Shown here piece after piece: positions 1-64,000 of a DNA stretch of 64,000 bases. This stretch comes from SAR116 cluster bacterium AG-426-B08 (GTDB taxonomy: Bacteria > Pseudomonadota > Alphaproteobacteria > Puniceispirillales > Marisalimonadaceae), in NCBI GenBank assembly GCA_003213175.1, contig QCNN01000005.1:1-64000 (forward strand), read 5' to 3'. The notes beneath the pieces were generated by a model that was given only the letters and a program-made list of their open reading frames with translations, was not told where the DNA came from and did not search any database. Within the stretch, counting starts at the first letter, position 1, and every line of letters starts with the position of its first letter. Both the position numbers and the translations under genes were made by a program.

Positions 1-2
1 TG

Positions 3-683
3 ATTAATATCTTAGGTGCGGATCATGGTGGTTATACAACCAGAATTTCTTCTGCAGTGATGGCCTTGTCTGAAAAAAAATATACTTTAACAAATAAAAT
101 TTGTGCCATTGTACATTTATCGGAATCAGGTAAAAAAATAAAAATGAGCAAAAGAAGTGGGAATTTTGTCACACTTTCTGAGATTATTGAAAAAGTTGGA
201 AAAGATGCTCTTAGATTTATTATGTTGACAAGAAGAAACGACCAAACTCTTGAGTTTGATTTTGTAAAAGCAAAAGAACAAAATAAAGATAACCCAGTTT
301 TTTATGTTCATTATGCTTTTGCAAGGTGCAACTCAATTATAGAAAGTGCAAGTATATGTGAAAGTCAATTTTCTTTGAATAAGATTAACAAATTAGTTTT
401 GAAAGAGGAAATTAACTTAATAAGACTTTTAACGCAATGGCCTAAGGTCATAGAAATTGCTGCCAAAAAATTAGAACCTCATAGGATTTGTTTTTTTCTT
501 ATCGAATTAGCTTCAGAATTTCACAGTTATTGGAATAAAGGTAAACAAGATCCAAATTTAAAGTTTATAGTTGAAAACAATATAGAAATTACAACCGCTA
601 GAATTTCGTTAGTGAAATCAATTTCATACACCATAAAAGCTGGTTTAAGTATACTGTCAATTGAACCTATGAAAAGAATGTAA
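3..683 (+). CDS. argS: Arginine--tRNA ligase, C-terminal part (5' end outside window)
   Basis: Class I aminoacyl-tRNA synthetase that charges tRNA-Arg in the cytoplasm. The reading frame is open from base 3, so the gene enters from the left; the visible GTG/ATG at 57-62 is internal. The beginning matches the ArgS signature around GADHGGY, followed by a KMSKR version of the KMSKS ATP-binding loop at bases 141-155. The remainder is the helical DALR-type anticodon-binding domain, with the DALRF motif just after KMSKR. About 227 of the usual 550-590 residues are present. It ends at TAA 681-683, and the SPOR gene starts 2 bases later, so they are probably co-transcribed. Confidence 0.96.
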   Translation: MNILGADHGGYTTRISSAVMALSEKKYTLTNKICAIVHLSESGKKIKMSKRSGNFVTLSEIIEKVGKDALRFIMLTRRNDQTLEFDFVKAKEQNKDNPVFYVHYAFARCNSIIESASICESQFSLNKINKLVLKEEINLIRLLTQWPKVIEIAAKKLEPHRICFFLIELASEFHSYWNKGKQDPNLKFIVENNIEITTARISLVKSISYTIKAGLSILSIEPMKRM

Positions 684-685
684 TT

Positions 686-1360
686 ATGACGACTCATTCA
701 ATATTAAAAGTCTCATCTATCTTTATTTTATTAACTGCATTTTCATTTTTTTTTATAGCGATTTTCTTAAAGTACATTTATTTTGATGAAGAAATTTTAG
801 AAGTTCCAGTAGTAACAAGTGATGTTAATAATATTAAAACTTCACCACAAACATCTAATGAAAAAAATGAAAGTTTCAATTTAGAAATTGAAATTTTAAA
901 TGATAAAAATAATGTCGATTATGAACAAAGACTTGTTTTAAATGAGAAAAAACCTGAATTATTACCTTTTAAAGTATTAAAAAAAGAAGATGATAAAAAA
1001 GAAAACTTTATCTCAAAAAATCAATCTTCAAACCTACTTAAGAAAAAGGAAAATAATAAAAATAGAAAGATACTGAAAAAAACTGAAAAATTATCTAAAT
1101 TAAATAATTTAGATAGATATAGAGTCCAATTAGGTTCATTTAAAGACAAAGATAGAGCTACAAAAGCTCTTAAAAATATGAAATTAATTCATAATAGGTT
1201 TTTCAATGAAATTGAATTAGAAATTTTTACTTTAAAAAAGGAAAATCATTTTATTCACAGAGTTTGGACAGAATTGATGAAAAAAAGCCAAGCTTTGGAT
1301 TTGTGTAATAAATTAAAAAATAATAAAATTAACTGTATTTTACAGGTAGAAGAAAATTAA
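686..1360 (+). CDS. SPOR-domain inner-membrane protein
   Basis: A 224-residue protein with one N-terminal membrane segment (about residues 9-30), a lysine- and asparagine-rich low-complexity linker (about 35-140) and a C-terminal SPOR domain (about 145-222, starting YRVQLGSF). SPOR domains bind denuded peptidoglycan glycan strands at the division site. The topology, short cytoplasmic end, one membrane pass and periplasmic SPOR domain, is that of FtsN-like division proteins. Alphaproteobacteria commonly keep such a gene directly after argS and before nagZ and scpA. Here nagZ is missing and scpA follows after 16 bases. The exact division role is inferred from domain and context. Confidence 0.85.
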   Translation: MTTHSILKVSSIFILLTAFSFFFIAIFLKYIYFDEEILEVPVVTSDVNNIKTSPQTSNEKNESFNLEIEILNDKNNVDYEQRLVLNEKKPELLPFKVLKKEDDKKENFISKNQSSNLLKKKENNKNRKILKKTEKLSKLNNLDRYRVQLGSFKDKDRATKALKNMKLIHNRFFNEIELEIFTLKKENHFIHRVWTELMKKSQALDLCNKLKNNKINCILQVEEN

Positions 1361-1376
1361 ATAGTTAACTTGGTTT

Positions 1377-2126
1377 ATGGAAAACAAAATTGAAAAAGGA
1401 TTGATGGCCTTTAACTTGTCTTTAAAAGGTTTTGATGGACCGATTGATATGCTGTTGAGTTTAGTGAGGGAACAAAAGATTGATATAACTAAAATTCAAA
1501 TTTTACCTCTTGCTGAACAATATTTATTATATTTAAAAAAAGCAATAAAAGAAGATATTGATTTAGCTGCAGAATATTTGGTAATAGGAGCAGTATTAAC
1601 GTACATTAAATCAAAGCTTTTGCTACCAAAAGAGGAGCAAAGTGAAGAAGATCCTGAAATATTATCAGAATTATTAAAATTTCAAATTTTAAAATTAGAA
1701 ACATTTCAAAATCTTACCAAAAGACTATTTTCTAGGCCTCAACTAGGAAAGAATTTTTATTCAAGAGGGTTTCAAACAATTTTAAAAAAAACTGTAAATT
1801 ATAAATATGAAATAAATTTATATAAATTGACAAGTGTATATGCTGAGATTCAATCTAATAAAGAAAATACAAAATTAACAATTGCTCATACAAATCTGTA
1901 CTCTGTTGAACAAGCATTAGTAAACTTAAAAAAACTTTTATCTGACACTGAAGAATGGGAGTCATTGTTATCATTCATTCCAAAAAATATTGTAGGTTAC
2001 TTAGAGTATAAATCTGTTTTCTCCTCTTATTTTGTAGCTTCTTTGGAGTTAATTAAGGAGGGAAAAATAAAAATTAAACAAGATTTAAAAAATAATAATA
2101 ATTTACAGATAATTAAAAATAATTAA
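1377..2126 (+). CDS. scpA: Segregation and condensation protein A
   Basis: Kleisin subunit of the SMC-ScpAB condensin that organises and segregates the chromosome. The N-terminal signature FDGPIDMLLSLV lies near residues 18-30, followed by the helical SMC-neck-binding region, an acidic linker and a C-terminal winged-helix region. Length is 249 residues, normal for alphaproteobacterial ScpA. A second ATG ten codons in (MAFNLSL) is an alternative start. scpB follows 13 bases downstream, the standard pairing. Confidence 0.95.
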   Translation: MENKIEKGLMAFNLSLKGFDGPIDMLLSLVREQKIDITKIQILPLAEQYLLYLKKAIKEDIDLAAEYLVIGAVLTYIKSKLLLPKEEQSEEDPEILSELLKFQILKLETFQNLTKRLFSRPQLGKNFYSRGFQTILKKTVNYKYEINLYKLTSVYAEIQSNKENTKLTIAHTNLYSVEQALVNLKKLLSDTEEWESLLSFIPKNIVGYLEYKSVFSSYFVASLELIKEGKIKIKQDLKNNNNLQIIKNN

Positions 2127-2139
2127 CTTAATCAAGTAT

Positions 2140-2724
2140 ATGAATAATAAAAATGAAATTGATCAAAATTTGAAGTCAAAAATATTAGAAGCATATATTT
2201 TTGCTGCAAAAGATCCTGTAGATTTATCTAGTTTAAAATTTATAGAAAGTGATAATGTTAAATTAAACGATTTGGTAAATGAGCTTCAAAATAAATATAT
2301 TGATTATGGTATTAATCTTGTAAAAATTGGAAATACAATTGCATTTAGAACTTCTGAAGAAGTTTCTGGATTGATGAATATTGAACAAGAAATTTCTAAA
2401 CCTTTGTCAAGAGCTGCATCTGAAACATTAGCCATTATCGCATATCATCAGCCAATTACTAGAACTCAAATTGAAAATATAAGAGGTGTTTCTCTTAGTA
2501 AAGGAACTCTTGATCAGCTTTTTGAAATTGGATGGATTAAACCTGGAAGAAAATTAAGAACACCAGGTAGACCCATGACTTGGTTAACAACCATAAAGTT
2601 TTTAGATCATTTTGGGTTGTCAGATCTCTCAGATTTACCCGGTTTGGATGAATTAAAGGAGTCAGGTTTATTGCAACATGAAAGTATTTTGTTTTCTGAT
2701 CCTAAAGATGAAATAGAGGATTAA
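2140..2724 (+). CDS. scpB: Segregation and condensation protein B
   Basis: Partner of ScpA in the SMC complex; it dimerises through tandem winged helices. The family motif ETLAIIAYHQPITR is clear in the middle of the protein, followed by the conserved LSKGTLDQL and GRPMTWLTT segments. The protein is 194 residues, with an acidic C-terminal tail. It sits between scpA and an unrelated ABC ATPase gene that starts 2 bases after its stop codon. Confidence 0.95.
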   Translation: MNNKNEIDQNLKSKILEAYIFAAKDPVDLSSLKFIESDNVKLNDLVNELQNKYIDYGINLVKIGNTIAFRTSEEVSGLMNIEQEISKPLSRAASETLAIIAYHQPITRTQIENIRGVSLSKGTLDQLFEIGWIKPGRKLRTPGRPMTWLTTIKFLDHFGLSDLSDLPGLDELKESGLLQHESILFSDPKDEIED

Positions 2725-2726
2725 TT

Positions 2727-3803
2727 TTGTTAGAATTTAAAAATATAAATTTTTCTTACAATAATCATCAAGTTATTAATGACTTTTCTTTAAAAGTACC
2801 TCATAGAAAAGTAACATCGATTCTTGGCCCTTCTGGCTGTGGAAAAACAACTTTACTAAGATTAATAAGTGGATTAGAGCAAATACAAGACGGTCAAATA
2901 ATGATTGAAAATAATCTTCTTTCTGCAAATTCATTTAATTTACCGCCTAACAAAAGAAAAATTGGATATGTTTTTCAAGATTGCGCTTTATTTCCTCATT
3001 TAAATGTTATTGAAAATATATATTATGGTATTTCAAAAAATGAAGAAGAAATTAAAAACAAAGTAGATTTTATTTTAAAGGAAAATAATTTTTATAAATA
3101 CTCTGAAAGATATCCTCATGAATTATCTGGAGGGCAAAAACAATTGGTTGCTTTATTTAGGGCCATAGCATGTGAGCCAAAGATAATTCTTATGGATGAA
3201 CCATTTTCAAATTTGGATACTAGATTAAGAGAATCCCTGAGAGACCAAGTCCTACACATACTTAAAGAGAATGAAATTACAACATTATTGGTAACACATG
3301 ACGCAGATGAAGCAATGTTTATGTCTGATTTTATTGCATTATTAAATAAAGGTGAGTTACAACAGTTTGGTGCACCAATAGATTTGTATATGCGGCCAAA
3401 AAATAAATTTGTAACAGAGTTTTTTGGTGAAATTAATGTTTTAGAGGGTAAATTTATTGATAAAAAATTAGTTACTTCTATCGGAAGTTTCCCTTATGAT
3501 TATAGTGGTATAAAAAAGGATTTTTTTTTAGTTGTTAGAAGTGAAGGATTAACATTAATGAATAATTCAAAAAAAGAAATTTATAGAAAAACTAATAATG
3601 ATAAAATTATAAAAAGTCCTAATAATGGAAAAATTATTGAAGCTAAATTTTTAGGAGGAAATACTTTAGTCCATCTATCAGTAGTTAATAAAAATAATGA
3701 ACAACATTTACATGTAAAAATACCTGGGATAAATTATTTTGAAAAAAATCAATTGGTTAATATCTTCACTGATGTTAATTATAGTTTTATTTTTGAATTT
3801 TGA
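2727..3803 (+). CDS. ABC transporter ATP-binding protein (FbpC/PotA-like), orphan
   Basis: A 358-residue importer-type ATPase. Walker A is GPSGCGKTT at about residues 34-42, then the signature LSGGQKQ, Walker B ILMDEPF with the D-loop SNLD, and the switch histidine in VTHDADEA. After residue 240 there is a TOBE-like beta-rich domain typical of CUT1/FbpC/PotA ATPases. The start is TTG, 2 bases after the scpB stop; no ATG precedes the first beta strand. No permease or binding-protein gene lies nearby, so the partner and substrate (iron, polyamine or other) cannot be told. FbpC is the closest guess from the overall look. Confidence 0.85.
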   Translation: MLEFKNINFSYNNHQVINDFSLKVPHRKVTSILGPSGCGKTTLLRLISGLEQIQDGQIMIENNLLSANSFNLPPNKRKIGYVFQDCALFPHLNVIENIYYGISKNEEEIKNKVDFILKENNFYKYSERYPHELSGGQKQLVALFRAIACEPKIILMDEPFSNLDTRLRESLRDQVLHILKENEITTLLVTHDADEAMFMSDFIALLNKGELQQFGAPIDLYMRPKNKFVTEFFGEINVLEGKFIDKKLVTSIGSFPYDYSGIKKDFFLVVRSEGLTLMNNSKKEIYRKTNNDKIIKSPNNGKIIEAKFLGGNTLVHLSVVNKNNEQHLHVKIPGINYFEKNQLVNIFTDVNYSFIFEF

Positions 3804-3822
3804 ATTATAAAGGAGAAACATA

Positions 3823-4050
3823 ATGGGAGCTTTTAGTATTTGGCATTGGATAATTGTTTTAATTGTAGTGCTAATATTATTTGGAGGCAAAGGGAAATTA
3901 TCTTCTATCATGGGAGATTTTGGAAAAGGTCTCAAAAATTTTAAAGATCAAGTTAAATCCAAAAATGAAAATGAAGAAATAGAATCTTCTGAACAAAAAC
4001 CTACCCCAAAGAAAAAAAGTAAGAAAAAGTCTACTAAAAGAAAAACTTAA
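3823..4050 (+). CDS. tatA: Sec-independent translocase subunit TatA
   Basis: Pore-forming component of the twin-arginine pathway that exports folded proteins. The 75-residue protein has an N-terminal membrane helix ([17 protein letters not shown]), the conserved FG turn, an amphipathic helix ([17 protein letters not shown]) and a lysine-rich tail. A good ribosome-binding site (AAAGGAG) precedes the ATG. It leads a tatA-tatB-tatC operon. A likely client in this window is the DUF1501 protein at 59.3 kb with an RR motif. Confidence 0.95.
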
Positions 4051-4069
4051 TTTTTACTAGGAATTTTTG

Positions 4070-4387
4070 ATGTTGGATATTGGTTGGCAAGAGTTTTTAT
4101 TAGTTGCATTTATCTTACTGATTGTAATTGGACCTAAAGATCTACCAAAGGTATTAAAATCAATCATGAGTTTTGTTAGAAAAATTAAATCTATGGCATA
4201 TGATTTTCAAAATACTGTAGATGATATGGCTAATGAAACAGAATTAAATGATTTAAGAAACGATGTAACTAATCTTAGGGACTCCAAACTTTTGAAAGAA
4301 ACAAAATCTGAAATTAATGTTTTAAACAAAATTAATAATGAGACTAAATCTGATATAGAGAGAGACATTAAAAAAATAAAAAAGTAA
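4070..4387 (+). CDS. tatB: Sec-independent translocase subunit TatB
   Basis: Receptor-complex partner of TatC. The protein has an N-terminal helix with the TatB-type EFLLVAFILLIVIGPKDLP segment (the GP turn separates it from TatA), followed by a long amphipathic and charged coil. Length is 105 residues from the ATG at 4070. A TTG sits directly upstream at 4067, but the AGGAA at 4058-4062 is better spaced for the ATG. It lies between tatA and tatC. Confidence 0.93.
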   Translation: MLDIGWQEFLLVAFILLIVIGPKDLPKVLKSIMSFVRKIKSMAYDFQNTVDDMANETELNDLRNDVTNLRDSKLLKETKSEINVLNKINNETKSDIERDIKKIKK

Positions 4388-4406
4388 TTTTAAATATTGA
4401 ATAAAA

Positions 4407-5189
4407 ATGAAAAAAAATACAAAAATTAGTAAAAAAATGACGTTAATAGATCATTTAATTGAGCTTAGAAATAGACTTTTAGTTGCTGCAATATCTTTTT
4501 TAATTTTATTTTTTTTATGTTTTATAAAATTTACTGATAATAATCAAAATCTTGCTGATTTAGTATATATTTTTCTTCAACAACCACTTGCTAATGAATT
4601 AGCCAAAACTGGGGGTAGAATGATATTTACGGCTTTACATGAGGGATTTTTTACACAAGTCAAAGTTGCATTTTTTATATCATTTTCAATTGCTTTTCCA
4701 ATTTTTTTAATTCAAATATGGAAGTTTGTTGCCCCTGGACTATATGAAAATGAAAAAAAAGCTTTTTTTCCTTTCCTAATTGCTACTCCTATATTGTTCT
4801 TACTTGGTGCAGCTATGGTTTATTATATAGTAATACCTTTAGCATGGAATTTTTTCATATCTTTTCAGGTTACAAGCTTTGAAGGTGCACTTCCCATAGA
4901 ATTAGAGCCTAAAATTTCAGAATATTTATCTTTAGTAATGAAATTGATTTTTGCTTTCGGATTATGTTTTGAACTTCCAGTTGTTTTGCTTCTTTTGACT
5001 AGAACAGGTATTATAACTTCACAGGATTTAGCTGAAAAAAGAAAATACGCAATCTTAACAGCATTTGTTTTAGCTGCAATTTTAACTCCCCCAGATGTAA
5101 TCTCCCAAATTTTACTGGCTGTACCGATAATTGTTTTGTATGAATTTACAATAATTCTCTCTAAAATAGGTTTTAAAAAAACTAATTGA
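4407..5189 (+). CDS. tatC: Sec-independent translocase subunit TatC
   Basis: Six-helix membrane receptor for twin-arginine signal peptides. The N-terminus carries the TatC hallmark MTLIDHLIELRNRLL, and later segments include the conserved FKLI-equivalent FPIFLIQIWKFVAPGLYENEKK and the LTPPDVISQ loop before the last helices. At 260 residues it is full length. It follows tatB by 19 bases, and serS begins 13 bases later; the tat-serS-surE-pcm order is classic for alphaproteobacteria. Confidence 0.96.
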   Translation: MKKNTKISKKMTLIDHLIELRNRLLVAAISFLILFFLCFIKFTDNNQNLADLVYIFLQQPLANELAKTGGRMIFTALHEGFFTQVKVAFFISFSIAFPIFLIQIWKFVAPGLYENEKKAFFPFLIATPILFLLGAAMVYYIVIPLAWNFFISFQVTSFEGALPIELEPKISEYLSLVMKLIFAFGLCFELPVVLLLLTRTGIITSQDLAEKRKYAILTAFVLAAILTPPDVISQILLAVPIIVLYEFTIILSKIGFKKTN

Positions 5190-5202
5190 TATGGATGTTT
5201 AG

Positions 5203-6486
5203 ATGCATGATATAAATTTCATAAGAAACAATCCTAAAAAATTTGATTTGGAATTGGGGCGTAGAAGTAACAAACCAATTTCTAATAAAATCTTAGATTT
5301 AGATAAGCAACTGAGGTCATTCAAGACCCAATTACAGGATTTGCAACAAATAAGAAATAAATCATCTAAAGAAATAGGTATTTTAATGAAAAAGGGCCTT
5401 GATGCATCTCAGCTTCAAAATGAGGTTAAAATAAATAAAAATAAATCCTCTGAATTAGACCAAAAAATAAGTGAACTCTCAAGAGAAATTGACAATATAT
5501 TGAAAAACCTTCCTAATATTTTAGATAAAGATGTTCCATTCGGTTTAAGTGAAAAAAATAATTCTTTAATCAAAAGTAATGGTAAAATACCAAAGTTTAA
5601 TTTTTTGCCAAAAGATCATGTCGAACTTGGTGAAAAACTTAATCAAATTGATTTTAAAACAGCTGCCAAGTTATCTGGCGCAAGATTTGTTATAACAAGC
5701 GAAGATATAGCTTTACTAGAAAGAGCTTTGATTTCTTTTATGTTAGATATAAATATAAAAGAATTTGGTCATAAAGAAATCTCACCACCATACTTAGTTA
5801 ATTACGAAGTATTAGAAGGCACAGGACAATTACCAAAGTTTCATGAAGATTTATTTAAAACAGAATCTGAAAAATGGCTTATACCTACAGCTGAAGTTCC
5901 TTTAACAAACATAATAAGAAATGAAATTTTAAATGAGAATGATTTACCAATGAATTTTGTAGCATATTCACCATGTTTTCGAGCAGAAGCAGGTGCAGCT
6001 GGTAAAGACACCAGAGGTATGATTAGACAACATCAATTTTCAAAGGTTGAAATGGTGTCCGTAGTTAATCCTGATAAGTCAGACGATGAATTGTTAAGAA
6101 TAACAAATTGTGCTGAAACAATTTTACAAAAATTAAGTTTACCATATAGGGTAATGCTTTTATGTAGTGGTGATACTGGCTTTTCATCAAAAAAAACTTT
6201 TGATATTGAGGTTTGGTTACCAGGGCAAAACCAAGGAAAAGGAGAATATAGAGAAATCTCATCTTGCTCTAATTGTGGAGACTTTCAATCTAGAAGAATG
6301 AATGCTAGATACAGGACACAATCATCTAAAGAATTATCATATCTTCATACGTTAAATGGATCATGTTTAGCTATTGGAAGAACTATAATTGCGATTTTAG
6401 AAAATCATCAAAACTCAGATGGAAGCGTTAATATACCCGAACCTTTGCAGCCTTATATGCATGGGAAAAAAATAATTTTAAATTAA
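5203..6486 (+). CDS. serS: Serine--tRNA ligase
   Basis: Class II synthetase that charges tRNA-Ser. An N-terminal antiparallel coiled-coil arm (about residues 28-105) contacts the tRNA long variable arm. The catalytic core has motif 2 (FRAEAGAAGKDTRGMIRQHQF) and motif 3 (GSCLAIGRTIIAILE) near the C-terminus. At 427 residues it is a normal length. It lies 13 bases after tatC and 4 bases before surE. Confidence 0.97.
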   Translation: MHDINFIRNNPKKFDLELGRRSNKPISNKILDLDKQLRSFKTQLQDLQQIRNKSSKEIGILMKKGLDASQLQNEVKINKNKSSELDQKISELSREIDNILKNLPNILDKDVPFGLSEKNNSLIKSNGKIPKFNFLPKDHVELGEKLNQIDFKTAAKLSGARFVITSEDIALLERALISFMLDINIKEFGHKEISPPYLVNYEVLEGTGQLPKFHEDLFKTESEKWLIPTAEVPLTNIIRNEILNENDLPMNFVAYSPCFRAEAGAAGKDTRGMIRQHQFSKVEMVSVVNPDKSDDELLRITNCAETILQKLSLPYRVMLLCSGDTGFSSKKTFDIEVWLPGQNQGKGEYREISSCSNCGDFQSRRMNARYRTQSSKELSYLHTLNGSCLAIGRTIIAILENHQNSDGSVNIPEPLQPYMHGKKIILN

Positions 6487-6490
6487 AAAA

Positions 6491-7231
6491 ATGAAAATTT
6501 TTAATCAAGTGTTAATAACAAATGATGATGGCTTTGAGTCAGAAGGAATAATAAAATTAAAACAAATTCTTAAATCTATCTCCCAAAAAGTTTATATCGT
6601 TGCACCAATGAAAAATAAATCTGCTTCAGGTAGATCAATTAATTTAGGTAAAAAAATTAAATTTAAAAGGTTATCCAACTTTGAATGGATTGTTGATGGC
6701 ACTCCAACAGATTCTATGATATTTGCATTAAACAAAATTTTTACTAACAAACCTCCAGATTTTATTTTTTCTGGTATTAATAATGGTACCAATATTGGTG
6801 ATGAGATATCTTATTCTGGAACAGTTGCTGCTGCTTTCGAGGGGGCTTTGAGAGGAATTCCAAGTATAGCTTTAAGCCAGGCTAGAAATAATAATAATCA
6901 AAAAAATTTTAAAGTAGTTGAAAAGTTTTTCCCTCAAGTCATGTCAAAAATAAATGAAATTAGATTTTTAGATAGTAGTTTTTTTAATGTAAATTTTCCA
7001 AATTGTGATGTTAAAAAAGTTAAAGAAATTATTGTTACTAAAATTTGTCATACTAAAATTTCAGATGAAATTCATGTGAATATGAAAAATAATTATTTTG
7101 AGATAGGAAAAATGAATGTTAAAACCACACATGATGTTAATTCTGATTTTTATGCTATTAAACAAAATTTTATTTCAATAACACCAATTAGTACAAATAT
7201 GACAAATAATAAATATTTTGATGATATTTAA
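6491..7231 (+). CDS. surE: 5'/3'-nucleotidase SurE
   Basis: Metal-dependent survival protein that dephosphorylates nucleoside monophosphates. The N-terminal metal site is ITNDDGFESEGI, where the paired aspartates bind the metal. Further family blocks are PMKNKSASGRSI, DGTPTDS and SGINNGTNIGDEISYSGTVAAAFEG. Length is 246 residues. surE-pcm is a widely conserved pair; pcm starts 5 bases downstream, and serS ends 4 bases upstream. Confidence 0.96.
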   Translation: MKIFNQVLITNDDGFESEGIIKLKQILKSISQKVYIVAPMKNKSASGRSINLGKKIKFKRLSNFEWIVDGTPTDSMIFALNKIFTNKPPDFIFSGINNGTNIGDEISYSGTVAAAFEGALRGIPSIALSQARNNNNQKNFKVVEKFFPQVMSKINEIRFLDSSFFNVNFPNCDVKKVKEIIVTKICHTKISDEIHVNMKNNYFEIGKMNVKTTHDVNSDFYAIKQNFISITPISTNMTNNKYFDDI

Positions 7232-7236
7232 ATAAC

Positions 7237-7878
7237 ATGACTAATATAAAAGAAGAAGAAAAGGCTAATTTAATCATGTCTTTAAGGTCTATGGGTATAA
7301 TTTCTCATGATGTTCTTTCGGCATTAGAGAGCACTCCAAGAGAAATATTTATTCCTAAACATCTTTCTCATTATGCCTATGAAAATAGGGCACTCCCAAT
7401 AGGTTTTAACCAAACAATTAGTCAACCATATATTGTTGCTTTGATGACAGAGAAGTTATCCTTAAACTCTAATGACATTGTTTTAGAAATAGGAACAGGA
7501 TCTGGTTATCAAACAGCAATTATATCAAAATTGGTTAGAAAAGTTTATACAATTGAGAGGATTAATCCATTGTTAGTCGAAGCTAAATCATGTTTTAAAA
7601 AACTAAAATTAACAAATATTGTAACTAAAACAGATGATGGCTTTACGGGTTGGTTAAATATGTCGCCTTTTGATAAAATTATAATTACTTGCTCTTTATC
7701 CTCTGTTCATGAAGATCTCTTATTTCAATTAAAAGTTGGTGGTAAATGTATTGCACCAATCGGAAATAATTCTGGAAAACAAATATTAAAGTGTATTACA
7801 ATATCAAATAAGAGAGAAAAAGATAACTGGGAAGATATTTGTGAAGTAAAATTTGTCCCTTTAATTAGAAATAATTAG
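7237..7878 (+). CDS. pcm: Protein-L-isoaspartate O-methyltransferase
   Basis: Repairs isoaspartyl residues in aged proteins using S-adenosylmethionine. The active-site region QTISQPYIVALMTE and the SAM-binding motif VLEIGTGSGYQTAI are both present, as is the conserved TPRE block near residue 30. Length is 213 residues. It directly follows surE and precedes the LysM/M23 lipoprotein gene by 3 bases, the pcm-nlpD order seen across proteobacteria. Confidence 0.95.
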   Translation: MTNIKEEEKANLIMSLRSMGIISHDVLSALESTPREIFIPKHLSHYAYENRALPIGFNQTISQPYIVALMTEKLSLNSNDIVLEIGTGSGYQTAIISKLVRKVYTIERINPLLVEAKSCFKKLKLTNIVTKTDDGFTGWLNMSPFDKIIITCSLSSVHEDLLFQLKVGGKCIAPIGNNSGKQILKCITISNKREKDNWEDICEVKFVPLIRNN

Positions 7879-7881
7879 TTT

Positions 7882-8757
7882 ATGAAGATTTTGTTAAAAA
7901 TTATAATTATCCTACTTTCTTCATGTTTATTTTTTGCTTGTAAACAAAGCTTTTTTCTTAAAAAAGATGTATCTTCAGTAAATGTAAATGAAATTGAGGT
8001 GAAAAAAAATAAATTTCCGATAGAAGGATTTATATTAATTAAAGAGGGTGATACAGTTTATAACATAGCAAATTCTTATGGAATTATTCCAAGTAAAATA
8101 ATTAACTTAAACAATTTAAAAGAACCCTATAAACTTAAAGCTGGTAAAAAACTATTTTTACCATATCCAATTGTTCATGAAGTAATAGAGGGTAATACTA
8201 TTTTTACTTTATCTCTTCAATATGCAGTTAGCCAATCTGACATTGTAGAGCTAAATAAATTAAAAAAACCCTTCATTCTCATCAAAGGAGATAAAATAAA
8301 AATACCTTTAGAAAAAGATTATACAGTTTTAGGTCTTCTTAAAAAACAAAAAATTCAAAATGATACTTACAAAAAGAGAACTAAAATTATAAACGACAAT
8401 CCAAATTTCATTTGGCCAGCTAAAGGAAAATTAGTTAAAAGTTTTGGACCTTTTTCTGATGGCAAACAACATTATGATGGAATTGACATTGAATTAGAAG
8501 ATAATCGTATATATGCAGCGGCAGATGGAAAAGTTGCCTTTGTTGGATCTAAAATTAAGACTTTTGGAAATATGATCTTAATAAAACATGACACAAAATG
8601 GATATCAGCTTATTCTAAAGTAGGAGAAAATCGAGTTAACGAAGGTGATATTGTAAAGAAAGGTCAGTTGATAGCTTTAGCAAAGAAAGATAAAGTTTTT
8701 CATTTTCAAATTAGAAAATCAAGAAATCCTATAGATCCAACATTATTACTAAATTAA
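7882..8757 (+). CDS. LysM/M23 (NlpD-like) envelope lipoprotein
   Basis: Outer-envelope lipoprotein likely involved in daughter-cell separation. A lipoprotein signal peptide ends at Cys20 (FFAC). Two LysM-like peptidoglycan-binding modules follow (about residues 48-92 and 95-138), then a C-terminal M23/LytM domain (about 175-290). The metal-binding motifs look degenerate: the H-x-G-x-D motif is spaced as HYDGID, and the final HxH is VFH, lacking the first histidine. That suggests an amidase activator like NlpD rather than an active endopeptidase. The position after surE-pcm supports nlpD-like. It ends right against the convergent ATPase gene. Confidence 0.88.
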   Translation: MKILLKIIIILLSSCLFFACKQSFFLKKDVSSVNVNEIEVKKNKFPIEGFILIKEGDTVYNIANSYGIIPSKIINLNNLKEPYKLKAGKKLFLPYPIVHEVIEGNTIFTLSLQYAVSQSDIVELNKLKKPFILIKGDKIKIPLEKDYTVLGLLKKQKIQNDTYKKRTKIINDNPNFIWPAKGKLVKSFGPFSDGKQHYDGIDIELEDNRIYAAADGKVAFVGSKIKTFGNMILIKHDTKWISAYSKVGENRVNEGDIVKKGQLIALAKKDKVFHFQIRKSRNPIDPTLLLN

Positions 8758-9627
8758 TTATTTTAAGTTAATTTTTGTGCTAGTTTCTCCAGCTATGTGT
8801 TGAATAAATTGCCACGCAACCCTTCCAGATCTTGCTCCCCTAGTTATAGACCATTCAAGTGCTTTTGCTCTTAGATAATCTTTATCTAACATGATATTAA
8901 ATTGTTTTGAATAAGCATTAATAATTTCAAGATATATATCCTGGGAAATATTATGAAACCCAATCCAAAGTCCAAATCTATCAGATAAAGAAACCTTTTC
9001 TTCAATTGACTCGGATGGATTAACAGAAGTTGATCTTTCATTTTCTATCATATCCCTTGGCATTAAATGTCTTCTGTTCGATGTAGCATAAAAAACTACA
9101 TTATCTGGTTTACCTTCAATACCACCATCTAAAATTGATTTTAAGCTTTTGTATGTATTTTCTCCTTCATCAAATGAAAGATCATCACATAATAGAATAA
9201 ACTTTTGTTTATTAAATTTTGTTAAAATTGATAATAGCTTAGGTAAATGTATAATATCTTCTCTATGAATTTCTACTAATTTCAATAATTTATTTTTTAA
9301 TTTATCAAGAATTTCTTGATGTACAGATTTAACTAATGATGACTTGCCTGTTCCTTTGGCACCCCAAAGCAAAACATTATTTGCCGGCAAGTTTTTTGCA
9401 AAATTATAAGTATTATTAATAAGAATTTTTTTTTGAGGTTCCAATCCTTTTAGTAAATCAATTGGAATTCTATTAATTTGATTAACTGGTTTTAAATAAT
9501 TAGTATTTGCTTCAAAAACAAATCCATCTGAAATGTCTAGATCTTTACTTTCTATTGGGGGTGGTGAGATTCTCTCAAGGGCGTTTGCGATCCTGTTTAA
9601 AATTTCATTATTTACGTTTATTGACAT
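8758..9627 (-). CDS. AAA-family ATPase, DUF815 type
   Basis: A 289-residue P-loop ATPase. Walker A is GAKGTGKSS near residues 88-96, Walker B is ILLCDDLSF near 144-152, and a sensor-like YATSNRRHLMPRD follows. This arrangement is that of the DUF815 family, whose cellular role is not well defined. Alphaproteobacteria often keep it next to the nlpD-yajC-secDF block, as here. It is transcribed divergently from yajC, with a 118-base intergenic region between them, and convergently with the lipoprotein gene. Confidence 0.85.
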   Translation of the reverse strand: MSINVNNEILNRIANALERISPPPIESKDLDISDGFVFEANTNYLKPVNQINRIPIDLLKGLEPQKKILINNTYNFAKNLPANNVLLWGAKGTGKSSLVKSVHQEILDKLKNKLLKLVEIHREDIIHLPKLLSILTKFNKQKFILLCDDLSFDEGENTYKSLKSILDGGIEGKPDNVVFYATSNRRHLMPRDMIENERSTSVNPSESIEEKVSLSDRFGLWIGFHNISQDIYLEIINAYSKQFNIMLDKDYLRAKALEWSITRGARSGRVAWQFIQHIAGETSTKINLK

Positions 9628-9745
9628 ATAGATCCTTAATTAAATATTTATTTATATACAAATTTTCTAATAAAACTATTAGGAATATTGTTTTTTTTAA
9701 AAAATAATGTACTCTGCCAGTGATTATTTATATAGAGGTAAAATT

Positions 9746-10054
9746 ATGATATCAAATGCATTTGCTCAATCTGCTGGTTCTTCAGCAGGTGGCTTCAATA
9801 TTGGAAGTTTAATTCCTTTTATTTTAATTTTTGTAATTTTCTATTTTTTGTTAATTAGACCTCAGCAGAAAAGGGTTAAAGAGCATAAAAATATGGTTAT
9901 GAATCTTAAAAGAGGAAATGTAGTAGTAACGTCTGGTGGTATAGTAGGAAAAATAATTAAAGCTGTAGATGGTTCTGAAGACATTACAGTTGAAATTTCT
10001 AAGGGAGTAAATGTAGAGGTTGCAAGAAATACTATAGCTGATCTTAGAAAATAA
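9746..10054 (+). CDS. yajC: Preprotein translocase subunit YajC
   Basis: Small inner-membrane accessory of the SecDF complex. The 102-residue protein starts MISNAFAQSAG, has one membrane segment (LIPFILIFVIFYFLLIRPQQKR) with the family-specific RPQQKR motif, and ends in a conserved cytoplasmic domain (VVTSGGIVGKI). The ATG at 9746 is preferred over one at 9707, because a GAGGT site lies 5-10 bases upstream and family members begin close to the helix. yajC-secD-secF is a standard operon. Confidence 0.95.
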   Translation: MISNAFAQSAGSSAGGFNIGSLIPFILIFVIFYFLLIRPQQKRVKEHKNMVMNLKRGNVVVTSGGIVGKIIKAVDGSEDITVEISKGVNVEVARNTIADLRK

Positions 10055-10070
10055 CTTATAGTTCTATATT

Positions 10071-11633
10071 ATGAAATTTAATAAATTTAATCTAATTACT
10101 TTAGTAGTTATTTTTTTCTTAGCAGTATTATACTCAATACCGAATTTATTTAATAACTTCAAATTTAATTCTATTAGTTCAATACTTCCTGGAAAGACTG
10201 TCAATCTAGGTTTAGACCTCAAAGGTGGTTCATATCTATTATTGAAAGCTGAGCTAGAATCTGTTTTTAATGAAAAATTAGATAATACCTCGGCCCAAAT
10301 AAGAAAATCGCTAAGAAAAAATAAAATCAAATATAAAAATCTTAGAACAGTTGATAATAGGATAAGTTTTAATATTAGAAATAGTAACGACAAAAGAAAG
10401 GTATTATCATTAATCAAAGAATATTCAAAAGATTTTTTAATTAACGATCAAAAAAATTATTTTTATTTAAATTTATCTGAATCTGGCATAAATAGTATAA
10501 CAAAATCTACCATGCAACAGGCTATTGAAATAGTTAGAAGAAGAATTGATGAGAGTGGAACAAAGGAACCATTAATTCAACAGCAAGGTAAAGACAGAAT
10601 TTTAGTTCAACTACCTGGAATTGACGACCCTGATAGAATAAAGAGACTTCTTGGAAAAACTGCAAAATTAACTTTCAGATTTACTCATCCAGAGATGACC
10701 ACGGAAACGCTAAGCTTAAGTTCATTAACTCCACCTGGATATATCTTGCTAAATGAGCAAAAAGATAAAAATAAATTTTACATGATACAAAAAAAAGTTA
10801 TGGTTTCAGGTGAAGAGCTGACAGATGCTAAAGCTGCATTCGATCAGGATGGAAATCCAGCAGTCATGTTTACTTTAACAACATCTGGTGGAAAAAAATT
10901 TGGAAGAATTACTGGTAAAAACATTGGAAGGCCCTTTGCTATAATTCTCGATAACAGAGTAATTAGTGCACCAATTATTCAAGGTCAGATTTTCTCTAAT
11001 GGACAAATTACTGGAAATTTTTCTGTGCAAGAAGCAAATGATTTAGCATTGGTTTTAAGAGCAGGTGCGTTACCAGTTCCTCTAAATATTTTAGAAGAAA
11101 GAACTGTTGGACCAGGTTTAGGTAATGACTCAATTGAAGCTGGAAAGTTTGCAAGTATTATTGCAATAATAGCTGTAATTATATTTATGATTATTAGTTA
11201 TGGATTTTATGGTATTTTTGCCAACTTAGCCTTAATAACAAATATGATTTTTATTATCGCTCTTTTAAGTGTTTTGCAAGCAACTTTAACTTTGCCAGGT
11301 ATTGCTGGAATAGTTCTAACAATAGGAATGGCTGTAGATGCAAATGTATTGATTTTCGAGAGAATAAAAGAAGAGTTTAGAGTACGTAAAGAATTATTAT
11401 CTTCTGTAGAAAATGGTTTTCAAAAAGCTGTTTCAACAATCATTGATGCAAACTTGACTACTTTCTTTGCAGCTTTTGCTTTATTTATATTTGGTAGTGG
11501 CCCTATAAAAGGTTTTTCAGTGACACTTATGATTGGTCTTATTACTTCGATGTATACTGCCATTGTCCTAACAAAATTCCTTACTACAGCTTATGTTAAA
11601 AGAAAGGTAGAAAAATTGAATGTTCAAATTTAA
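10071..11633 (+). CDS. secD: Protein translocase subunit SecD
   Basis: Proton-driven RND-family partner of SecYEG that pulls preproteins into the periplasm. It has an N-terminal membrane helix, the conserved LGLDLKGGSYLLL block, periplasmic P1 regions including IEIVRRRIDESGTKEP, and five C-terminal helices with GIVLTIGMAVDANVLIFERIKEE. Length is 520 residues, typical for alphaproteobacteria. Its stop overlaps the secF start by 14 bases, suggesting translational coupling. Confidence 0.97.
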   Translation: MKFNKFNLITLVVIFFLAVLYSIPNLFNNFKFNSISSILPGKTVNLGLDLKGGSYLLLKAELESVFNEKLDNTSAQIRKSLRKNKIKYKNLRTVDNRISFNIRNSNDKRKVLSLIKEYSKDFLINDQKNYFYLNLSESGINSITKSTMQQAIEIVRRRIDESGTKEPLIQQQGKDRILVQLPGIDDPDRIKRLLGKTAKLTFRFTHPEMTTETLSLSSLTPPGYILLNEQKDKNKFYMIQKKVMVSGEELTDAKAAFDQDGNPAVMFTLTTSGGKKFGRITGKNIGRPFAIILDNRVISAPIIQGQIFSNGQITGNFSVQEANDLALVLRAGALPVPLNILEERTVGPGLGNDSIEAGKFASIIAIIAVIIFMIISYGFYGIFANLALITNMIFIIALLSVLQATLTLPGIAGIVLTIGMAVDANVLIFERIKEEFRVRKELLSSVENGFQKAVSTIIDANLTTFFAAFALFIFGSGPIKGFSVTLMIGLITSMYTAIVLTKFLTTAYVKRKVEKLNVQI

Positions 11634-12561
11634 TTTAGTATCTCAAAATGTAAATTTAGATTTTTTAAAGGTTAAAAATTTTGCCTTCTTATTTTCTATA
11701 GCTTTAATTATTTTAACTGTATTTTTTATTTTATATAAAGGTTTAAATTTTGGCATAGATTTCAAAGGTGGAGTTTTAATTGAATTAAGAGATAAATCTA
11801 ATTCATCAGTTCAATTGTCTGAATTTAGAAAAAAAGCGGAGTTATTAAATGTTGGAGAAATTTCAGTTCAAAAATTTGGGAAGGAAACTGACGTACTTTT
11901 GCGAATTCAAAAACAACAGGGGGATGAAAGAAAACAAATTTTGTTAATTGAAAAAGTTAAAAACACTTTTGAAAAAGATTTTGAAATAAGAAGAACAGAA
12001 TTTGTTGGTCCTGTTGTCGGAGATGAGTTAAAAGAGGCTGGATTAACAGCAGTAATTTTATCTCTTTTTTTAATAATGCTATATATTTGGTTTAGATTTG
12101 AATGGCAATTTGCAATTGCATCAATAATCGCTCTTATCCATGATGTTGTTTCCACTATTGGTTTATTTTCTATTTTCTCATTAGAATTTAATTTATCTAT
12201 CGTTGCCGCAATTCTTACTACCGCAGGTTATTCTATTAACGACACCGTAGTGGTTTTTGACAGAGTAAGGGAAAACTTAAGAAAATATAAATCTAAAGAA
12301 CACTATTTTATTTATAACAAATCTATAAATGAGACTTTATCAAGAACTTTGATGACTTCTGTAACTACTCTAATTGCATTAGTAATTATTTACTTTTTTG
12401 GTGGTGCTGTCCTTGCTGACTTCGCTTTAGCTATGATTTGGGGAGTTATCATTGGGACTTACTCATCTATTTTTATTGCGGTTTCTTTTTTAACTTTTTT
12501 TAAAATATATAAAGGTGAAAAAAAGGAAAATTCTAAACATATTCCAGAATATGAAAGATAA
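11620..12561 (+). CDS. secF: Protein translocase subunit SecF
   Basis: Forms a complex with SecD. Family features are the first helix, NFGIDFKGGVLIELR, the VGPVVGDELKEAG block, and the membrane motif GYSINDTVVVFDRVRENLRK. Length is 313 residues. The start overlaps the end of secD by 14 bases, and the stop overlaps the next gene by 11, so the three genes are read as a coupled set. Confidence 0.97.
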   Translation: MFKFNLVSQNVNLDFLKVKNFAFLFSIALIILTVFFILYKGLNFGIDFKGGVLIELRDKSNSSVQLSEFRKKAELLNVGEISVQKFGKETDVLLRIQKQQGDERKQILLIEKVKNTFEKDFEIRRTEFVGPVVGDELKEAGLTAVILSLFLIMLYIWFRFEWQFAIASIIALIHDVVSTIGLFSIFSLEFNLSIVAAILTTAGYSINDTVVVFDRVRENLRKYKSKEHYFIYNKSINETLSRTLMTSVTTLIALVIIYFFGGAVLADFALAMIWGVIIGTYSSIFIAVSFLTFFKIYKGEKKENSKHIPEYER

Positions 12562-12970
12562 ATCGAATAAGCAATTATTGTCTTTAACTTATAAAATAGG
12601 CGAAGTGCAAAAAGATTTACTTACAATATCTTCATACAGTGACACATTTGTTAAAATTGAAAGTAAAAGATATAATTTACCCCTATGTATTATTGGGAAT
12701 AATATTTTTCAGTGGAATGATAAAAATTACCTTAATTTAAATTTAGAAATAGTTAAAAATTTATTTGATGATTCAAATAGATCAGTTGTTGATAGGATAG
12801 AGGTTATTATAATAGGTCTTTCAAGCGGAAAAATTAATAATTTAATAGACCTTAAAAATAAATCAATGGATACAAAACTGCCACTTGAAATAATGAAACA
12901 TGATGCGGCATGCAGAACTATAAATATTTTGAGTATGGAAGGAAGAAAAATTTTAGCGATAATAATTTAG
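12551..12970 (+). CDS. Mth938-like domain protein (DUF498)
   Basis: A 139-residue protein resembling the Mth938/NDUFAF3-like family: a YSDTFVKIESKRYNLPLCI block, then IEVIIIGLSSGK, and a final MKHDAACRTINILSMEGRKI block characteristic of the fold (expected helix after T/A-ARTYN). It usually follows secF in alphaproteobacteria. The mitochondrial relative NDUFAF3 assists complex I assembly; a similar role here is only inference. ATG 12551 is preferred, since an earlier start at 12515 would lie wholly within secF. The 3' end overlaps the convergent trmFO by 4 bases. Confidence 0.8.
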   Translation: MKDKSNKQLLSLTYKIGEVQKDLLTISSYSDTFVKIESKRYNLPLCIIGNNIFQWNDKNYLNLNLEIVKNLFDDSNRSVVDRIEVIIIGLSSGKINNLIDLKNKSMDTKLPLEIMKHDAACRTINILSMEGRKILAIII

Positions 12971-14310
12971 AAACTTTGAGTTTTAATCCATTTTTTGAAA
13001 GAATTAATAGCTTTTGTGGCCATAAATTCTTTTCTTTCTTTTCCTTTTAAATTTTTACAATCTGAATAATTAATTGAACTCATAAGTCCAAAATTTATGT
13101 TCATTGGTTGAAATGTTTTAGGATTGGCGTTTTTTGTTAAATGTTTAATTAGAGAACCATGAGCCGTTACATCTGGAGGGCTTCTAAATTTCTTTTTTAA
13201 GTTATCATGAGCAGCTATTCTGCCAACTAAATTGCCAATAGAACAAGATTCTACATAACCCTCTACACCTGTAATTTGTCCTGCGAAATAAATATTTTTA
13301 TTTTTATTTAATCTCATGTCTTCATCTAATAGTCTTGGTGAGTTGATAAAAGTATTACGATGGAGACCCCCTAATCTTGCAAATTTTGCATTTTTTAAAG
13401 CTGGGATTTTTTGTAAAACTTCTTTTTGGACGGAATGTTTCATCTTAGTTTGAAAACCAACCATATTATACAATGTTCCAATCTTGTTATCTTGGCGAAG
13501 TTGGACTACAGCATAGGGTTTTATTTCACTATTAGGGTTTGTTAAACCTACAGGTTTCAGTGGTCCAAATCTTAATGTTTCAGAACCTCTTCTTATCATT
13601 TCTTCTATAGGCATACATCCTTCAAAATAAGGAGTATTTTCAAACTCTTTAAATTCAATTTTAGGTGCTTCAATAATAGTATTTAATAAATCATAATATT
13701 CTTCTTTTGTAAGAGGGCAATTTATATAATCATCTCCATTACCTTTATCATATCTAGATTGTTTCCAGGCAATGTTCATATTAATGCTTTCTTTATATAC
13801 TATTGGAGCAATAGCATCAAAAAAGTCAAGTGGTTCTTCTTTAATAAGTTTATTAATAATTTTTGAAAAATTTGATGATGTCAATGGACCTGTGGCTATA
13901 ATAATTTGTTCGTTTTTAAAATTTTTAATAGAGGTTATTTCTTTATTAACTAATTCTATAAGAGGGTTTTCTCTAATTTCTTGATCTATAAACTTAGAAA
14001 ACTTTTCTCTATCAACAGCTAAAGCACTTCCTGCTGGAATTCTAGTATTATCTGCAGCTTTCATAATCAATGAGTCTGACATTCTAAGTTCTTCATGAAG
14101 AACACCTACAGCATTATGACGTTTATCATCTGACCTAAATGAATTTGAACATACTAGTTCTGCCAAAAAATTAGTTTTATGCACTTCTGTTGTTACTATT
14201 GGTCTCATTTCATAAAGATATGATTTTATACCAAACTTAGAGATTTGATGAGCAGCTTCACAACCAGCCAAACCACCACCAACTATGTGTATATTATTTT
14301 CGGATGACAT
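12967..14310 (-). CDS. trmFO: Methylenetetrahydrofolate--tRNA-(uracil-5-)-methyltransferase TrmFO
   Basis: Folate- and FAD-dependent enzyme that makes ribothymidine at position 54 of tRNA. The FAD-binding motif is HIVGGGLAGCEAA at the N-terminus, followed by YEMRPIV and the ELVCSNSFRS block. The second conserved region includes GCMPIEEMIRRG and the C-terminal GQITGVEGYVES with its nucleotide-binding role. Length is 447 residues, full size. uvrA lies 7 bases upstream in the same direction. Confidence 0.96.
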   Translation of the reverse strand: MSSENNIHIVGGGLAGCEAAHQISKFGIKSYLYEMRPIVTTEVHKTNFLAELVCSNSFRSDDKRHNAVGVLHEELRMSDSLIMKAADNTRIPAGSALAVDREKFSKFIDQEIRENPLIELVNKEITSIKNFKNEQIIIATGPLTSSNFSKIINKLIKEEPLDFFDAIAPIVYKESINMNIAWKQSRYDKGNGDDYINCPLTKEEYYDLLNTIIEAPKIEFKEFENTPYFEGCMPIEEMIRRGSETLRFGPLKPVGLTNPNSEIKPYAVVQLRQDNKIGTLYNMVGFQTKMKHSVQKEVLQKIPALKNAKFARLGGLHRNTFINSPRLLDEDMRLNKNKNIYFAGQITGVEGYVESCSIGNLVGRIAAHDNLKKKFRSPPDVTAHGSLIKHLTKNANPKTFQPMNINFGLMSSINYSDCKNLKGKERKEFMATKAINSFKKWIKTQSF

Positions 14311-14317
14311 TTTAAAA

Positions 14318-17179
14318 TTATAAGATTGTTTTTAAGAATTGTCCTGTATAACTTTTTTTATTTTTTGCTAATTCTTCAGGTGTTCCGGTTCCTACAATTT
14401 CTCCACCTAAATCTCCTCCTTCTGGACCAAGATCAATTAAATAATCAGCAGTTTTAATTACATCTAAATTATGTTCAATAATTATAACCGTATTGCCATT
14501 ATCTACAATTTTTTGAATAACTTCTAAAAGCTTTTTTATATCATCAAAATGTAGACCTGTGGTCGGTTCATCTAAAATATATATTGTTCTTCCAGTTCCC
14601 CTTTTGGCCAACTCTTTTGATAGTTTGATTCTTTGAGCCTCTCCACCAGATAATGTAGTTGCTCTTTGACCAATTTTTATATAACCTAAACCAACTTGGT
14701 AAAGAGTTTCAAGTTTTTCCCTTATAAATGGTACTGCTTGAAATAACTTTAATCCTTCACTTACAGTTAAATCTAACACATCTGATATAGAATGATTTTG
14801 CCATTTAACTTCTAATGTTTCTCTATTGTATCTTTTTCCCTTACATTGATCACATTGGACATAAACGTCCGGCAAAAAATGCATTTCAATCTTTATAACG
14901 CCATCTCCTTGGCACGTTTCACATCTTCCACCTTTAACATTAAATGAGAATCTTCCTGGCTGATAACCCCTGGCTTTAGACTCGGGTAAACCGGTAAACC
15001 AATCGCGAATATGTGAAAAAGTTCCAGTATATGTTGCTGGATTTGACCTAGGTGTCCTACCGATTGGAGATTGATCTATATCTATAATTTTATCGATTAA
15101 ATGAATACCTTTTATTTGATCATACTTTTCTGGGATATTACTCGAACCATTTAACATTTTTGATAAAGCTCTTTGAAGGGTGCCTATTATAAGTGTAGAT
15201 TTACCACCGCCAGAAACACCTGTTACACATGTAAGCACTCCTAGCGGAAAAGTAGCATCTATATTTTGAAGATTATTACCAGAAGCACCAAGAATATTAA
15301 TTGATTTATTTAAATCTATTTTTCTTCTTTTTGATGGCAATGGAATTTCTTTAATACCAGATAAATAATTACCAGTAATACTCGCTTTTATTTTTTTTAC
15401 TTGATCTGGTGTTCCTTGTGCAATTACTTTACCTCCATCAATACCAGCTCCAGGACCTATATCCACGATATAGTCAGCTGATAACATTGCTTCTAAATCA
15501 TGTTCAACCACAACAACTGTATTACCAAGATCTCTCAACTTTTGTAGTGTTTCTAAAAGTTTTTCATTATCCCTTTGATGTAATCCAATACTAGGTTCAT
15601 CTAATACGTAAAGAACTCCTGTAAGTCCAGACCCAATTTGACTTGCTAGACGAATTCTTTGACTTTCACCACCGGATAATGTTCCACTTTTTCTTGACAA
15701 GTTAAGATATCCTAAACCAACACTAGTTAAAAAACCTAATCTATCATTAATTTCTTTTAATATTTGGTTTGATATTTTTACATGTTGATCTATTAACTTA
15801 GATTTAAGTGTTAAAAACCATTCTTTTGCTTCATGTATAGATAAATTTGTTATTTCAGTAATATCTTTTTTATCTATTTTAATAGCTATAGCCTCATCTT
15901 TTAATCTTTTGCCTTTACATATTGGGCAAGCTTGGTCCGACAAAAACTTATTTAACTCCTCTTTAATCCAGTTACTTTCATTTTCTTTTAATCTTCTTTT
16001 CAAACTAGGAATAATTCCCTCAAATGACTTAGTAGATTTAAACACTCTTGTTCCATCATTATATATTATTTCAATTTTTTCGTTCTCCGAGCCATATAAT
16101 AATGAATTTTTTACTTTATCATTTAACTTATTAAATGGCGTATCAAGATCAAAATTGTAATGTCTCCCTAATGACTCAAGGGTTTGAACATATAACTTGC
16201 TAGAATTATTTGCCCATGGTGCTATTACGCCTTCTCTGAATGTTAAATTCTTATTCGGTATAATTAAGTCTTCAGAAAAAACTCTTGAGTAACCCAATCC
16301 ATCACATTCTTTACATGCTCCAGCTGGATTATTAAAAGAAAATAATCTTGGTTCAATTTCATCAATAGTAAAACCACTTTCAGGACATGAAAAATTTGAT
16401 GAGTAAACATATTTCTGTTTGTCTTCATTTATTACATAAAGCAAACCGTTTGACAAAGTTACTGCAATTTCAATTGAGTCAGCTAATCTTTGCTGAAGTT
16501 CAATTAAATCTTCATCACTTTTTTTTATTATTATTCTATCTACAACTACTTCAATATCATGTTTTTTGTATCTATCAAGTTCAGGAATATCTTCAATTTC
16601 ATAAAATTCATTATTAACTCTAAATCTTTGGAAACCTTTTTTTCTTAAATCAATGAACTCTTTTCTATATTCACCTTTTCTTCCTCGAACAATTGGGGCT
16701 AGAATATGAAGTTTTGAATTGTTTTCGAATTCTAATACTTTATCTACCATTTGTGAAATAGTTTGACTTTCAATTGGCAAGCCAGTTGTTGGTGAATAAG
16801 GAATACCTATTCTAGCCCATAGAAGTCTCATGTAATCATATATTTCAGTAACAGTTCCAACTGTTGATCTCGGATTTTTACTTGTAGTTCTCTGTTCAAT
16901 CGATATAGCTGGAGATAATCCTTCTATTAAATCAACATCTGGTTTATGCATCATTTGTAAAAATTGTCTTGCATATGCTGACAATGATTCTACATATCTT
17001 CTTTGACCTTCAGCATAAATCGTATCAAAAGCAAGCGAACTTTTTCCTGATCCAGAAAGACCAGTTATTACAATAAGCTTATTTTTTGGTAAATCGATAT
17101 CAATATTTTTTAAATTATGCTCTCTCGCACCCCGAACTTGGAGATATTTAGTTGGCATTAAGTCTTTTATTTTGTTCAT
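14318..17179 (-). CDS. uvrA: UvrABC excision nuclease subunit A
   Basis: DNA-damage sensor of nucleotide excision repair. The 953-residue protein has two ABC ATPase modules: Walker A of the first is GLSGSGKSS near residue 41, and of the second GVSGGGKST (one residue off the usual GSGKST). Each module has an LSGGE signature and a DEP Walker B. Zinc-binding CxxC pairs occur in the CPICKGKR region and in CETCQGDG...CDQCKGKR. It is divergent from ssb with an 83-base spacer, the common uvrA-ssb arrangement. I saw no clear alphaproteobacterial SOS box (GTTC-N7-GTTC) there. Confidence 0.97.
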
Positions 17180-17262
17180 TTTTTAAGTTTGTGAAATAAG
17201 TGTTGTAAAATAGGTATTAAATGCTTTAAATATTATTTAATATTTTTTTACGGAGCTTCAAG

Positions 17263-17748
17263 ATGAGTGGTAGTGTAAATAAAGTTATTTTAGTTGGTCG
17301 TTTAGGAAATGACCCAGATGTCAAAGCAATGCAAAATGGTGATAAAGTAGTTCTTTTTAGCTTAGCAACATCTGATAGATGGAAAGACAAGATTTCTGGC
17401 GAGCAAAAGGAAAGAACAGAATGGCATAGGGTGGTAATATACAATGAAGCTATTGGAAGAATTGCTGAACAATATTTAAAAAAAGGAAGTGCAGTTTATC
17501 TTGAAGGTCAACTTCAAACAAGAAAATGGACAGATCAACAGTCTGGTCAAGATAGATATACTACTGAAGTTGTCGTTCAACGGTTTAAAGGTGAGTTAAC
17601 TCTTTTGGGTTCTAGAAATGAAGAAACAAAGATACAAGATAACAAAATTGAAAATAATGAGTTCAATCAGGAAAATCAAAACAAAGAAAATATTTTAGCT
17701 AATAAAGATAAAATACCTGATATGATTGATGATGATATACCTTTTTAA
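17263..17748 (+). CDS. ssb: Single-stranded DNA-binding protein
   Basis: Coats single-stranded DNA during replication, repair and recombination. The OB-fold starts [18 protein letters not shown] and includes [11 protein letters not shown] and the [19 protein letters not shown] block; the C-terminal tail is asparagine/glutamate-rich and ends DDDIPF, the tip that recruits partner proteins. Length is 161 residues. A GGAGC element precedes the ATG. gyrA follows 75 bases downstream across an AT-only palindrome. Confidence 0.97.
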
Positions 17749-17773
17749 TTAAAAATTAAAATATATAGTATTT

Positions 17774-17795
17774 TATAGTAATATATATTACTATA
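17774..17795. repeat. 22-base perfect AT-rich palindrome between ssb and gyrA
   Basis: TATAGTAATAT is followed directly by its exact reverse complement, with no loop. It lies 26 bases after the ssb stop and 28 bases before the gyrA start. It could be a weak ssb terminator or a binding or cruciform-forming site in the gyrA promoter region; the sequence alone does not decide. Confidence 0.6.
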
Positions 17796-17823
17796 TGTTG
17801 TATTTTCAATTTATGAGTTAATT

Positions 17824-20433
17824 TTGGATAACGACGATAACAAGACTGAAGAAACACCCGAAGCCCCACCAGTAGAACCCAATACGACTATAATTTCTAT
17901 AACTGATGAAATGAAAAAGTCTTATTTGGATTATGCCATGAGTGTCATAGTTTCAAGAGCTATACCTGATGTTAGAGATGGTTTGAAGCCAGTTCACAGA
18001 AGAATTTTATATGCCATGTTAGAAGGTGGTTATGATTGGTCTAAACCTTACAGAAAATCTGCAAGAGTTGTTGGAGATGTAATGGGTAACTATCATCCTC
18101 ATGGAGATTCTGCAATATATGACTCTATGGTAAGAATGGCTCAAGATTTTTCTATGAGAGTTAAACTTGTTGATGGGCAGGGTAATTTTGGTTCTGTGGA
18201 TGGAGATCCACCTGCTGCCATGAGGTACACCGAATCAAGATTAAGCAAGGCCTCTGAGCTTCTGCTTAGTGATATTGATAAAGAGACAGTAAGTTTTAAC
18301 CCTAATTATGATGATACTCAATTTGAACCTTCAGTTTTGCCAGCTGAATTTCCAAACATTTTAGTTAATGGTGCAGGTGGTATTGCAGTTGGAATGGCTA
18401 CAAATATTCCTCCACATAATCCAGTTGAAGTAGTTAACGCTTGCAAAGCTCTTTTGGAAAATGAAGAACTAACGGTTGATGAATTACTTGAAATTATTCA
18501 AGGACCCGATTTTCCAACAGCTGGTCTTATTATGGGGAGAACAGGCATAAGGGAAGCATATTTGTTAGGCAAAGGAAGTATAATTATGCGTTCTAGAGCC
18601 GAGATAAATATATCATCTAAGGATAGAGAAAGTATTATTGTCTCTGAGATACCTTATCAGGTTAACAAGGCACAATTGTTAGAAAAAATAGGTGAATTAA
18701 TAAAAGATAAAACTATTGAAGGTATTTCAGATATCAGAGATGAGTCTGATAGAAAAGGAATGAGAATTGTAGTTGAAATTAAAAAGGATTCTCAAGCAGA
18801 TATAGTGTTAAATCAATTATGGAAACATACCAGACTTCAAACTAGTTTCCCTATAAACATGCTCGCTTTGGATAATGGTCAACCTAGGCAAATGGGATTA
18901 AAGGATATATTAATATCTTTTATTAATTTTCGTAAAGAAGTGGTTATAAAAAGAACCAAATTTCTTTTAAATAAAGCAAGAAACAGGGCTCATATATTAG
19001 CAGGTTTATTAGTCGCTTTATCCAGCATAGATGAAATAATTCAAATTATAAGATCATCTAAGGACCCTGAAGTAGCTAAGCAAAAATTATGTGAGACCCT
19101 GTGGCCAGCTTCAGATATTGAAGATCTTATTAAAATTATAAGTGATCCTGTTTATAAAGTGATTGATCAAAAGTATAAGCTCTCAGAATTACAAGCAAAA
19201 TCGATTTTAGAGTTAAGGTTACAAAGATTAACAGGCTTAGAAGTTGAAAAAATAAAAGAAGAAATAGAGACTTTAGCAGAAGATATTAAAGAGTATTTAT
19301 TAATCTTATCAGATAATTTGAAATTAAAAAATGTATTATTGTCTCAATTTGACTTAGTAATTAAAAAATTATTTTCTGAAAGAAAAACTGAAATATCTGA
19401 TAGTTTAATTGATCAAGAAGACGAAGACTTAATCCAAAAAGAGGATATGGTTGTTACGGTTAGTCATCGCGGATATATAAAAAGAGTTGCTCTTTCAACG
19501 TATCGTGCACAAAGGAGGGGTGGTAAAGGAAGAGCTGGTATGAAAATTAGAGATGAGGATATGGTAACTTCTCTCTTTGTAACCGACACTCATACACCAA
19601 TCTTATTTTTTACTTCATCTGGTATGGTTTATCAATTAAAATGCTATAAATTACCAGAGGCAGCCCCACAAGCTCTTGGAAAGGCAATGGTAAATATTTT
19701 ACCTTTATCACAAGACGAAAAAATTCAAACAGTTATGCCAATGCCATCGAACAAAGATACATGGAACGACTTACAAATAATTTTTGCTACAAAAAATGGA
19801 AATGTCAGAAGAAATCAACTTAGCGACTTTATTAACATTAGGCAAAATGGTAAAATTGCTATGAAATTACATAATAATGACGAATTAGTATCAGTTTTAC
19901 CTTGCGATAAAGATGATAATATTTTTATTGCCACTAGACTTGGTAAAGCAATAAGATTTGATATTAATGATGTAAGAATATTTGTAGGAAGGGACTCATC
20001 AGGAGTTAGGGGAATTAAACTTAAACCTGATGACTTTGTAGTTTCAATGTCTTTAATTCCAAAAGATGAAGAAAAATATGTTCTTTCTGTAACAGAGAAT
20101 GGTTTTGGTAAAAGAACTCTAATTGATGACTATAGAAGGACTAATAGAGGAGGTCAGGGTGTTGCGAATATTGAATGTTCAGACAGAAATGGTCCTGTTG
20201 TCTCATCATACATTGTTTCTTCATTAGATCAGATAATGCTAGTAACAAATGCAGGTAAACTTATAAGAATGAAAATACATGAAAATGAAAACAACTCTAT
20301 TCGTGTCACTGGTAGAAAAACACAAGGGGTAAAGTTATTTGACGTTGACGAAGATGAAAAGGTTATGTCAGTTGCATTGCTTTTAGAAAGTGATGATGAA
20401 AATGAAGAAGAAAATGAAATTAATAAAAATTAA
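17824..20433 (+). CDS. gyrA: DNA gyrase subunit A
   Basis: Breaks and rejoins DNA in the topoisomerase II that introduces negative supercoils. The N-terminal block [21 protein letters not shown], the active-site tyrosine in AAMRYTESR, and the quinolone region [17 protein letters not shown] are all present; the serine and aspartate at the usual resistance positions are wild type. The C-terminal beta-pinwheel has the GyrA box QRRGGKG, distinguishing it from ParC. Length is 869 residues with an acidic tail. The start is TTG: the nearest upstream ATG (17813) hits a stop after two codons. coaD follows 18 bases later. Confidence 0.97.
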
Positions 20434-20451
20434 TTATCTACAAAATATTTA

Positions 20452-20958
20452 ATGAAACGAATAGCTTTATATCCAGGTTCATTTGATCCATTAACAAATG
20501 GTCATTTAGATATTATGAGAAGGTCATTAAGTATTTGTGATAGTCTTATTGTAGGAATTGCGATTAACAAGCAAAAAAAGCCTTTTTTTACTGTAGAAGA
20601 GAGAATAAACCTAATTAAAGATGCCATTAATGAAAATAAAACTTTAAATAAAGAAAATAAATCTAATATCTCAGTTAAATCTTTTGATAGTCTTTTAATT
20701 AATTTTTCAAAAGAAAATTACGTTTCGATGATTATAAGAGGTCTAAGGGTAGTTTCAGACTTCGATTATGAATTTCAAATGGCAGGTATGAATTCACGTT
20801 TGAGTGCTAATATACAAACTATTTTTTTGATGGCCTCAGAAAATAATCAATTTATTGCATCTAGATTTGTTAAAGAAGTCGCTAGTTTAAATGGTGATAT
20901 TTCGTCTTTTGTTCCAAAAAATGTTTATAAAGCAATTAAACAAAAATTTAATTATTAA
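20452..20958 (+). CDS. coaD: Pantetheine-phosphate adenylyltransferase
   Basis: Penultimate step of coenzyme A synthesis, transferring AMP from ATP to 4'-phosphopantetheine. The nucleotidyltransferase motif is YPGSFDPLTNGHLDIM near the start (the GH of the HxGH-like motif), and the C-terminal ISSFVPKNVY block is present. Length is 168 residues. It follows gyrA in the same direction; gyrA-coaD is a recurrent order in alphaproteobacteria. Confidence 0.96.
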   Translation: MKRIALYPGSFDPLTNGHLDIMRRSLSICDSLIVGIAINKQKKPFFTVEERINLIKDAINENKTLNKENKSNISVKSFDSLLINFSKENYVSMIIRGLRVVSDFDYEFQMAGMNSRLSANIQTIFLMASENNQFIASRFVKEVASLNGDISSFVPKNVYKAIKQKFNY

Positions 20959-21003
20959 CACTTGATTAATATACAATTTTAAAATAAGTTTTGATTTTAA
21001 TTA

Positions 21004-21079
21004 GGGCCGTTAGCTCAGTTGGTAGAGCAATTGACTTTTAATCAATGGGTCGCAGGTTCGAATCCTGCACGGCTCACCA
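21004..21079 (+). tRNA. tRNA-Lys (anticodon TTT)
   Basis: A 76-base cloverleaf. The acceptor stem GGGCCGT pairs with ACGGCTC (one G-U). The D-arm contains TAGCTCAGTTGGTAGAGC, the anticodon stem ATTGA/TCAAT encloses the loop CTTTTAA with anticodon TTT, and the T-arm has GCAGGTTCGAATCCTGC. The discriminator is A, and the 3' CCA is encoded in the DNA. It stands between coaD and the convergent sugar operon. Confidence 0.97.
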
Positions 21080-21094
21080 TTTTTTAATAAATGA

Positions 21095-22156
21095 TTAATT
21101 CAATCTAGTATCATTTTTTGAAAAGAAATGAATGTCTTTTTGGGATATTTTGAGTCCTAATTTTTGATTTAACGGTACCTTTATATCCGGTTTTTCTTTT
21201 ACAATTACAAAATTTTCTTTTACGCCTACATCCACATATATGAATTGTTCTGCACCAAGATATTCAATAAATTTTGCATATCCTATAAAAGAAGCTTTTT
21301 TAGTTTCACAAATGATAATTTTCTCAGCTCTAAAACCTATTTTTTGAATATCTTTGTTATTACATCTAATATTTGTTTTTTTGTTTATTTTATCAATGAA
21401 ATAAACATTGCCATTTATAGTAGTACATTCTAATACATTCATCTTTGGGGTGCCTATAAATTTTGCAACAAAAAGATTTTTAGGACGATTGTATAATTCC
21501 TTAGGTGTGCCAACCTGAATAATTTTGCCTTCATTTATAACCACGATTCTATTAGCTAATGTCATCGCTTCAACTTGGTCGTGTGTTACATAAATTGTTG
21601 TGATGCCAAGCTTTTTATGTAGTCGAGAAATCTCTAAGCGCATTTCTATTCTCAACGAAGCATCAAGGTTAGACAGAGGTTCATCAAATAAAAAAGCTTT
21701 TGGTTCTCGAATAATTGCTCTTCCTATTGCTACTCTTTGTTTTTGCCCTCCAGATAGTTCTTTTGGTAAACGATTTAATAAAAGTTTTAATTTTAAAGTT
21801 TCTGCAACTTGATTAACTTTTTGAGTAAGGATTTCTTTATTAATACCTGATGTTTTTAGAGCAAAACCAATGTTTTCAAAAACATTCATGTGAGGATAAA
21901 GAGCATAAGATTGGAAAACCATAGATAATTTCCTATCAGATGGTATTTTGTCAGTTACATCTTTGTTTTCAATTAATATTTTTCCAGACTCTAAATCCTC
22001 TAAACCAGAAATAATTCTTAATAATGTTGATTTTCCACATCCAGATGGCCCAACTAAAACTATAAATTCACCATCAATTATATTTAAGTTTATATCTTTA
22101 ATGACATGGTTTTCACCAAACCATTTTGAAATATTATTAAGTTTTATTGAAGCCAT
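21095..22156 (-). CDS. Sugar ABC transporter ATP-binding protein (UgpC/MalK type)
   Basis: Energises the carbohydrate importer of this operon. Walker A is GPSGCGKST at about residues 36-44, the signature is [14 protein letters not shown], Walker B is [11 protein letters not shown], and the switch histidine is in [17 protein letters not shown]/MalK-type regulatory domain follows residue 235. Length is 353 residues. It is the last gene of the minus-strand operon, and its start lies 20 bases inside the 3' end of the glycosidase gene, implying translational coupling. Confidence 0.92.
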
Positions 22157-23456
22157 TTTTTTTATTTTTAAAATTATTTATTAAACTTACATCGATTTTT
22201 TCTTTACAAAGTTCAAGATAAATTGCTGCAGTCCATGAAAAATCCTTACCGCCTAAACCAACTCCTGTATGTGGATCAAAATATTCTGCCATTCCATAAG
22301 ACTCAATTAATTTTATTGTATCATTTCTAATTTTTTCTGCGATCTTATACTCACCTTCATCTTCTAATCCAATTGCAATCATATAATTCATCACACACCA
22401 AATTGGACCTCTCCAATATCTCTTGCTTTCAAAACTTTGATGATTTGGATCAAGACTAGGCATGCCATATGAACATATATCTAATATTCTTTTGCAATGA
22501 TCTACAATATATTTTTTTTGCTTACTTGTTCCTGCGCCCGCATATAATGAGAGTAAAGATGCATTTGTTATTGCGTCTGAAAAACAATTATTTCTTCTAT
22601 CGAACGCAGTGAAAGATTTCACCTGTTCATTCCACATTTTTTGGCAGCCTTTATTAAGAATAGAAATCCAATTTTTAATTTCATCAATAACATGTATGTA
22701 ATTTAGATGTTTTGCTAATAATAATAAGTCTTTGTTAGCACGAAGAAAAATAAAATTTACTCCAGGGTCAACTGCAGAAAAAGGACCTCCAAAATGCATT
22801 ATTGTTTTATTCCAATTACAATTTCTTCCAAAGTGAAGAATTGACATGAACCTATCATAATGATCTTTAGTTGGTCTTTCAGACTTATCAACATGAGATA
22901 TATCACGTCTTGAATAACTAGAAATATCATTTGGAATTTTAATATTTTCAAGACCTATATCCCAATCTGGGCAATTATCCCTTCCAGACTCCCATGGATG
23001 TACAATGCTAATAAATCCTTCCTTAGATGGATCTCGTGCTAAAAAATACCACTTGTGATAAGCCATAATTGAATTAAAAAGTGTTCCAGCTTTAAGTTTA
23101 TCATATTCATTACCTCTTTTTACCATCTGCCAAATTATACTTGCTAAAACTGGAGGTTGAGAATGACAACTAGTCTTAGATTTAGCATTTATTTTCCATT
23201 GATCTGGACCAGGAAAATAATCAGGATCATTTTGATGAAAGATAATGTGTGGTATCATCCCATCCCGCCATTGCGCATTAATTAACATAATTAATTCTTG
23301 CCAAGATCTAGTTTTATCAAATAAGGAAATTCCTAACGCTGTAAAAGCAGAATCCCAATTCCATTGATGAGGGTAAAGACGATTAGTTGGTATTGTAAAA
23401 CCACCACGATCATTATTAATTATTACTTTAATTGCTTCTTCTATCATCTTTCCCAT
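22137..23456 (-). CDS. GH63-like (alpha/alpha)6 glycosidase, possibly glucosyl-/mannosylglycerate hydrolase
   Basis: A 439-residue cytoplasmic six-hairpin glycosidase without a signal peptide. Characteristic stretches are QWNWDSAF (about residues 31-38), DYFPGPDQW (about 77-85), [11 protein letters not shown] (about 348-358) and a closing [15 protein letters not shown]. These resemble GH63 enzymes, a family that includes E. coli YgjK and bacterial mannosylglycerate/glucosylglycerate hydrolases. Its place inside a sugar ABC operon suggests that the imported glycoside is cleaved in the cytosol. An osmolyte substrate is inference; a trehalose-like or other alpha-glycoside is possible. Confidence 0.75.
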
Positions 23457-23459
23457 ATT

Positions 23460-24683
23460 TTATCCTTTTACTCCACCAGATGATAAACCAGAAATTAAAA
23501 ATTTTTCTAAATACAGAAATATTACCATAACCGGTAATGTTGCAATAACTGCACCTGCCATCAAATGTTGCTGTGGAATTTCTGAAGAGTTTAATGATAC
23601 AATGCCTCTTGACAATGTGAATAAGTCAGTATCATCTAGAAACATAAACGCAAACAAAAATTCATTCCATGCAATCATAAATACGTACAAAGCAACACTA
23701 ACAATCGCAGGTTTTGATAAAGGCATTGCAATTTTTATAATTATCTGAAACCTTGACAATCCATCCATAATTGCAGCATCGTCAATTTCTTTAGAAAGCG
23801 AGTTGAAATAACCTCTAAGCATATACAGCGCAACAGGTATTGTTGTCGCAGGATATACTATTAATAGTCCAAATAATGAATTTCTCAAACCTAATTGTGA
23901 AAAGACAGCATAAAGTGGTATAACTAAAACGATGGATGGAATTAAGTAAATTAAAATCACTGACCCTGAAAACCACTCTTTGGCTGGAAATCTTAACCTT
24001 GAAAGAGCGTATGCTCCAGGTATAGAAAAAAATAATGTTACAAACACTGTGATAATAGAAACTAAAAATGAATTAAATAAAAAAATATGGAAATTAAAAT
24101 TAGTAAACAATTCAATGTAAGAACTAAATAAAACGTTCAAATCAGATGTAGAATTTAATGAAAGATCCAATGGATTTAAAATTAAGCTTTGTTGATTTTT
24201 TAAGCTTGTCATTATCATGATATAAAAAGGTAAAAGAGTTATTAAAATTAAAATTATTAATCCTAGTCCCCATAGTAATCTTAAGTAAAATTTCTCTAAA
24301 TTATATCTCGATAATTTTCCGATATTAATTTGTTTCAAAGATAAATAAATACTAATCCAAGTAAAAAAAGAATTAATGACTACTAACAAAAAAGTTGAAA
24401 TCGAATTAGTTTTTTTTTGGAGAAAAGGATCTCCGAATGTAAAGCTATATATTAGTAAAACCATAAATATTATTGATAATAAATGAAATTTTATTGAAAT
24501 TTTATTTTGTAAAAATACATAAATTACGCTAATTAATGACCCAACAATTAGAAAAGGTACAACGTTGACATATAATTTTTCTCCGATTGTTAAAATTCCA
24601 ATCATAGTACAAATAATTTGCCAGAATAATCCCCATATCGAACCAGTCAAAATTGAACAAAATAATCCATATTTCCAAAACAT
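23460..24683 (-). CDS. Sugar ABC transporter permease (MalG type) with extra N-terminal membrane region
   Basis: Inner-membrane channel subunit. The C-terminal two thirds is a MalG-like permease with the EAA loop (EIDDAAIMDGLSRFQIIIKIAMPL) that docks on the ATPase, and ends near GLSSGGVKG as CUT1 permeases do. About 125 residues at the N-terminus are extra, with roughly four hydrophobic segments not found in the usual 270-300-residue MalG. The whole protein is 407 residues. It overlaps the start of the neighbouring permease stop by one base and is 3 bases from the glycosidase gene. Confidence 0.9.
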   Translation of the reverse strand: MFWKYGLFCSILTGSIWGLFWQIICTMIGILTIGEKLYVNVVPFLIVGSLISVIYVFLQNKISIKFHLLSIIFMVLLIYSFTFGDPFLQKKTNSISTFLLVVINSFFTWISIYLSLKQINIGKLSRYNLEKFYLRLLWGLGLIILILITLLPFYIMIMTSLKNQQSLILNPLDLSLNSTSDLNVLFSSYIELFTNFNFHIFLFNSFLVSIITVFVTLFFSIPGAYALSRLRFPAKEWFSGSVILIYLIPSIVLVIPLYAVFSQLGLRNSLFGLLIVYPATTIPVALYMLRGYFNSLSKEIDDAAIMDGLSRFQIIIKIAMPLSKPAIVSVALYVFMIAWNEFLFAFMFLDDTDLFTLSRGIVSLNSSEIPQQHLMAGAVIATLPVMVIFLYLEKFLISGLSSGGVKG

Positions 24684-25966
24684 TAAATTGTTTCCTTTTT
24701 AGAGTATTTTATGAAAAATATTGAGAAAATTAATAAAATTAAAAATATGATTACAGCTACTGCCGCGCCAGCACCTAAGTTAGAAATTGCAAATGCTTGT
24801 TCATAAACATTTACCGTGAGAGTTCTTGTACCAGCATTACCTCCAGTTAGAAGAAAAATGTCATCAAATTTATTAAAAGTCCAAATAAATCTAAGTAAAA
24901 ACAAAGTAGCAATTATGCCAATTAAAAATGGCAGTGATAAAAAGTAAAATTGTTGTAATGGTGTTGCTCCATCTATTTCTGCAGCTTCATAAATGTCTTC
25001 TGGTATAGATTGCATTTTTGCAAGTATGAATAGAAAGGAAAGAGGAAAATATCTCCATATTTCAAAGATAATGACCATAGACAAAGCTAATGGGAACTTG
25101 AGTTCAAATCCAAAAAAATAAAATGATACAAACTTTTGGCCAAAAAAATTAATTGGTTTTTCAATTACTTCCATTTGAATTAGCATAGAATTCACTACTC
25201 CAGAAAAAGGGTCAAATAGAATTACCCATGCAAATGCAACAGCGATAACAGGTGATACATAAGGAAAAAGAAGCAGTCCTCTAATTATAGGACGTCCTTT
25301 AAAAGATTTTTGCAAAATTTGAGCTGCAAAAAGACCTAATAATAAGGCTCCCGCAGTACCAAAAACAGTATAATAAATAGTAATTTTTAGTACTTGCCAA
25401 AATTCGTTTGCAGAAAAAATTTTTTTAAAGTTTTCCAAGGTGAAATCAAAAGATGTTAAAATATTTGTGGTAGTAAATGATGCTATTGGTTTATGTTTTT
25501 TTGGATTATCATCAATGTTTACCCAAGAATCATTTCTTGAGACTTCTAGTATGATTTTTCCAGAGGATTTAGCTTTTAATTTACCCAGAGTACAAATAAG
25601 TTTATTTGATTCAACTGAACATATTGTGTCTTGTTTAATTTCTCTAATGTCAATACCCTTAGGGATGAAATCTGTAAAAATCACCTCATTTAAATCATAC
25701 TTAGTTGATGAGTTTCTGTATCTATAATGAATTTTAGCAATTTCTCCACTTTTGGACAACTTACCTCTAATATTTTCTTTAATGATGAGTGTTGGTGGTC
25801 TTAAGTCCCCAAGAGAAATCGGTTTGAAAGAAATCCAAAAGTTAGCGATCAGAGGTATCAATACTATTGATAAAACTAAACAAATTGTTGGTAATATTAA
25901 AAGTAATGCAAGTTTTTTTTCTTTCCTTAAAAGTTCACTACTTTTATATTGAATATTTTTTTTCAT
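24683..25966 (-). CDS. Sugar ABC transporter permease (MalF type) with periplasmic insert
   Basis: Partner channel subunit with the EAA loop DIYEAAEIDGATPLQQF and C-terminal helices typical of MalF/UgpA. After the first membrane helix (about residues 18-42) there is a stretch of about 115 residues, rich in beta-type sequence (YRNSSTKYDLNEVIFTDFIP, then a CxxxxxxxxC pair spaced CSVESNKLIC), before the second helix near residue 190. It resembles a DUF11-like beta-sandwich placed in the first periplasmic loop. Total length is 427 residues. It follows the binding-protein gene across a stem-loop. Confidence 0.9.
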   Translation of the reverse strand: MKKNIQYKSSELLRKEKKLALLLILPTICLVLSIVLIPLIANFWISFKPISLGDLRPPTLIIKENIRGKLSKSGEIAKIHYRYRNSSTKYDLNEVIFTDFIPKGIDIREIKQDTICSVESNKLICTLGKLKAKSSGKIILEVSRNDSWVNIDDNPKKHKPIASFTTTNILTSFDFTLENFKKIFSANEFWQVLKITIYYTVFGTAGALLLGLFAAQILQKSFKGRPIIRGLLLFPYVSPVIAVAFAWVILFDPFSGVVNSMLIQMEVIEKPINFFGQKFVSFYFFGFELKFPLALSMVIIFEIWRYFPLSFLFILAKMQSIPEDIYEAAEIDGATPLQQFYFLSLPFLIGIIATLFLLRFIWTFNKFDDIFLLTGGNAGTRTLTVNVYEQAFAISNLGAGAAVAVIIFLILLIFSIFFIKYSKKETI

Positions 25967-25997
25967 TCTTAACTGTTAAGATATGATGCATTAATTA

Positions 25998-26024
25998 ACA
26001 GACGACCCTATATGAGTCGTCTGT
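25998..26024 (-). promoter_or_regulatory. Intercistronic stem-loop between binding-protein and permease genes
   Basis: ACAGACGAC and GTCGTCTGT form a perfect 9-base-pair stem around a 9-base loop, 11 bases after the binding-protein stop and 32 bases before the permease start on the minus strand. It is one of the few GC-containing inverted repeats in the window. No run of T follows, so it is better read as an mRNA-stabilising or partial-attenuation element, as known between malE and malF, than as a full terminator. Confidence 0.7.
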
Positions 26025-26034
26025 AATAATAAAG

Positions 26035-27378
26035 TTATTTAATTGAAGAAAGTTCTTTATTCAATTTTGAGACTGCAGTTTTAACATCAATTTGATCATC
26101 TATAAATTCTCTAACAATACGGTTTATAATCTGTGAATTTATAATTTTTGATGCTAATGACAACTGACCCTCTGAAACTCCCCAACGGTCTGCTGTTTCT
26201 AATCCTGCAACAATTTTATTAATTGTTGTAGGAGAGTATAACTCTGATAAAGGAGCTTTTCTATCTACACCAACTGGGAGTTTAGACCAAGCAGTAACAT
26301 ATTTTGATGTATCTAAAGGTTCTCCTCTTCTTACAGGGAATTTTCCTTCTGGTGCAATAGAAAGAGTTGCCGTATAACCATCTTTCATTGAGTATTTTAC
26401 AAACTCGGAAGCAACATCAGTATTAGCATCTGAAGTTACCCCAAAGTAGCGAATATCTGCCCACGCAGCTCCACCCGGGTTAGAAGGGCCTCCAAATGTT
26501 GTAATTATTCCAGTTTTTTGAGCTAATGCTTTTGAGGTAGGATCATTGTTAATTGTTGGCGGTGCGGAGTTTCTTAATCCTGCTAATTCATCAAGAATAA
26601 ATGGTGACCAAATAATCATTGCAGCTTTTCCTGCAAAATAAATTGCTCTGGATTGTTTCCAATATAATTCGCCAGCAGGTGAAGCCTTAGCAATTTTTTT
26701 ATAAAAGTTTAAAACTTCAGTTGTTGCTTTTTCATTTAAAGGTGAGAACCCTTTATTATTTACAGGTGATACACCGTTTGCAAGAAAAACATGCTCCAGA
26801 ACTTGACTCATAAAATTTTCATCAACTTTTGTAGCAGCAACAAAACCATACATATTAGGTGGGCTATGCAATTTTTCTATTGCAGCTTCAATATTTTTAT
26901 AGCTATTAGGTGCGGCTAAACCAGCTTTATCAAAAAGGTCTTTTCTATATACGACCATTTGAGTCCAACCATCTACAGGAACGGCTGCAGTTTTACCATT
27001 ATATTGAGCCATTGTAATTGCCCCTGGAGCAAAAGTACTTTTTTGTAGCTCGTTAACGATATCTTCATTCGTTTCAACATCTAATATACCTGCCTCAGCC
27101 CATGGAAGTACATACTGAAGTGTATGATAAATGACATCTGGTAAATCTCCTGCTGCAAATGCTGCAGTAGCTCTTTTACCAAGATCTTTTTCAGAAACTG
27201 GAATGACTTCAACTATATGACCTGTTCTTTTTTTAAAATCTTCAGCCATAGCTTTTTGTTTCGCCAAACGCGCTGGTTGTTCTTCTGTAGTCCAAAACCT
27301 AATTTTTTCTGCAGATGCATTACTTACAAAAAATAAAAAAATCAAGTTATAGACAAGAAAGTTAATAATTTTTTTCAT
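26035..27378 (-). CDS. Sugar ABC transporter substrate-binding protein (family 1)
   Basis: Periplasmic receptor of the importer. A Sec signal peptide ends after SNASA (about residue 23). The mature protein begins EKIRFWTTEEQ and contains the AAGDLPDVIYHTLQY segment typical of family 1 solute-binding proteins, with the later WSPFILDEL and YFGVTSDAN blocks. Length is 447 residues. A strong AGGAGGAG ribosome site stands upstream and a stem-loop follows the gene, both consistent with higher expression than the permeases. Ligand is unknown; the neighbouring GH63-like enzyme points to a glycoside. Confidence 0.92.
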   Translation of the reverse strand: MKKIINFLVYNLIFLFFVSNASAEKIRFWTTEEQPARLAKQKAMAEDFKKRTGHIVEVIPVSEKDLGKRATAAFAAGDLPDVIYHTLQYVLPWAEAGILDVETNEDIVNELQKSTFAPGAITMAQYNGKTAAVPVDGWTQMVVYRKDLFDKAGLAAPNSYKNIEAAIEKLHSPPNMYGFVAATKVDENFMSQVLEHVFLANGVSPVNNKGFSPLNEKATTEVLNFYKKIAKASPAGELYWKQSRAIYFAGKAAMIIWSPFILDELAGLRNSAPPTINNDPTSKALAQKTGIITTFGGPSNPGGAAWADIRYFGVTSDANTDVASEFVKYSMKDGYTATLSIAPEGKFPVRRGEPLDTSKYVTAWSKLPVGVDRKAPLSELYSPTTINKIVAGLETADRWGVSEGQLSLASKIINSQIINRIVREFIDDQIDVKTAVSKLNKELSSIK

Positions 27379-27383
27379 ATTTT

Positions 27384-27391
27384 CTCCTCCT
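27384..27391 (-). promoter_or_regulatory. Strong Shine-Dalgarno site of the sugar-binding protein gene
   Basis: On the minus strand AGGAGGAG lies 5 bases before the ATG at 27378. It is an unusually complete match compared with most genes here, which have weak or no visible site. It supports this start and high translation of the binding protein. Confidence 0.75.
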
Positions 27392-27424
27392 ATTTAGTTT
27401 TAAAATGTTAATTTATTTAACACT

Positions 27425-28453
27425 TTATTCCGCCATGGGCGGGTTATCAGTACTTCTTCTCAATATTGAAGCACTAAAAAGTTTTTGAAGTTCAGTTGGT
27501 TTTTTTCTGCCTTCAACTAATTTTATTAGCATTTCAGCCAATTTTCTGCCGACTGATTGCAGTGAATGTTCCATTGTTGATAATTGAGGTTCCATCCATG
27601 CACCAAGTGCAAGGCCGTCATATCCAATTAAGGAAATTTCTTTCCCCGGGTAAATGTTATGATTTCGTAATGATTGCATTGCCCCAACTGCAACTGTATC
27701 TGAAACACAGCAAACGCTTGTTGGGGGGGATTTTAGTTTTAATAGTTCATTCATTGCTTTCATTCCACCTTCAAAGCTTAATTCAGCAACTTGAAAGTAT
27801 TTGCTAGAAACTGACAAACCTTTTTCTAAGAGAGCTTTTCTCCATCCAACTTCTCTTTGAATAGAGAAATTGTATATAGAGGGACCTCCTATATGTGCAA
27901 TTTTCTTATGTCCTAAAGATATGAAGTGATTTGTCATATCATAGAAAGCGGCTTCATTATCAATATCTAGCCAAGCTGAGTCATCACAACTTTTAGATCT
28001 TCCGTGAGCAACAAAAGGTATTTTCAAGTCTTTTAATAGTTTAAATCTTTTATCATTCCATAAGGTTCGAGAAATTATTAAACCACTTACGCTTTTAGAA
28101 ACAGACAATTTTTTGAAAAGTTGCATTTCTTCTTCTAAACTTTTCGCAACAAGAACTTTAAGATCCCATCCTTTTATATTTAAAGCTGAAGTCATTCCAG
28201 CCATCAGTTCTCCTAAAAAAGGGTCATTCAATTGCCCATCTCGCCATGGAATGATAAAACCTAAACATTCTGCATTTCCAGAAGCAAGTCTTCTTGCAAA
28301 AACGTTTGGTTGATATCCCATTTTTAAGACTGTTTCGTTAACTAATTCTTTAGTTGTTTTTGATATATCTTTATAATCATTTAAAGCTCTTGAGACAGTA
28401 GATTCAGATATCTGAAGCTTTTTTGCTATTGATTTAAGTGATGAGTATGACAC
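27425..28453 (-). CDS. LacI-family transcriptional regulator
   Basis: Ligand-responsive DNA-binding repressor, 342 residues. The N-terminal helix-turn-helix is LKSIAKKLQISESTVSRALN, followed by the hinge-helix region NVFARRLASG. The rest is the periplasmic-binding-protein-like effector domain (GFIIPWRDG..., CCVSDTVAVGAMQSL, GYDGLALGAWMEPQLSTM). The start is GTG. It is the first gene of the minus-strand sugar operon, 46 bases from the binding-protein gene, and two operator palindromes lie just upstream, implying autoregulation and control of the whole operon. Confidence 0.93.
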   Translation of the reverse strand: MSYSSLKSIAKKLQISESTVSRALNDYKDISKTTKELVNETVLKMGYQPNVFARRLASGNAECLGFIIPWRDGQLNDPFLGELMAGMTSALNIKGWDLKVLVAKSLEEEMQLFKKLSVSKSVSGLIISRTLWNDKRFKLLKDLKIPFVAHGRSKSCDDSAWLDIDNEAAFYDMTNHFISLGHKKIAHIGGPSIYNFSIQREVGWRKALLEKGLSVSSKYFQVAELSFEGGMKAMNELLKLKSPPTSVCCVSDTVAVGAMQSLRNHNIYPGKEISLIGYDGLALGAWMEPQLSTMEHSLQSVGRKLAEMLIKLVEGRKKPTELQKLFSASILRRSTDNPPMAE

Positions 28454-28469
28454 AATTTAAAATCTTTAA

Positions 28470-28505
28470 CGAAATCGCTTTCGGAGTCAACCGAAATCGC
28501 TTTCG
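28470..28505 (-). promoter_or_regulatory. Two identical LacI-type operators
   Basis: CGAAATCGCTTTCG occurs twice, at 28470-28483 and 28492-28505, with starts 22 bases apart, about two helical turns, so both sites face the same side of the DNA. Each is the near-palindrome CGAAA-N4-TTTCG with a central CpG, the form expected for LacI-family operators. They lie 17 and 39 bases upstream of the regulator start. Confidence 0.88.
28485..28490 (-). promoter_or_regulatory. Candidate -35 box of the sugar operon
   Basis: On the minus strand TTGACT lies exactly between the two operators. The nearer operator would occupy the spacer, and the region at 28462-28468 (TAAAGAT on the minus strand) would be a weak -10. 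A repressor bound at either site would block RNA polymerase. Confidence 0.55.
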
Positions 28506-28627
28506 TGAATTATTAAACTTAAATTATGGTTTTAAAAAATTAATTAGTTTAAATATATTAAATCGTTAATTATTATTATAAAAATATATTATCTTTAAAT
28601 ATTTTTGTTGATGCTTAAATATTAAAA

Positions 28628-30157
28628 ATGAAAAAAGACTGTCAAATCTTATGGTTTAAAAAAGATTTAAGAATATTTGATCATAAACCTCTATTTGAAG
28701 CTTCAAAAACATTCATACCTACAATACCAATCTATATTTTTGAAACAAATTACTGGAAACAACCTTTTTCATCAAAGAGACATTGGTATTTTATTCATGA
28801 TTGTTTATTAGATTTAGATAAACAATTAAAATCTATTAACTCTGAATTATTTGTTTTTAGAGATGACATTATAAAAGTTTTAAAAACTATTAATAAAATG
28901 TTTAATCTTAAATCAATGTACGCTCATGAGGAGACATCTAACTTGTGGACATATGAAAGAGATAAAAAAGTTATAGAATGGTGTAATCTAAATGAAGTAA
29001 AGTTTCATGAATTCCCAACTAATGGAGTTATAAGAAAATTAAAAAATAGAAATAATTGGTCAAAGTTAAGAAATAAAAGAATGTCTGAGGAATTGTATAA
29101 AAAACCTCAATCTTTAAAAACATTAAAAAATGCCTTCATGACAAATATACCTAGTAAAAACGATAAAGTTTTTGAAAAAGGTCTAATTGCGTCTTATCAA
29201 AAAGGTGGGAGAAAAAGAGGAATAGCACTAATTAACAATTTCCTTAATAAAAATCTAGATAACTATTTGAAACATATTTCTGGTCCAAGTTTATCTGAAA
29301 AATTCTGCTCACGACTATCACCTCATTTAACACATGGAACAATTTCTGTAAAAGAGGTTTATAAATTAATTGATAAGCATAAGAAAGAATGTGATTTACT
29401 CAGAATTTCATACAATAAGAGAAGTTTATCAGCATTTAGATCTCGGTTATCTTGGAGATGTCATTTTATTCAAAAATTAGAAGATCAACCTTTAATCGAA
29501 AATACTTGTATGCACATAGCATATGAAGGAATGAGAAGTAAATCGCCAGATAAAAGAAAATTTGAAGCTTGGAAATCTGGAAAAACAGGTTTTCCATTTA
29601 TTGATGCATGTATGCGTTATTTAATTTACCATGGTTGGATAACATTTAGAATGCGAGCTATGCTTACAAGTTTTGCAAGCTATGATTTATGGATAGACTG
29701 GAGAAAATCAGGTTATGTTTTAGCAAAACTTTTTACTGATTACGAACCAGGTATACATTATAGTCAATTACAAATGCAATCAGGTGTCACAGGAATTAAT
29801 ACTTTAAGAATTTATAATCCGATTAAACAATCTATGGAGCATGACATAGATGGAGTTTTTATCAAAAAATGGGTACCCGAACTAAAAAAAGTACCTATTT
29901 CTTTTATTCACGAACCATGGAAAATGAATTTAGAAACTCAAATTAACTGTAATTGTTTGTTAGAAAAAAATTATCCAAAACCAATCATTGACCATAAAAA
30001 AGCTATACAAGTAGCTAGACAAAAAATATCTGAAATTAGAAAAAAAGATGGCTTCAAAGTAAATGCAAAAAAAGTTTTTGAAAAACATGGTAGTCGAAAA
30101 AATAAATCAAAAATTAATCATATAAGTTCAAGAGGACAACTATCTCTTTTTACGTAA
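28628..30157 (+). CDS. Photolyase/cryptochrome-family flavoprotein
   Basis: A 509-residue protein with an N-terminal antenna-type alpha/beta domain (ILWFKKDLRIFDHKPL) and a C-terminal FAD-binding helical domain (FEAWKSGKTGFPFIDACMRYL, then GWITFRMRAMLTSFASYDLWIDWR and RIYNPIKQ). The segment where classical CPD photolyases have NNGGWQW reads HYSQLQMQSG here, so it may belong to a divergent subgroup. Function could be repair of UV lesions or light sensing. It is divergent from the sugar operon with a 174-base gap. Confidence 0.87.
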   Translation: MKKDCQILWFKKDLRIFDHKPLFEASKTFIPTIPIYIFETNYWKQPFSSKRHWYFIHDCLLDLDKQLKSINSELFVFRDDIIKVLKTINKMFNLKSMYAHEETSNLWTYERDKKVIEWCNLNEVKFHEFPTNGVIRKLKNRNNWSKLRNKRMSEELYKKPQSLKTLKNAFMTNIPSKNDKVFEKGLIASYQKGGRKRGIALINNFLNKNLDNYLKHISGPSLSEKFCSRLSPHLTHGTISVKEVYKLIDKHKKECDLLRISYNKRSLSAFRSRLSWRCHFIQKLEDQPLIENTCMHIAYEGMRSKSPDKRKFEAWKSGKTGFPFIDACMRYLIYHGWITFRMRAMLTSFASYDLWIDWRKSGYVLAKLFTDYEPGIHYSQLQMQSGVTGINTLRIYNPIKQSMEHDIDGVFIKKWVPELKKVPISFIHEPWKMNLETQINCNCLLEKNYPKPIIDHKKAIQVARQKISEIRKKDGFKVNAKKVFEKHGSRKNKSKINHISSRGQLSLFT

Positions 30158-30158
30158 G

Positions 30159-30182
30159 ATTTTAAAGTGTTAAAATTTTTTT
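30159..30182 (+). terminator. Candidate intrinsic terminator after the photolyase gene
   Basis: ATTTTAA, loop AGTG, TTAAAAT gives a 7-base-pair stem 1 base after the stop codon, followed by a run of seven T. All pairs are A-T, so the stem is weak. Confidence 0.5.
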
Positions 30183-30237
30183 GTTTCATTGGTTGCATTC
30201 ATAATATAAAATTAAGAAGATATGTAAGGATGTGAAT

Positions 30238-30843
30238 ATGAAACTTTATTTTGCCCCAAAGTCACGTGCAGTTAAAATAGCGTGGTTGTTAGAAGAACTA
30301 GAATTAAATTATGAAATAGAAAAATACTCAGTAGGAGATAGGGCGTTACGTACCCCAGAATATTATAAAATCCACCCTATGGGAAGAATACCAGTATTAG
30401 AAGACGGTGATGTAAGAATTTATGAGTCTGGTGCAATTGTGCAATATTTATTAGCTCGACATGGTAATGGAAAACTTATGCCAACTGTTGATCACTCTTC
30501 ATTCCCTGATTTTCTTCAATGGATACACTATGCAGAAGGTTCAATCATGCAACAGGTTAATAGTTTGGTTGTAGAAACTATTTTGCTCCCTCCTGAAAAA
30601 AAGAATGATGTAAATGTAGCAAGAGCTCTAAAATTATTAAAGGTTGCATTAGGAAACGTTGATAATAGATTACAAGATAGAGATTATTTAACAGGTGTTT
30701 TTTCAGGTGCTGATATTATGACTGGACATTCATGTTATGGAGCAAAGTTAGCAGGTGCTGATATTTCAGATATGAAAAACTTAAACGCATATATTGATAG
30801 ATTACTGGAAAGACCGGCTTTTAAAAAAGCAAGATCATTATAG
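30238..30843 (+). CDS. Glutathione S-transferase family protein
   Basis: A 201-residue GST with an N-terminal thioredoxin-like domain (KLYFAPKSRAVKIAWLLEEL; the glutathione-binding MGRIPVLEDGD and ESGAIVQYL) and a helical C-terminal domain (YLTGVFSGADIMTG, the N-capping/hydrophobic staple motif). The start is the ATG at 30238, 7 bases after AAGGA; a GTG at 30232 is too close to that site. It is followed closely by an acyl-CoA ligase gene, suggesting co-transcription in a catabolic or detoxification context. Confidence 0.9.
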   Translation: MKLYFAPKSRAVKIAWLLEELELNYEIEKYSVGDRALRTPEYYKIHPMGRIPVLEDGDVRIYESGAIVQYLLARHGNGKLMPTVDHSSFPDFLQWIHYAEGSIMQQVNSLVVETILLPPEKKNDVNVARALKLLKVALGNVDNRLQDRDYLTGVFSGADIMTGHSCYGAKLAGADISDMKNLNAYIDRLLERPAFKKARSL

Positions 30844-30862
30844 TAAGTTTATAGGTTTAAAT

Positions 30863-32380
30863 ATGCCTAAACATCTTGGAGAACTGCCTTCGTTAGCAGC
30901 CAAAAAATTTGGAAATAAAGAAGCTCTTTTTTTTAATGAACGTTCTTTTACTTTTAATGAAATTAACTTATTTGTTGAAAAATTAGCATCAAATTTAAAA
31001 TCCCTTGGAATAAATCAAAATGATGTCATTACATTATATGCCTCGAATAGTTGGGAATGGATAATTAGTTATTTTGGAATAGCAAGAGTAGGTGCGGTAA
31101 TAAATCCTGTAAATACAATGTTAACGCCAACAGAAGTTAAGTATGTAGTTAATGATTGTAAAGCAAAAGCTATTATCACTTCATCAGATAAAGTTCCTCA
31201 AATTATTGATTTAAAAAAAGAAGGAAAGATAAACTTTATAATATCGTTTGATAATTCCATTGATGATACAATATCTTTTAATGATTTAATCAGTAAAGAT
31301 TGTACTGAAATTCAAATGCCTGATACTGATCCAAATTCTCTATCAACTATCGCTTATACCTCTGGCACTACTGGTCATCCAAAAGGTGCTATGCAATCTC
31401 ATAATGCAGTAATTTTAAATGGCGCTATGACAAGCCAAATGCATATTCGAGGAGAAAATGATGTCGTTGTTAGTGCCTTACCTTGTCCTCATGTTTATGC
31501 AAATGTAATTATGATAGGAATGATAATGTTTGGCACAAAGTTAGTTCTCCATAAAACTTTTGATCCAGCGTCAATATTTAAGGATATCGAAAAGCACAAA
31601 GCCACTATATTTGACGGTGTTCCTACGATGTTTATGTATATGATGAATAGCCCTGAATTTAATAAAGCTGATCTGTCAACTTTAACAAGATGTTATGTTG
31701 GTGGACAAACCATGCCTGTTGCTACTATGCAAGATGTAGAAAAGACTTTTAAAGTTCCATTAATTGAACTTTGGGGAATGACCGAAATAGCTGGCCTAGG
31801 TTCAACTCATCCATTTTATGGGAAAAACAAGCATGGTTCTATAGGTTGTGCCATGCCTTTTTGTGAACTGAAAATTGTTGATGTAAATAACCCAAAAAAA
31901 AATATGCCTGTTGGCGAAGTAGGAGAATTAATGGTTAAGGGACCAATAACAATGATAGGATATTTTGGAGATGAAGAAAAAACTAAAGAAACATTAGAAG
32001 ATGATGGTTGGCTTCACTCTGGAGATTTAGCAAAAATAGATAATGATGGTTATTATTTCATAGTAGATAGAAAAAAAGACATGATTTTAACAGCAGGTTA
32101 CAATGTTTATCCTGCTGAAATAGAAAGAGTGCTTGCAACTCATCCAGATGTAGCCATTGCTGCAGTTGGAAAGGAAAAGGACAAGTTTAAAGGTGAAGTA
32201 GCTAAAGCATATGTGGTGTTAAAGGAAAATTGTAATCCTTCTGAAGATGATATTATTAACTTTTGTCGTAAATCATTAGCCGCTTATAAATGTCCTAGAA
32301 AAGTTCAATTTGTCAAAGATGTTCCAAAAACTAGCTCTGGTAAAATAATGAGGCGTGAACTTCATTCTCTTGATAACTAG
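30863..32380 (+). CDS. AMP-binding acyl/aryl-CoA synthetase
   Basis: Activates a carboxylic acid to its CoA thioester via an acyl-adenylate. The P-loop-like motif AYTSGTTGHPKG lies at about residues 164-175, followed by the LWGMTE block, the GWLHSGDLAKID hinge region and the C-terminal catalytic lysine in SSGKIMRRE. Length is 505 residues from MPKHLGEL. An earlier in-frame start at 30794 would overlap the GST gene by 50 bases and is not favoured. The substrate is unknown; long-chain, branched or aromatic acids are possible. Confidence 0.9.
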   Translation: MPKHLGELPSLAAKKFGNKEALFFNERSFTFNEINLFVEKLASNLKSLGINQNDVITLYASNSWEWIISYFGIARVGAVINPVNTMLTPTEVKYVVNDCKAKAIITSSDKVPQIIDLKKEGKINFIISFDNSIDDTISFNDLISKDCTEIQMPDTDPNSLSTIAYTSGTTGHPKGAMQSHNAVILNGAMTSQMHIRGENDVVVSALPCPHVYANVIMIGMIMFGTKLVLHKTFDPASIFKDIEKHKATIFDGVPTMFMYMMNSPEFNKADLSTLTRCYVGGQTMPVATMQDVEKTFKVPLIELWGMTEIAGLGSTHPFYGKNKHGSIGCAMPFCELKIVDVNNPKKNMPVGEVGELMVKGPITMIGYFGDEEKTKETLEDDGWLHSGDLAKIDNDGYYFIVDRKKDMILTAGYNVYPAEIERVLATHPDVAIAAVGKEKDKFKGEVAKAYVVLKENCNPSEDDIINFCRKSLAAYKCPRKVQFVKDVPKTSSGKIMRRELHSLDN

Positions 32381-32404
32381 GTTTATAAGTGAAACATTTA
32401 AGAC

Positions 32405-33350
32405 ATGTTTGACTCAAATAAGGAGAGTTATGTGGCTGAGAGTGTTGCCTTAGATAAAATTCTTTCTTCTAAACGTTCAAATCCCTATTCTAAGGAAAAA
32501 TCCATAAAGTTGTTACGTGAAGAACACTTCAATGGTAGTTTGGCTAATCCTTTACCTAAAAATACAAAATGGAAAAAAGTTGATGTAGGAGGAGTTCCAG
32601 CAGAGTGGGTTTACTGTAGTAATATTTCATCTGATAGTGTCTTTTTTGTTTATTCACGGTGGAGGATATTATCGAGGGTCAGCTCAGGCATCTCGTTCTG
32701 TAGTAGCAAGAATTTCTGCCGCTGCTGGTATACGTTGTCTATCCATAGATTATAGACTAGCACCTGAGTGTCCATTCCCATGTGCCATTAATGACACTTA
32801 TGTTTCTTATGACTGGCTTATACGACAAGGTGTTTCACATAAAAATATAGTAGTTGGAGGAATGTCTGCAGGTGGTGGTTTATCTCTTGCTTTATCTTTA
32901 AAGTTAAAAGATAAAAGAGAAAATCAACCATGTGGTCTTGTTGCAATAAGTCCTTGGACTGACATGACACAGTCAGGGAAAACTATGAAAACCAATGCCT
33001 CAAAAGATCCAATAATATCTAAATCCTATCTTGATCGTATGGCTGGTCTATATCTTAATGGGGTGCAGGCAAAGACGCCTTATGCTTCACCTCTTTTCGG
33101 AAATTTGAAGGGTTTACCTCCTACTTTAATTCAAGTTGGTTCTGCAGAAACTATGCTTGATGATAGTTTAAGAATGGTAAATAAAGCTAAAAAAGAACTC
33201 GTAGAAATTGAATATGAATGTTGGCAAGATATGTTTCATGGATGGCATGGAAGTGCTCATATTTTAAAAGAGGGTGACAAAGCAATCAAAAGTATAGGTA
33301 AATTTTGTAAGAGAGTTCTGAGGTTAAAAAATAAAACTATGTCTAAATGA
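32405..33350 (+). pseudogene. Alpha/beta hydrolase (HSL type), broken by +1 frameshift
   Basis: The first frame (32405-32755) encodes an N-terminal cap region; the second (from about 32640) begins with FIHGGGYYRG, the oxyanion-hole HGGG of hormone-sensitive-lipase-type esterases. It continues with the nucleophile motif GMSAGGG, an aspartate in ETMLDDS and a histidine in MFHGWHG. Removing one T from the T6 run at 32642-32647 joins the two parts into one protein of about 314 residues. With the full catalytic triad present, the lesion looks recent, an assembly error, or tolerated by slippage. It follows the CoA ligase by 24 bases. Confidence 0.85.
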
Positions 33351-33368
33351 TAATTATAAAATAATTAT
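33350..33368. terminator. AT-only stem-loop between convergent genes
   Basis: ATAATTAT, loop AAA, ATAATTAT forms an 8-base-pair stem starting at the hydrolase stop codon, in the gap shared with a convergent dioxygenase gene. It may work as a weak bidirectional terminator; no T run follows. Confidence 0.3.
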
Positions 33369-33407
33369 GTCAAATAAATGTACTTTGTAATTTGACTTTA
33401 TACAAAT

Positions 33408-34461
33408 TTAAGGTGATAGAGGAACTTGCAATTTTGTATCTTTAGTAATTATTCCACCTCTATTACCAATTTCTATTGAACCATATCTTTCTGCAAATGC
33501 CACCGGTAGTGGTCTGTCTTCAGGTAATGACAGCCAAAGCCTCAAAAGGTGTCTTTTTTTATTATCATCTTCCCAATCTATAAAAGAAGTTCGATCATGA
33601 AGGATTGAGTGATTATAAACAAATTGTATATCACCTGGCAAAAAGTTCATTTTAAGATTAATATTCTTATCGTTTGTAATTTCATCAAACTTATCTAAAG
33701 CTAACTTATGATTCTTTGATAATTTTATTGCTCCTTTGTAATTTTGAGCAGAGTTTATGTATCCTCTATGATAAACTCCGGTTAATTTATTTTTGTACCA
33801 ATGTAAGACAGATAAGTTGTAATATGGTTTTCCTCCAATTGGTATTTCACCTCTTCTATCTCTTGAAATCGGTTTAAACAAATATTTTAGTAAAGTAGGA
33901 TATTTTTTTTTAAATTCATTATATACAGTGATAGTAGAACAAAGCATCGATAATCCGCCTAATTTAGCTTGTTTTAAACATAATAAGCTTACAACGTCGC
34001 TACTATCAGTATGAAAATGCTGTCTTTCATTTGTTTGATAAACTCTTACATCTTTATTTTTTAATTTTAAACCTAGATCTTTTACATGACCTAGAAGATG
34101 CCCCTTAGCATTTTGAGATCTTGGAGAGCCAATATATGATCCAATACCCAGATAAATTATTGCAAGTTCTTTAATTTTATATTTTTCGATTGGCAGCCCT
34201 CTTAAAAGATAAAAACCAAGGCCATATTTCAATTCATTTCCTAAATTTATTAAAAAATTTGATAAATTTGGTAAATTAAAGTTTTTTCTATTAATTTTAG
34301 ATATATCCTCATCATTTTTCAGATAGATTTTAAGGGCGTTTTCTAACTCAATAATTTCTTTTTTTTTCAAATATCTTCATCCAAGATTTTTGATTTTTAG
34401 ATAGAGATTTTCCTTTCCATGAAATCGGAAGTTCAGATAGATCAGGTATATTATTTTTCAT
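33408..34461 (-). pseudogene. TauD/TfdA-family dioxygenase, broken by +1 frameshift
   Basis: The downstream frame (from TTG 34370) encodes most of an Fe(II)/2-oxoglutarate-type dioxygenase with the HxD metal motif (HFHTDSSD), a distal histidine (YNHSILHDR) and the arginine region HLLRLWLSLPED. Upstream, another frame starts at ATG 34461 and reads MKNNIPDLSELPISWKGK to a point near 34359-34367, a run of nine T (A on the coding strand). Deleting one base there joins the N-terminal block, which includes the family-like WKG and the SWM...EIIELENAL segment. The repaired protein is about 350 residues. Substrate unknown. Confidence 0.82.
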
Positions 34462-34588
34462 CGTTAAAATTTAACATATTTTAATTAAATATAATATGAA
34501 CTAATCAATCAAATTGTAATTATGAAATATCTTAAAATTATTATCTTTTGAAGATGACATACTATTTTTAAAATTGTATAGAAACTAT

Positions 34589-35317
34589 ATGTCAATTTGG
34601 GGAAGCGTAATAGGTGGAATTATTGGTTTTTCTTTTGGAGGGCCTTTTGGAGCTCTATTAGGCTCTTTTATTGGAGGAAAAATTTCATCAAGTGGGAATA
34701 CATTTAATAATTTAAATGATCAAAAACAAACCCAACAGTTTTTTGCAATTGCTTTAATTGTTTTATCTGCAAAATTAAGTAAAGCAGACGGTTTAGTTAG
34801 TAAAGAAGAGTTGATTGCTATAAAAGATAAGTTGAATATTCCAGATAGTGAAATAGATAATGTTGCAAAAATTTTTAACAAAGCGAAAGAGGATAAAACT
34901 GGTTATGAGCCATATGCAGAGCAGATTTCAAATCTCTTCAAAGATAAATTTAACGTACTAGAAGAAGTTATTAATATTTTATTCTATATTGCTGAGGCAG
35001 ATGGAAGGGTGAGCAACTCTGAGCTAAAAATTATTGAACATATAGCTCATATTTTTGGGTTGAATCATTCTCAATTTGAAAGTATCCGTGAAAGTAGAAA
35101 ATCTTCTGATAAAATGAATCCTTTCCTTGTTTTGGAGAGCTCTCCAGAGGATGAATTAAAGACAATAAGGAAAAGGTATATAAAATTATCTAAAGAACAT
35201 CATCCTGATTTGCTATTAAGTAAAGGTGTGCCAGAGGAAGTTATAAATGAAAGTAAAAAGAAAATGAGGTCTATTAACTCAGCTTGGGAAAAAATTCAAA
35301 AACTGAAGGTTAGTTAG
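34589..35317 (+). CDS. TerB-like and DnaJ-domain membrane protein (DjlA-like)
   Basis: A 242-residue protein with a glycine-rich N-terminal membrane segment (GGIIGFSFGGPFGALLGSFIGG), a central TerB/DUF533-like helical domain (about residues 45-155) and a C-terminal J-domain (about 172-240) with the HPD motif in EHHPDLLLSKG. This is the DjlA architecture, a membrane-anchored DnaK co-chaperone. The ATG at 34589 is preferred over an upstream TTG. It stands alone between a divergent dioxygenase and a methyltransferase gene. Confidence 0.87.
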   Translation: MSIWGSVIGGIIGFSFGGPFGALLGSFIGGKISSSGNTFNNLNDQKQTQQFFAIALIVLSAKLSKADGLVSKEELIAIKDKLNIPDSEIDNVAKIFNKAKEDKTGYEPYAEQISNLFKDKFNVLEEVINILFYIAEADGRVSNSELKIIEHIAHIFGLNHSQFESIRESRKSSDKMNPFLVLESSPEDELKTIRKRYIKLSKEHHPDLLLSKGVPEEVINESKKKMRSINSAWEKIQKLKVS

Positions 35318-35379
35318 TTTTTATTTACTTTTATTTAAAAAAAATAAAAAAAACAATAAAAATTCCTTATGATAAAAAC

Positions 35380-36240
35380 ATGAAAAATTTTTTAAATCTT
35401 TTAGAAATAGATTTTAAAATATTTGTTGGCGACATTGGTGCTGCAGCTATAGCTGAAGAGCCGATATACAAAGATTTGGTAAATCTTGGATATGCACATC
35501 TTTATGCCTTTGATGGGGATAAAAGACAACAAGCGAACATTAAAAAACAATATAATAAAAATACAACAATTATTGATAAATTTATTCTAAATGGAAAAGA
35601 TTGCACAGTCTATATTTGTAATGAAGAAAGTGGAATGACATCTCTTTTAAAACCTTCAAAAAAATACTTAGAGTTTTTTAATGGATTTTCAGAATTTGGT
35701 AAAGTGATAGAAACAAAAACTATTTCAACTCATTCTCTAGATAGTGTTAAAGAAATAGAGAGATTAGATTTTCTAAAAATGGACATTCAAGGAAGTGAAT
35801 TAGAAGTTTTAAAAAATGGAAAGAAAGTTATAAATGATATTGTAGCCATGCAGCTTGAAACCCCATTTGTTACGCTTTATGAAAAGCAACCAACTTTTGG
35901 TGATATTGATACTTGGATGCGAAAAAATGGTTTTTTACCTCATACTTTTACAGATATTAAAAAATGGTCAATTCATCCGCTTACCAAGGATGACAATATA
36001 AGAAAGCCATTCAATCAATTATTAGAGGCTGATATTATTTATATCAAAGATCCCACAAATTTTAGGAATTTATCTGCTAGACAACTAAAATTGCTTGCAC
36101 TTTTTGCTATTATTTTTAAAAGTCCCGATCTACTAGTGAATTGTGTTTTAAATTATGAAAAGATTTATAAATTTAAGGAGTCTGAAAAAAAAATAGAAAA
36201 AATTTTAAAAGAATTAAATACAATTTTACATAAATTTTAA
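35380..36240 (+). CDS. FkbM-family methyltransferase
   Basis: A 286-residue SAM-dependent methyltransferase. The glycine-rich SAM site is degenerate (FVGDIGAAAIAEEPIY), while the FkbM block DFLKMDIQGSELEVLKNG is clear, with AMQLETPF following. Such enzymes often methylate sugars or polyketides. No glycosyltransferase genes are nearby, so the substrate cannot be inferred. A strong AT hairpin follows the gene. Confidence 0.8.
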   Translation: MKNFLNLLEIDFKIFVGDIGAAAIAEEPIYKDLVNLGYAHLYAFDGDKRQQANIKKQYNKNTTIIDKFILNGKDCTVYICNEESGMTSLLKPSKKYLEFFNGFSEFGKVIETKTISTHSLDSVKEIERLDFLKMDIQGSELEVLKNGKKVINDIVAMQLETPFVTLYEKQPTFGDIDTWMRKNGFLPHTFTDIKKWSIHPLTKDDNIRKPFNQLLEADIIYIKDPTNFRNLSARQLKLLALFAIIFKSPDLLVNCVLNYEKIYKFKESEKKIEKILKELNTILHKF

Positions 36241-36270
36241 AAACAAAATGATTAAAAATAAATAAGTTCT

Positions 36271-36298
36271 AATACAAAATTTATTAAAATTTTGTATT
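36271..36298. terminator. 12-base-pair hairpin after the methyltransferase gene
   Basis: AATACAAAATTT, loop ATTA, AAATTTTGTATT is a perfect inverted repeat, 31 bases after the stop codon and 50 bases before the next gene. It probably ends transcription or protects the mRNA; no T tail follows. Confidence 0.5.
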
Positions 36299-36348
36299 CA
36301 TGATAGAATAATATTAAATTTTAACTTGACTTTTTATGGGAGGCTTAA

Positions 36349-37194
36349 ATTAACTATTCTTTAATTCACGTTAAATCATTATCAGGTGCACTTGGCGCTG
36401 AAATCCATGGTGTTAATTTAAATGAAGATATTAGCGAAGAAAAGTTTCAGGAAATTAAGTCAGTTTTTAATCAATTTGGTGTAATTTTTTTTAGGAATCA
36501 AATTTTGTCACCTGAGAAAGAAATATCTTTCGCTAAAAAATGGGGAAAAATTAACATAAATCGTTTTTTTTCTAACCTTGATGGTTATCCAGAAATTGCA
36601 ATAGTACTCAAAGAACCTGAACAAAAAAAGAATATAGGTGCTATTTGGCATACAGATCATTCATATGATTTAAATCCGGCAATGGGTTCAATTTTATTTG
36701 CTCATGAAGTTCCAAAAAGAGGTGGAGACACTTTATTTGCATGTATGCATTCTGCATATCAAAGTTTATCTGATAACTTAAAAAATAAATTAAGCAAAAT
36801 GCATGCTAGGCATTCAAGTAGGCATGTTTTTGGAAAAATAAGATCTCAAAAAAATGATGATACTGTTGGTAGAATTAAAAATCCTGATTCAGCAACGCAA
36901 GACTCAATTCATCCAGTGATAACAACTCATCCGGAAACAGGCAAAAAAATATTGTACGTTAATCCAACTTTCACAACTGGTTTTCAAGGTTGGAGTGATG
37001 AAGAGTCTGAACCCTTATTAAATTTCTTATTCAAGCATGCTAGTAGACCAGAGTTTAGTTGTAGGTTTAAATGGGAAGTAGGTTCTGTTGCACTTTGGGA
37101 TAACCGTTCTACATGGCATCTTGCAATAAATGATTACCATGGTGAAAAAAGGTTAATGCATAGAATTACTATTGAGGGTAAAGAGTTAGTTTAA
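36349..37194 (+). CDS. TauD/TfdA-family dioxygenase with no standard start codon
   Basis: Fe(II)/2-oxoglutarate-dependent dioxygenase, about 281 residues. The frame includes the family N-terminus SLSGALGAEIHGVNL and then GVIFFRNQ, the metal motif WHTDHS, and the distal histidine and arginine in STWHLAINDY and LMHRITIEG. These N-terminal blocks lie upstream of the first in-frame ATG/GTG/TTG (TTG 36505), so the gene must start earlier. The likely start is ATT 36349, 5 bases after a GGGAGG site. Alternatively ATG 36336 was used before a 1-base insertion near 36347. Substrate could be taurine, alkylsulfonates or another small acid. Confidence 0.8.
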   Translation: MNYSLIHVKSLSGALGAEIHGVNLNEDISEEKFQEIKSVFNQFGVIFFRNQILSPEKEISFAKKWGKININRFFSNLDGYPEIAIVLKEPEQKKNIGAIWHTDHSYDLNPAMGSILFAHEVPKRGGDTLFACMHSAYQSLSDNLKNKLSKMHARHSSRHVFGKIRSQKNDDTVGRIKNPDSATQDSIHPVITTHPETGKKILYVNPTFTTGFQGWSDEESEPLLNFLFKHASRPEFSCRFKWEVGSVALWDNRSTWHLAINDYHGEKRLMHRITIEGKELV

Positions 37195-37297
37195 ATTCTG
37201 CTCTAAATTTTTTTAAAATTTGGCTTACATCAAATTATTTTTGTTGAGCAGGGTAGGTATAATATTATAGAATTTTTATTAAAAATAGAAAGATTGT

Positions 37298-38164
37298 ATG
37301 AAGCCAGCACCATTTAATTATGAAAGACCAAAAACACTAGATGCAGTATGTGATTTTCTTGCAAAAAATTCAAATTCTCTAATTTTAGCTGGCGGTCAGT
37401 CTTTATTACCAATGTTATCAATGAGACTTTCTCGCCCATCTTTACTCATTGATGTTGCTCATGTAAAGGGCTTTGAAGAAATAAAAAAAATCGGTAATAC
37501 AATTAATATTGGTCCTATGGTAAGGCAGTCTGTAGCTTTAGAGTCTTCGGTATTAAAAAATCATTTACCTCTCTTGATTAAAGCCCTCCCATTTGTAGGT
37601 CATCCACCAATTAGAGTAAGAGGAACCTTGGGTGGTTCATTGGTTCAGGCAGACCCATCAGGAGAAATACCTCTTGTTGCTGTTACTTTGGGAGCAGTTT
37701 TTCATATAAGAGATGGAAATGACAATATTGAAATTTTAGCGCGTGATTTTTTTCTTGGTCCAATGCTTACTGCAATGCCATCATCTGGATGTCTATATAA
37801 AATTAGTTTTCCAGTTTCTAAATACTCAAAAATTGGCTGTGGCTTTCATGAAATTGCATCTCGAAAAAGTGATTATGCATTTGCATCAACTGCAGTGCAA
37901 ATTGAACAAAACGAGAATGGAAAAATAGAAACTATTTCGTTGGGTATAGGTGGGGCCTTAGATTATCCTCAAGTAATTAATATCAGTGGATATAATGAAA
38001 AAAAAATTAACCTAAAATTATTGAAAGAACTTATTTCAGAAGCACTTTTAAATATTGATTTTGTAGGAGATTTTCATGCAAGCGCTAGTTATAGAAAACG
38101 TGTAACAATTAAACTTGCTTCAAGGTCTTTTTCAGACGCTTTAAAAGAGATTGGATATATTTGA
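37298..38164 (+). CDS. Molybdenum hydroxylase, FAD-binding subunit (CoxM-like)
   Basis: Medium subunit of a xanthine-dehydrogenase-family enzyme that passes electrons from the iron-sulfur subunit to FAD. The FAD-binding motifs are LAGGQSLLPMLSMR (about residues 30-43) and GTLGGSLVQADPSGE (about 109-123), followed by a CO dehydrogenase flavoprotein C-terminal domain. Length is 288 residues. It is first of a medium-small-large subunit operon and ends 3 bases before the small-subunit gene. Confidence 0.93.
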   Translation: MKPAPFNYERPKTLDAVCDFLAKNSNSLILAGGQSLLPMLSMRLSRPSLLIDVAHVKGFEEIKKIGNTINIGPMVRQSVALESSVLKNHLPLLIKALPFVGHPPIRVRGTLGGSLVQADPSGEIPLVAVTLGAVFHIRDGNDNIEILARDFFLGPMLTAMPSSGCLYKISFPVSKYSKIGCGFHEIASRKSDYAFASTAVQIEQNENGKIETISLGIGGALDYPQVINISGYNEKKINLKLLKELISEALLNIDFVGDFHASASYRKRVTIKLASRSFSDALKEIGYI

Positions 38165-38167
38165 TTT

Positions 38168-38668
38168 ATGAAGATCGAAATCAATATTAATAATAATATA
38201 GAAATACATGAAGTTGAGCCTAGGGTCACTTTGTTAGATTTTATTAGAGATAATGTCGGTCTTAAAGGTACTCATGCAGGTTGTGAACATGGTGTTTGTG
38301 GTGCTTGTACAGTTTTAATGAATGGTGAGGCTGTTCGCTCATGTTTGGTTTTAGCAGTACAATCTATGGGAGATAAAATCATTACTATTGAAGGTGTGAA
38401 TTCTGAAGACAGTGAATCAGGTCTTTTAAATATTATTCAAGATGCGTTTTGTGAGAAACATGGTCTTCAATGTGGATATTGTACCTCTGGAATGATTTTG
38501 ACTGCAGAAGCGCTTTTAAAAGTAAATACTAGTCCCACCCGTGAAGAAGTTAGAGAGGCTATCTCAGGTAATATTTGTAGATGTACGGGTTATGTTCAGA
38601 TAGTTGATTCTATAATGCTAGCAGCTGATAGATTGTCAAAAAGAAATACATCACCAGACAAAAGTTGA
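38168..38668 (+). CDS. Molybdenum hydroxylase, [2Fe-2S] subunit (CoxS-like)
   Basis: Small subunit with two iron-sulfur clusters. The plant-ferredoxin-type cluster ligands are in CEHGVCGACTVL and a single later Cys; the second four-helix domain carries CGYCTSGM and CRCTGY. Length is 166 residues. It lies between the FAD and molybdopterin subunit genes, with 3 and 7 base gaps. Confidence 0.95.
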   Translation: MKIEININNNIEIHEVEPRVTLLDFIRDNVGLKGTHAGCEHGVCGACTVLMNGEAVRSCLVLAVQSMGDKIITIEGVNSEDSESGLLNIIQDAFCEKHGLQCGYCTSGMILTAEALLKVNTSPTREEVREAISGNICRCTGYVQIVDSIMLAADRLSKRNTSPDKS

Positions 38669-38675
38669 TTATTGA

Positions 38676-41072
38676 ATGAAAAGAGAAAAGTTTAAATTTT
38701 TGTCAAAAGACAGAGTTCCCTCCGAGAATAGTCGTTTTGTATCTGGTAAAGGTAATTTTGTGGCGGATATAGATAGACCTAATATGCTTCATGTCGCAAT
38801 CTTACCTTGTCACGAGCCAGCAGCAATTATAAAAAAAATTGACTTTAGTAAGGCTCTAGAATTAAAAGGCGTTGTTGACATTGTTACAGGAGATGAATTA
38901 TTAAATGCTATCAAACCTCTTTTAAATGGTCTAGATACACCACACGTAAAACGTTATCCTTTGGCAATTAAAAGAGTCCGTTATGCAGGAGAATGGGTTT
39001 GTGCAGTTGTTGCTAATTCTCGTGCAGTTGCAGAGGATGCTCTAGAAAAAATTAGTTTGGAATTAATTAAACAAGAATTTGTACTAGACGCAGAAGAAGC
39101 TTTATCAGATAAAAGTCCAAACGTCCATCCAGATCATGGAAGTAATATACTTCTAGAAAAAAAATTCATTTGGGGTGAAGTTGAAAAAGATTTTGACAAG
39201 AGTGATCACATTTTAAATTATACTGTGAAATGGGGAAGAAATTCAACAGTGCCAATAGAAACTTTCGGAGTTGTTGCTGAGTGGAATAATATAGAAAGTA
39301 TCCTAGATGTGTGGGCATCGATACAAATGCCTAAATTTTCTGACCATATAGCTACTGTTCTTGGTTTAAAGGGAAATGACGTTAGAGTTCATTTTGATGT
39401 AGATGTAGGTGGAAGTTATGGAGTTAAAAGAGGTATTAAACATACAATTTTAGCATCCTACATTTCACGTAAACTTAATAGGCCTATAAAGTTTATTGAG
39501 GACCGTCTTGAAAACATGAGAGCAGGAGATGCTCATGGTCCAGAACGGAAGTTTAATGTTTCATTAGCTTTTGATAATAATGGTAAAATCAATTCAATGA
39601 AAATGAGAGCATTGGATAATGCAGGAGCTTATGCCGGAAGAGCGCCATTTCAATTAGGAAAACCAATTGGAGCAATTGTAGGTCCATATAAAATTTCATC
39701 TGTCGAGTATGAAGCAATTTCTGTCACTACTAATAAAGCTGTTCAAGAAGCTGTTAGAGGTTTTGGGCAGGCACCAACTAATTATGCATTAGAAACTGGA
39801 GTTGACAAGGTTGCAAGTTATTTGAAAGTCGATAAGTTAGATTTAAGAAAATTAAATTTTATAAAAGCTAGTGAGTTTCCTTATACAATCCCTAGTGGAA
39901 GTGAATATGATAGTGGAGATTATCTTACTGTTCTAGAAAAAGTATTTAAAGAGACAAATTATAAGGATTTAATAAATAAAAGAGATAAGTTAAGAAAAAA
40001 AGGAATAATGGCAGGTGTTGGCATAGCTTCGTGTTTAGAACCAAGTGGCGGAAATTCATCTTTTGAACCATTGTTAAATGAAAAAAATAAAACAACAACA
40101 TGGATGGAGTCTTGTCAAATTAATGTTGATGCATTAGGTGACATTATTGTGAAAATTCATACAACTTCATCAGGTCAAGGTCACGAAACATTAGTCTCTA
40201 CTATAGTTGGAGAAATACTAGAAGTTTCACCAGAAAAAATTCGAGTTAGCAGACCAAATTCACTTGAGAGTCTTCCTGGGAACTCACCTGTTGGTAGTCG
40301 AATGGCTATAATGTTGGGTGGTGCCGCAGCAAGGGCTGCAGATAAAATAAAATCAAAAATTATGGAGATAGCTAAATTTAAATTTGGAGTTTCAAAAGAT
40401 AACCTTATTTATAAAAATGCTTCTGTTATTTCAAATGATGGAAATGTTTTAACTTGGCAGCAAATAATTGATCTTTGTCATCGTCAAATAAACGAACTAC
40501 CATCTGGGATGGATCCTGGTTTGGCAAGTTTTGATATCATGCAAGTTCCAACTGGTGGAAAGTTACCTAAGAATAATAAAGTACATATGTATCCCTGCTA
40601 CTCTTTTGAATTTCATTTGGTTCTAATTACTTTTGATCCAGTAATTTGCAAACCAAATATTCTTTCTTATACAGTTGGACATGATTGTGGCACAGTAATC
40701 AATCCTTCCATTGTTACTGGTATGACATATGGAGGTGTAGCCCATGGTATAGGGGCTGCATTATTTGAAGAATTTGTATATGATGAAAATGGACAACTTA
40801 TGACTCAAAGTTTTCTTGATTATCTCATGCCATCTTCAAATGAAATTCCTGAAATAAAAATAGTCAAACATTGTACGCCATCACCTCATACATATTTTGG
40901 ACAAAAAGGTTCTGGAGAAAGTGGTTACCTTGGTGCACCGGCCGCTATTTCAAGTGCCATAAATGATGCTCTTAATCCATTAAAACTTGAAGTATCATCA
41001 TTACCGATAAGAATGCACTTTGTTAGTGATTTAATTGCTTCTCATGAAAATAATGGTAAATTTAAAAAATGA
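38676..41072 (+). CDS. Molybdenum hydroxylase, molybdopterin-binding subunit
   Basis: Large catalytic subunit, 798 residues, that hydroxylates an organic substrate using water. The substrate/cofactor loop reads AVRGFGQAP rather than the AYxCSFR of true aerobic CO dehydrogenase, so this is not form I CoxL. The catalytic glutamate lies in GQKGSGESGYLGAPAA near the C-terminus. XDH-like enzymes with RGFG loops act on purines, nicotinate, aldehydes or other heterocycles. The 3' end overlaps an amidohydrolase gene through ATGA, suggesting a shared pathway. Confidence 0.92.
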   Translation: MKREKFKFLSKDRVPSENSRFVSGKGNFVADIDRPNMLHVAILPCHEPAAIIKKIDFSKALELKGVVDIVTGDELLNAIKPLLNGLDTPHVKRYPLAIKRVRYAGEWVCAVVANSRAVAEDALEKISLELIKQEFVLDAEEALSDKSPNVHPDHGSNILLEKKFIWGEVEKDFDKSDHILNYTVKWGRNSTVPIETFGVVAEWNNIESILDVWASIQMPKFSDHIATVLGLKGNDVRVHFDVDVGGSYGVKRGIKHTILASYISRKLNRPIKFIEDRLENMRAGDAHGPERKFNVSLAFDNNGKINSMKMRALDNAGAYAGRAPFQLGKPIGAIVGPYKISSVEYEAISVTTNKAVQEAVRGFGQAPTNYALETGVDKVASYLKVDKLDLRKLNFIKASEFPYTIPSGSEYDSGDYLTVLEKVFKETNYKDLINKRDKLRKKGIMAGVGIASCLEPSGGNSSFEPLLNEKNKTTTWMESCQINVDALGDIIVKIHTTSSGQGHETLVSTIVGEILEVSPEKIRVSRPNSLESLPGNSPVGSRMAIMLGGAAARAADKIKSKIMEIAKFKFGVSKDNLIYKNASVISNDGNVLTWQQIIDLCHRQINELPSGMDPGLASFDIMQVPTGGKLPKNNKVHMYPCYSFEFHLVLITFDPVICKPNILSYTVGHDCGTVINPSIVTGMTYGGVAHGIGAALFEEFVYDENGQLMTQSFLDYLMPSSNEIPEIKIVKHCTPSPHTYFGQKGSGESGYLGAPAAISSAINDALNPLKLEVSSLPIRMHFVSDLIASHENNGKFKK

Positions 41073-42043
41073 TCATTGATAGTCATGCACATTTTGTACC
41101 TCAAACATTGCTTGAAGAAATTAGAGATGTTATCTCAAGTTTTCCTTCTATAAAATTAGTAAAATTTGAAAATAGTTTTGGTTTTTCTTTTTCAAATTCT
41201 CCTTCAACTAGACCAGTCAATATTAAATTATCGGATAAATCATCAAGATTATCTTGGATGGATGATCAATTGATTGACATACAAGTTGTTGGTGGTTGGC
41301 TTGATATGTTTGGTTATCAAATCCCGATAGATGAAGGTATAAAATGGTCAAAATTAATTAATAAACACTTAAAATCTTTTTGTGATACTAGTAATAATCG
41401 TTTTATTCCACTTGCCACGCTTCCAATGCAAAACGGAAAAGCTGCTGCTCAATTGCTTGATGAAGTTCATAAAGATGGCTTTAAAGGAGTTATGATAGGA
41501 ACTCAACCAAAAGGTATAGGAGGTGTTCTTGACGATAAGAGCTTAATACCTTTTTGGGAGTCAGCTAACAGAAATAAATCAATAATATTTATTCATCCTA
41601 TGTTTGATTCAGGTGATAATAGAGTTAACGATTATGGAATGAATAACGCCGTTGGCAGAATTACAGATACTTTAATCGCTATCTCAAGGATTATTTTTTC
41701 AGGTCATGTCGAAAGATATAGTGATATAAAAATAGTCATAGGAATGGGTGGTGCATGTTTACCCTATATTTTAGGAAGATTAATTCATAATTATAACTTA
41801 AACAAAGATATTTTGTTTAATCCTAAGTTAGCAATGTCAAATATGTATTTTGATACAGTTTTGCATGATAAAAATGCTTTATCATTCTTGATTGATACGG
41901 TAGGGTCTGAGAGAGTTATGATGGGTTCAGACATGCCATTTCCAATTGGTGATAATAATCCAAAAGATATAATTAAAAAAATTAATATTAAAGAAGAAAA
42001 ATTAATATTAGGAAAAGTTGCAAGTGACTTATTTAGTTTATAG
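41069..42043 (+). CDS. Amidohydrolase-family decarboxylase/hydrolase (ACMSD-like)
   Basis: A 324-residue metal-dependent TIM-barrel enzyme of the amidohydrolase 2 type. The HxH metal motif is in IDSHAHFVP at the N-terminus, and the C-terminal acidic metal/catalytic site is in MMGSDMPFPIG. Related enzymes decarboxylate ring-cleavage products such as aminocarboxymuconate semialdehyde. It starts through an ATGA overlap with the molybdoenzyme gene, implying that it acts in the same catabolic route. Confidence 0.85.
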   Translation: MIIDSHAHFVPQTLLEEIRDVISSFPSIKLVKFENSFGFSFSNSPSTRPVNIKLSDKSSRLSWMDDQLIDIQVVGGWLDMFGYQIPIDEGIKWSKLINKHLKSFCDTSNNRFIPLATLPMQNGKAAAQLLDEVHKDGFKGVMIGTQPKGIGGVLDDKSLIPFWESANRNKSIIFIHPMFDSGDNRVNDYGMNNAVGRITDTLIAISRIIFSGHVERYSDIKIVIGMGGACLPYILGRLIHNYNLNKDILFNPKLAMSNMYFDTVLHDKNALSFLIDTVGSERVMMGSDMPFPIGDNNPKDIIKKINIKEEKLILGKVASDLFSL

Positions 42044-42078
42044 TTTTGCAAATAATTTTTTAAAAAGGTTTAGTGTCA

Positions 42079-42531
42079 ATGAAGGTAGAATTATCTGGTT
42101 CTGAATTGATAGAAGTTAAACCAGAAGATTTATGGAAAGCAATAATTGATCCTGAAGTCTTAAAAAAATGTATTCCGGGATGTAAAGATGTTATAGCAGT
42201 TTCCCACGAGGAGTACTCTATGAAATTAAATCTCAAAGTTGGTGCGGTCGGAGGCAGTTTTGAGGGGAAAATTAAACTTTCAAATTTAGAGCCACCTAAC
42301 AAATGTACATTAGATGTTTCTGGTTCTGGTTCCCTTGGAACTGGTTCTGGAATAGCTAAAATAAATATTTCAAAAAATAATGAACTAAATTCAATTATTG
42401 AGTATGAATCTTTAGGAGAGGTAGGTGGTTTAGTTGCGGGTGTTGGACAAAGAATTCTATATGGTGTTGCTAAACACCTTATTAAAAAATTTTTTTCTGA
42501 AATTAAAAATCATTTTCTAAATGACAAATAA
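42079..42531 (+). CDS. CoxG-like SRPBCC-fold protein
   Basis: A protein of about 150 residues beginning KVELSGSELIEVKPEDLW, followed by IPGCKDV and the glycine-rich SGSGSLGTGSGIAKI. These are typical of the CoxG family that accompanies molybdenum hydroxylases and helps with maturation or membrane association of the enzyme. Start is either ATG 42079 or GTG 42073; the GG of the ribosome site is 10 or 4 bases away, respectively. It is the last plus-strand gene in this operon. Confidence 0.85.
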   Translation: MKVELSGSELIEVKPEDLWKAIIDPEVLKKCIPGCKDVIAVSHEEYSMKLNLKVGAVGGSFEGKIKLSNLEPPNKCTLDVSGSGSLGTGSGIAKINISKNNELNSIIEYESLGEVGGLVAGVGQRILYGVAKHLIKKFFSEIKNHFLNDK

Positions 42532-42536
42532 TTTAG

Positions 42537-43758
42537 TTATTTATTTATATCCAAGTTAAACAATTTTGCGGCATTTAAACCCAATATATTTTTCTTTGAT
42601 TGTTCGTCTAAAAAAGGTAAATCATATATTACATTAGGAGTATCAAAATCGAAATGTGGCCAGTCAGAAGAGTATAGTAGTTGATTTTTTGCATTAATCA
42701 TTTCAAAAGTACATTCTAGAGCTTTCATGTTGCTTTTTTCCATTGGTTGACAAGAATAAAAAAAGTTTTCTGAAGACATATATTCACTTGGCATTTTTTT
42801 TAGTAAAGGAGCCTCTGACTGTCTCATTAGATATTGATCGTCTAATCTTTGCATTAGAAAAGGGACCCAAGAAAGGCCACTCTCTACCCAAATAGATTTC
42901 AATTTTGGAAATCTTTCAGGTATTCCATTTAAAACCCAGTTTGTCATATGAACTATATTACACCATGTAAATCCTAGAGAATGCATTCCTAGAAAGGTAT
43001 TACATGTTGCTAGTGATGGATCTTGCCAATGATAACCAGCATGAAATGCTATAGGTTTTCCTGTTTCTTCAATTGCTTTGTATAATTTCATGTATTCATT
43101 ATCGTGAACAGCCTTATAACGTGTTGAAGTAACACAAAAACCAATTACCCCTGGAACGTTGGCATATTCTTCAACCATTTTAACTGCAGCATCAGGTGTG
43201 TTAAATGGCAACACAACAAGAGTTACAATTCCTTTATCCGCTGGAAGAATTTTTTGAGTTAACCAACGATTATAGGCACGTGACAAAAAAACTTCCATTT
43301 CTCTTTGAGGATGCATACCAAGAAATAACATTGGAGTAGGGAAAACAACCATATAGTCTAATGATAAACCATGCATTGCCCTTTGAGTAAGAATGACATC
43401 TCTATGAACATCTTTTGATTCAACATTTTCTCTTTGACTGGATTGATGAGGTATTCTGCCACCTACATCTTGGTATCTAAGACCTAAATCACCATTTAAA
43501 CCATAGGGAGGTGTTCCAACACGTTCTGCATGATACATTTCTGCTTGATGTCGAATTACAGGGTCATCGATATAAGATGTTATTTCAGGCCAACTTACTG
43601 TTTCTACATGATGAGCATCAACATCAACTATGAACCAATCTGCAAAACCTTTTTTGTTGTGCATATTTTCTTGCATGAGCTAAATAATCTCTAGTGTCGG
43701 TTTTAGTATCTATTTCTTGAATAGGATGATTTTTTGCTAAAGGTTTTGAGCTATCCAT
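42537..43758 (-). pseudogene. Amidohydrolase-family protein, broken by +1 frameshift
   Basis: The main frame (from 43676) encodes a second amidohydrolase 2-type TIM barrel: VDVDAHHVE metal motif, a mid-protein histidine in AFHAGYHW, and a closing LLYSSDWPHFDFD acid site. The N-terminal part lies in another frame starting at ATG 43758 (MDSSKPLAKNH) and joins if one base is removed from the T6 run at 43650-43655, giving a continuous AQQKGFADWFIVDVD. The repaired length is about 406 residues. It follows the small unrecognised gene and Rieske gene on the minus strand, convergent with coxG. Confidence 0.85.
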
Positions 43759-43774
43759 TTTTAATACCTTAAAG

Positions 43775-44176
43775 TTATTCGCTTTTTTTCTCTTTATAAA
43801 TTTTAGTATGATAATCCTCTGGTTTTCTTCTTGTCCACAAACCAAACTCCATCGGACCTAATCCAAGTGATCTTAGTACTTCAGTTACAGTTGTTAATGC
43901 TTCAGTAGGAGTGACAATTTCATCGTAATTTCCAAGTAAAGGTCTAAAAGTTCTTGATTCGCCATCAGTTTTTGCAGCATACAATTTTATAGCTGCAGTC
44001 ATTATTTTTGTAACAGATTGATCAGAAATTCTTGAAACGTGTCCATTTTTTAGTGACTCTTCACTTTTTTGCCAAATTAATTCTGCAGCTCTTTCAATTA
44101 ATGCAACAGGGTCATTTTCTCTATTTTCTTTTAATGATTTATAATCAGAATTACTTTTATTATTTAATTGTGACAT
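43775..44176 (-). CDS. Unrecognised small protein between Rieske and amidohydrolase genes
   Basis: A 133-residue soluble, probably helical protein without a signal peptide or Cys motif. Notable segments are ALIERAAELIWQKSEE, a central TAAIKLYAAKTDGE and a conserved-looking FGLWTRRKPED near the C-terminus. Its start lies 17 bases inside the Rieske gene and its stop is 16 bases before the amidohydrolase start. The three are one operon, so it may be a subunit or helper of the same oxygenase or hydrolase system. I do not recognise the family. Confidence 0.7.
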   Translation of the reverse strand: MSQLNNKSNSDYKSLKENRENDPVALIERAAELIWQKSEESLKNGHVSRISDQSVTKIMTAAIKLYAAKTDGESRTFRPLLGNYDEIVTPTEALTTVTEVLRSLGLGPMEFGLWTRRKPEDYHTKIYKEKKSE

Positions 44177-44528
44177 AAACTTCCTCTCTATCCACTTTAA
44201 TAGGAAAAGACTTGAGTTTTATTTTAGGATTTCCAGGGTGTTTCCCAGTTCTTATGTCAAATTCCAAGCCATGCCATGGACAAACAATATTTAGATTATT
44301 TTCATCATATAATCTACCATGACTTTTACTATTATCATCTAAATTTTCTTTAACTAGCGAAAACAGTCTCCCTTGACAAACTGGACCACCTTGATGAGGG
44401 CATAAATTTTCATATGCAAAAAAATCTTTCCCCATCCTAAAAATACCAACTTCACTATCATTAAGTATTAATACTTTTTTATCTCTATCTTTGAACTCTT
44501 GAACTGAGCCAACATGGAAAGTTTCCAA
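44160..44528 (-). CDS. Rieske [2Fe-2S] ferredoxin-type protein
   Basis: A small Rieske protein of about 122 residues. Cluster ligands are CPHQGG and CPWHGLEFD, with a 35-40-residue insertion between them. It probably acts as an electron-transfer component. The TTG at 44528 is preferred as start: GAAGGA lies 8 bases upstream, and family proteins begin shortly before the FHVGSVQEFKD strand. An ATG at 44603 would add a 25-residue hydrophobic extension that looks like untranslated leader. Confidence 0.85.
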   Translation of the reverse strand: METFHVGSVQEFKDRDKKVLILNDSEVGIFRMGKDFFAYENLCPHQGGPVCQGRLFSLVKENLDDNSKSHGRLYDENNLNIVCPWHGLEFDIRTGKHPGNPKIKLKSFPIKVDREEVYVTIK

Positions 44529-44735
44529 ATTTAAATTTCCTTCAAAAATTAATAAAAAATTATAATTTTTTATAACTATATTCAATGAAACGAAACAAGT
44601 CAAAATTTTAACTTAGCATAAAAAAGTTTCATTAATATTATTTATGAATTGAATAGTATTTAAAAATTGCTTTTGTAATCAAAATATTAAAAACTAATTT
44701 CTAATGATACTTGAACATTTTAAATGGATTAAAAA

Positions 44736-46068
44736 ATTTCAAACATAGAATTAATTTTAAAAGGGCCTATAACTTCCATGCTCTGGAAACTTGGTTTTCC
44801 AAATATAATTGCATGGCTCGCATGGACTATATCAACTTTTGCAGATGCGTTTTTTGTTGGTATTTTAGGAACTAATACTTTAGCTTCAATTGCTCTCATT
44901 TTTCCTTTTCAAATGTTAATGCTTATGATGGCTGGAGGGGCTATTGGAGGCGGCGTAACCTCATCTATTGGAAGAGCAATAGGTAACAAAGATGTTGTTA
45001 AAGCAGAGTCTTCTGCATGGTGTTCATTAATTATATGTTTAATAATGGCGTTGATTTATACAATCATCTTTATTTTTTTTTTCCAGAGATATTTTTTCTT
45101 TCATGGGAGGTTCAGGAGAAGCCTTAGAAGGTGCAATTAATTATGCAAAAATTTTCTTTGGTTTTTCAATATTTGTCTGGTTAGTAAATATTTTATCTGC
45201 AATTATTAGAGGATTGGGTGATACTTTAACTCCAGCAAAAGCAATTACTGTTGGAAGTTTGTTTCAAATATTGTTATCAGCTGTCCTGACTTTAGGTTTT
45301 TCTTTCATTCCATCTTTTGGTGTAATGGGGCCTGCGATTGCTCTTATTTTTTGTCATGCAGGAATGGTAGTATATTTATTATTTTATTTGTTTTTTGTTC
45401 AAAGAATAATAACAGTTAAAGTTAAACAAATTTCAATTGATATTTTCAAAGATATAATGAAAGTAGGTGGCCTAGGTCTATTAAACAGTATTACTATAGC
45501 TTTAACAGTTGCAGTTGTCACTGGCTATGTAGGTAATTATGGTGTAAAAGCTCTCGCTGGTTATGGGTTGGGGGCTAGACTGGAATTGATGTTGACGCCT
45601 ATTATTTTTGGTTTAGGCGCTGCATTGACTGCATCTGTTAGTATTAATATAGGATCAAATAAATTTAACAGGGCAAGAAAAATAGCTTGGACTGGAGGAT
45701 TAATTAGCTTCATTCTCATAGGTTTAATAGGTACTATATTTTCTATATTTCCTATGTTGTGGCTAGATAACTTTACTTCAGACGCTGATGTTTTATATTT
45801 TAGTATAAAGTATTTAAATATTGTTGCTCCATTTTATTGTCTCTTTGGATTAGGCCAAGCTCTTTATTTTGCAAGTCAAGGTACTGGAAAGATGATAAAA
45901 CCAATTATCGTAGGGTTGTTTAGGTTTTTTTCAGTTATTACAATTGGATACATTTCTTTGATTTTTAATATGACAATAGATTACATCTTTTTTGCTGTAA
46001 GTATTGGTTTGGTAATTACTGGAATTGGAATGAGTTTATGCTTAAAAGGCTCTGAGTGGAGAAAGTAA
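44736..46068 (+). pseudogene. MATE-family multidrug/sodium antiporter, frameshifted
   Basis: Twelve-helix efflux protein in two frames. The first part (to 45140) covers LILKGPITSMLWKLGFPNI and the GGGVTSSIGRAIGNKD block; the second part (from about 45090) starts RDIFSFMGGSGEALEGA and continues to the end. Removing one T from the T10 run at 45073-45082 restores one frame of about 444 residues. No normal start codon covers the N-terminus: the first standard ATG is 44778, 14 codons into the conserved region; ATG 44724 is in frame but followed by TAA at codon 3; ATT 44736 is the only plausible one. It may be dead or start non-canonically. Confidence 0.8.
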
Positions 46069-46077
46069 AATTTAAAA

Positions 46078-47121
46078 TTAAGACAATAATTTTAAAAAGA
46101 TAAGACTAGATAACCCCACTGAAATAGATGCAAAAAAACCAGCTAGCAATGGTTTAAAGCCTAACTTGAATATATTTTTTACATTTGTTTGCAAACCTAA
46201 AGCAGCCATTGCAAATAATATGAGGATTTTAGAGATAAGCTTAGTGTAAATAATAAGATGTTCCCAAAGAAAAATATTGGTTGTATCAGTAATAAACTCA
46301 TCACCTAGTGTTCTTATAATGGACAAAGTTATAAAACCAAAAACAAAAAAGGGGAAAAAATTTTTTATTGAATTCTGGAAATTAGAATGATTTTTTATGT
46401 TATAAATATAAGAAATTAAAGGTATTAAAATTAATAAATAGGAGTTTCTTAATAATTTTGTTGTCATTGCTGAATTTAATGCTATTTCGCTTTCATAGTT
46501 TTCATAATAAATTAGTGCTGCTGCGCTAACCTGAGCTGTGTCAGGAATAGATGTGCCCAAAAATATACCAGCAAACTCTTGATTGTTTGTAAAAAAATGA
46601 TTTGCCAAATATGGATAGAAAAGTACTGCAATCATACCAAACAAAGTAACTACACCAACCGCATAACCAGTTTCATCTTTTGATGATTTAATGATTGATG
46701 AAGTTGCTATTACAGCAGTAACTCCACAAATGCTTGAACCCATTGTTATTAAATAACCAAATTTTTTTGTGACGTTGAATACTTTACAAATGTAATAAAC
46801 AATTATAAAAACTATGATTATATTTATAGATATTAAAAAAATAGATTGATAACCATAATTAATTAGTTCATTTATACTTAATCCAATTCCTAAAAATGCA
46901 ATTCCTATCCTTAGTAATTTTTTAAGTGAAAGCTCAATAAACCATTGAAATTTATTTTCTATTTTAAAGAAATTTCCAACAAATAATCCAATTAGAATAG
47001 AGATAAAGGCAGATGAAATGATTATCTCTTGTAAAAGTAACATTTTGCTTACTATCATAGAAATAATTACGATGGTTGTAATAAGTAAAATTCCAGGAAG
47101 TTTAGATAATATTTTTTTCAT
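46078..47121 (-). CDS. YeiH/UPF0324-family membrane protein (putative sulfate exporter)
   Basis: A 347-residue inner-membrane protein with about ten hydrophobic segments. Family-like motifs are LRIGIAFLGIGLSI, MGSSICGVTAVIATSS and GTSIPDTAQVSAAALIY. The family is often annotated as a putative sulfate exporter, sometimes found near taurine or sulfonate catabolism; no direct evidence of substrate is visible here. It is convergent with the MATE gene with a 9-base gap. Confidence 0.85.
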   Translation of the reverse strand: MKKILSKLPGILLITTIVIISMIVSKMLLLQEIIISSAFISILIGLFVGNFFKIENKFQWFIELSLKKLLRIGIAFLGIGLSINELINYGYQSIFLISINIIIVFIIVYYICKVFNVTKKFGYLITMGSSICGVTAVIATSSIIKSSKDETGYAVGVVTLFGMIAVLFYPYLANHFFTNNQEFAGIFLGTSIPDTAQVSAAALIYYENYESEIALNSAMTTKLLRNSYLLILIPLISYIYNIKNHSNFQNSIKNFFPFFVFGFITLSIIRTLGDEFITDTTNIFLWEHLIIYTKLISKILILFAMAALGLQTNVKNIFKLGFKPLLAGFFASISVGLSSLIFLKLLS

Positions 47122-47202
47122 AAAAATGTGGTTTCATTTAACTTTTATAAAGTATATTAATTAATTATTATCGATAATATATTACATTTAAATAATTGAT
47201 AT

Positions 47203-48240
47203 ATGAAAAACTTTAATTTTGATAATTTAGAAGTACCTATAATTCAAGCTCCAATGGCAGGAGGGTTTAATACACCTGAGTTAGCTAGTTCAGTCGCAAA
47301 CGCAGGTGCAGTTGGAAGTTTTGGCTTCAGTTTTACTAATGCAGAAAAAATAGCGGAAACTTTATTTATTACAAAAAAACTTACAAATGGATTTCTTAAT
47401 GCAAACTTTTTTGTTTTTAAACCTATAGAACTACCCAATAATACTATTCTGCTAAAAGCAATTGAAGCACTAAATAAACTTAGTTTTCAAGAAACTTATG
47501 AATTAAAAATTCCACAAGAACCATTTTATTTTTCTCTTGAAGAGCAGATTGAAGCAACTATTGAGAATTCACCCTCAATCATTACTTTTCATCTTGGTTT
47601 ACCACCCATATCAATTGTTAAAAAAATTAAAAATAAAGGAATTAAAGTAGGAATTACTTCTACAAATTTAAAAGAAGCATTATTGATAGAAAAATCAGGA
47701 GCTGATTTTACAATTTTACAAGGTTTTGAAGCTGGAGGACATAGAGGAATTTTTGATCAAGAAAAATATGATGAAGAAGTTTACTTAGATAATTTAATAA
47801 AAATTGTAAAAGATAATATTAAAATTCCTTATGTTGCCGCTGGAGGTATCATGAATGGAAAAGATATTAAAAAGGTTATCAATTTGGGAGCCAAAGCTGC
47901 TCAATTAGGTACGGCATTCTTATGTTGTCCTGAAGCAGGTACATCAGAAATCCATAAACAATATTTGTTAAATGAACATAAAAGAAAAACCAAACTTACT
48001 AAGGCCTTTTCTGGAAGATTAGCTCGAGGTATTGTGAATAAATATATTCAAGAGATGGAAAATAAATCAATTTTACCTTTCCCTGCTCAAAATACATTAA
48101 CCACCCCATTACGTAGGCTTTCCATAAAGAAAAATAATGGAGAGTTCATAAATTTATGGGCAGGCAAAAATTTTCATAAAATAACATCATTAAATGCAAA
48201 TGACTTAGTTATGAAGTTAAAAGAAGAATTAAAAGATTAG
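47203..48240 (+). CDS. Nitronate monooxygenase-like flavoprotein
   Basis: A 345-residue FMN-binding TIM-barrel of the 2-nitropropane dioxygenase family. Signature blocks are PIIQAPMAGGFNTPELA at the N-terminus, ILQGFEAGGHRGIF, the phosphate-binding AAGGIMNGKDI and LGAKAAQLGTAFL. Such enzymes oxidise alkyl nitronates; related ones act as enoyl reductases, so the assignment is at family level. It is a single gene between YeiH and a lipoprotein gene. Confidence 0.9.
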   Translation: MKNFNFDNLEVPIIQAPMAGGFNTPELASSVANAGAVGSFGFSFTNAEKIAETLFITKKLTNGFLNANFFVFKPIELPNNTILLKAIEALNKLSFQETYELKIPQEPFYFSLEEQIEATIENSPSIITFHLGLPPISIVKKIKNKGIKVGITSTNLKEALLIEKSGADFTILQGFEAGGHRGIFDQEKYDEEVYLDNLIKIVKDNIKIPYVAAGGIMNGKDIKKVINLGAKAAQLGTAFLCCPEAGTSEIHKQYLLNEHKRKTKLTKAFSGRLARGIVNKYIQEMENKSILPFPAQNTLTTPLRRLSIKKNNGEFINLWAGKNFHKITSLNANDLVMKLKEELKD

Positions 48241-48255
48241 ATTTAATAATTTATT

Positions 48256-48870
48256 TTACTTCTTTCTTCTTTTCTCTATTTCAGCTTCTAAATCAGCCAT
48301 AGCTTTATCAGCATCTTTTTGGGTGCTTAAGATTTCATCTTGTTTTATTTGATTTAATAATTCTTGGTTCTTTTCACCAATAGGATACTCTAATAAGGTA
48401 AAATATCTGTATCTACCTTTTTCATTTATAACCTTTGATTCGGTGACCTTATAGCCAACCAAGGTAGTTTCAGGTATAAGATTTCTTGAAATTATTTCTA
48501 ATCTTTTCTTTACCTGTTCATTGTTTTGCGTTCCAGTTGTTTTTGTGTAATTGTCTATTTTAGACATAATTGTACTTTTAATAGAATCTACAAGAAGTGC
48601 TTTTCCATTCATTATCGATCTGGTTCTAGACAGATTTAAGTCAGAGGAAATACCTATTCCACATGAGTACCTTGCATCTTCATTTCCAGGTAACTTTTTG
48701 CACCAATTAGGCATTTCAGCAATGGTCTTATCAACATTATCATTTTGTACTTTAATAGCTTTTTCTTTTTGTTCTAACTTTGCTTCAGGAGAACCTGGCT
48801 TTGATGAACATGAAGATAATAACAAAATTGTTAAAACAGCACCTAAACTTAAAAAATTAATTTTTTTCAT
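48256..48870 (-). CDS. LPP20-like outer-membrane lipoprotein
   Basis: A lipoprotein of about 204 residues, start ATG at 48870, with signal peptide ending LLLSSC. It carries a conserved region typical of LPP20-like proteins: CKKLPGNEDARYSCGIGIS, then ALLVDSIKSTIMSKI, and YFTLLEYPIG. The C-terminus is a charged helix. It starts 3 bases after the upstream gene, within the same minus-strand set of envelope proteins. The function of the family is not well established. Confidence 0.75.
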   Translation of the reverse strand: MKKINFLSLGAVLTILLLSSCSSKPGSPEAKLEQKEKAIKVQNDNVDKTIAEMPNWCKKLPGNEDARYSCGIGISSDLNLSRTRSIMNGKALLVDSIKSTIMSKIDNYTKTTGTQNNEQVKKRLEIISRNLIPETTLVGYKVTESKVINEKGRYRYFTLLEYPIGEKNQELLNQIKQDEILSTQKDADKAMADLEAEIEKRRKK

Positions 48871-48872
48871 TT

Positions 48873-49656
48873 TTAATCCCTCACTATTGAATATCCTAAC
48901 CTTTGCATTTGCCATTGAGACCTACCTAGGTTTTGTAATCTTTTATATAATTCTATTATATTTTCTTCTTCCAGTATGTCTATTTTTACTTTGGATGCAA
49001 TAATAACTATAAATTCTTGAGTAATATTTTTATAAAAGTTATTTGGGAAATTCACTTTTAGCTTATAATCAGAGTTAGGAATAGAAAATTTATTTTTAGT
49101 AAAGTTATTCTTATCACTTTCATTTGGATAAAGCTTGTAATATACATTTTTTTTAATATCTGGATACCAGCCTAATACAGTTATAAAAGATTTTTTGTTA
49201 ACCTCTCCGCTTATTTGAATATTATCATTACTGTATAGAATTTTTTTGTTTTCTAATCTTACACTTAAGGCATAATTGCTATCTGCTTTTTGATTATATT
49301 GCTCTACATTTGCATTGATATTAATTACACACTCATCTTCTATAGAATCTTTATTAATAGTTTCTTTATAATTAAACTCCTTGATAAAACCTCCTTCTAC
49401 ATAATCAAATGTACTTTGATAAAATGTACAATCAGTTTTATCTTTGATTTCAGTACAAATATCTAATTGATCAGATTTAAACTTTTGAAAACCATTTTTT
49501 TGATAAAGCATTTCTTTTAGCAAGCATTAATGCTCTATCACATGCTTCTCCCTTGGATATATTCCTAGATATAAAATATCTACCTTCTGCTTTTGTCCAG
49601 TCTGCATAAACTTTAGTGGATATTAAAAATAAGAATATTAATTTATTGGCTAACAA
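48873..49656 (-). pseudogene. Exported FlgT/LPP20-like protein, broken by +1 frameshift
   Basis: The N-terminal frame holds a signal peptide (LIFLFLISTKVYA) followed by DWTKAEGRYFIS...ACDRALMLAKRNAL, resembling the FlgT N-terminal/LPP20-like module. The rest (starting near 49523) reads FQKFKSDQLDICTEI and beta-rich sequence, including a TVLGWYPD block. The frames join if one base is removed from the T7 run at 49495-49501. Start is uncertain: TTG 49656 gives a compact signal peptide and a 14-base overlap with the upstream gene; ATG 49728, 49704 and 49701 overlap far more. Full length is about 260 residues. Confidence 0.7.
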
Positions 49657-51206
49657 TAAAAACGACTGAAGGACGCATATATTTGTAAATTTCTGACGCA
49701 TCATATTTTTGAACTGAATTTGACTCATTATTTATTGGTTCATTTAAAAAATTTAAAAGAACATCTCCTGATATTGCTAAGTTTACATCTTGTACAAGAA
49801 TTCCTTTTTGTTTAAGTAAGAATTTTTTATCTAACTTTGCAAGTGACACACCAACAACAAGACCATTTTGATTAAAAACAGGTCCCCCGGAATTACCTAC
49901 ATTTAGAGTGGCGGTCATTTGGAATTCACCAGGCAACTCTCCAAAGCCAGAATTTTTACTTATTATGCCTTGTGTGATGGATGGATTATATCTGCCCAAA
50001 ATTGAAGATATAGGATATCCCATAATAAAAATTTTTTCACCAACCGTAGGTTTAGCTATTTCTTTTGTAGTCAAACTTTCATTTTTTGGAAAAGGGTTGC
50101 TTAAGACCAGTATTGCTAGATCTAAATTTTTATTTTTAGGATACCTAATTTTGTTAACTTTTCTTGTTTTTCCAAGTCCATTTCTTACAACAATGTTTTT
50201 AGATTTTTTAATTACATGTTTGTTTGTAACTATCCATTTGCCTTGATTAATAATAAATCCACTTCCTGTAAAAACTTCTTTATTGCTATCAATTATAATT
50301 TTTTCAGGTTCACTGTCAGGTTTTAAAACTTTTCTTTGAACTTTTTTAATTTTTGTTTTAGCAACATCTATTAAAACTTTGTTTTTATTTACTTTTTTCT
50401 TCACACTATCTACTTTTTTTTCTTCAATATTAAGTTTTTTGTCTGTATCTTTTGTTGCTAACCATGACAAAATTTGCTCAGATTTAAAAGAGTTTCCAGC
50501 TTCTTTAAACATTCTTGATGATTTTGTTCTTAGTTTGATAGCTTCGTCAATATTACCTTCAATCCAATTAATTTTTCCCAATAAATCAATAATCGAGGCG
50601 TTTGGTTTCTTATCAAACAAAGCATCAGTAATGATTTTTTTTTGCTTTAGATGGATTCCCATATCTTAATTTACTATTTGCATACACTCTAATGGCGTAA
50701 AGACTTTTGTTTGCTGTGTCGCGCATTAGAGCTTGTTTATAATACTTTTCTGCAACATCAGGTTGTCCATAATCGTCAAAAATTAATCCTAATGCAAGTT
50801 TGCCATCAACTGAGTCAGAATTTAGTTCTATTGCTTTTAAAGCATAATTATGAGCATCATTTAAATTACCCATTTTTATAGAGGATAATGCTAAGCCAGC
50901 GTATCCTTCATCTGAAAAATTAATAGAATTAAAAGTTGATTTTTCAAAATAATCAAATGCCTTGACTGGTTTTTCTAGAGCAAGATATATTTTACCCACT
51001 AACACTTGTGCATCAGCTGATAAATGTTTATTAGTATTTGATTTTATTTTAAGTTGTTTAAATGCTTCATCGACATTTTCTTCTTCAATAAGATCATTTA
51101 TAACTTTAAAATCATTTTTATTTATTCCATAAATAGGGTTATGTATGGTAAAAAATAACATTATAGTTAAAATTGTTGATATATATTTAAAGATAAACTT
51201 ATGCAT
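49643..51206 (-). pseudogene. Exported TPR-trypsin-like fusion protein, broken by +1 frameshift
   Basis: N-terminal half (from 51206): signal peptide, then tetratricopeptide repeats (for example AHNYALKAIELNSDSVDGKL and AEKYYKQALMRDTAN). C-terminal half (to 49643): a chymotrypsin-fold domain with triad in TNKHVIK, LDLAILVL and NVGNSGGPV, like HtrA without a PDZ domain. The frames join if one A is removed from the A9 run at 50635-50643, giving GNPSKAKKIITDALFDKKPN across the seam and about 520 residues. The start codon lies in a palindrome shared with the divergent lipoprotein gene. Confidence 0.85.
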
Positions 51207-52476
51207 TTTTTTATTAAAAATTTAATTTATTTAATATTACTTATTTTAATATCAAGTTGTCAAACACCTCGTTATCAAAAAGTATCAAAAGTTACAGATC
51301 CTTCAAAATTTTTACCTGAGGTTCAATATTCTCTGAGTGAAAATTTTAATAAAAAAGATATTAAGTGTATTTTGATTGGTAAAATCAATGATAAATCCAA
51401 AAAAACAAAGTTTAAAAATTTAAATAAAAAAAAGCTAATTAGACACGCAATCTACGGGCACTTATCACCAAAAAATTATAGAGATATAGAATTACATAGA
51501 ATTAATAGTTTTTTGATTAATAAAAAGTCATTTAAAAATATTTTAAATGAGCTTAATTGTGATGCAATCTTAGAAGGTGAGATAATAAGATTTGATAGTA
51601 ATTTTTTTCTAGCTTTTTCTTCTACAAATGTAGGTTTAAAACTCAGATTGAAGGATAAAGATGATAAAGTTTATTGGGAGGGAAGTCATATCGCATCTTC
51701 AAAAGCAGGCTCTTTCCCTCTTTCACCTATTGCAATAGCTTCAGGTTTATATTCTGCATCTATAAATAAGCGAGAAGAAACAGCTCTTCAAATGGTTGAT
51801 ACTGTTGTAAGAAGAATTATTAAAACATTACCTAATGTAACTAATCTTAATAACAACGAACAAATAATGTTTTCTACTTTTATTAATCATGAAAAACATA
51901 ACTTTGTAAATCCTAACTTTAATAAACCATTTCAATTATTTGCTAACGGTCAGTTTGATGAAGCTATAAATTTAATTGATCAATATCATGAAAAAAATAA
52001 ATTTGATGATAAACTTTTGTTTTTTAAAGGGTAGGTCATATTTACTACTGAATGAGAATGAAGCTGCATCTCAGACATTTTTAGATCTTTTGGCAATTAA
52101 AGAAAAAAGTGAGTACTTTAATGGTCTTGGTTATTCATACATGAAAATGAATAAGTCAAATAAAGCAATAGCAGCATATAATAAAGCTATTAACTTAGAT
52201 AATAAAAATAGCTTCGCATATTTTAATGCAGGTCTATTGTTTGAGAAGGGAAAACTTTATTCCGAAGCAATACGATATTACTATTCTGCAGGCACAAGTA
52301 GTATTTTAACAAAAGATTATCAAAGAGTTTTTAGCGTAAAAATTGCTTTAAAAAGATTAGCAAAATTTGATAAAAATGCTAATTCAAAAATTAAGAAAAT
52401 TGATGTGTTTCTGGATCAATTTTTGTTTAATGACGAAAAACAATATCAAATTAAAAAGGTTAGAGGTAATTATTAA
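51201..52476 (+). pseudogene. GNA1162/DUF799-like lipoprotein with TPRs, broken by +1 frameshift
   Basis: Lipoprotein signal (LILISSC) followed by a domain resembling GNA1162/DUF799 (CDAILEGEIIRFD, then VGLKLRLKDKDDKVYWEG), and a C-terminal part with TPR-like repeats (SNKAIAAYNKAINLDNKNSFAYFNAGLLFEKG). The first frame ends at TAG 52031-52033; removing one T from T6 at 52020-52025 fuses LLFLKGRSYLLLNENEAA and gives about 424 residues. Shares the ATGCAT start with the divergent TPR-trypsin gene. It is 6 bases from the MORN-caspase gene. Confidence 0.78.
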
Positions 52477-52482
52477 TTTGAT

Positions 52483-55038
52483 ATGAAGAATTATGTAATA
52501 ACATTTCTAAATTTATTTTTTTTTATTTTTATTTTTGGATGTGTTTCTTCTAATTCAGAAATAAAGAGTTTATCCTCTGCAACAAAAACTCTTACTTGTG
52601 AGTTTATTTCTTATGGTAGTGAAGAATGCAAAATTAGACGTAAAAGTGATAGTGAAATATGTGAAGACGTCAAATGTATAAAAAAGGGTGTTTGTGTTGG
52701 AAATCTGTTATCTTACCAAGATGAAATAACCTTAAGAAATATAAATTGTAATATTGAAAAAAAATATAAAAAAACTCAAATTAATTTATATTCAAAACAA
52801 AAAAACAATTTATATAACAAAAACCAAACTCATAATAAATCTTCTAAAAAAACTTATTGTAAAGGTCTAATTAAAACACTTTGGACCAATTGCTTTGCAA
52901 AGTATCAATATAAAAATGGTGATAAATACATTGGCGATTGGATGGAAGGAAAAATGCATGGCTTTGGTAGTTTAAATTTTAAAAATGGTGATAAATATAG
53001 AGGCTTTTATAAAAATAATAAAAGAGATGGAAAAGGTGTCTATAATTGGTCTAACGGAGATAGCTATGTTGGTTCCTGGAAAGAAGGTAAAGAGAGTGGA
53101 TTGGGAACATATACATGGTCTAATGGAAATAAATATGTAGGAAATCATAAAAATGGAAAAGAAGATGGTTATGGTGAATATATATATAAAAATGGTAAAA
53201 AGAAAAAAGGTTATTGGCAAGAAGGAAAATTTATCTCTAATTTAAGTTCGCAAGTTCAAAACAAAAATAATCACTCTCTTCGTGCTTTTGGCTCGGTTTT
53301 ATATTCAGACTTCAAGTTGTGTTCAAAAAAACAAATCAAATTAAAACATAATTGTTTTGGTAAAAAAATATTTAAGAATGGAATTTATACAGGTGAATTT
53401 AAAAACAATAAGTTAAATGGACTAGGTAAGTTTGAAACTTATAAAAAGGATGTATATCTCGGAGAATTTAAAAATAATAAATATTCAGGCAAAGGCAAGT
53501 ATTTTTATAACTCGGGACATAAGTTTAATGGTAACTACTTAAAAGGAAAAAGAGAAGGTTATGGCCATATAAAATATAAAGATGGAAGTGAGTATTTCGG
53601 AAATTATGTTAATGGAGAAAAAAGTGGATATGGAAAGTACTATTTTTCGAATGGGAATTCATATAAAGGGTATTTCAAAAATGGAAAATATAATGGCAAA
53701 GGAGCTTTTTACTTTGCTGATAATAGTAAATATATTGGTATGTTTAAAGATAATAAGTATCATGGTTTAGGAACTATGACACTAAAAAATGGTAAAAGTT
53801 TTAGCGGTAAATGGGCAAAAAATAAATTTTTAGGTTACACAGAACAAAAAACTTTTAAAAAAAATCAGCCTGAAATATCAGTTTCTGAATTAGAAAAGGA
53901 AAGAAAAAAAATAATATTTTTGGAAAATGAATTAGAGAGATTAAAAAAAGAAAAAAAACAAAGAGATAGAGAGCTTGAATTAGATAGAATAAAGCCATCT
54001 ATAATAATTAATTTTAAAAAGGTTACAGGTAAGCAAGGTATTTTAAAAGGAAAAATAATGGATAGTTCTGGTGTTGCAGAGCTATCTATAAATAACAAAA
54101 AAATTGATTTTAATGAAAATGGTGAATTTATTTTTTCTACATTCGTTCCTTTTGATGGCGTTGATATAAAAATTGAAGCAGTAGATATGGCAGGAATAAG
54201 TAATTCAAAAATAGTAAATTTTAAGAGAAAAATTAAAACAACAACTAATCAATTTTCATTTGAAAGATTAAATCCAATATCAAAAATGGTTAAAAAAAAT
54301 CCAAATGCAGTTGCAATAATTATTGGAATTCAGAACTATGAAAGTATAACCATTCCTGCTATTTATGCTGATAAAGATGCTTTAATGTTTAAAGATTATG
54401 CAACAGAAATTTTAGGTATTGAAGAGAAAAATATAAAATATTTCATTAATGAAAAAGCTGAATATGCAGAAATTTTATTATCGGTGAAGAGTTGGTTGCG
54501 AAGAGTTTCAAAACCTAATGAAACAGAACTTTATCTATTCTTTGCAGGTCATGGGTTGGCATCTGATAATGGGAAAAACCTATACTTACTTCCATACGAT
54601 GGAAGAAAAAGATTGCTTGAAAAAACTGCAATATTAAAAGAAGAGCTTTTTGAAGACATATTATTGTCAAAACCACGTTTTGTTAACGTTTTTTTAGATA
54701 CATGTTATAGTGGCACAACCAGAAGTTCAGAATCTTTGATTAATTCAAGACCAGTTTCAATTGTACCAAAGGTTCTAGACTTTCCAGATAATTTTACAAT
54801 TTTTGTCGCTTCTCAGGGTGATGAGACAAGTAAGCTATTAGAAGAGGCTCAGCATGGGATTTTTAGTTATTTTTTAATGAAGGGAATGGAAGGTTATGCA
54901 GACAAAAATGATGATAAAAAAATTACAGCTGGTGAATTGCATCAATACATTAAAAATAATGTAATACAACATTCCTCTGGGTCACAAAATCCTGAGTTTT
55001 TTGGAGATACAAGGAAAGTATTAATCAACTTTAATTAA
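52483..55038 (+). CDS. MORN-repeat lipoprotein with C-terminal caspase-like protease
   Basis: An 851-residue envelope protein. A probable lipoprotein signal ends at IFGC (about residue 20); a cysteine-rich region follows to about 130. Then roughly twelve MORN repeats (YxGxxxxGKxxGxG) in two blocks, about 146-258 and 297-448, a charged coiled coil (about 465-500), an Ig-like stretch (about 505-585) and a peptidase C14-type domain (about 600-851). The catalytic dyad is His690 in FAGHG and Cys741 in DTCYSG. Start ATG 52483 is 6 bases after the previous gene. This order, surface-anchored MORN plus caspase, is unusual; target is unknown. Confidence 0.9.
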   Translation: MKNYVITFLNLFFFIFIFGCVSSNSEIKSLSSATKTLTCEFISYGSEECKIRRKSDSEICEDVKCIKKGVCVGNLLSYQDEITLRNINCNIEKKYKKTQINLYSKQKNNLYNKNQTHNKSSKKTYCKGLIKTLWTNCFAKYQYKNGDKYIGDWMEGKMHGFGSLNFKNGDKYRGFYKNNKRDGKGVYNWSNGDSYVGSWKEGKESGLGTYTWSNGNKYVGNHKNGKEDGYGEYIYKNGKKKKGYWQEGKFISNLSSQVQNKNNHSLRAFGSVLYSDFKLCSKKQIKLKHNCFGKKIFKNGIYTGEFKNNKLNGLGKFETYKKDVYLGEFKNNKYSGKGKYFYNSGHKFNGNYLKGKREGYGHIKYKDGSEYFGNYVNGEKSGYGKYYFSNGNSYKGYFKNGKYNGKGAFYFADNSKYIGMFKDNKYHGLGTMTLKNGKSFSGKWAKNKFLGYTEQKTFKKNQPEISVSELEKERKKIIFLENELERLKKEKKQRDRELELDRIKPSIIINFKKVTGKQGILKGKIMDSSGVAELSINNKKIDFNENGEFIFSTFVPFDGVDIKIEAVDMAGISNSKIVNFKRKIKTTTNQFSFERLNPISKMVKKNPNAVAIIIGIQNYESITIPAIYADKDALMFKDYATEILGIEEKNIKYFINEKAEYAEILLSVKSWLRRVSKPNETELYLFFAGHGLASDNGKNLYLLPYDGRKRLLEKTAILKEELFEDILLSKPRFVNVFLDTCYSGTTRSSESLINSRPVSIVPKVLDFPDNFTIFVASQGDETSKLLEEAQHGIFSYFLMKGMEGYADKNDDKKITAGELHQYIKNNVIQHSSGSQNPEFFGDTRKVLINFN

Positions 55039-55050
55039 CTTTATCTAGGT

Positions 55051-55854
55051 TTATTGTGCTGTTAAACCACCATCTACAACTAAACTTGATCCAGTCATAA
55101 AACTTGAGTCATTTGAAGCTAAATACAAAATACCTTGAGCTATTTCATTTGGACTACCAAGTCTACCAATGGGTGTTTGTTTTATGCCTTCGTTATAAGA
55201 CTGTTTTTTTGACATATTTGGATTTTGAATTATTCTTGAATCCTCAACTTGTTTTCCCATATCAGTTTCAATTATACCAGGGTGTATTTGATTAATTCTT
55301 ATTGGATATTTTCTATTGCCATAATATATTGCCATTGATTTAGTAAATGTTGTTATTCCTCCTTTGCTCATCGAGTAAAGAGGGTCCAATCTAGAACCAA
55401 CTAACCCAGCAATTGAACTAAGATTTATGATAGAACTCATAGAATTTGAAAATTCACCGGCTCTTTTCAAGTGAGGAGTAATAAACTTTATACCAAAAAA
55501 TGTTCCCAAAAGGTTAATTGATATCAATTCAGTAAAATCTTTTGAAGTAACTTTTAAAATGTCTTTTCCAAGGTAAATACCAGCATTATTGACTAATATA
55601 TTAATCTTATTAAATTTCTGAACCTTTAGAAACTTTAAAAATGATTTCCAGTCAAGTTCTTTTGAAACATCCATTTGAAAAAAAATTGCATTTCCATATT
55701 TATTAATTTCTTTTAATGATTTTTCACCATTTTTTTTATTTTTATCTGTATAAATCACCAGCGCACCGTTTTGTACGAATAATCTAGATACTTCTAAGCC
55801 AATACCTTTGGCACCACCTGTAATGATAGCTATTTTATTATTTAATTTTTTCAT
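55051..55854 (-). CDS. Short-chain dehydrogenase/reductase
   Basis: NAD(P)-dependent oxidoreductase of 267 residues. The cofactor motif is TGGAKGIGLE at the N-terminus, then NNAGIY, the catalytic serine in INLSSIAG and the YSMSKGG tyrosine-lysine pair, and a closing MTGSSLVVDGGLT. It is convergent with the MORN-caspase gene and has 76 bases to ung upstream. Substrate cannot be inferred; FabG-like or sugar/alcohol dehydrogenase roles are possible. Confidence 0.9.
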   Translation of the reverse strand: MKKLNNKIAIITGGAKGIGLEVSRLFVQNGALVIYTDKNKKNGEKSLKEINKYGNAIFFQMDVSKELDWKSFLKFLKVQKFNKINILVNNAGIYLGKDILKVTSKDFTELISINLLGTFFGIKFITPHLKRAGEFSNSMSSIINLSSIAGLVGSRLDPLYSMSKGGITTFTKSMAIYYGNRKYPIRINQIHPGIIETDMGKQVEDSRIIQNPNMSKKQSYNEGIKQTPIGRLGSPNEIAQGILYLASNDSSFMTGSSLVVDGGLTAQ

Positions 55855-55930
55855 ACATTAATATTTAAATATTTTATCATAGAGAATTTAATTTTAGAAA
55901 CAAAATAAGATTGCTTTTAAAATTTAAAAT

Positions 55931-56626
55931 TTAATTATTCAAATCCCAATCAATAGTTTTGATATTAAACTTTTTTAAATACTCATTTGTAGTAGAAAAT
56001 GGTTTAGATCCAAAAAAACCATTTAATGCAGAGTAGGGAGAAGGATGAGGGCTTTTTATGATTAAGTTTTTTTTATTATCAATAAAATTAGCTTTTTCTT
56101 GGGCTTTTTTGCCCCAAAGTATATAAACTATATTTTTTTTAAAAGAATTTAAATTTATTAAGACTTTATCAGTAAAATTTTCCCAACCTTTGTTAGCATG
56201 TGAACCAGGTTTTCCTTTTTCAACAGTTAAGATAGAGTTTAATAAAAAAACACCCTGATTTGACCATTTCTCTAAATTACCAAAATTATTAATTTTTATT
56301 CCTAAGTCATTGTTTAATTCTTTAAAAATATTTTCTAATGAAGGAGGTTTTTTTGTACCTTTTTCAACTGAAAAGCTTAACCCATGTGCCTGACCAGGTC
56401 CATGATATGGATCTTGGCCTAGAATAACTACTTTTACATCTTTAAAATTCGTGAGTTTAAAAGCATTAAAAATTTTTTCACCAACTGGATAAATAATTTT
56501 TTGATTCAATTTTTCTTTCTTTAAAAACTTGCTCAGTTCTAACATGTAATCTTTTTCAAACTCATCAACTACTTTCCAATTTTCAAATATTTTTTTCCAA
56601 TATTCATTAAGATTATTATTTTTCAT
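55931..56626 (-). CDS. ung: Uracil-DNA glycosylase
   Basis: Removes uracil from DNA in base excision repair. Family 1 motifs are all there: the catalytic aspartate in GQDPYHGPGQAHGLSFSV, and the DNA-intercalation loop HPSPYSA (usual form HPSPLSA). At 231 residues it is normal length. Divergent from the enolase-superfamily gene with a 43-base gap. Confidence 0.96.
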   Translation of the reverse strand: MKNNNLNEYWKKIFENWKVVDEFEKDYMLELSKFLKKEKLNQKIIYPVGEKIFNAFKLTNFKDVKVVILGQDPYHGPGQAHGLSFSVEKGTKKPPSLENIFKELNNDLGIKINNFGNLEKWSNQGVFLLNSILTVEKGKPGSHANKGWENFTDKVLINLNSFKKNIVYILWGKKAQEKANFIDNKKNLIIKSPHPSPYSALNGFFGSKPFSTTNEYLKKFNIKTIDWDLNN

Positions 56627-56669
56627 AATTTAATTTTAAATTTTAATTTAATTTAGTAAATTTAAATAT

Positions 56670-57779
56670 ATGAAAATTGAAAATGTAAAGATATACGAAT
56701 TAGAAATACCATTTACTAAGTACGTCGGAGATAATAGTGGTGTATCTAGAGGGTTTCCAATTCAAAGGCAAGTTTTTGATTCATGTATAATTAAAATTTC
56801 TACAGATAATGGTTTAGTTGGTTGGGGAAGTGCCTTTGCTTATGAGTGTAGAAGGTCTGTAGCTGAATGTATTAGACACATGATAGTTCCCAAAATAATT
56901 GGTAAAAACCCTCTTCATGTCAAGCAAATCAATTTTGATCTTCAAAAACAACTTCATTTGTTTGGAAGATATGGAATAACGTTATTTGGAATAAGTGCTG
57001 TTGATTTAGCATTATGGGACCTTGTTGGTAAATATTATAATAAGTCAGTAGCTGAAGTGATTGGCAAAAAACATAATAAATCTCTTGAAGGTTATTCTAG
57101 CTTGTATCGTTATGGTGACAAAGATCAAGTTTATGAAATGGTTAAAAAATCTATCGAAGAAGGTTATAATCACATTAAATTGCATGAAATAACGGAAGAT
57201 GAAGTAAAAGCTTCTCGATTAGCTGCAGGTAATGATATCTCTATTATGCTAGATACAAATTGCCCTTGGAGTAAAGATGAAGCTCTAATAATGGCAAAAA
57301 AGCTAAGTGAGTATAATTTGCTTTGGTTAGAAGAGCCTATAAACCCTCCAGAAGATTTTGATAGCCTAAGTGATATTCGTCACCAAACAGGTATCCCAAT
57401 TGCTTCAGGAGAGAACGCTTGTACTTATTATCAGTTCAAACATATGATTGAAAAGGAAGCAATTGATTATGCTCAACCTAGTGTTACTAAAGTTGGAGGA
57501 GTGACTGAATTTCTTAAAATAATCTCATTATGTGAAGAAGAAAATGTTAAATTAATGCCTCATTCTCCATATTTTTGTCCTGGTTTTCTTGCTACTTTAC
57601 ATTTATCTCAATGTACTAAAAATTTGAGTTTAATTGAAAGATTTTATGTCAAACCAGAAGCCTATTTATATCCTGAAACTATTTTTGATCCAAAAAGTTG
57701 TCTTTTTATGCCTCCTGAAGGTATAGGTTTAGGAATTGATCCAGATCTTGATGTTATAAAAACTTATAAAGTCAATTAA
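56670..57779 (+). CDS. Enolase-superfamily enzyme (mandelate racemase/muconate lactonizing type)
   Basis: A 369-residue alpha/beta-barrel enzyme. Metal ligands are aspartate in IMLDTNCPW, glutamate in WLEEPINPP and glutamate in ASGENACTYY. The usual KxK catalytic motif reads KLH (in IKLHEI), so the second lysine is replaced by histidine, and a late histidine lies in MPHSPYFCPGF. It could be a sugar-acid dehydratase or a racemase/cycloisomerase; the altered KxK makes subgroup assignment uncertain. Confidence 0.85.
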   Translation: MKIENVKIYELEIPFTKYVGDNSGVSRGFPIQRQVFDSCIIKISTDNGLVGWGSAFAYECRRSVAECIRHMIVPKIIGKNPLHVKQINFDLQKQLHLFGRYGITLFGISAVDLALWDLVGKYYNKSVAEVIGKKHNKSLEGYSSLYRYGDKDQVYEMVKKSIEEGYNHIKLHEITEDEVKASRLAAGNDISIMLDTNCPWSKDEALIMAKKLSEYNLLWLEEPINPPEDFDSLSDIRHQTGIPIASGENACTYYQFKHMIEKEAIDYAQPSVTKVGGVTEFLKIISLCEEENVKLMPHSPYFCPGFLATLHLSQCTKNLSLIERFYVKPEAYLYPETIFDPKSCLFMPPEGIGLGIDPDLDVIKTYKVN

Positions 57780-57821
57780 TTTTTATTACTAAAAATAAAA
57801 AATATTGTTATATATAAAATA

Positions 57822-59261
57822 ATGAACAAATCTTTTTATAGAAAAATTGGTTTTGGATTATCTGCAAATGATAATGTGCCTAAAGATGCTATTAAATGGG
57901 CAACTGACCAGATAAAAGCTATGCCAGAATCAACTTGGAATGGACCTAAATATTCCCTAAAAGAAATGATGAATTTTCATGGAAAGTATAATTATACAGA
58001 TAGAAGAGTTTTAAGAAAAAAACATAAAAACAGTAGACAAGATTATAAAGATGCTAAAAACAAGTTAAAATATACAACTGGTCATTATTATTTCGAGCCT
58101 CTATGGTTATATAAAAGACATCATGAAGCTTTAAATGGCTCCAGCCCTGTTTTTCATAGATTTCTTCATTTCTGGGGAAATCATTTTGCAATTCAAAAAA
58201 AAAATGCAATGTATGTTTATGATGTTGGTCCATATCATTTCGAAGTCATTGCACCTGCTATGCTTAAAAACATCGAAGACTTGGTCTATGATGTGACAAT
58301 ATCATGGGCTATGATTCACAATCTAGACAACTCAAAATCTATAGGGCCAAACTCCTTACGTGCATTAAAGATGTCTGAAAGGGGAAGATCTGCAAATTTA
58401 AATGAAAATCATGGAAGAGAGTTACTTGAATTACACACAGTTTCACCTAGAGCTGGTTACAATCAAAATGATGTCATTGACATGTCTAAAGTAATGTCAG
58501 GGTGGATGCATAAAAAACATAAATCTACCAAGAAAGAAGAAAATGTTCCAATTAGCTTTCAAGATGATTATCATGATAGTGGTCCCTTTGAAATTTTGGG
58601 TAAAAAATATAAAGAAAGTTTTGGAACTTCTTCCTCAAAAAGTATGCTTCGTAAAGTAATTAAAGATCTTGTAAGGCATCCCATATGTATAGACTTTGTT
58701 TCAAGAAAATTATGCAATCATTTTGTTACAGAAAACCCTTCCTCTGAAATAATTCATCCTGTTAAAGATGCTTGGATAAATTCTGATGGTGACTTAAAAA
58801 CTATCCACGAAGCAGTTATCAAACAAGCATTTAAATATTCTCATCTAAAAAAGTTTCAGACCCCTGAAACTTGGTTGCTTCAGTTTATTAGAATGTCTGC
58901 CTTAGATTATTTTCCAAAAAATTATAATTATGATTTTAAAAGTAAACCTTCACGTATAATTGGTAAACCAGTTAGATGGTTAAGAAATTTAGGACATAAT
59001 CCTTACAGGCCACTTCAACCAAATGGTTGGTCGGATTATGAGGCTGACTGGATGTCTCCAGAGTTTTTGTTTAGAAGAATAGGAATGATTAAAGTTCAAC
59101 AAGATAAGAAAAGATTAGATCATATTGATAAAAGTTATTTAAAAATGATTGTTAGCAAAAATTTTGATAATGAAAGCGATGTTTTAAAATATATCAATTC
59201 TGCAAAGAACTCTGAAAAGATTCTTGCATTATTTTCGAGTAAATGGATGTTAAAAACATGA
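57822..59261 (+). CDS. DUF1800-family protein
   Basis: A 479-residue protein with family landmarks: FHRFLHFWGNHFAI near residue 113, AMIHNLDNSKSIGPNS, NENHGRELLELHTV, and the late FVSRKLCNHFVTENP. DUF1800 proteins commonly pair with DUF1501 proteins, as here. No Tat or Sec signal peptide is visible (it starts MNKSFYRKIGFGL), so export would depend on the partner or not occur. Its stop TGA overlaps the next ATG. Confidence 0.88.
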   Translation: MNKSFYRKIGFGLSANDNVPKDAIKWATDQIKAMPESTWNGPKYSLKEMMNFHGKYNYTDRRVLRKKHKNSRQDYKDAKNKLKYTTGHYYFEPLWLYKRHHEALNGSSPVFHRFLHFWGNHFAIQKKNAMYVYDVGPYHFEVIAPAMLKNIEDLVYDVTISWAMIHNLDNSKSIGPNSLRALKMSERGRSANLNENHGRELLELHTVSPRAGYNQNDVIDMSKVMSGWMHKKHKSTKKEENVPISFQDDYHDSGPFEILGKKYKESFGTSSSKSMLRKVIKDLVRHPICIDFVSRKLCNHFVTENPSSEIIHPVKDAWINSDGDLKTIHEAVIKQAFKYSHLKKFQTPETWLLQFIRMSALDYFPKNYNYDFKSKPSRIIGKPVRWLRNLGHNPYRPLQPNGWSDYEADWMSPEFLFRRIGMIKVQQDKKRLDHIDKSYLKMIVSKNFDNESDVLKYINSAKNSEKILALFSSKWMLKT

Positions 59262-60403
59262 AAATTTCTAGAAGATATTTTACAGTTGGTTCAGCGAGTT
59301 TACTTCTTACTGCCACCTCTCCATATAAACTTTTGGCAAATAATTCACAAAAAAAGAAAAACTTAATAGTGATTATGTTGAGAGGCGCAATGGATGGTTT
59401 GTCTGCTGTACCATATATTCATGATAATACTCTTCAAAAAGTTAGGCCTGATATATTCGTAAATAATAATTTAAAACTCAATAGTGATTTTAGTTTACAT
59501 CCTAAATTGAATAATTTTCACAAGATTTGGACTGAAAATAAGGCTTCAATTGTTCATGCTACCAATATTCCATATAACGAAAGGTCACATTTTGATGGGC
59601 AGAATTTAATGGAAAGTGGGGGTACAGTCCCTTATAAACTAAAAACAGGATGGTTGGGAAGGGGTATTGATGTTGCAGGATTAGAAGGTTTATCTATATC
59701 ATTACCTATGCCTCTATTGTTAAGGGGTGAAATTAATCATGATAATTTTTATCCTTCAAACCTTCGTATGCCCAGTCAATCAATGATTAATTTAATGCAT
59801 TCGCATTATAATAGTGAAAAAATTATAAAAAAATCTTTTGAGAAGTTAACTTCCAGGCCTCTTTCAATGATGTCTGGAAGAAAAAATAAAAGATTAGCTA
59901 ATCTAGCTCGTATTGCAGGAAATGAGATGAAAAAAGACGATGGACCTAGGGTTGCGGTCTTTGAAGTATTTGGCTTTGATACACATGCAGCTCAAGGTGG
60001 AGCTGATGGCGAACATGGTCAAAAACTTAGGCAAGTTGACATAACTTTTGCTTCATTAAAAAATTCTCTTGGAAAAGCTTTTGATAATACTCTAATTTTA
60101 ACTTTAACTGAGTTTGGCAGATCTTTAGTACAAAATAATGGTTATGGCACTGAACATGGTTATGGAAGTGCAATTTTAATGGGTGGAGGCTTACTTAAAA
60201 AGTCTCAAGTTTATACTGATTGGCCAGGAATTAAGAAAACAAATTTATTTGAAGGAAGAGATTTAGACTCTACTATAGACTCAAGATCCGTTTATTGCAG
60301 CGCTATGTCAGTTTGCTTTGATGTACCATTTAAAAAAATTAATGATTTAGTATTTCCAGACAAAAAATTACCCAACTTAACTGATAAGTTATTTAACATA
60401 TAA
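59258..60403 (+). CDS. DUF1501-family protein with twin-arginine signal
   Basis: An approximately 381-residue protein of the alkaline-phosphatase-like DUF1501 family. The N-terminal KISRRYFTVGSASLLL is a Tat signal matching the TatABC genes at 3.8-5.2 kb. Later blocks are VIMLRGAMDGLSAVP, FDTHAAQGGADGEHGQ and LTLTEFGRSLVQN. The start is the ATG at 59258, which overlaps the DUF1800 stop by ATGA; an ATG at 59243 would add five residues. It works with its DUF1800 neighbour in an unknown envelope process. Confidence 0.88.
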   Translation: MKISRRYFTVGSASLLLTATSPYKLLANNSQKKKNLIVIMLRGAMDGLSAVPYIHDNTLQKVRPDIFVNNNLKLNSDFSLHPKLNNFHKIWTENKASIVHATNIPYNERSHFDGQNLMESGGTVPYKLKTGWLGRGIDVAGLEGLSISLPMPLLLRGEINHDNFYPSNLRMPSQSMINLMHSHYNSEKIIKKSFEKLTSRPLSMMSGRKNKRLANLARIAGNEMKKDDGPRVAVFEVFGFDTHAAQGGADGEHGQKLRQVDITFASLKNSLGKAFDNTLILTLTEFGRSLVQNNGYGTEHGYGSAILMGGGLLKKSQVYTDWPGIKKTNLFEGRDLDSTIDSRSVYCSAMSVCFDVPFKKINDLVFPDKKLPNLTDKLFNI

Positions 60404-60404
60404 T

Positions 60405-61229
60405 TTATTGATTCATTACGAAGCCACCATTTGGTGAAATAGTCTGACCTGTCATGAATTTAGCTTCTTCTGAAGCCAAATATACTGCGGCCCAGGCAAT
60501 ATCCTCTGCATCTCCAAATTTTTTCATAGGTGTTTGATTTTTTATAATTTCTCTAACAAATCCTAAATGATTTGTCATATTTGTTTTAATATAGCCAGGG
60601 GCAATTGCATTTACTCTTATATTTCTAGAAGATAACTCTCTAGCAAGAGCTCTTGTATAGCCAAGTATACCTCCTTTTGCTGCAGAATAATGTGGAGATG
60701 AAGGTCCGCCAGTTGTTCCTAATACAGAACCCATATTTATAATTGAACCTGAATTAAATTTATTCATGATTTTTAAAACCTCTCTTGTACAAAAAAAAGT
60801 ACCACTTAAATGAACATCAAGCATCTTAAACCAATCTTCATCAGTCATATTCACAGTAACATCAAAATGAGTTTCTATTTTTTTATTTTTAGAAAACTCT
60901 TCAATTTGAGCTTTATTTATTTCATTACGTTTATCTATTATATCTTGTCTTTGCTCAAATCCATTTATACCCGCGTTATTAACTAAGATGTCTACTTTTT
61001 TAAATAAGTTATTGATTTTATTAAATACTAATGCAACATTTTTAGAGTCAGAAACATCTAGTTTTATTGCAGTAGCATTAATTTTTTTGGAAAATGTTTT
61101 TGCTTCTTCGTACAAAATATCACAAATAATGACTTTAGCTTTTTCCTTGTGAAAAGTTTTCGCAATTTCAGCTCCTAAACCTCTCGCACCTCCAGTAATA
61201 ACAGCAATTTTATTTTTTAGTCTTCCCAT
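60405..61229 (-). CDS. Short-chain dehydrogenase/reductase
   Basis: NAD(P)-dependent oxidoreductase of 274 residues, with TGGARGLGAEIAK, NNAGINGFE, serine in INMGSVLG and YSAAKGG, and the closing MTGQTISPNGGF. A stretch of about 25 residues after the NNAG motif is longer than usual for classical SDRs. Convergent with the DUF1501 gene with a 1-base gap, and divergent from the trypsin-TPR gene. Confidence 0.88.
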   Translation of the reverse strand: MGRLKNKIAVITGGARGLGAEIAKTFHKEKAKVIICDILYEEAKTFSKKINATAIKLDVSDSKNVALVFNKINNLFKKVDILVNNAGINGFEQRQDIIDKRNEINKAQIEEFSKNKKIETHFDVTVNMTDEDWFKMLDVHLSGTFFCTREVLKIMNKFNSGSIINMGSVLGTTGGPSSPHYSAAKGGILGYTRALARELSSRNIRVNAIAPGYIKTNMTNHLGFVREIIKNQTPMKKFGDAEDIAWAAVYLASEEAKFMTGQTISPNGGFVMNQ

Positions 61230-61271
61230 TATGTATACTCGTATTATATCATTAATTAAGGATAAATCATT

Positions 61272-62390
61272 ATGAGTAAATTTATATACTTTTTTTTCAT
61301 TATTCTCTTTATATATTCTTTTAATAATGTTTTTGCTAATGAATGTGAAAGCAAAAAAGAATATAAAAAATCAGAAGATTGTTATTGGTTAAAAAGAGTT
61401 GTCGGTATTAGAACACCTGTGATGATAGCAAGTGGCACGTTGATAGATAATAATTTTATAATAACCAATAGGCATGTTGCAGAGGATCATCCTCATGTTA
61501 TGGTAAGATTTTTTAATGGAGAGATTAGAAAAGCCTATCCTTTACCTAATAACTATCCTGTTGATTTAACTATACTTTCATTAAATAAAACTCTTATTCC
61601 TAAGAAAATAAATTTTCCAATTAGTTCTAAGCCTCCTTTAAAATTAAAAGTTGTTGGTTTTGATCAAGGTAGAAAAAAGAGCAGAATTTATAAACAAGGT
61701 AAAGTTATTCATTTTCCTGATTTAAATAAATTCCCATTTTCAAGAATTCACACCAATGCTCAAAGTTTGCCGGGAAATAGTGGGGGAGCAGTAATTGATG
61801 AAAGATTTGAAATTATTGGATTTCTTGCTTCAGGAGATGGAAATTATAATGAAGTTGTCCCCATACAAACTGTAACAAATGTTATTCAAAAAACAGATAT
61901 AAATGTCAAAGAGGAATTTATTTATTGGGGAAGAAATATTAGAATCTGCGCTGATACACTGGAATTTTCCTATAAGTTTCAAAAAAAACCACCACAAAAC
62001 CTAATCAAAAAAATTGAAAAATTTTGTTCTTTGTCTAAAAACAAGCAATTATTTGATCAAGTTGGCCAGACTTTCGGTCGTTGGGGCCTTTTTGACAAAT
62101 CAATTCTCTTTTTGAAAAAAAGTTTAAATTTGGATCCTTATAGTCCCAATACTCTTTTATCATTAGCTATTAGCTTTCATATTAAAAGGGATATAAAATC
62201 TGAGGAACCTATAATTGTCAAACTATTAAACCTCATTCCTGAAGATCCACAGGTTTTAAGATTAGGCATTCAAGTTGCGGGATATCTAAAAAATAAAAAA
62301 TTAGGTAAAAATGTTTTAAAACTTATGAAAACTCATAATCCAGCAGCCCATCCATTGGCAAAAAACTATCTAAAAAACGCATTTAAATAA
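61272..62390 (+). CDS. Exported trypsin-like serine protease with C-terminal TPR region
   Basis: A 372-residue periplasmic protein. Signal peptide about 1-22 (NNVFA end). The chymotrypsin-fold domain has a complete triad: His68 in TNRHVAE, Asp98 in YPVDLTIL, Ser170 in LPGNSGGAV. Residues about 265-370 are helical and TPR-like (KSLNLDPYSPNTLLSLAISF). The order, protease then TPR, is the reverse of the TPR-trypsin protein at 49.6-51.2 kb. No PDZ domain. It is convergent with the subtilase gene with a 4-base gap. Confidence 0.87.
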   Translation: MSKFIYFFFIILFIYSFNNVFANECESKKEYKKSEDCYWLKRVVGIRTPVMIASGTLIDNNFIITNRHVAEDHPHVMVRFFNGEIRKAYPLPNNYPVDLTILSLNKTLIPKKINFPISSKPPLKLKVVGFDQGRKKSRIYKQGKVIHFPDLNKFPFSRIHTNAQSLPGNSGGAVIDERFEIIGFLASGDGNYNEVVPIQTVTNVIQKTDINVKEEFIYWGRNIRICADTLEFSYKFQKKPPQNLIKKIEKFCSLSKNKQLFDQVGQTFGRWGLFDKSILFLKKSLNLDPYSPNTLLSLAISFHIKRDIKSEEPIIVKLLNLIPEDPQVLRLGIQVAGYLKNKKLGKNVLKLMKTHNPAAHPLAKNYLKNAFK

Positions 62391-62394
62391 TAAA

Positions 62395-63633
62395 TCAATT
62401 TATTAAATAATCATCAGATGGATCTGGTATCCAGCCATATTTTGAGACTGTTTTATCAGTTGTTATTGATCTTTTCTTCAAAAAATTTAATACATCATCA
62501 ATAGATGATTCTTGGTTTTTTGTTAAATACCTTGAAATTAAAGCGCTCATCCTTGGAACAGCATAGCTAGTTCCTCCTGTATATGAATTTACACCCCTAT
62601 GATCAATAACTGAAACATTTTCTGCTGGTAAAAGAAAATCAACATTTTCAGCACCAAAATTAGAATCACGACCTAATTGACCATTTTTTGTGCTAGATGA
62701 AACGACAATAATGTTTTTTAATTTAAAGGATGCAGGATAAATTGGGTTTATATCAATATCTTGTTTATCATTACCAGCAGAAACTACAAAAATAAGATTT
62801 TTATATTTTTTAATAGATTTAAAAAAACATTCCCAATCATTTCTATTTTTTGAACCCATTGATAAGTTGACAATTCTAAAGGACTTTTCCACTATTTCTT
62901 CGATTAAATCTTTAAATTTACACATTTTTAATGCAGGAAACCTGTATATACCAATATTAGTATTAGGGGCTTCATTTTTTAGAACACTGAAAACTGTTGT
63001 GCCATGATGACGTGGATAAAAAGGATTACGTCTAGGATCGCTGTCAAAAGGGAAATTATCATCGTCCCAAAAATCATAGCCTATAATTTTACCATGTTTA
63101 TCAATAGCAAGGTTATTGACTAATTTAGTTAATGTATAATTTACACCTGTATCAACTAGAGCAATCAAATTGTTGTTTGTCATTTTTAAGTTATGATTAA
63201 AAGTAGGGTTTACTTCCTGTTTAGATAATGTTGTTTTAAAATCATTACTAAGAGTATTGATACTAATAGGGTTTTTTCTATTATCATATATAATTATTCT
63301 TATATTTTGAAAATTACAGTTTTTATCTAACCTTAATTGGATTATTGGATCTTTTAATTTAAAAGTTAAAGTTATTAGGTTTATTTTATTTTGTCTTTGA
63401 AATATTGAAGATGTAACATAAAATTTTGTTTTTTTATGATAAAGAGTTTTATAATTTTTAGTTACTTTATTCCATTCAATATTTAATTTTTCTTTACCAA
63501 TCAATGCCTTGCATATATGTTTTGAACTATTTTTTATAAATTTCAGTTCATTATTCAATGTTGAAGAGTTAACAGGTTTAATTAAAATATGAACTATAAT
63601 AAGAAAAAAGTATAAAAAAAATATCTTATACAT
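62395..63633 (-). CDS. Subtilisin-like (S8) serine protease
   Basis: A 412-residue exported protease. Signal peptide about 1-23; a prodomain-like region to about 155; then the catalytic domain with Asp161 in LVDTGVNY, His210 in RHHGTTV, the oxyanion asparagine Asn288 in SAGND and Ser356 in GGTSYAVP. All key residues are present. The prodomain seems beta-rich. It overlaps the SDR gene upstream by 8 bases and converges with the trypsin-TPR gene, so two secreted proteases meet tail to tail. Confidence 0.9.
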   Translation of the reverse strand: MYKIFFLYFFLIIVHILIKPVNSSTLNNELKFIKNSSKHICKALIGKEKLNIEWNKVTKNYKTLYHKKTKFYVTSSIFQRQNKINLITLTFKLKDPIIQLRLDKNCNFQNIRIIIYDNRKNPISINTLSNDFKTTLSKQEVNPTFNHNLKMTNNNLIALVDTGVNYTLTKLVNNLAIDKHGKIIGYDFWDDDNFPFDSDPRRNPFYPRHHGTTVFSVLKNEAPNTNIGIYRFPALKMCKFKDLIEEIVEKSFRIVNLSMGSKNRNDWECFFKSIKKYKNLIFVVSAGNDKQDIDINPIYPASFKLKNIIVVSSSTKNGQLGRDSNFGAENVDFLLPAENVSVIDHRGVNSYTGGTSYAVPRMSALISRYLTKNQESSIDDVLNFLKKRSITTDKTVSKYGWIPDPSDDYLIN

Positions 63634-64000
63634 TATTTTTTCTTAGAGCTGGTAAACCTACACCTGTTGCTTCAAAACCACCATCAACAGACAAATTTTG
63701 ACCAGTAATAAAACTAGCATTATCAGAGCAAAGAAAAAATATTCCATTAGCAATTTCTAACTCAGTTCCATATCTATTTAATGGTATTGAATCGTGATAA
63801 GCATCAATAATATCTTGTGTATGAACTGCCATAGCTAATTTTGTTTTAACTGGGCCAGGTGAGATACAATTTACTCTTATTCCTAATTCACCTAATTCAC
63901 AAGCTTGTTGTTGCGTCAAATGTATTATAGCAGCTTTTGAAGTTCCATAAGCCACTCTTAATGTTGAAGCTCTTAAACCTGATATTGATGCTATATTAAC
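63626..64000 (-). CDS. Short-chain dehydrogenase/reductase, C-terminal part (gene continues beyond the window)
   Basis: The 125 visible residues are the catalytic half of an SDR: serine in NIASISGLRAST, the YGTSKAA catalytic tyrosine and lysine, then RVNCISPGPV and a final GQNLSVDGGFEA. The frame is open to base 64000, so the N-terminal cofactor domain lies outside the window. The stop codon overlaps the subtilase start by 8 bases, indicating co-transcription with the protease on the minus strand. Confidence 0.92.
   Translation of the reverse strand, partial: VNIASISGLRASTLRVAYGTSKAAIIHLTQQQACELGELGIRVNCISPGPVKTKLAMAVHTQDIIDAYHDSIPLNRYGTELEIANGIFFLCSDNASFITGQNLSVDGGFEATGVGLPALRKNNV

What the first reader, a model, noticed from the sequence alone, without database searches (positions are those of the whole stretch)
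48256..55038. Divergent envelope cluster pairing TPR-trypsin, LPP20/FlgT-like and GNA1162-like proteins with a MORN-caspase lipoprotein
Five adjacent genes all carry signal peptides or lipoboxes. Two encode proteases of different families (chymotrypsin fold and caspase fold), and the rest are lipoprotein or FlgT/LPP20-like modules. The sets are divergent with tiny gaps (3 and 6 bases), implying joint control. I do not know this combination as a named system. It could be an outer-membrane-linked proteolytic or stress-sensing complex, with MORN and TPR parts as the scaffold.
Basis: partly seen in the sequence, partly recalled or inferred. Interest (0 to 1): 0.75.

Follow-up and report, generated by a model that had tools for sequence, protein, structure and literature searches.

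The report
Envelope caspase–trypsin module in SAR116 bacteria
Some uncultured marine SAR116 bacteria carry a conserved set of exported proteins built around two unrelated kinds of protein-cutting enzyme whose sensor ends are swapped and diversified, which looks like an undescribed surveillance or stress system at the cell envelope, although nobody has tested what it does.

Summary
The window is from a SAR116-type alphaproteobacterium. Five exported genes lie head to head: LPP20-like lipoprotein, DUF4384 protein and TPR-trypsin on the minus strand; GNA1162-TPR lipoprotein and MORN-caspase lipoprotein on the plus strand. Three of the five are split here by one-base shifts in T-runs; relatives have intact copies.

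The neighbourhood is conserved. Of 136 order genomes, 25 hit the LPP20-like model; beside it DUF4384 is adjacent in 23, a caspase lies within 5.1 kb in 20, a trypsin in 16, GNA in 14. An alphaproteobacterium of another order holds all five on one strand, each over its Pfam cut-off. Trypsin, caspase and DUF4384 also occur as one protein, here and in a 2019 paper.

In two cases a homologous partner gene and N-terminus precede a caspase in one genome and a trypsin in another. I propose a lipoprotein-anchored envelope surveillance module with interchangeable protease effectors. Conservation and modularity are shown; signal, target and outcome are inferred. New variant of a known kind.

The parts
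48256..48870 (-). LPP20-like lipoprotein, 204 aa (lipobox ...LSSC, Cys21); core component
   Evidence: ORF (ATG at 48870); LPP20 E=0.019, 15.8 bits, cut-off 25.9; 9 of 10 orthologues hit LPP20 at E<=0.05, best 2e-6; G194 orthologue 28.3 bits, over the cut-off
48873..49728 (-). Exported DUF4384 protein, core component; frame broken in the window (ORFs 49477-49728 and 48873-49523, shift near 49495)
   Evidence: DUF4384 E=0.006 in the window piece; orthologues over the cut-off in L036 (27.9 bits), G194 and G239; C-terminal Ig-like beta-sandwich in the model of the G002 orthologue, mean pLDDT 72
49643..51206 (-). Exported TPR-trypsin (chymotrypsin-fold) protease, core component; frame broken in the window (ORFs 50625-51206 and 49643-50662, shift near 50635)
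   Evidence: Trypsin_2 E=4e-23, TPR_2 E=8e-11; His, Asp, Ser of the triad invariant in 8 of 8 orthologues
51201..51206 (.). Overlapping divergent start codons (palindrome ATGCAT)
   Evidence: first ATGs overlap or are at most 3 bases apart in 7 of the 13 loci listed: window, L028, L029, L030, L031, L032, L089
51201..52476 (+). GNA1162-like lipoprotein with C-terminal TPRs, core component; frame broken in the window (ORFs 51201-52034 and 51976-52476, shift near 52020)
   Evidence: GNA1162-like E=0.005; 7 of 10 orthologues hit it at E<=0.05; G194 orthologue 29.6 bits, cut-off 25.9
52483..55038 (+). MORN-caspase lipoprotein, 851 aa: lipobox, MORN repeats, coiled coil (by eye), Ig-like domain, caspase p20; variable sensor-effector component
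   Evidence: ORF; MORN 8 stretches E=6e-36, Peptidase_C14 E=9e-14 at residues 610-844
52870..53870 (+). MORN-repeat region (approximate limits)
   Evidence: 8 stretches; repeats read by eye from the translation
53985..54240 (+). Ig-like domain in front of the caspase (approximate; assigned by homology)
   Evidence: Glucodextran_B hits at this place in relatives L032 and L037 (below the cut-off) and L093 (32.9 bits, over the cut-off of 27); not itself reported by Pfam in the window
54310..55014 (+). Caspase p20 domain with intact His (AGHG) and Cys (LDTCYSG)
   Evidence: motifs read

Best explanation
A modular, exported protease system. A constant core (LPP20-like lipoprotein, DUF4384 protein, TPR-chymotrypsin-fold protease, GNA1162-TPR lipoprotein) forms a lipoprotein-anchored scaffold in the periplasm or at the outer membrane. 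Onto it act effectors built as [signal peptide or lipobox]-[variable sensor]-[linker or Ig-like domain]-[protease], where the protease is a caspase or, in other genomes, a trypsin-like domain. A disturbance at the envelope is sensed by the variable N-terminus, the effector is activated by proximity on the scaffold, and it cuts periplasmic targets (possibly core proteins), giving an envelope stress or self-limiting response. SHOWN by sequence: conservation, linkage, export signals (by eye), intact catalytic residues, fast N-terminal divergence, protease exchange, patchy placement. INFERRED: complex formation, proximity activation, signal, targets, outcome.
For: Linkage: of 25 order genomes with an LPP20-like hit, 23, 20, 16 and 14 have DUF4384, caspase, trypsin (core or fused) and GNA beside it; 12 have all five. 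G194, of another alphaproteobacterial order, has all five on one strand, four of them overlapping by 4-8 bases. Genome co-occurrence: all 11 GNA-positive of 61 genomes (own included) hold the caspase, against 11 of 50 GNA-negative. Reduced operons keep DUF4384-LPP20-caspase (L155, L156, L158). Fusions: trypsin with a DUF4384-like part (L159); trypsin-caspase-DUF4384 in one 977-aa protein (L188), as published for rhizobial proteins (PMC6426788, section 13 read). Modularity: caspase domains 95-97% identical while the locally aligned parts of the N-termini are 46-65% identical (L103 pair, L105/L111, L032/L104). Protease exchange: 80% identical 82-aa N-terminal stretch before trypsin (L034) or caspase (L033), both next to the same kind of small lipoprotein; 71% identical putative barrel protein before trypsin (L033) or caspase (L111) with similar lipoprotein N-termini.
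Against: No experiment and no complex model; target and signal unknown. Misses: two LPP20-like hits in the order (G033, G057) have none of the partners nearby, and G026 has LPP20, DUF4384 and GNA but neither trypsin nor caspase in 16 kb (its caspase match is about 19 kb away). A K/R-rich linker before the core trypsin, which would suit cleavage by a caspase, is not general: 0.15 and 0.09 K+R in L090 and L091 (script stopped by an error part-way). The core protease lacks Asp at the specificity position, so it is probably not trypsin-like in preference (numbering recalled). PADLOC gave only generic protease and caspase models for the six proteins scanned. The system is rare outside the order: the LPP20-like model hits 5 of 385 class and 6 of 398 phylum genomes, own included in both, and five of those hits (G229, G825, G643, G771, G495) show none of the partners nearby. 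Three core genes are frame-shifted in the window itself.
Confidence: 0.45

Rival explanations
1. Constitutive envelope proteolysis or maturation: the core is a DegP-like quality-control or processing machine for lipoproteins or a CsgG/GNA1162-type export route, and the caspase is one more processing enzyme.
For: The G002 core trypsin's best NCBIfam match is the HtrA/DegP model (77 bits, far below the 416 cut-off). GNA1162-like and LPP20-like families are envelope lipoproteins (recalled). The LPP20-like gene is present once in 24 of the 25 order genomes that hit.
Against: No PDZ hit in the core protease; fast diversification of effector N-termini and exchange of the protease are not expected of housekeeping; patchy presence, 25 of 136 genomes, many of them incomplete.
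Confidence: 0.27
2. Accessory ring of a membrane motor, like the FlgO/FlgP/FlgT parts of polar flagella.
For: LPP20-like lipoprotein (FlgP carries this domain, recalled); one trypsin fusion in L159 carries a FliL domain, 46.9 bits over the 24.6 cut-off.
Against: No FlgT family listed for the DUF4384 proteins; I recognised no flagellar genes by eye in the loci mapped, but neighbours were not scanned with Pfam and flagellar genes elsewhere were not searched; flagellar rings are not known to carry caspases (recalled).
Confidence: 0.06
3. Proteolytic colonisation, competition or predation weapon: the effectors are surface-exposed lipoproteins that cut proteins of other cells rather than the cell's own.
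For: 14 of 36 caspases carry a simple lipobox pattern; variable N-termini could be target-binding parts; a putative outer-membrane barrel gene (by eye) precedes two effectors.
Against: No secretion or surface-export genes were recognised by eye in the cluster; a constant four-gene core with its own protease fits internal signalling better.
Confidence: 0.14
4. Hot-spot co-location without a functional link, or a decaying remnant in this organism.
For: Three frame-shifts in the core in the window; different chromosomal positions between genera.
Against: Same five genes in a different order in another alphaproteobacterial order; fusions of the same domains; near-zero start-codon spacing in 7 of 13 loci; adjacency far above chance (rough binomial).
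Confidence: 0.05

Closest known systems
Rhizobial trypsin-p20-DUF4384 pseudo-orthocaspases (Klemencic et al. 2019, PMC6426788, section 13 read)
   Same: Same three domains in Alphaproteobacteria; a 977-aa protein with these domains is L188
   Different: There one polypeptide with a Gln-Cys dyad; here separate exported genes with an intact His-Cys dyad plus LPP20-like and GNA1162-like lipoproteins, TPRs and variable sensors
NTP-dependent conflict systems with trypsin or caspase effectors (Kaur et al. 2020, PMC7159879, passages seen)
   Same: Effector slot filled by either a trypsin or a caspase domain, with varied partners
   Different: Those are built round NTPases or STAND proteins; none was found in the window's five gene products, and all five start with export signals
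Nuclease-protease pairs and canu caspase-nuclease loci (PMC12799240, outline with abstract and start of text seen) and gasdermin-protease pairs (PMC9612521, passages seen)
   Same: Trypsin-like or caspase-family proteases as activating partners in defence loci
   Different: No nuclease or gasdermin was identified in the window's cluster; predicted location is the envelope
Prokaryotic metacaspase operons (PMC3501461, sections 8 and 13 read, word search of the rest)
   Same: Caspases in operons with proteolysis and cell-surface functions; possible N-terminal signal peptides noted
   Different: Words beginning MORN, trypsin, SAR116 or periplasm do not occur in the main text; this gene set is not described in the sections read
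FlgO/FlgP/FlgT and LPP20 lipoprotein operons (recalled)
   Same: LPP20-type lipoprotein
   Different: No FlgT domain hit and no flagellar gene recognised beside it

Membership tests
Orthocaspase / Peptidase C14 (caspase gene) | Pfam C14 domain over the cut-off with His-Cys dyad | tested here: met
   52.1 bits, cut-off 21.4; GHG in 36 of 36 full caspase domains, D[TSA]C[YFH]SG in 33 and DACFTG in the other 3
Orthocaspase / Peptidase C14 (caspase gene) | Absence of a p10 domain (separates orthocaspase from metacaspase) | not tested
   no p10 model was run
Chymotrypsin-fold protease (TPR-trypsin) | Trypsin_2 over the cut-off with catalytic triad | tested here: met
   83.1 bits, cut-off 27.6; triad invariant in 8 of 8
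LPP20 lipoprotein family (PF02169) | Score over the Pfam cut-off of 25.9 bits | tested here: inconclusive
   Window 15.8 bits; G194 orthologue 28.3; 9 of 10 members match at E<=0.05
GNA1162-like (PF05643) | Score over the Pfam cut-off of 25.9 bits | tested here: inconclusive
   Window 16.9 bits; G194 orthologue 29.6; 7 of 10 members match at E<=0.05
DUF4384 (PF14326) | Score over the Pfam cut-off of 27 bits | tested here: inconclusive
   Window 17.0 bits on a broken frame; orthologues L036 27.9, G194 31.8, G239 42.9: met in these orthologues, not in the window copy
FlgT / flagellar H-ring | FlgT_N, FlgT_M or FlgT_C domain by Pfam | tested here: not met
   No FlgT family listed for the DUF4384 proteins; the fold of the N-terminal part was not resolved
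Trypsin-p20-DUF4384 pseudo-orthocaspase | All three domains in one protein with a Gln-Cys dyad | tested here: not met
   Separate genes and His-Cys in the window
NTP-dependent conflict systems | NTPase or STAND/MoxR component in the cluster | tested here: not met
   None in the window's eight ORF products; genes elsewhere in the genome not examined
Known anti-phage systems in PADLOC | Match to a named system, not only a generic protease model | tested here: not met
   Six proteins scanned (five of G002 and the L030 caspase): only RT-Protease_XI, PDC-M35A, PDC-S45 and caspase models, on the protease domains
Known anti-phage systems in PADLOC | Protection against phage in a living cell | not testable with these tools
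   needs an experiment
DegP/HtrA family | Trypsin-like domain followed by PDZ and score over the family cut-off | tested here: not met
   77 bits against a cut-off of 416; no PDZ hit in the core protease of the window or G194

The most novel reading that the evidence does not exclude
An ATP-independent, envelope-located immune network: lipoprotein receptors with exchangeable sensor ends feed either a caspase or a trypsin-like effector through one constant four-protein core, guarding the outer membrane against phage, predators or rival bacteria.
Probability: 0.22. Interest if true: 0.88.

Novelty: new variant of a known kind. Interest (0 to 1): 0.66.

Why it matters
To my knowledge the role of exported bacterial caspases is open; in one survey 70 of 217 metacaspase operons had no assignable function (PMC3501461, section 13). 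This module gives them candidate partners, shows that a caspase and a trypsin can fill the same place behind the same kind of sensor, and offers intact versions that can be expressed and tested. If the surveillance reading is right, proteolytic sensing with the logic of intracellular defence systems also exists outside the cytoplasm, without NTPases, in a marine lineage.

Tried and rejected
Flagellar-ring reading: no FlgT domain found. Known defence systems: PADLOC gave only generic protease models. Mutual processing through a basic linker: K+R is 0.18-0.35 in 11 of the 13 core trypsins listed but 0.15 and 0.09 in L090 and L091, so dropped as a general mechanism (the script stopped with an error after 13 proteins and the caspase half did not run). 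Trypsin-like cleavage preference of the core protease: position 189 is K, P or T in the 12 of 13 sequences in which it could be read, not D (numbering recalled).

Fold comparison of the DUF4384 protein: only common Ig-like sandwiches (best Z 8.0, 5gni_B, 93 residues, rmsd 3.1), Foldseek best E 4.9e-4 to GbpA; no LPP20, FlgT or GNA1162 structure is in the listed rows, which excludes nothing. Model of the GNA1162-TPR protein: only the TPR half is confident (mean pLDDT 53.6), not searched further. PDB sequence searches: LPP20-like profile no hit, DUF4384 profile five hits at E 0.09 or worse, caspase no hit.

Wider phylum: the LPP20-like model found 6 of 398 genomes including the window's own; in three of the others (G643, G771, G495) no caspase, trypsin, GNA or DUF4384 partner was seen nearby; the region of a fourth (G545, L124) was fetched but not mapped, and the fifth (G561) was not fetched. 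Class: 5 of 385 including the own genome; G229 and G825 show no partners. Whole-class DUF4384 survey: 15 of 190 genomes; of the 14 regions from 13 genomes that I fetched, my caspase model matches at or near the DUF4384 gene in L186, L188 and L195, and a caspase-like start is readable by eye in L185, so the link is general only in part. GNA matches in L095-L102 sit in other settings and were not counted. Promoter scan: fewer matches than in shuffles (34 against 43).

Choices behind the counts: for G006 I counted its second LPP20-like place (L155, contig C23); its higher-scoring match lies at the end of contig C18, where no partner was seen (L154). The LPP20-like profile A5 was built from 10 loci (9 in the order) that had been found through the GNA gene, and all 14 GNA-positive places were known through GNA before, so the GNA count is not independent; caspase positions were not used in choosing them. 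The match models were built from these loci. The 36 caspases are those of 37 with 200 bits or more whose domain is complete; some proteins start at a contig end. The statistics treat genomes as independent and ignore incompleteness and kinship. The literature statement rests; most subscription journals are not held.
Full report
What is in the window. Between 48256 and 55038 there are eight ORFs that make five genes. On the minus strand, outward from 51206: a TPR-trypsin gene (ORFs 50625-51206 and 49643-50662), a DUF4384 gene (49477-49728 and 48873-49523) and an LPP20-like lipoprotein (48256-48870). On the plus strand: a GNA1162-like lipoprotein with TPRs (51201-52034 and 51976-52476) and a MORN-caspase lipoprotein (52483-55038). 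Pfam gives Trypsin_2 4e-23, TPR_2 8e-11, MORN 6e-36 with 8 stretches, Peptidase_C14 9e-14; LPP20, GNA1162-like and DUF4384 only below their cut-offs. All five begin with a hydrophobic export signal and three have a lipobox, read by eye from the translations.

Broken frames. Aligned with relative G002 (95.1% identical over 16 kb), the only frame-breaking indels are three one-base insertions in T-runs near 49495, 50635 and 52020, one in each split gene. In G002 the three genes are single ORFs of 276, 519 and 424 aa. Assembly error, decay or switching cannot be told apart here. The window's assembly is 52% complete in 93 contigs.

Where it comes from. The contig of AG-426-I14 has the same length as contig C7 of G002, which is of the window's genus, so G002 is most likely that cell (inference).

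Conservation. The GNA1162-like protein occurs in 11 of 61 genomes, own included, the core TPR-trypsin at 240 bits or more in 9 of 61, all of which also hold GNA, and the caspase in 22 of 61. All 11 GNA-positive genomes hold the caspase, against 11 of 50 others (Fisher p=2e-6, genomes taken as independent). Gene maps of the relatives show the same block, LPP20-like - DUF4384 - TPR-trypsin, divergent from GNA1162-TPR, mostly with a caspase near it. In the order (136 genomes) the LPP20-like profile hits 25 genomes. At those places DUF4384 is adjacent in 23, a caspase is within 5.1 kb in 20, the core trypsin or a fused one in 16, and GNA in 14; 12 have all five (for G006 I counted its second place). 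Of the five without a caspase, three (G015, G074, G057) lie on contigs under 5.6 kb; G033 and G026 do not, and G026's caspase match is about 19 kb away. G033 and G057 lack all partners. With a generous four caspases per 2 Mb genome, 20 of 25 by chance is negligible.

Other orders. Of 385 class genomes, own included, 5 hit the LPP20-like profile. One, G194, in another alphaproteobacterial order, has caspase, TPR-trypsin, DUF4384, GNA1162-TPR and LPP20 in that order on one strand, the last four overlapping by 4-8 bases. There every protein passes its Pfam cut-off: C14 48.0, Trypsin_2 93.8, DUF4384 31.8, GNA1162-like 29.6, LPP20 28.3. Of 4 genomes of that order 1 has it. G239 has TPR-trypsin, DUF4384 and LPP20 with neither caspase nor GNA seen in the 12 kb mapped; G229 and G825 have no partners. 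Of 398 phylum genomes, own included, 6 hit; three of the others were mapped and lack the partners, one was fetched but not mapped and one was not fetched.

Reduced forms and fusions. Several genomes of the order carry DUF4384-LPP20-caspase without GNA or core trypsin in the region mapped: on one strand in L155, L156 and L158, convergent in L157. In L159 a trypsin is fused to a FliL domain and, by my own profile, a DUF4384-like end, beside an LPP20-like gene and a MORN-caspase (Pfam did not report DUF4384 or LPP20 there). In L188 (G217) trypsin, caspase and DUF4384 are one 977-aa protein, each over its cut-off except the second trypsin model. Klemencic et al. 2019 (PMC6426788, section 13 read) describe the same trypsin-p20-DUF4384 order for rhizobial proteins with a Gln-Cys dyad. 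So three parts of the module are linked independently by fusion.

Modular effectors. From the fetched loci I took 36 proteins with a complete caspase domain, of 37 at 200 bits or more. All keep the His and Cys: GHG in 36, D[TSA]C[YFH]SG in 33, and DACFTG in the other 3. The parts before the caspase domain, as found, range from 102 to 752 residues; Pfam finds MORN in 4 of the 12 caspase-bearing proteins scanned (13 stretches in L030), TPR in L093, and no sensor domain in several. Caspase domains can be nearly identical while N-termini are not: neighbours in L103, 95% against 47%; L105 and L111, 97% against 46%; L032 and L104, 95% against 65%; a second L103 pair, 90% with N-termini of 658 and 257 residues (N-terminal figures are local alignments). 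By contrast window and G002 differ little in both parts (96% and 87%), as orthologues.

Protease exchange. A trypsin effector in L034 and a caspase effector in L033 share an N-terminal stretch of 82 residues at 80% identity; each has a small lipoprotein gene beside it whose homologue also precedes caspase genes in the window's own genome (L038) and in G002 (L108). Second case: a putative barrel protein 71% identical over 206 residues precedes a trypsin lipoprotein in L033 and a caspase lipoprotein in L111, whose first 37 aligned residues are similar (43%, E=3e-7). In L034 a trypsin with Sel1, PDZ and MORN parts stands beside GNA, where other genomes have a caspase.

Placement. In G016, G007 and G010 the window's flanking genes (YeiH-type 46078-47121, uracil-DNA glycosylase 55931-56626, 57822-59261 and 59243-60403) lie together with one other gene and no cluster; G010 carries its cluster on another contig. 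The other 6 of the 9 regions fetched have the glycosylase in a different setting. The simplest reading is that the module sits at different chromosomal places in different genera.

Control. The first ATGs of the two divergent genes overlap in the window and G002 and are 3 bases apart or less in L029, L030, L031, L032 and L089: 7 of 13 loci. They are 25 bases apart in L036; in L033, L034 and L090-L092 the frames overlap, are wider apart or lack a clear ATG. If these starts are right, promoters lie inside the opposite gene. Consensus promoter matches are not above chance.

Mechanism proposed. Shown by sequence: export signals, constant core, linked effectors, intact catalytic residues, diversified and exchanged N-termini and proteases. 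Inferred: the lipoproteins and TPRs form a scaffold at the outer membrane; the effector N-terminus detects an envelope event; proximity activates the caspase or trypsin; a periplasmic target is cut, with a stress or self-limiting outcome. I put the surveillance reading at 0.45, constitutive processing at 0.27, an outward-acting protease at 0.14.

Relation to known systems. Trypsin and caspase filling one effector slot is known from intracellular conflict systems (PMC7159879, passages), and activating proteases of both kinds from defence loci (PMC12799240, outline with abstract and start of text; PMC9612521, passages). Those are built on other sensors; no NTPase was found among the window's proteins and PADLOC gives only generic matches. 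My text searches found no description of this gene set in the listings; searches for a periplasmic or lipoprotein caspase returned no paper. Structure work added little: the DUF4384 C-terminus models as an Ig-like sandwich, and only the TPR half of the GNA protein is confident.

Verdict. A real, conserved combination of known families, undescribed as far as I could search, with an unexpected modular effector design; function untested. New variant of a known kind, interest 0.66.

Noticed in passing
window 44778-46068: A MATE-type transporter gene (by eye) appears as two overlapping ORFs (44778-45140 and 45103-46068), another likely frame-shift in a T-rich stretch near the three in the cluster.
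   Followed up: no
window 61272-62390: A further exported trypsin-like protein of 372 aa (33.9 bits to my trypsin profile), conserved in G002.
   Followed up: partly
L038 7179-8405; L039 1-1674; L040 3-1352 and 9027-10697; L041 3502-4911 (other contigs of the window's genome): Dispersed sensor-proteases in the same genome: one caspase cut by the contig end and four trypsins with different N-termini (two start at a contig end), against one LPP20-like hit in this half-complete assembly.
   Followed up: partly
L095, L096, L098, L100: A GNA1162-like gene sits near genes whose products contain an ENLERERA-type stretch in other alphaproteobacteria, apparently a different conserved operon.
   Followed up: no
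L159 6009-8291: A FliL domain is fused to a trypsin with a DUF4384-like end.
   Followed up: partly
L036 6654-7457 and 15117-15974; L037 3421-4284; L090 5375-6091: Small exported proteins near caspase or MORN genes: the two in L036 share a 'KSDGSIIGSDGE' motif, the one in L037 clusters with them, and the one in L090 looks similar by eye.
   Followed up: no
L036 3-3576: Two related genes that look like class III nucleotide cyclases (by eye) next to the cluster, followed by an FG-GAP protein.
   Followed up: no
L195 (G288): Run of caspase-like genes (partly by eye) with two DUF4384 places in another alphaproteobacterium.
   Followed up: no
L103 7738-17867 (G053): Four caspase genes within about 10 kb, two pairs with nearly identical catalytic domains and different N-termini, suggesting gene conversion of the catalytic part.
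   Followed up: partly
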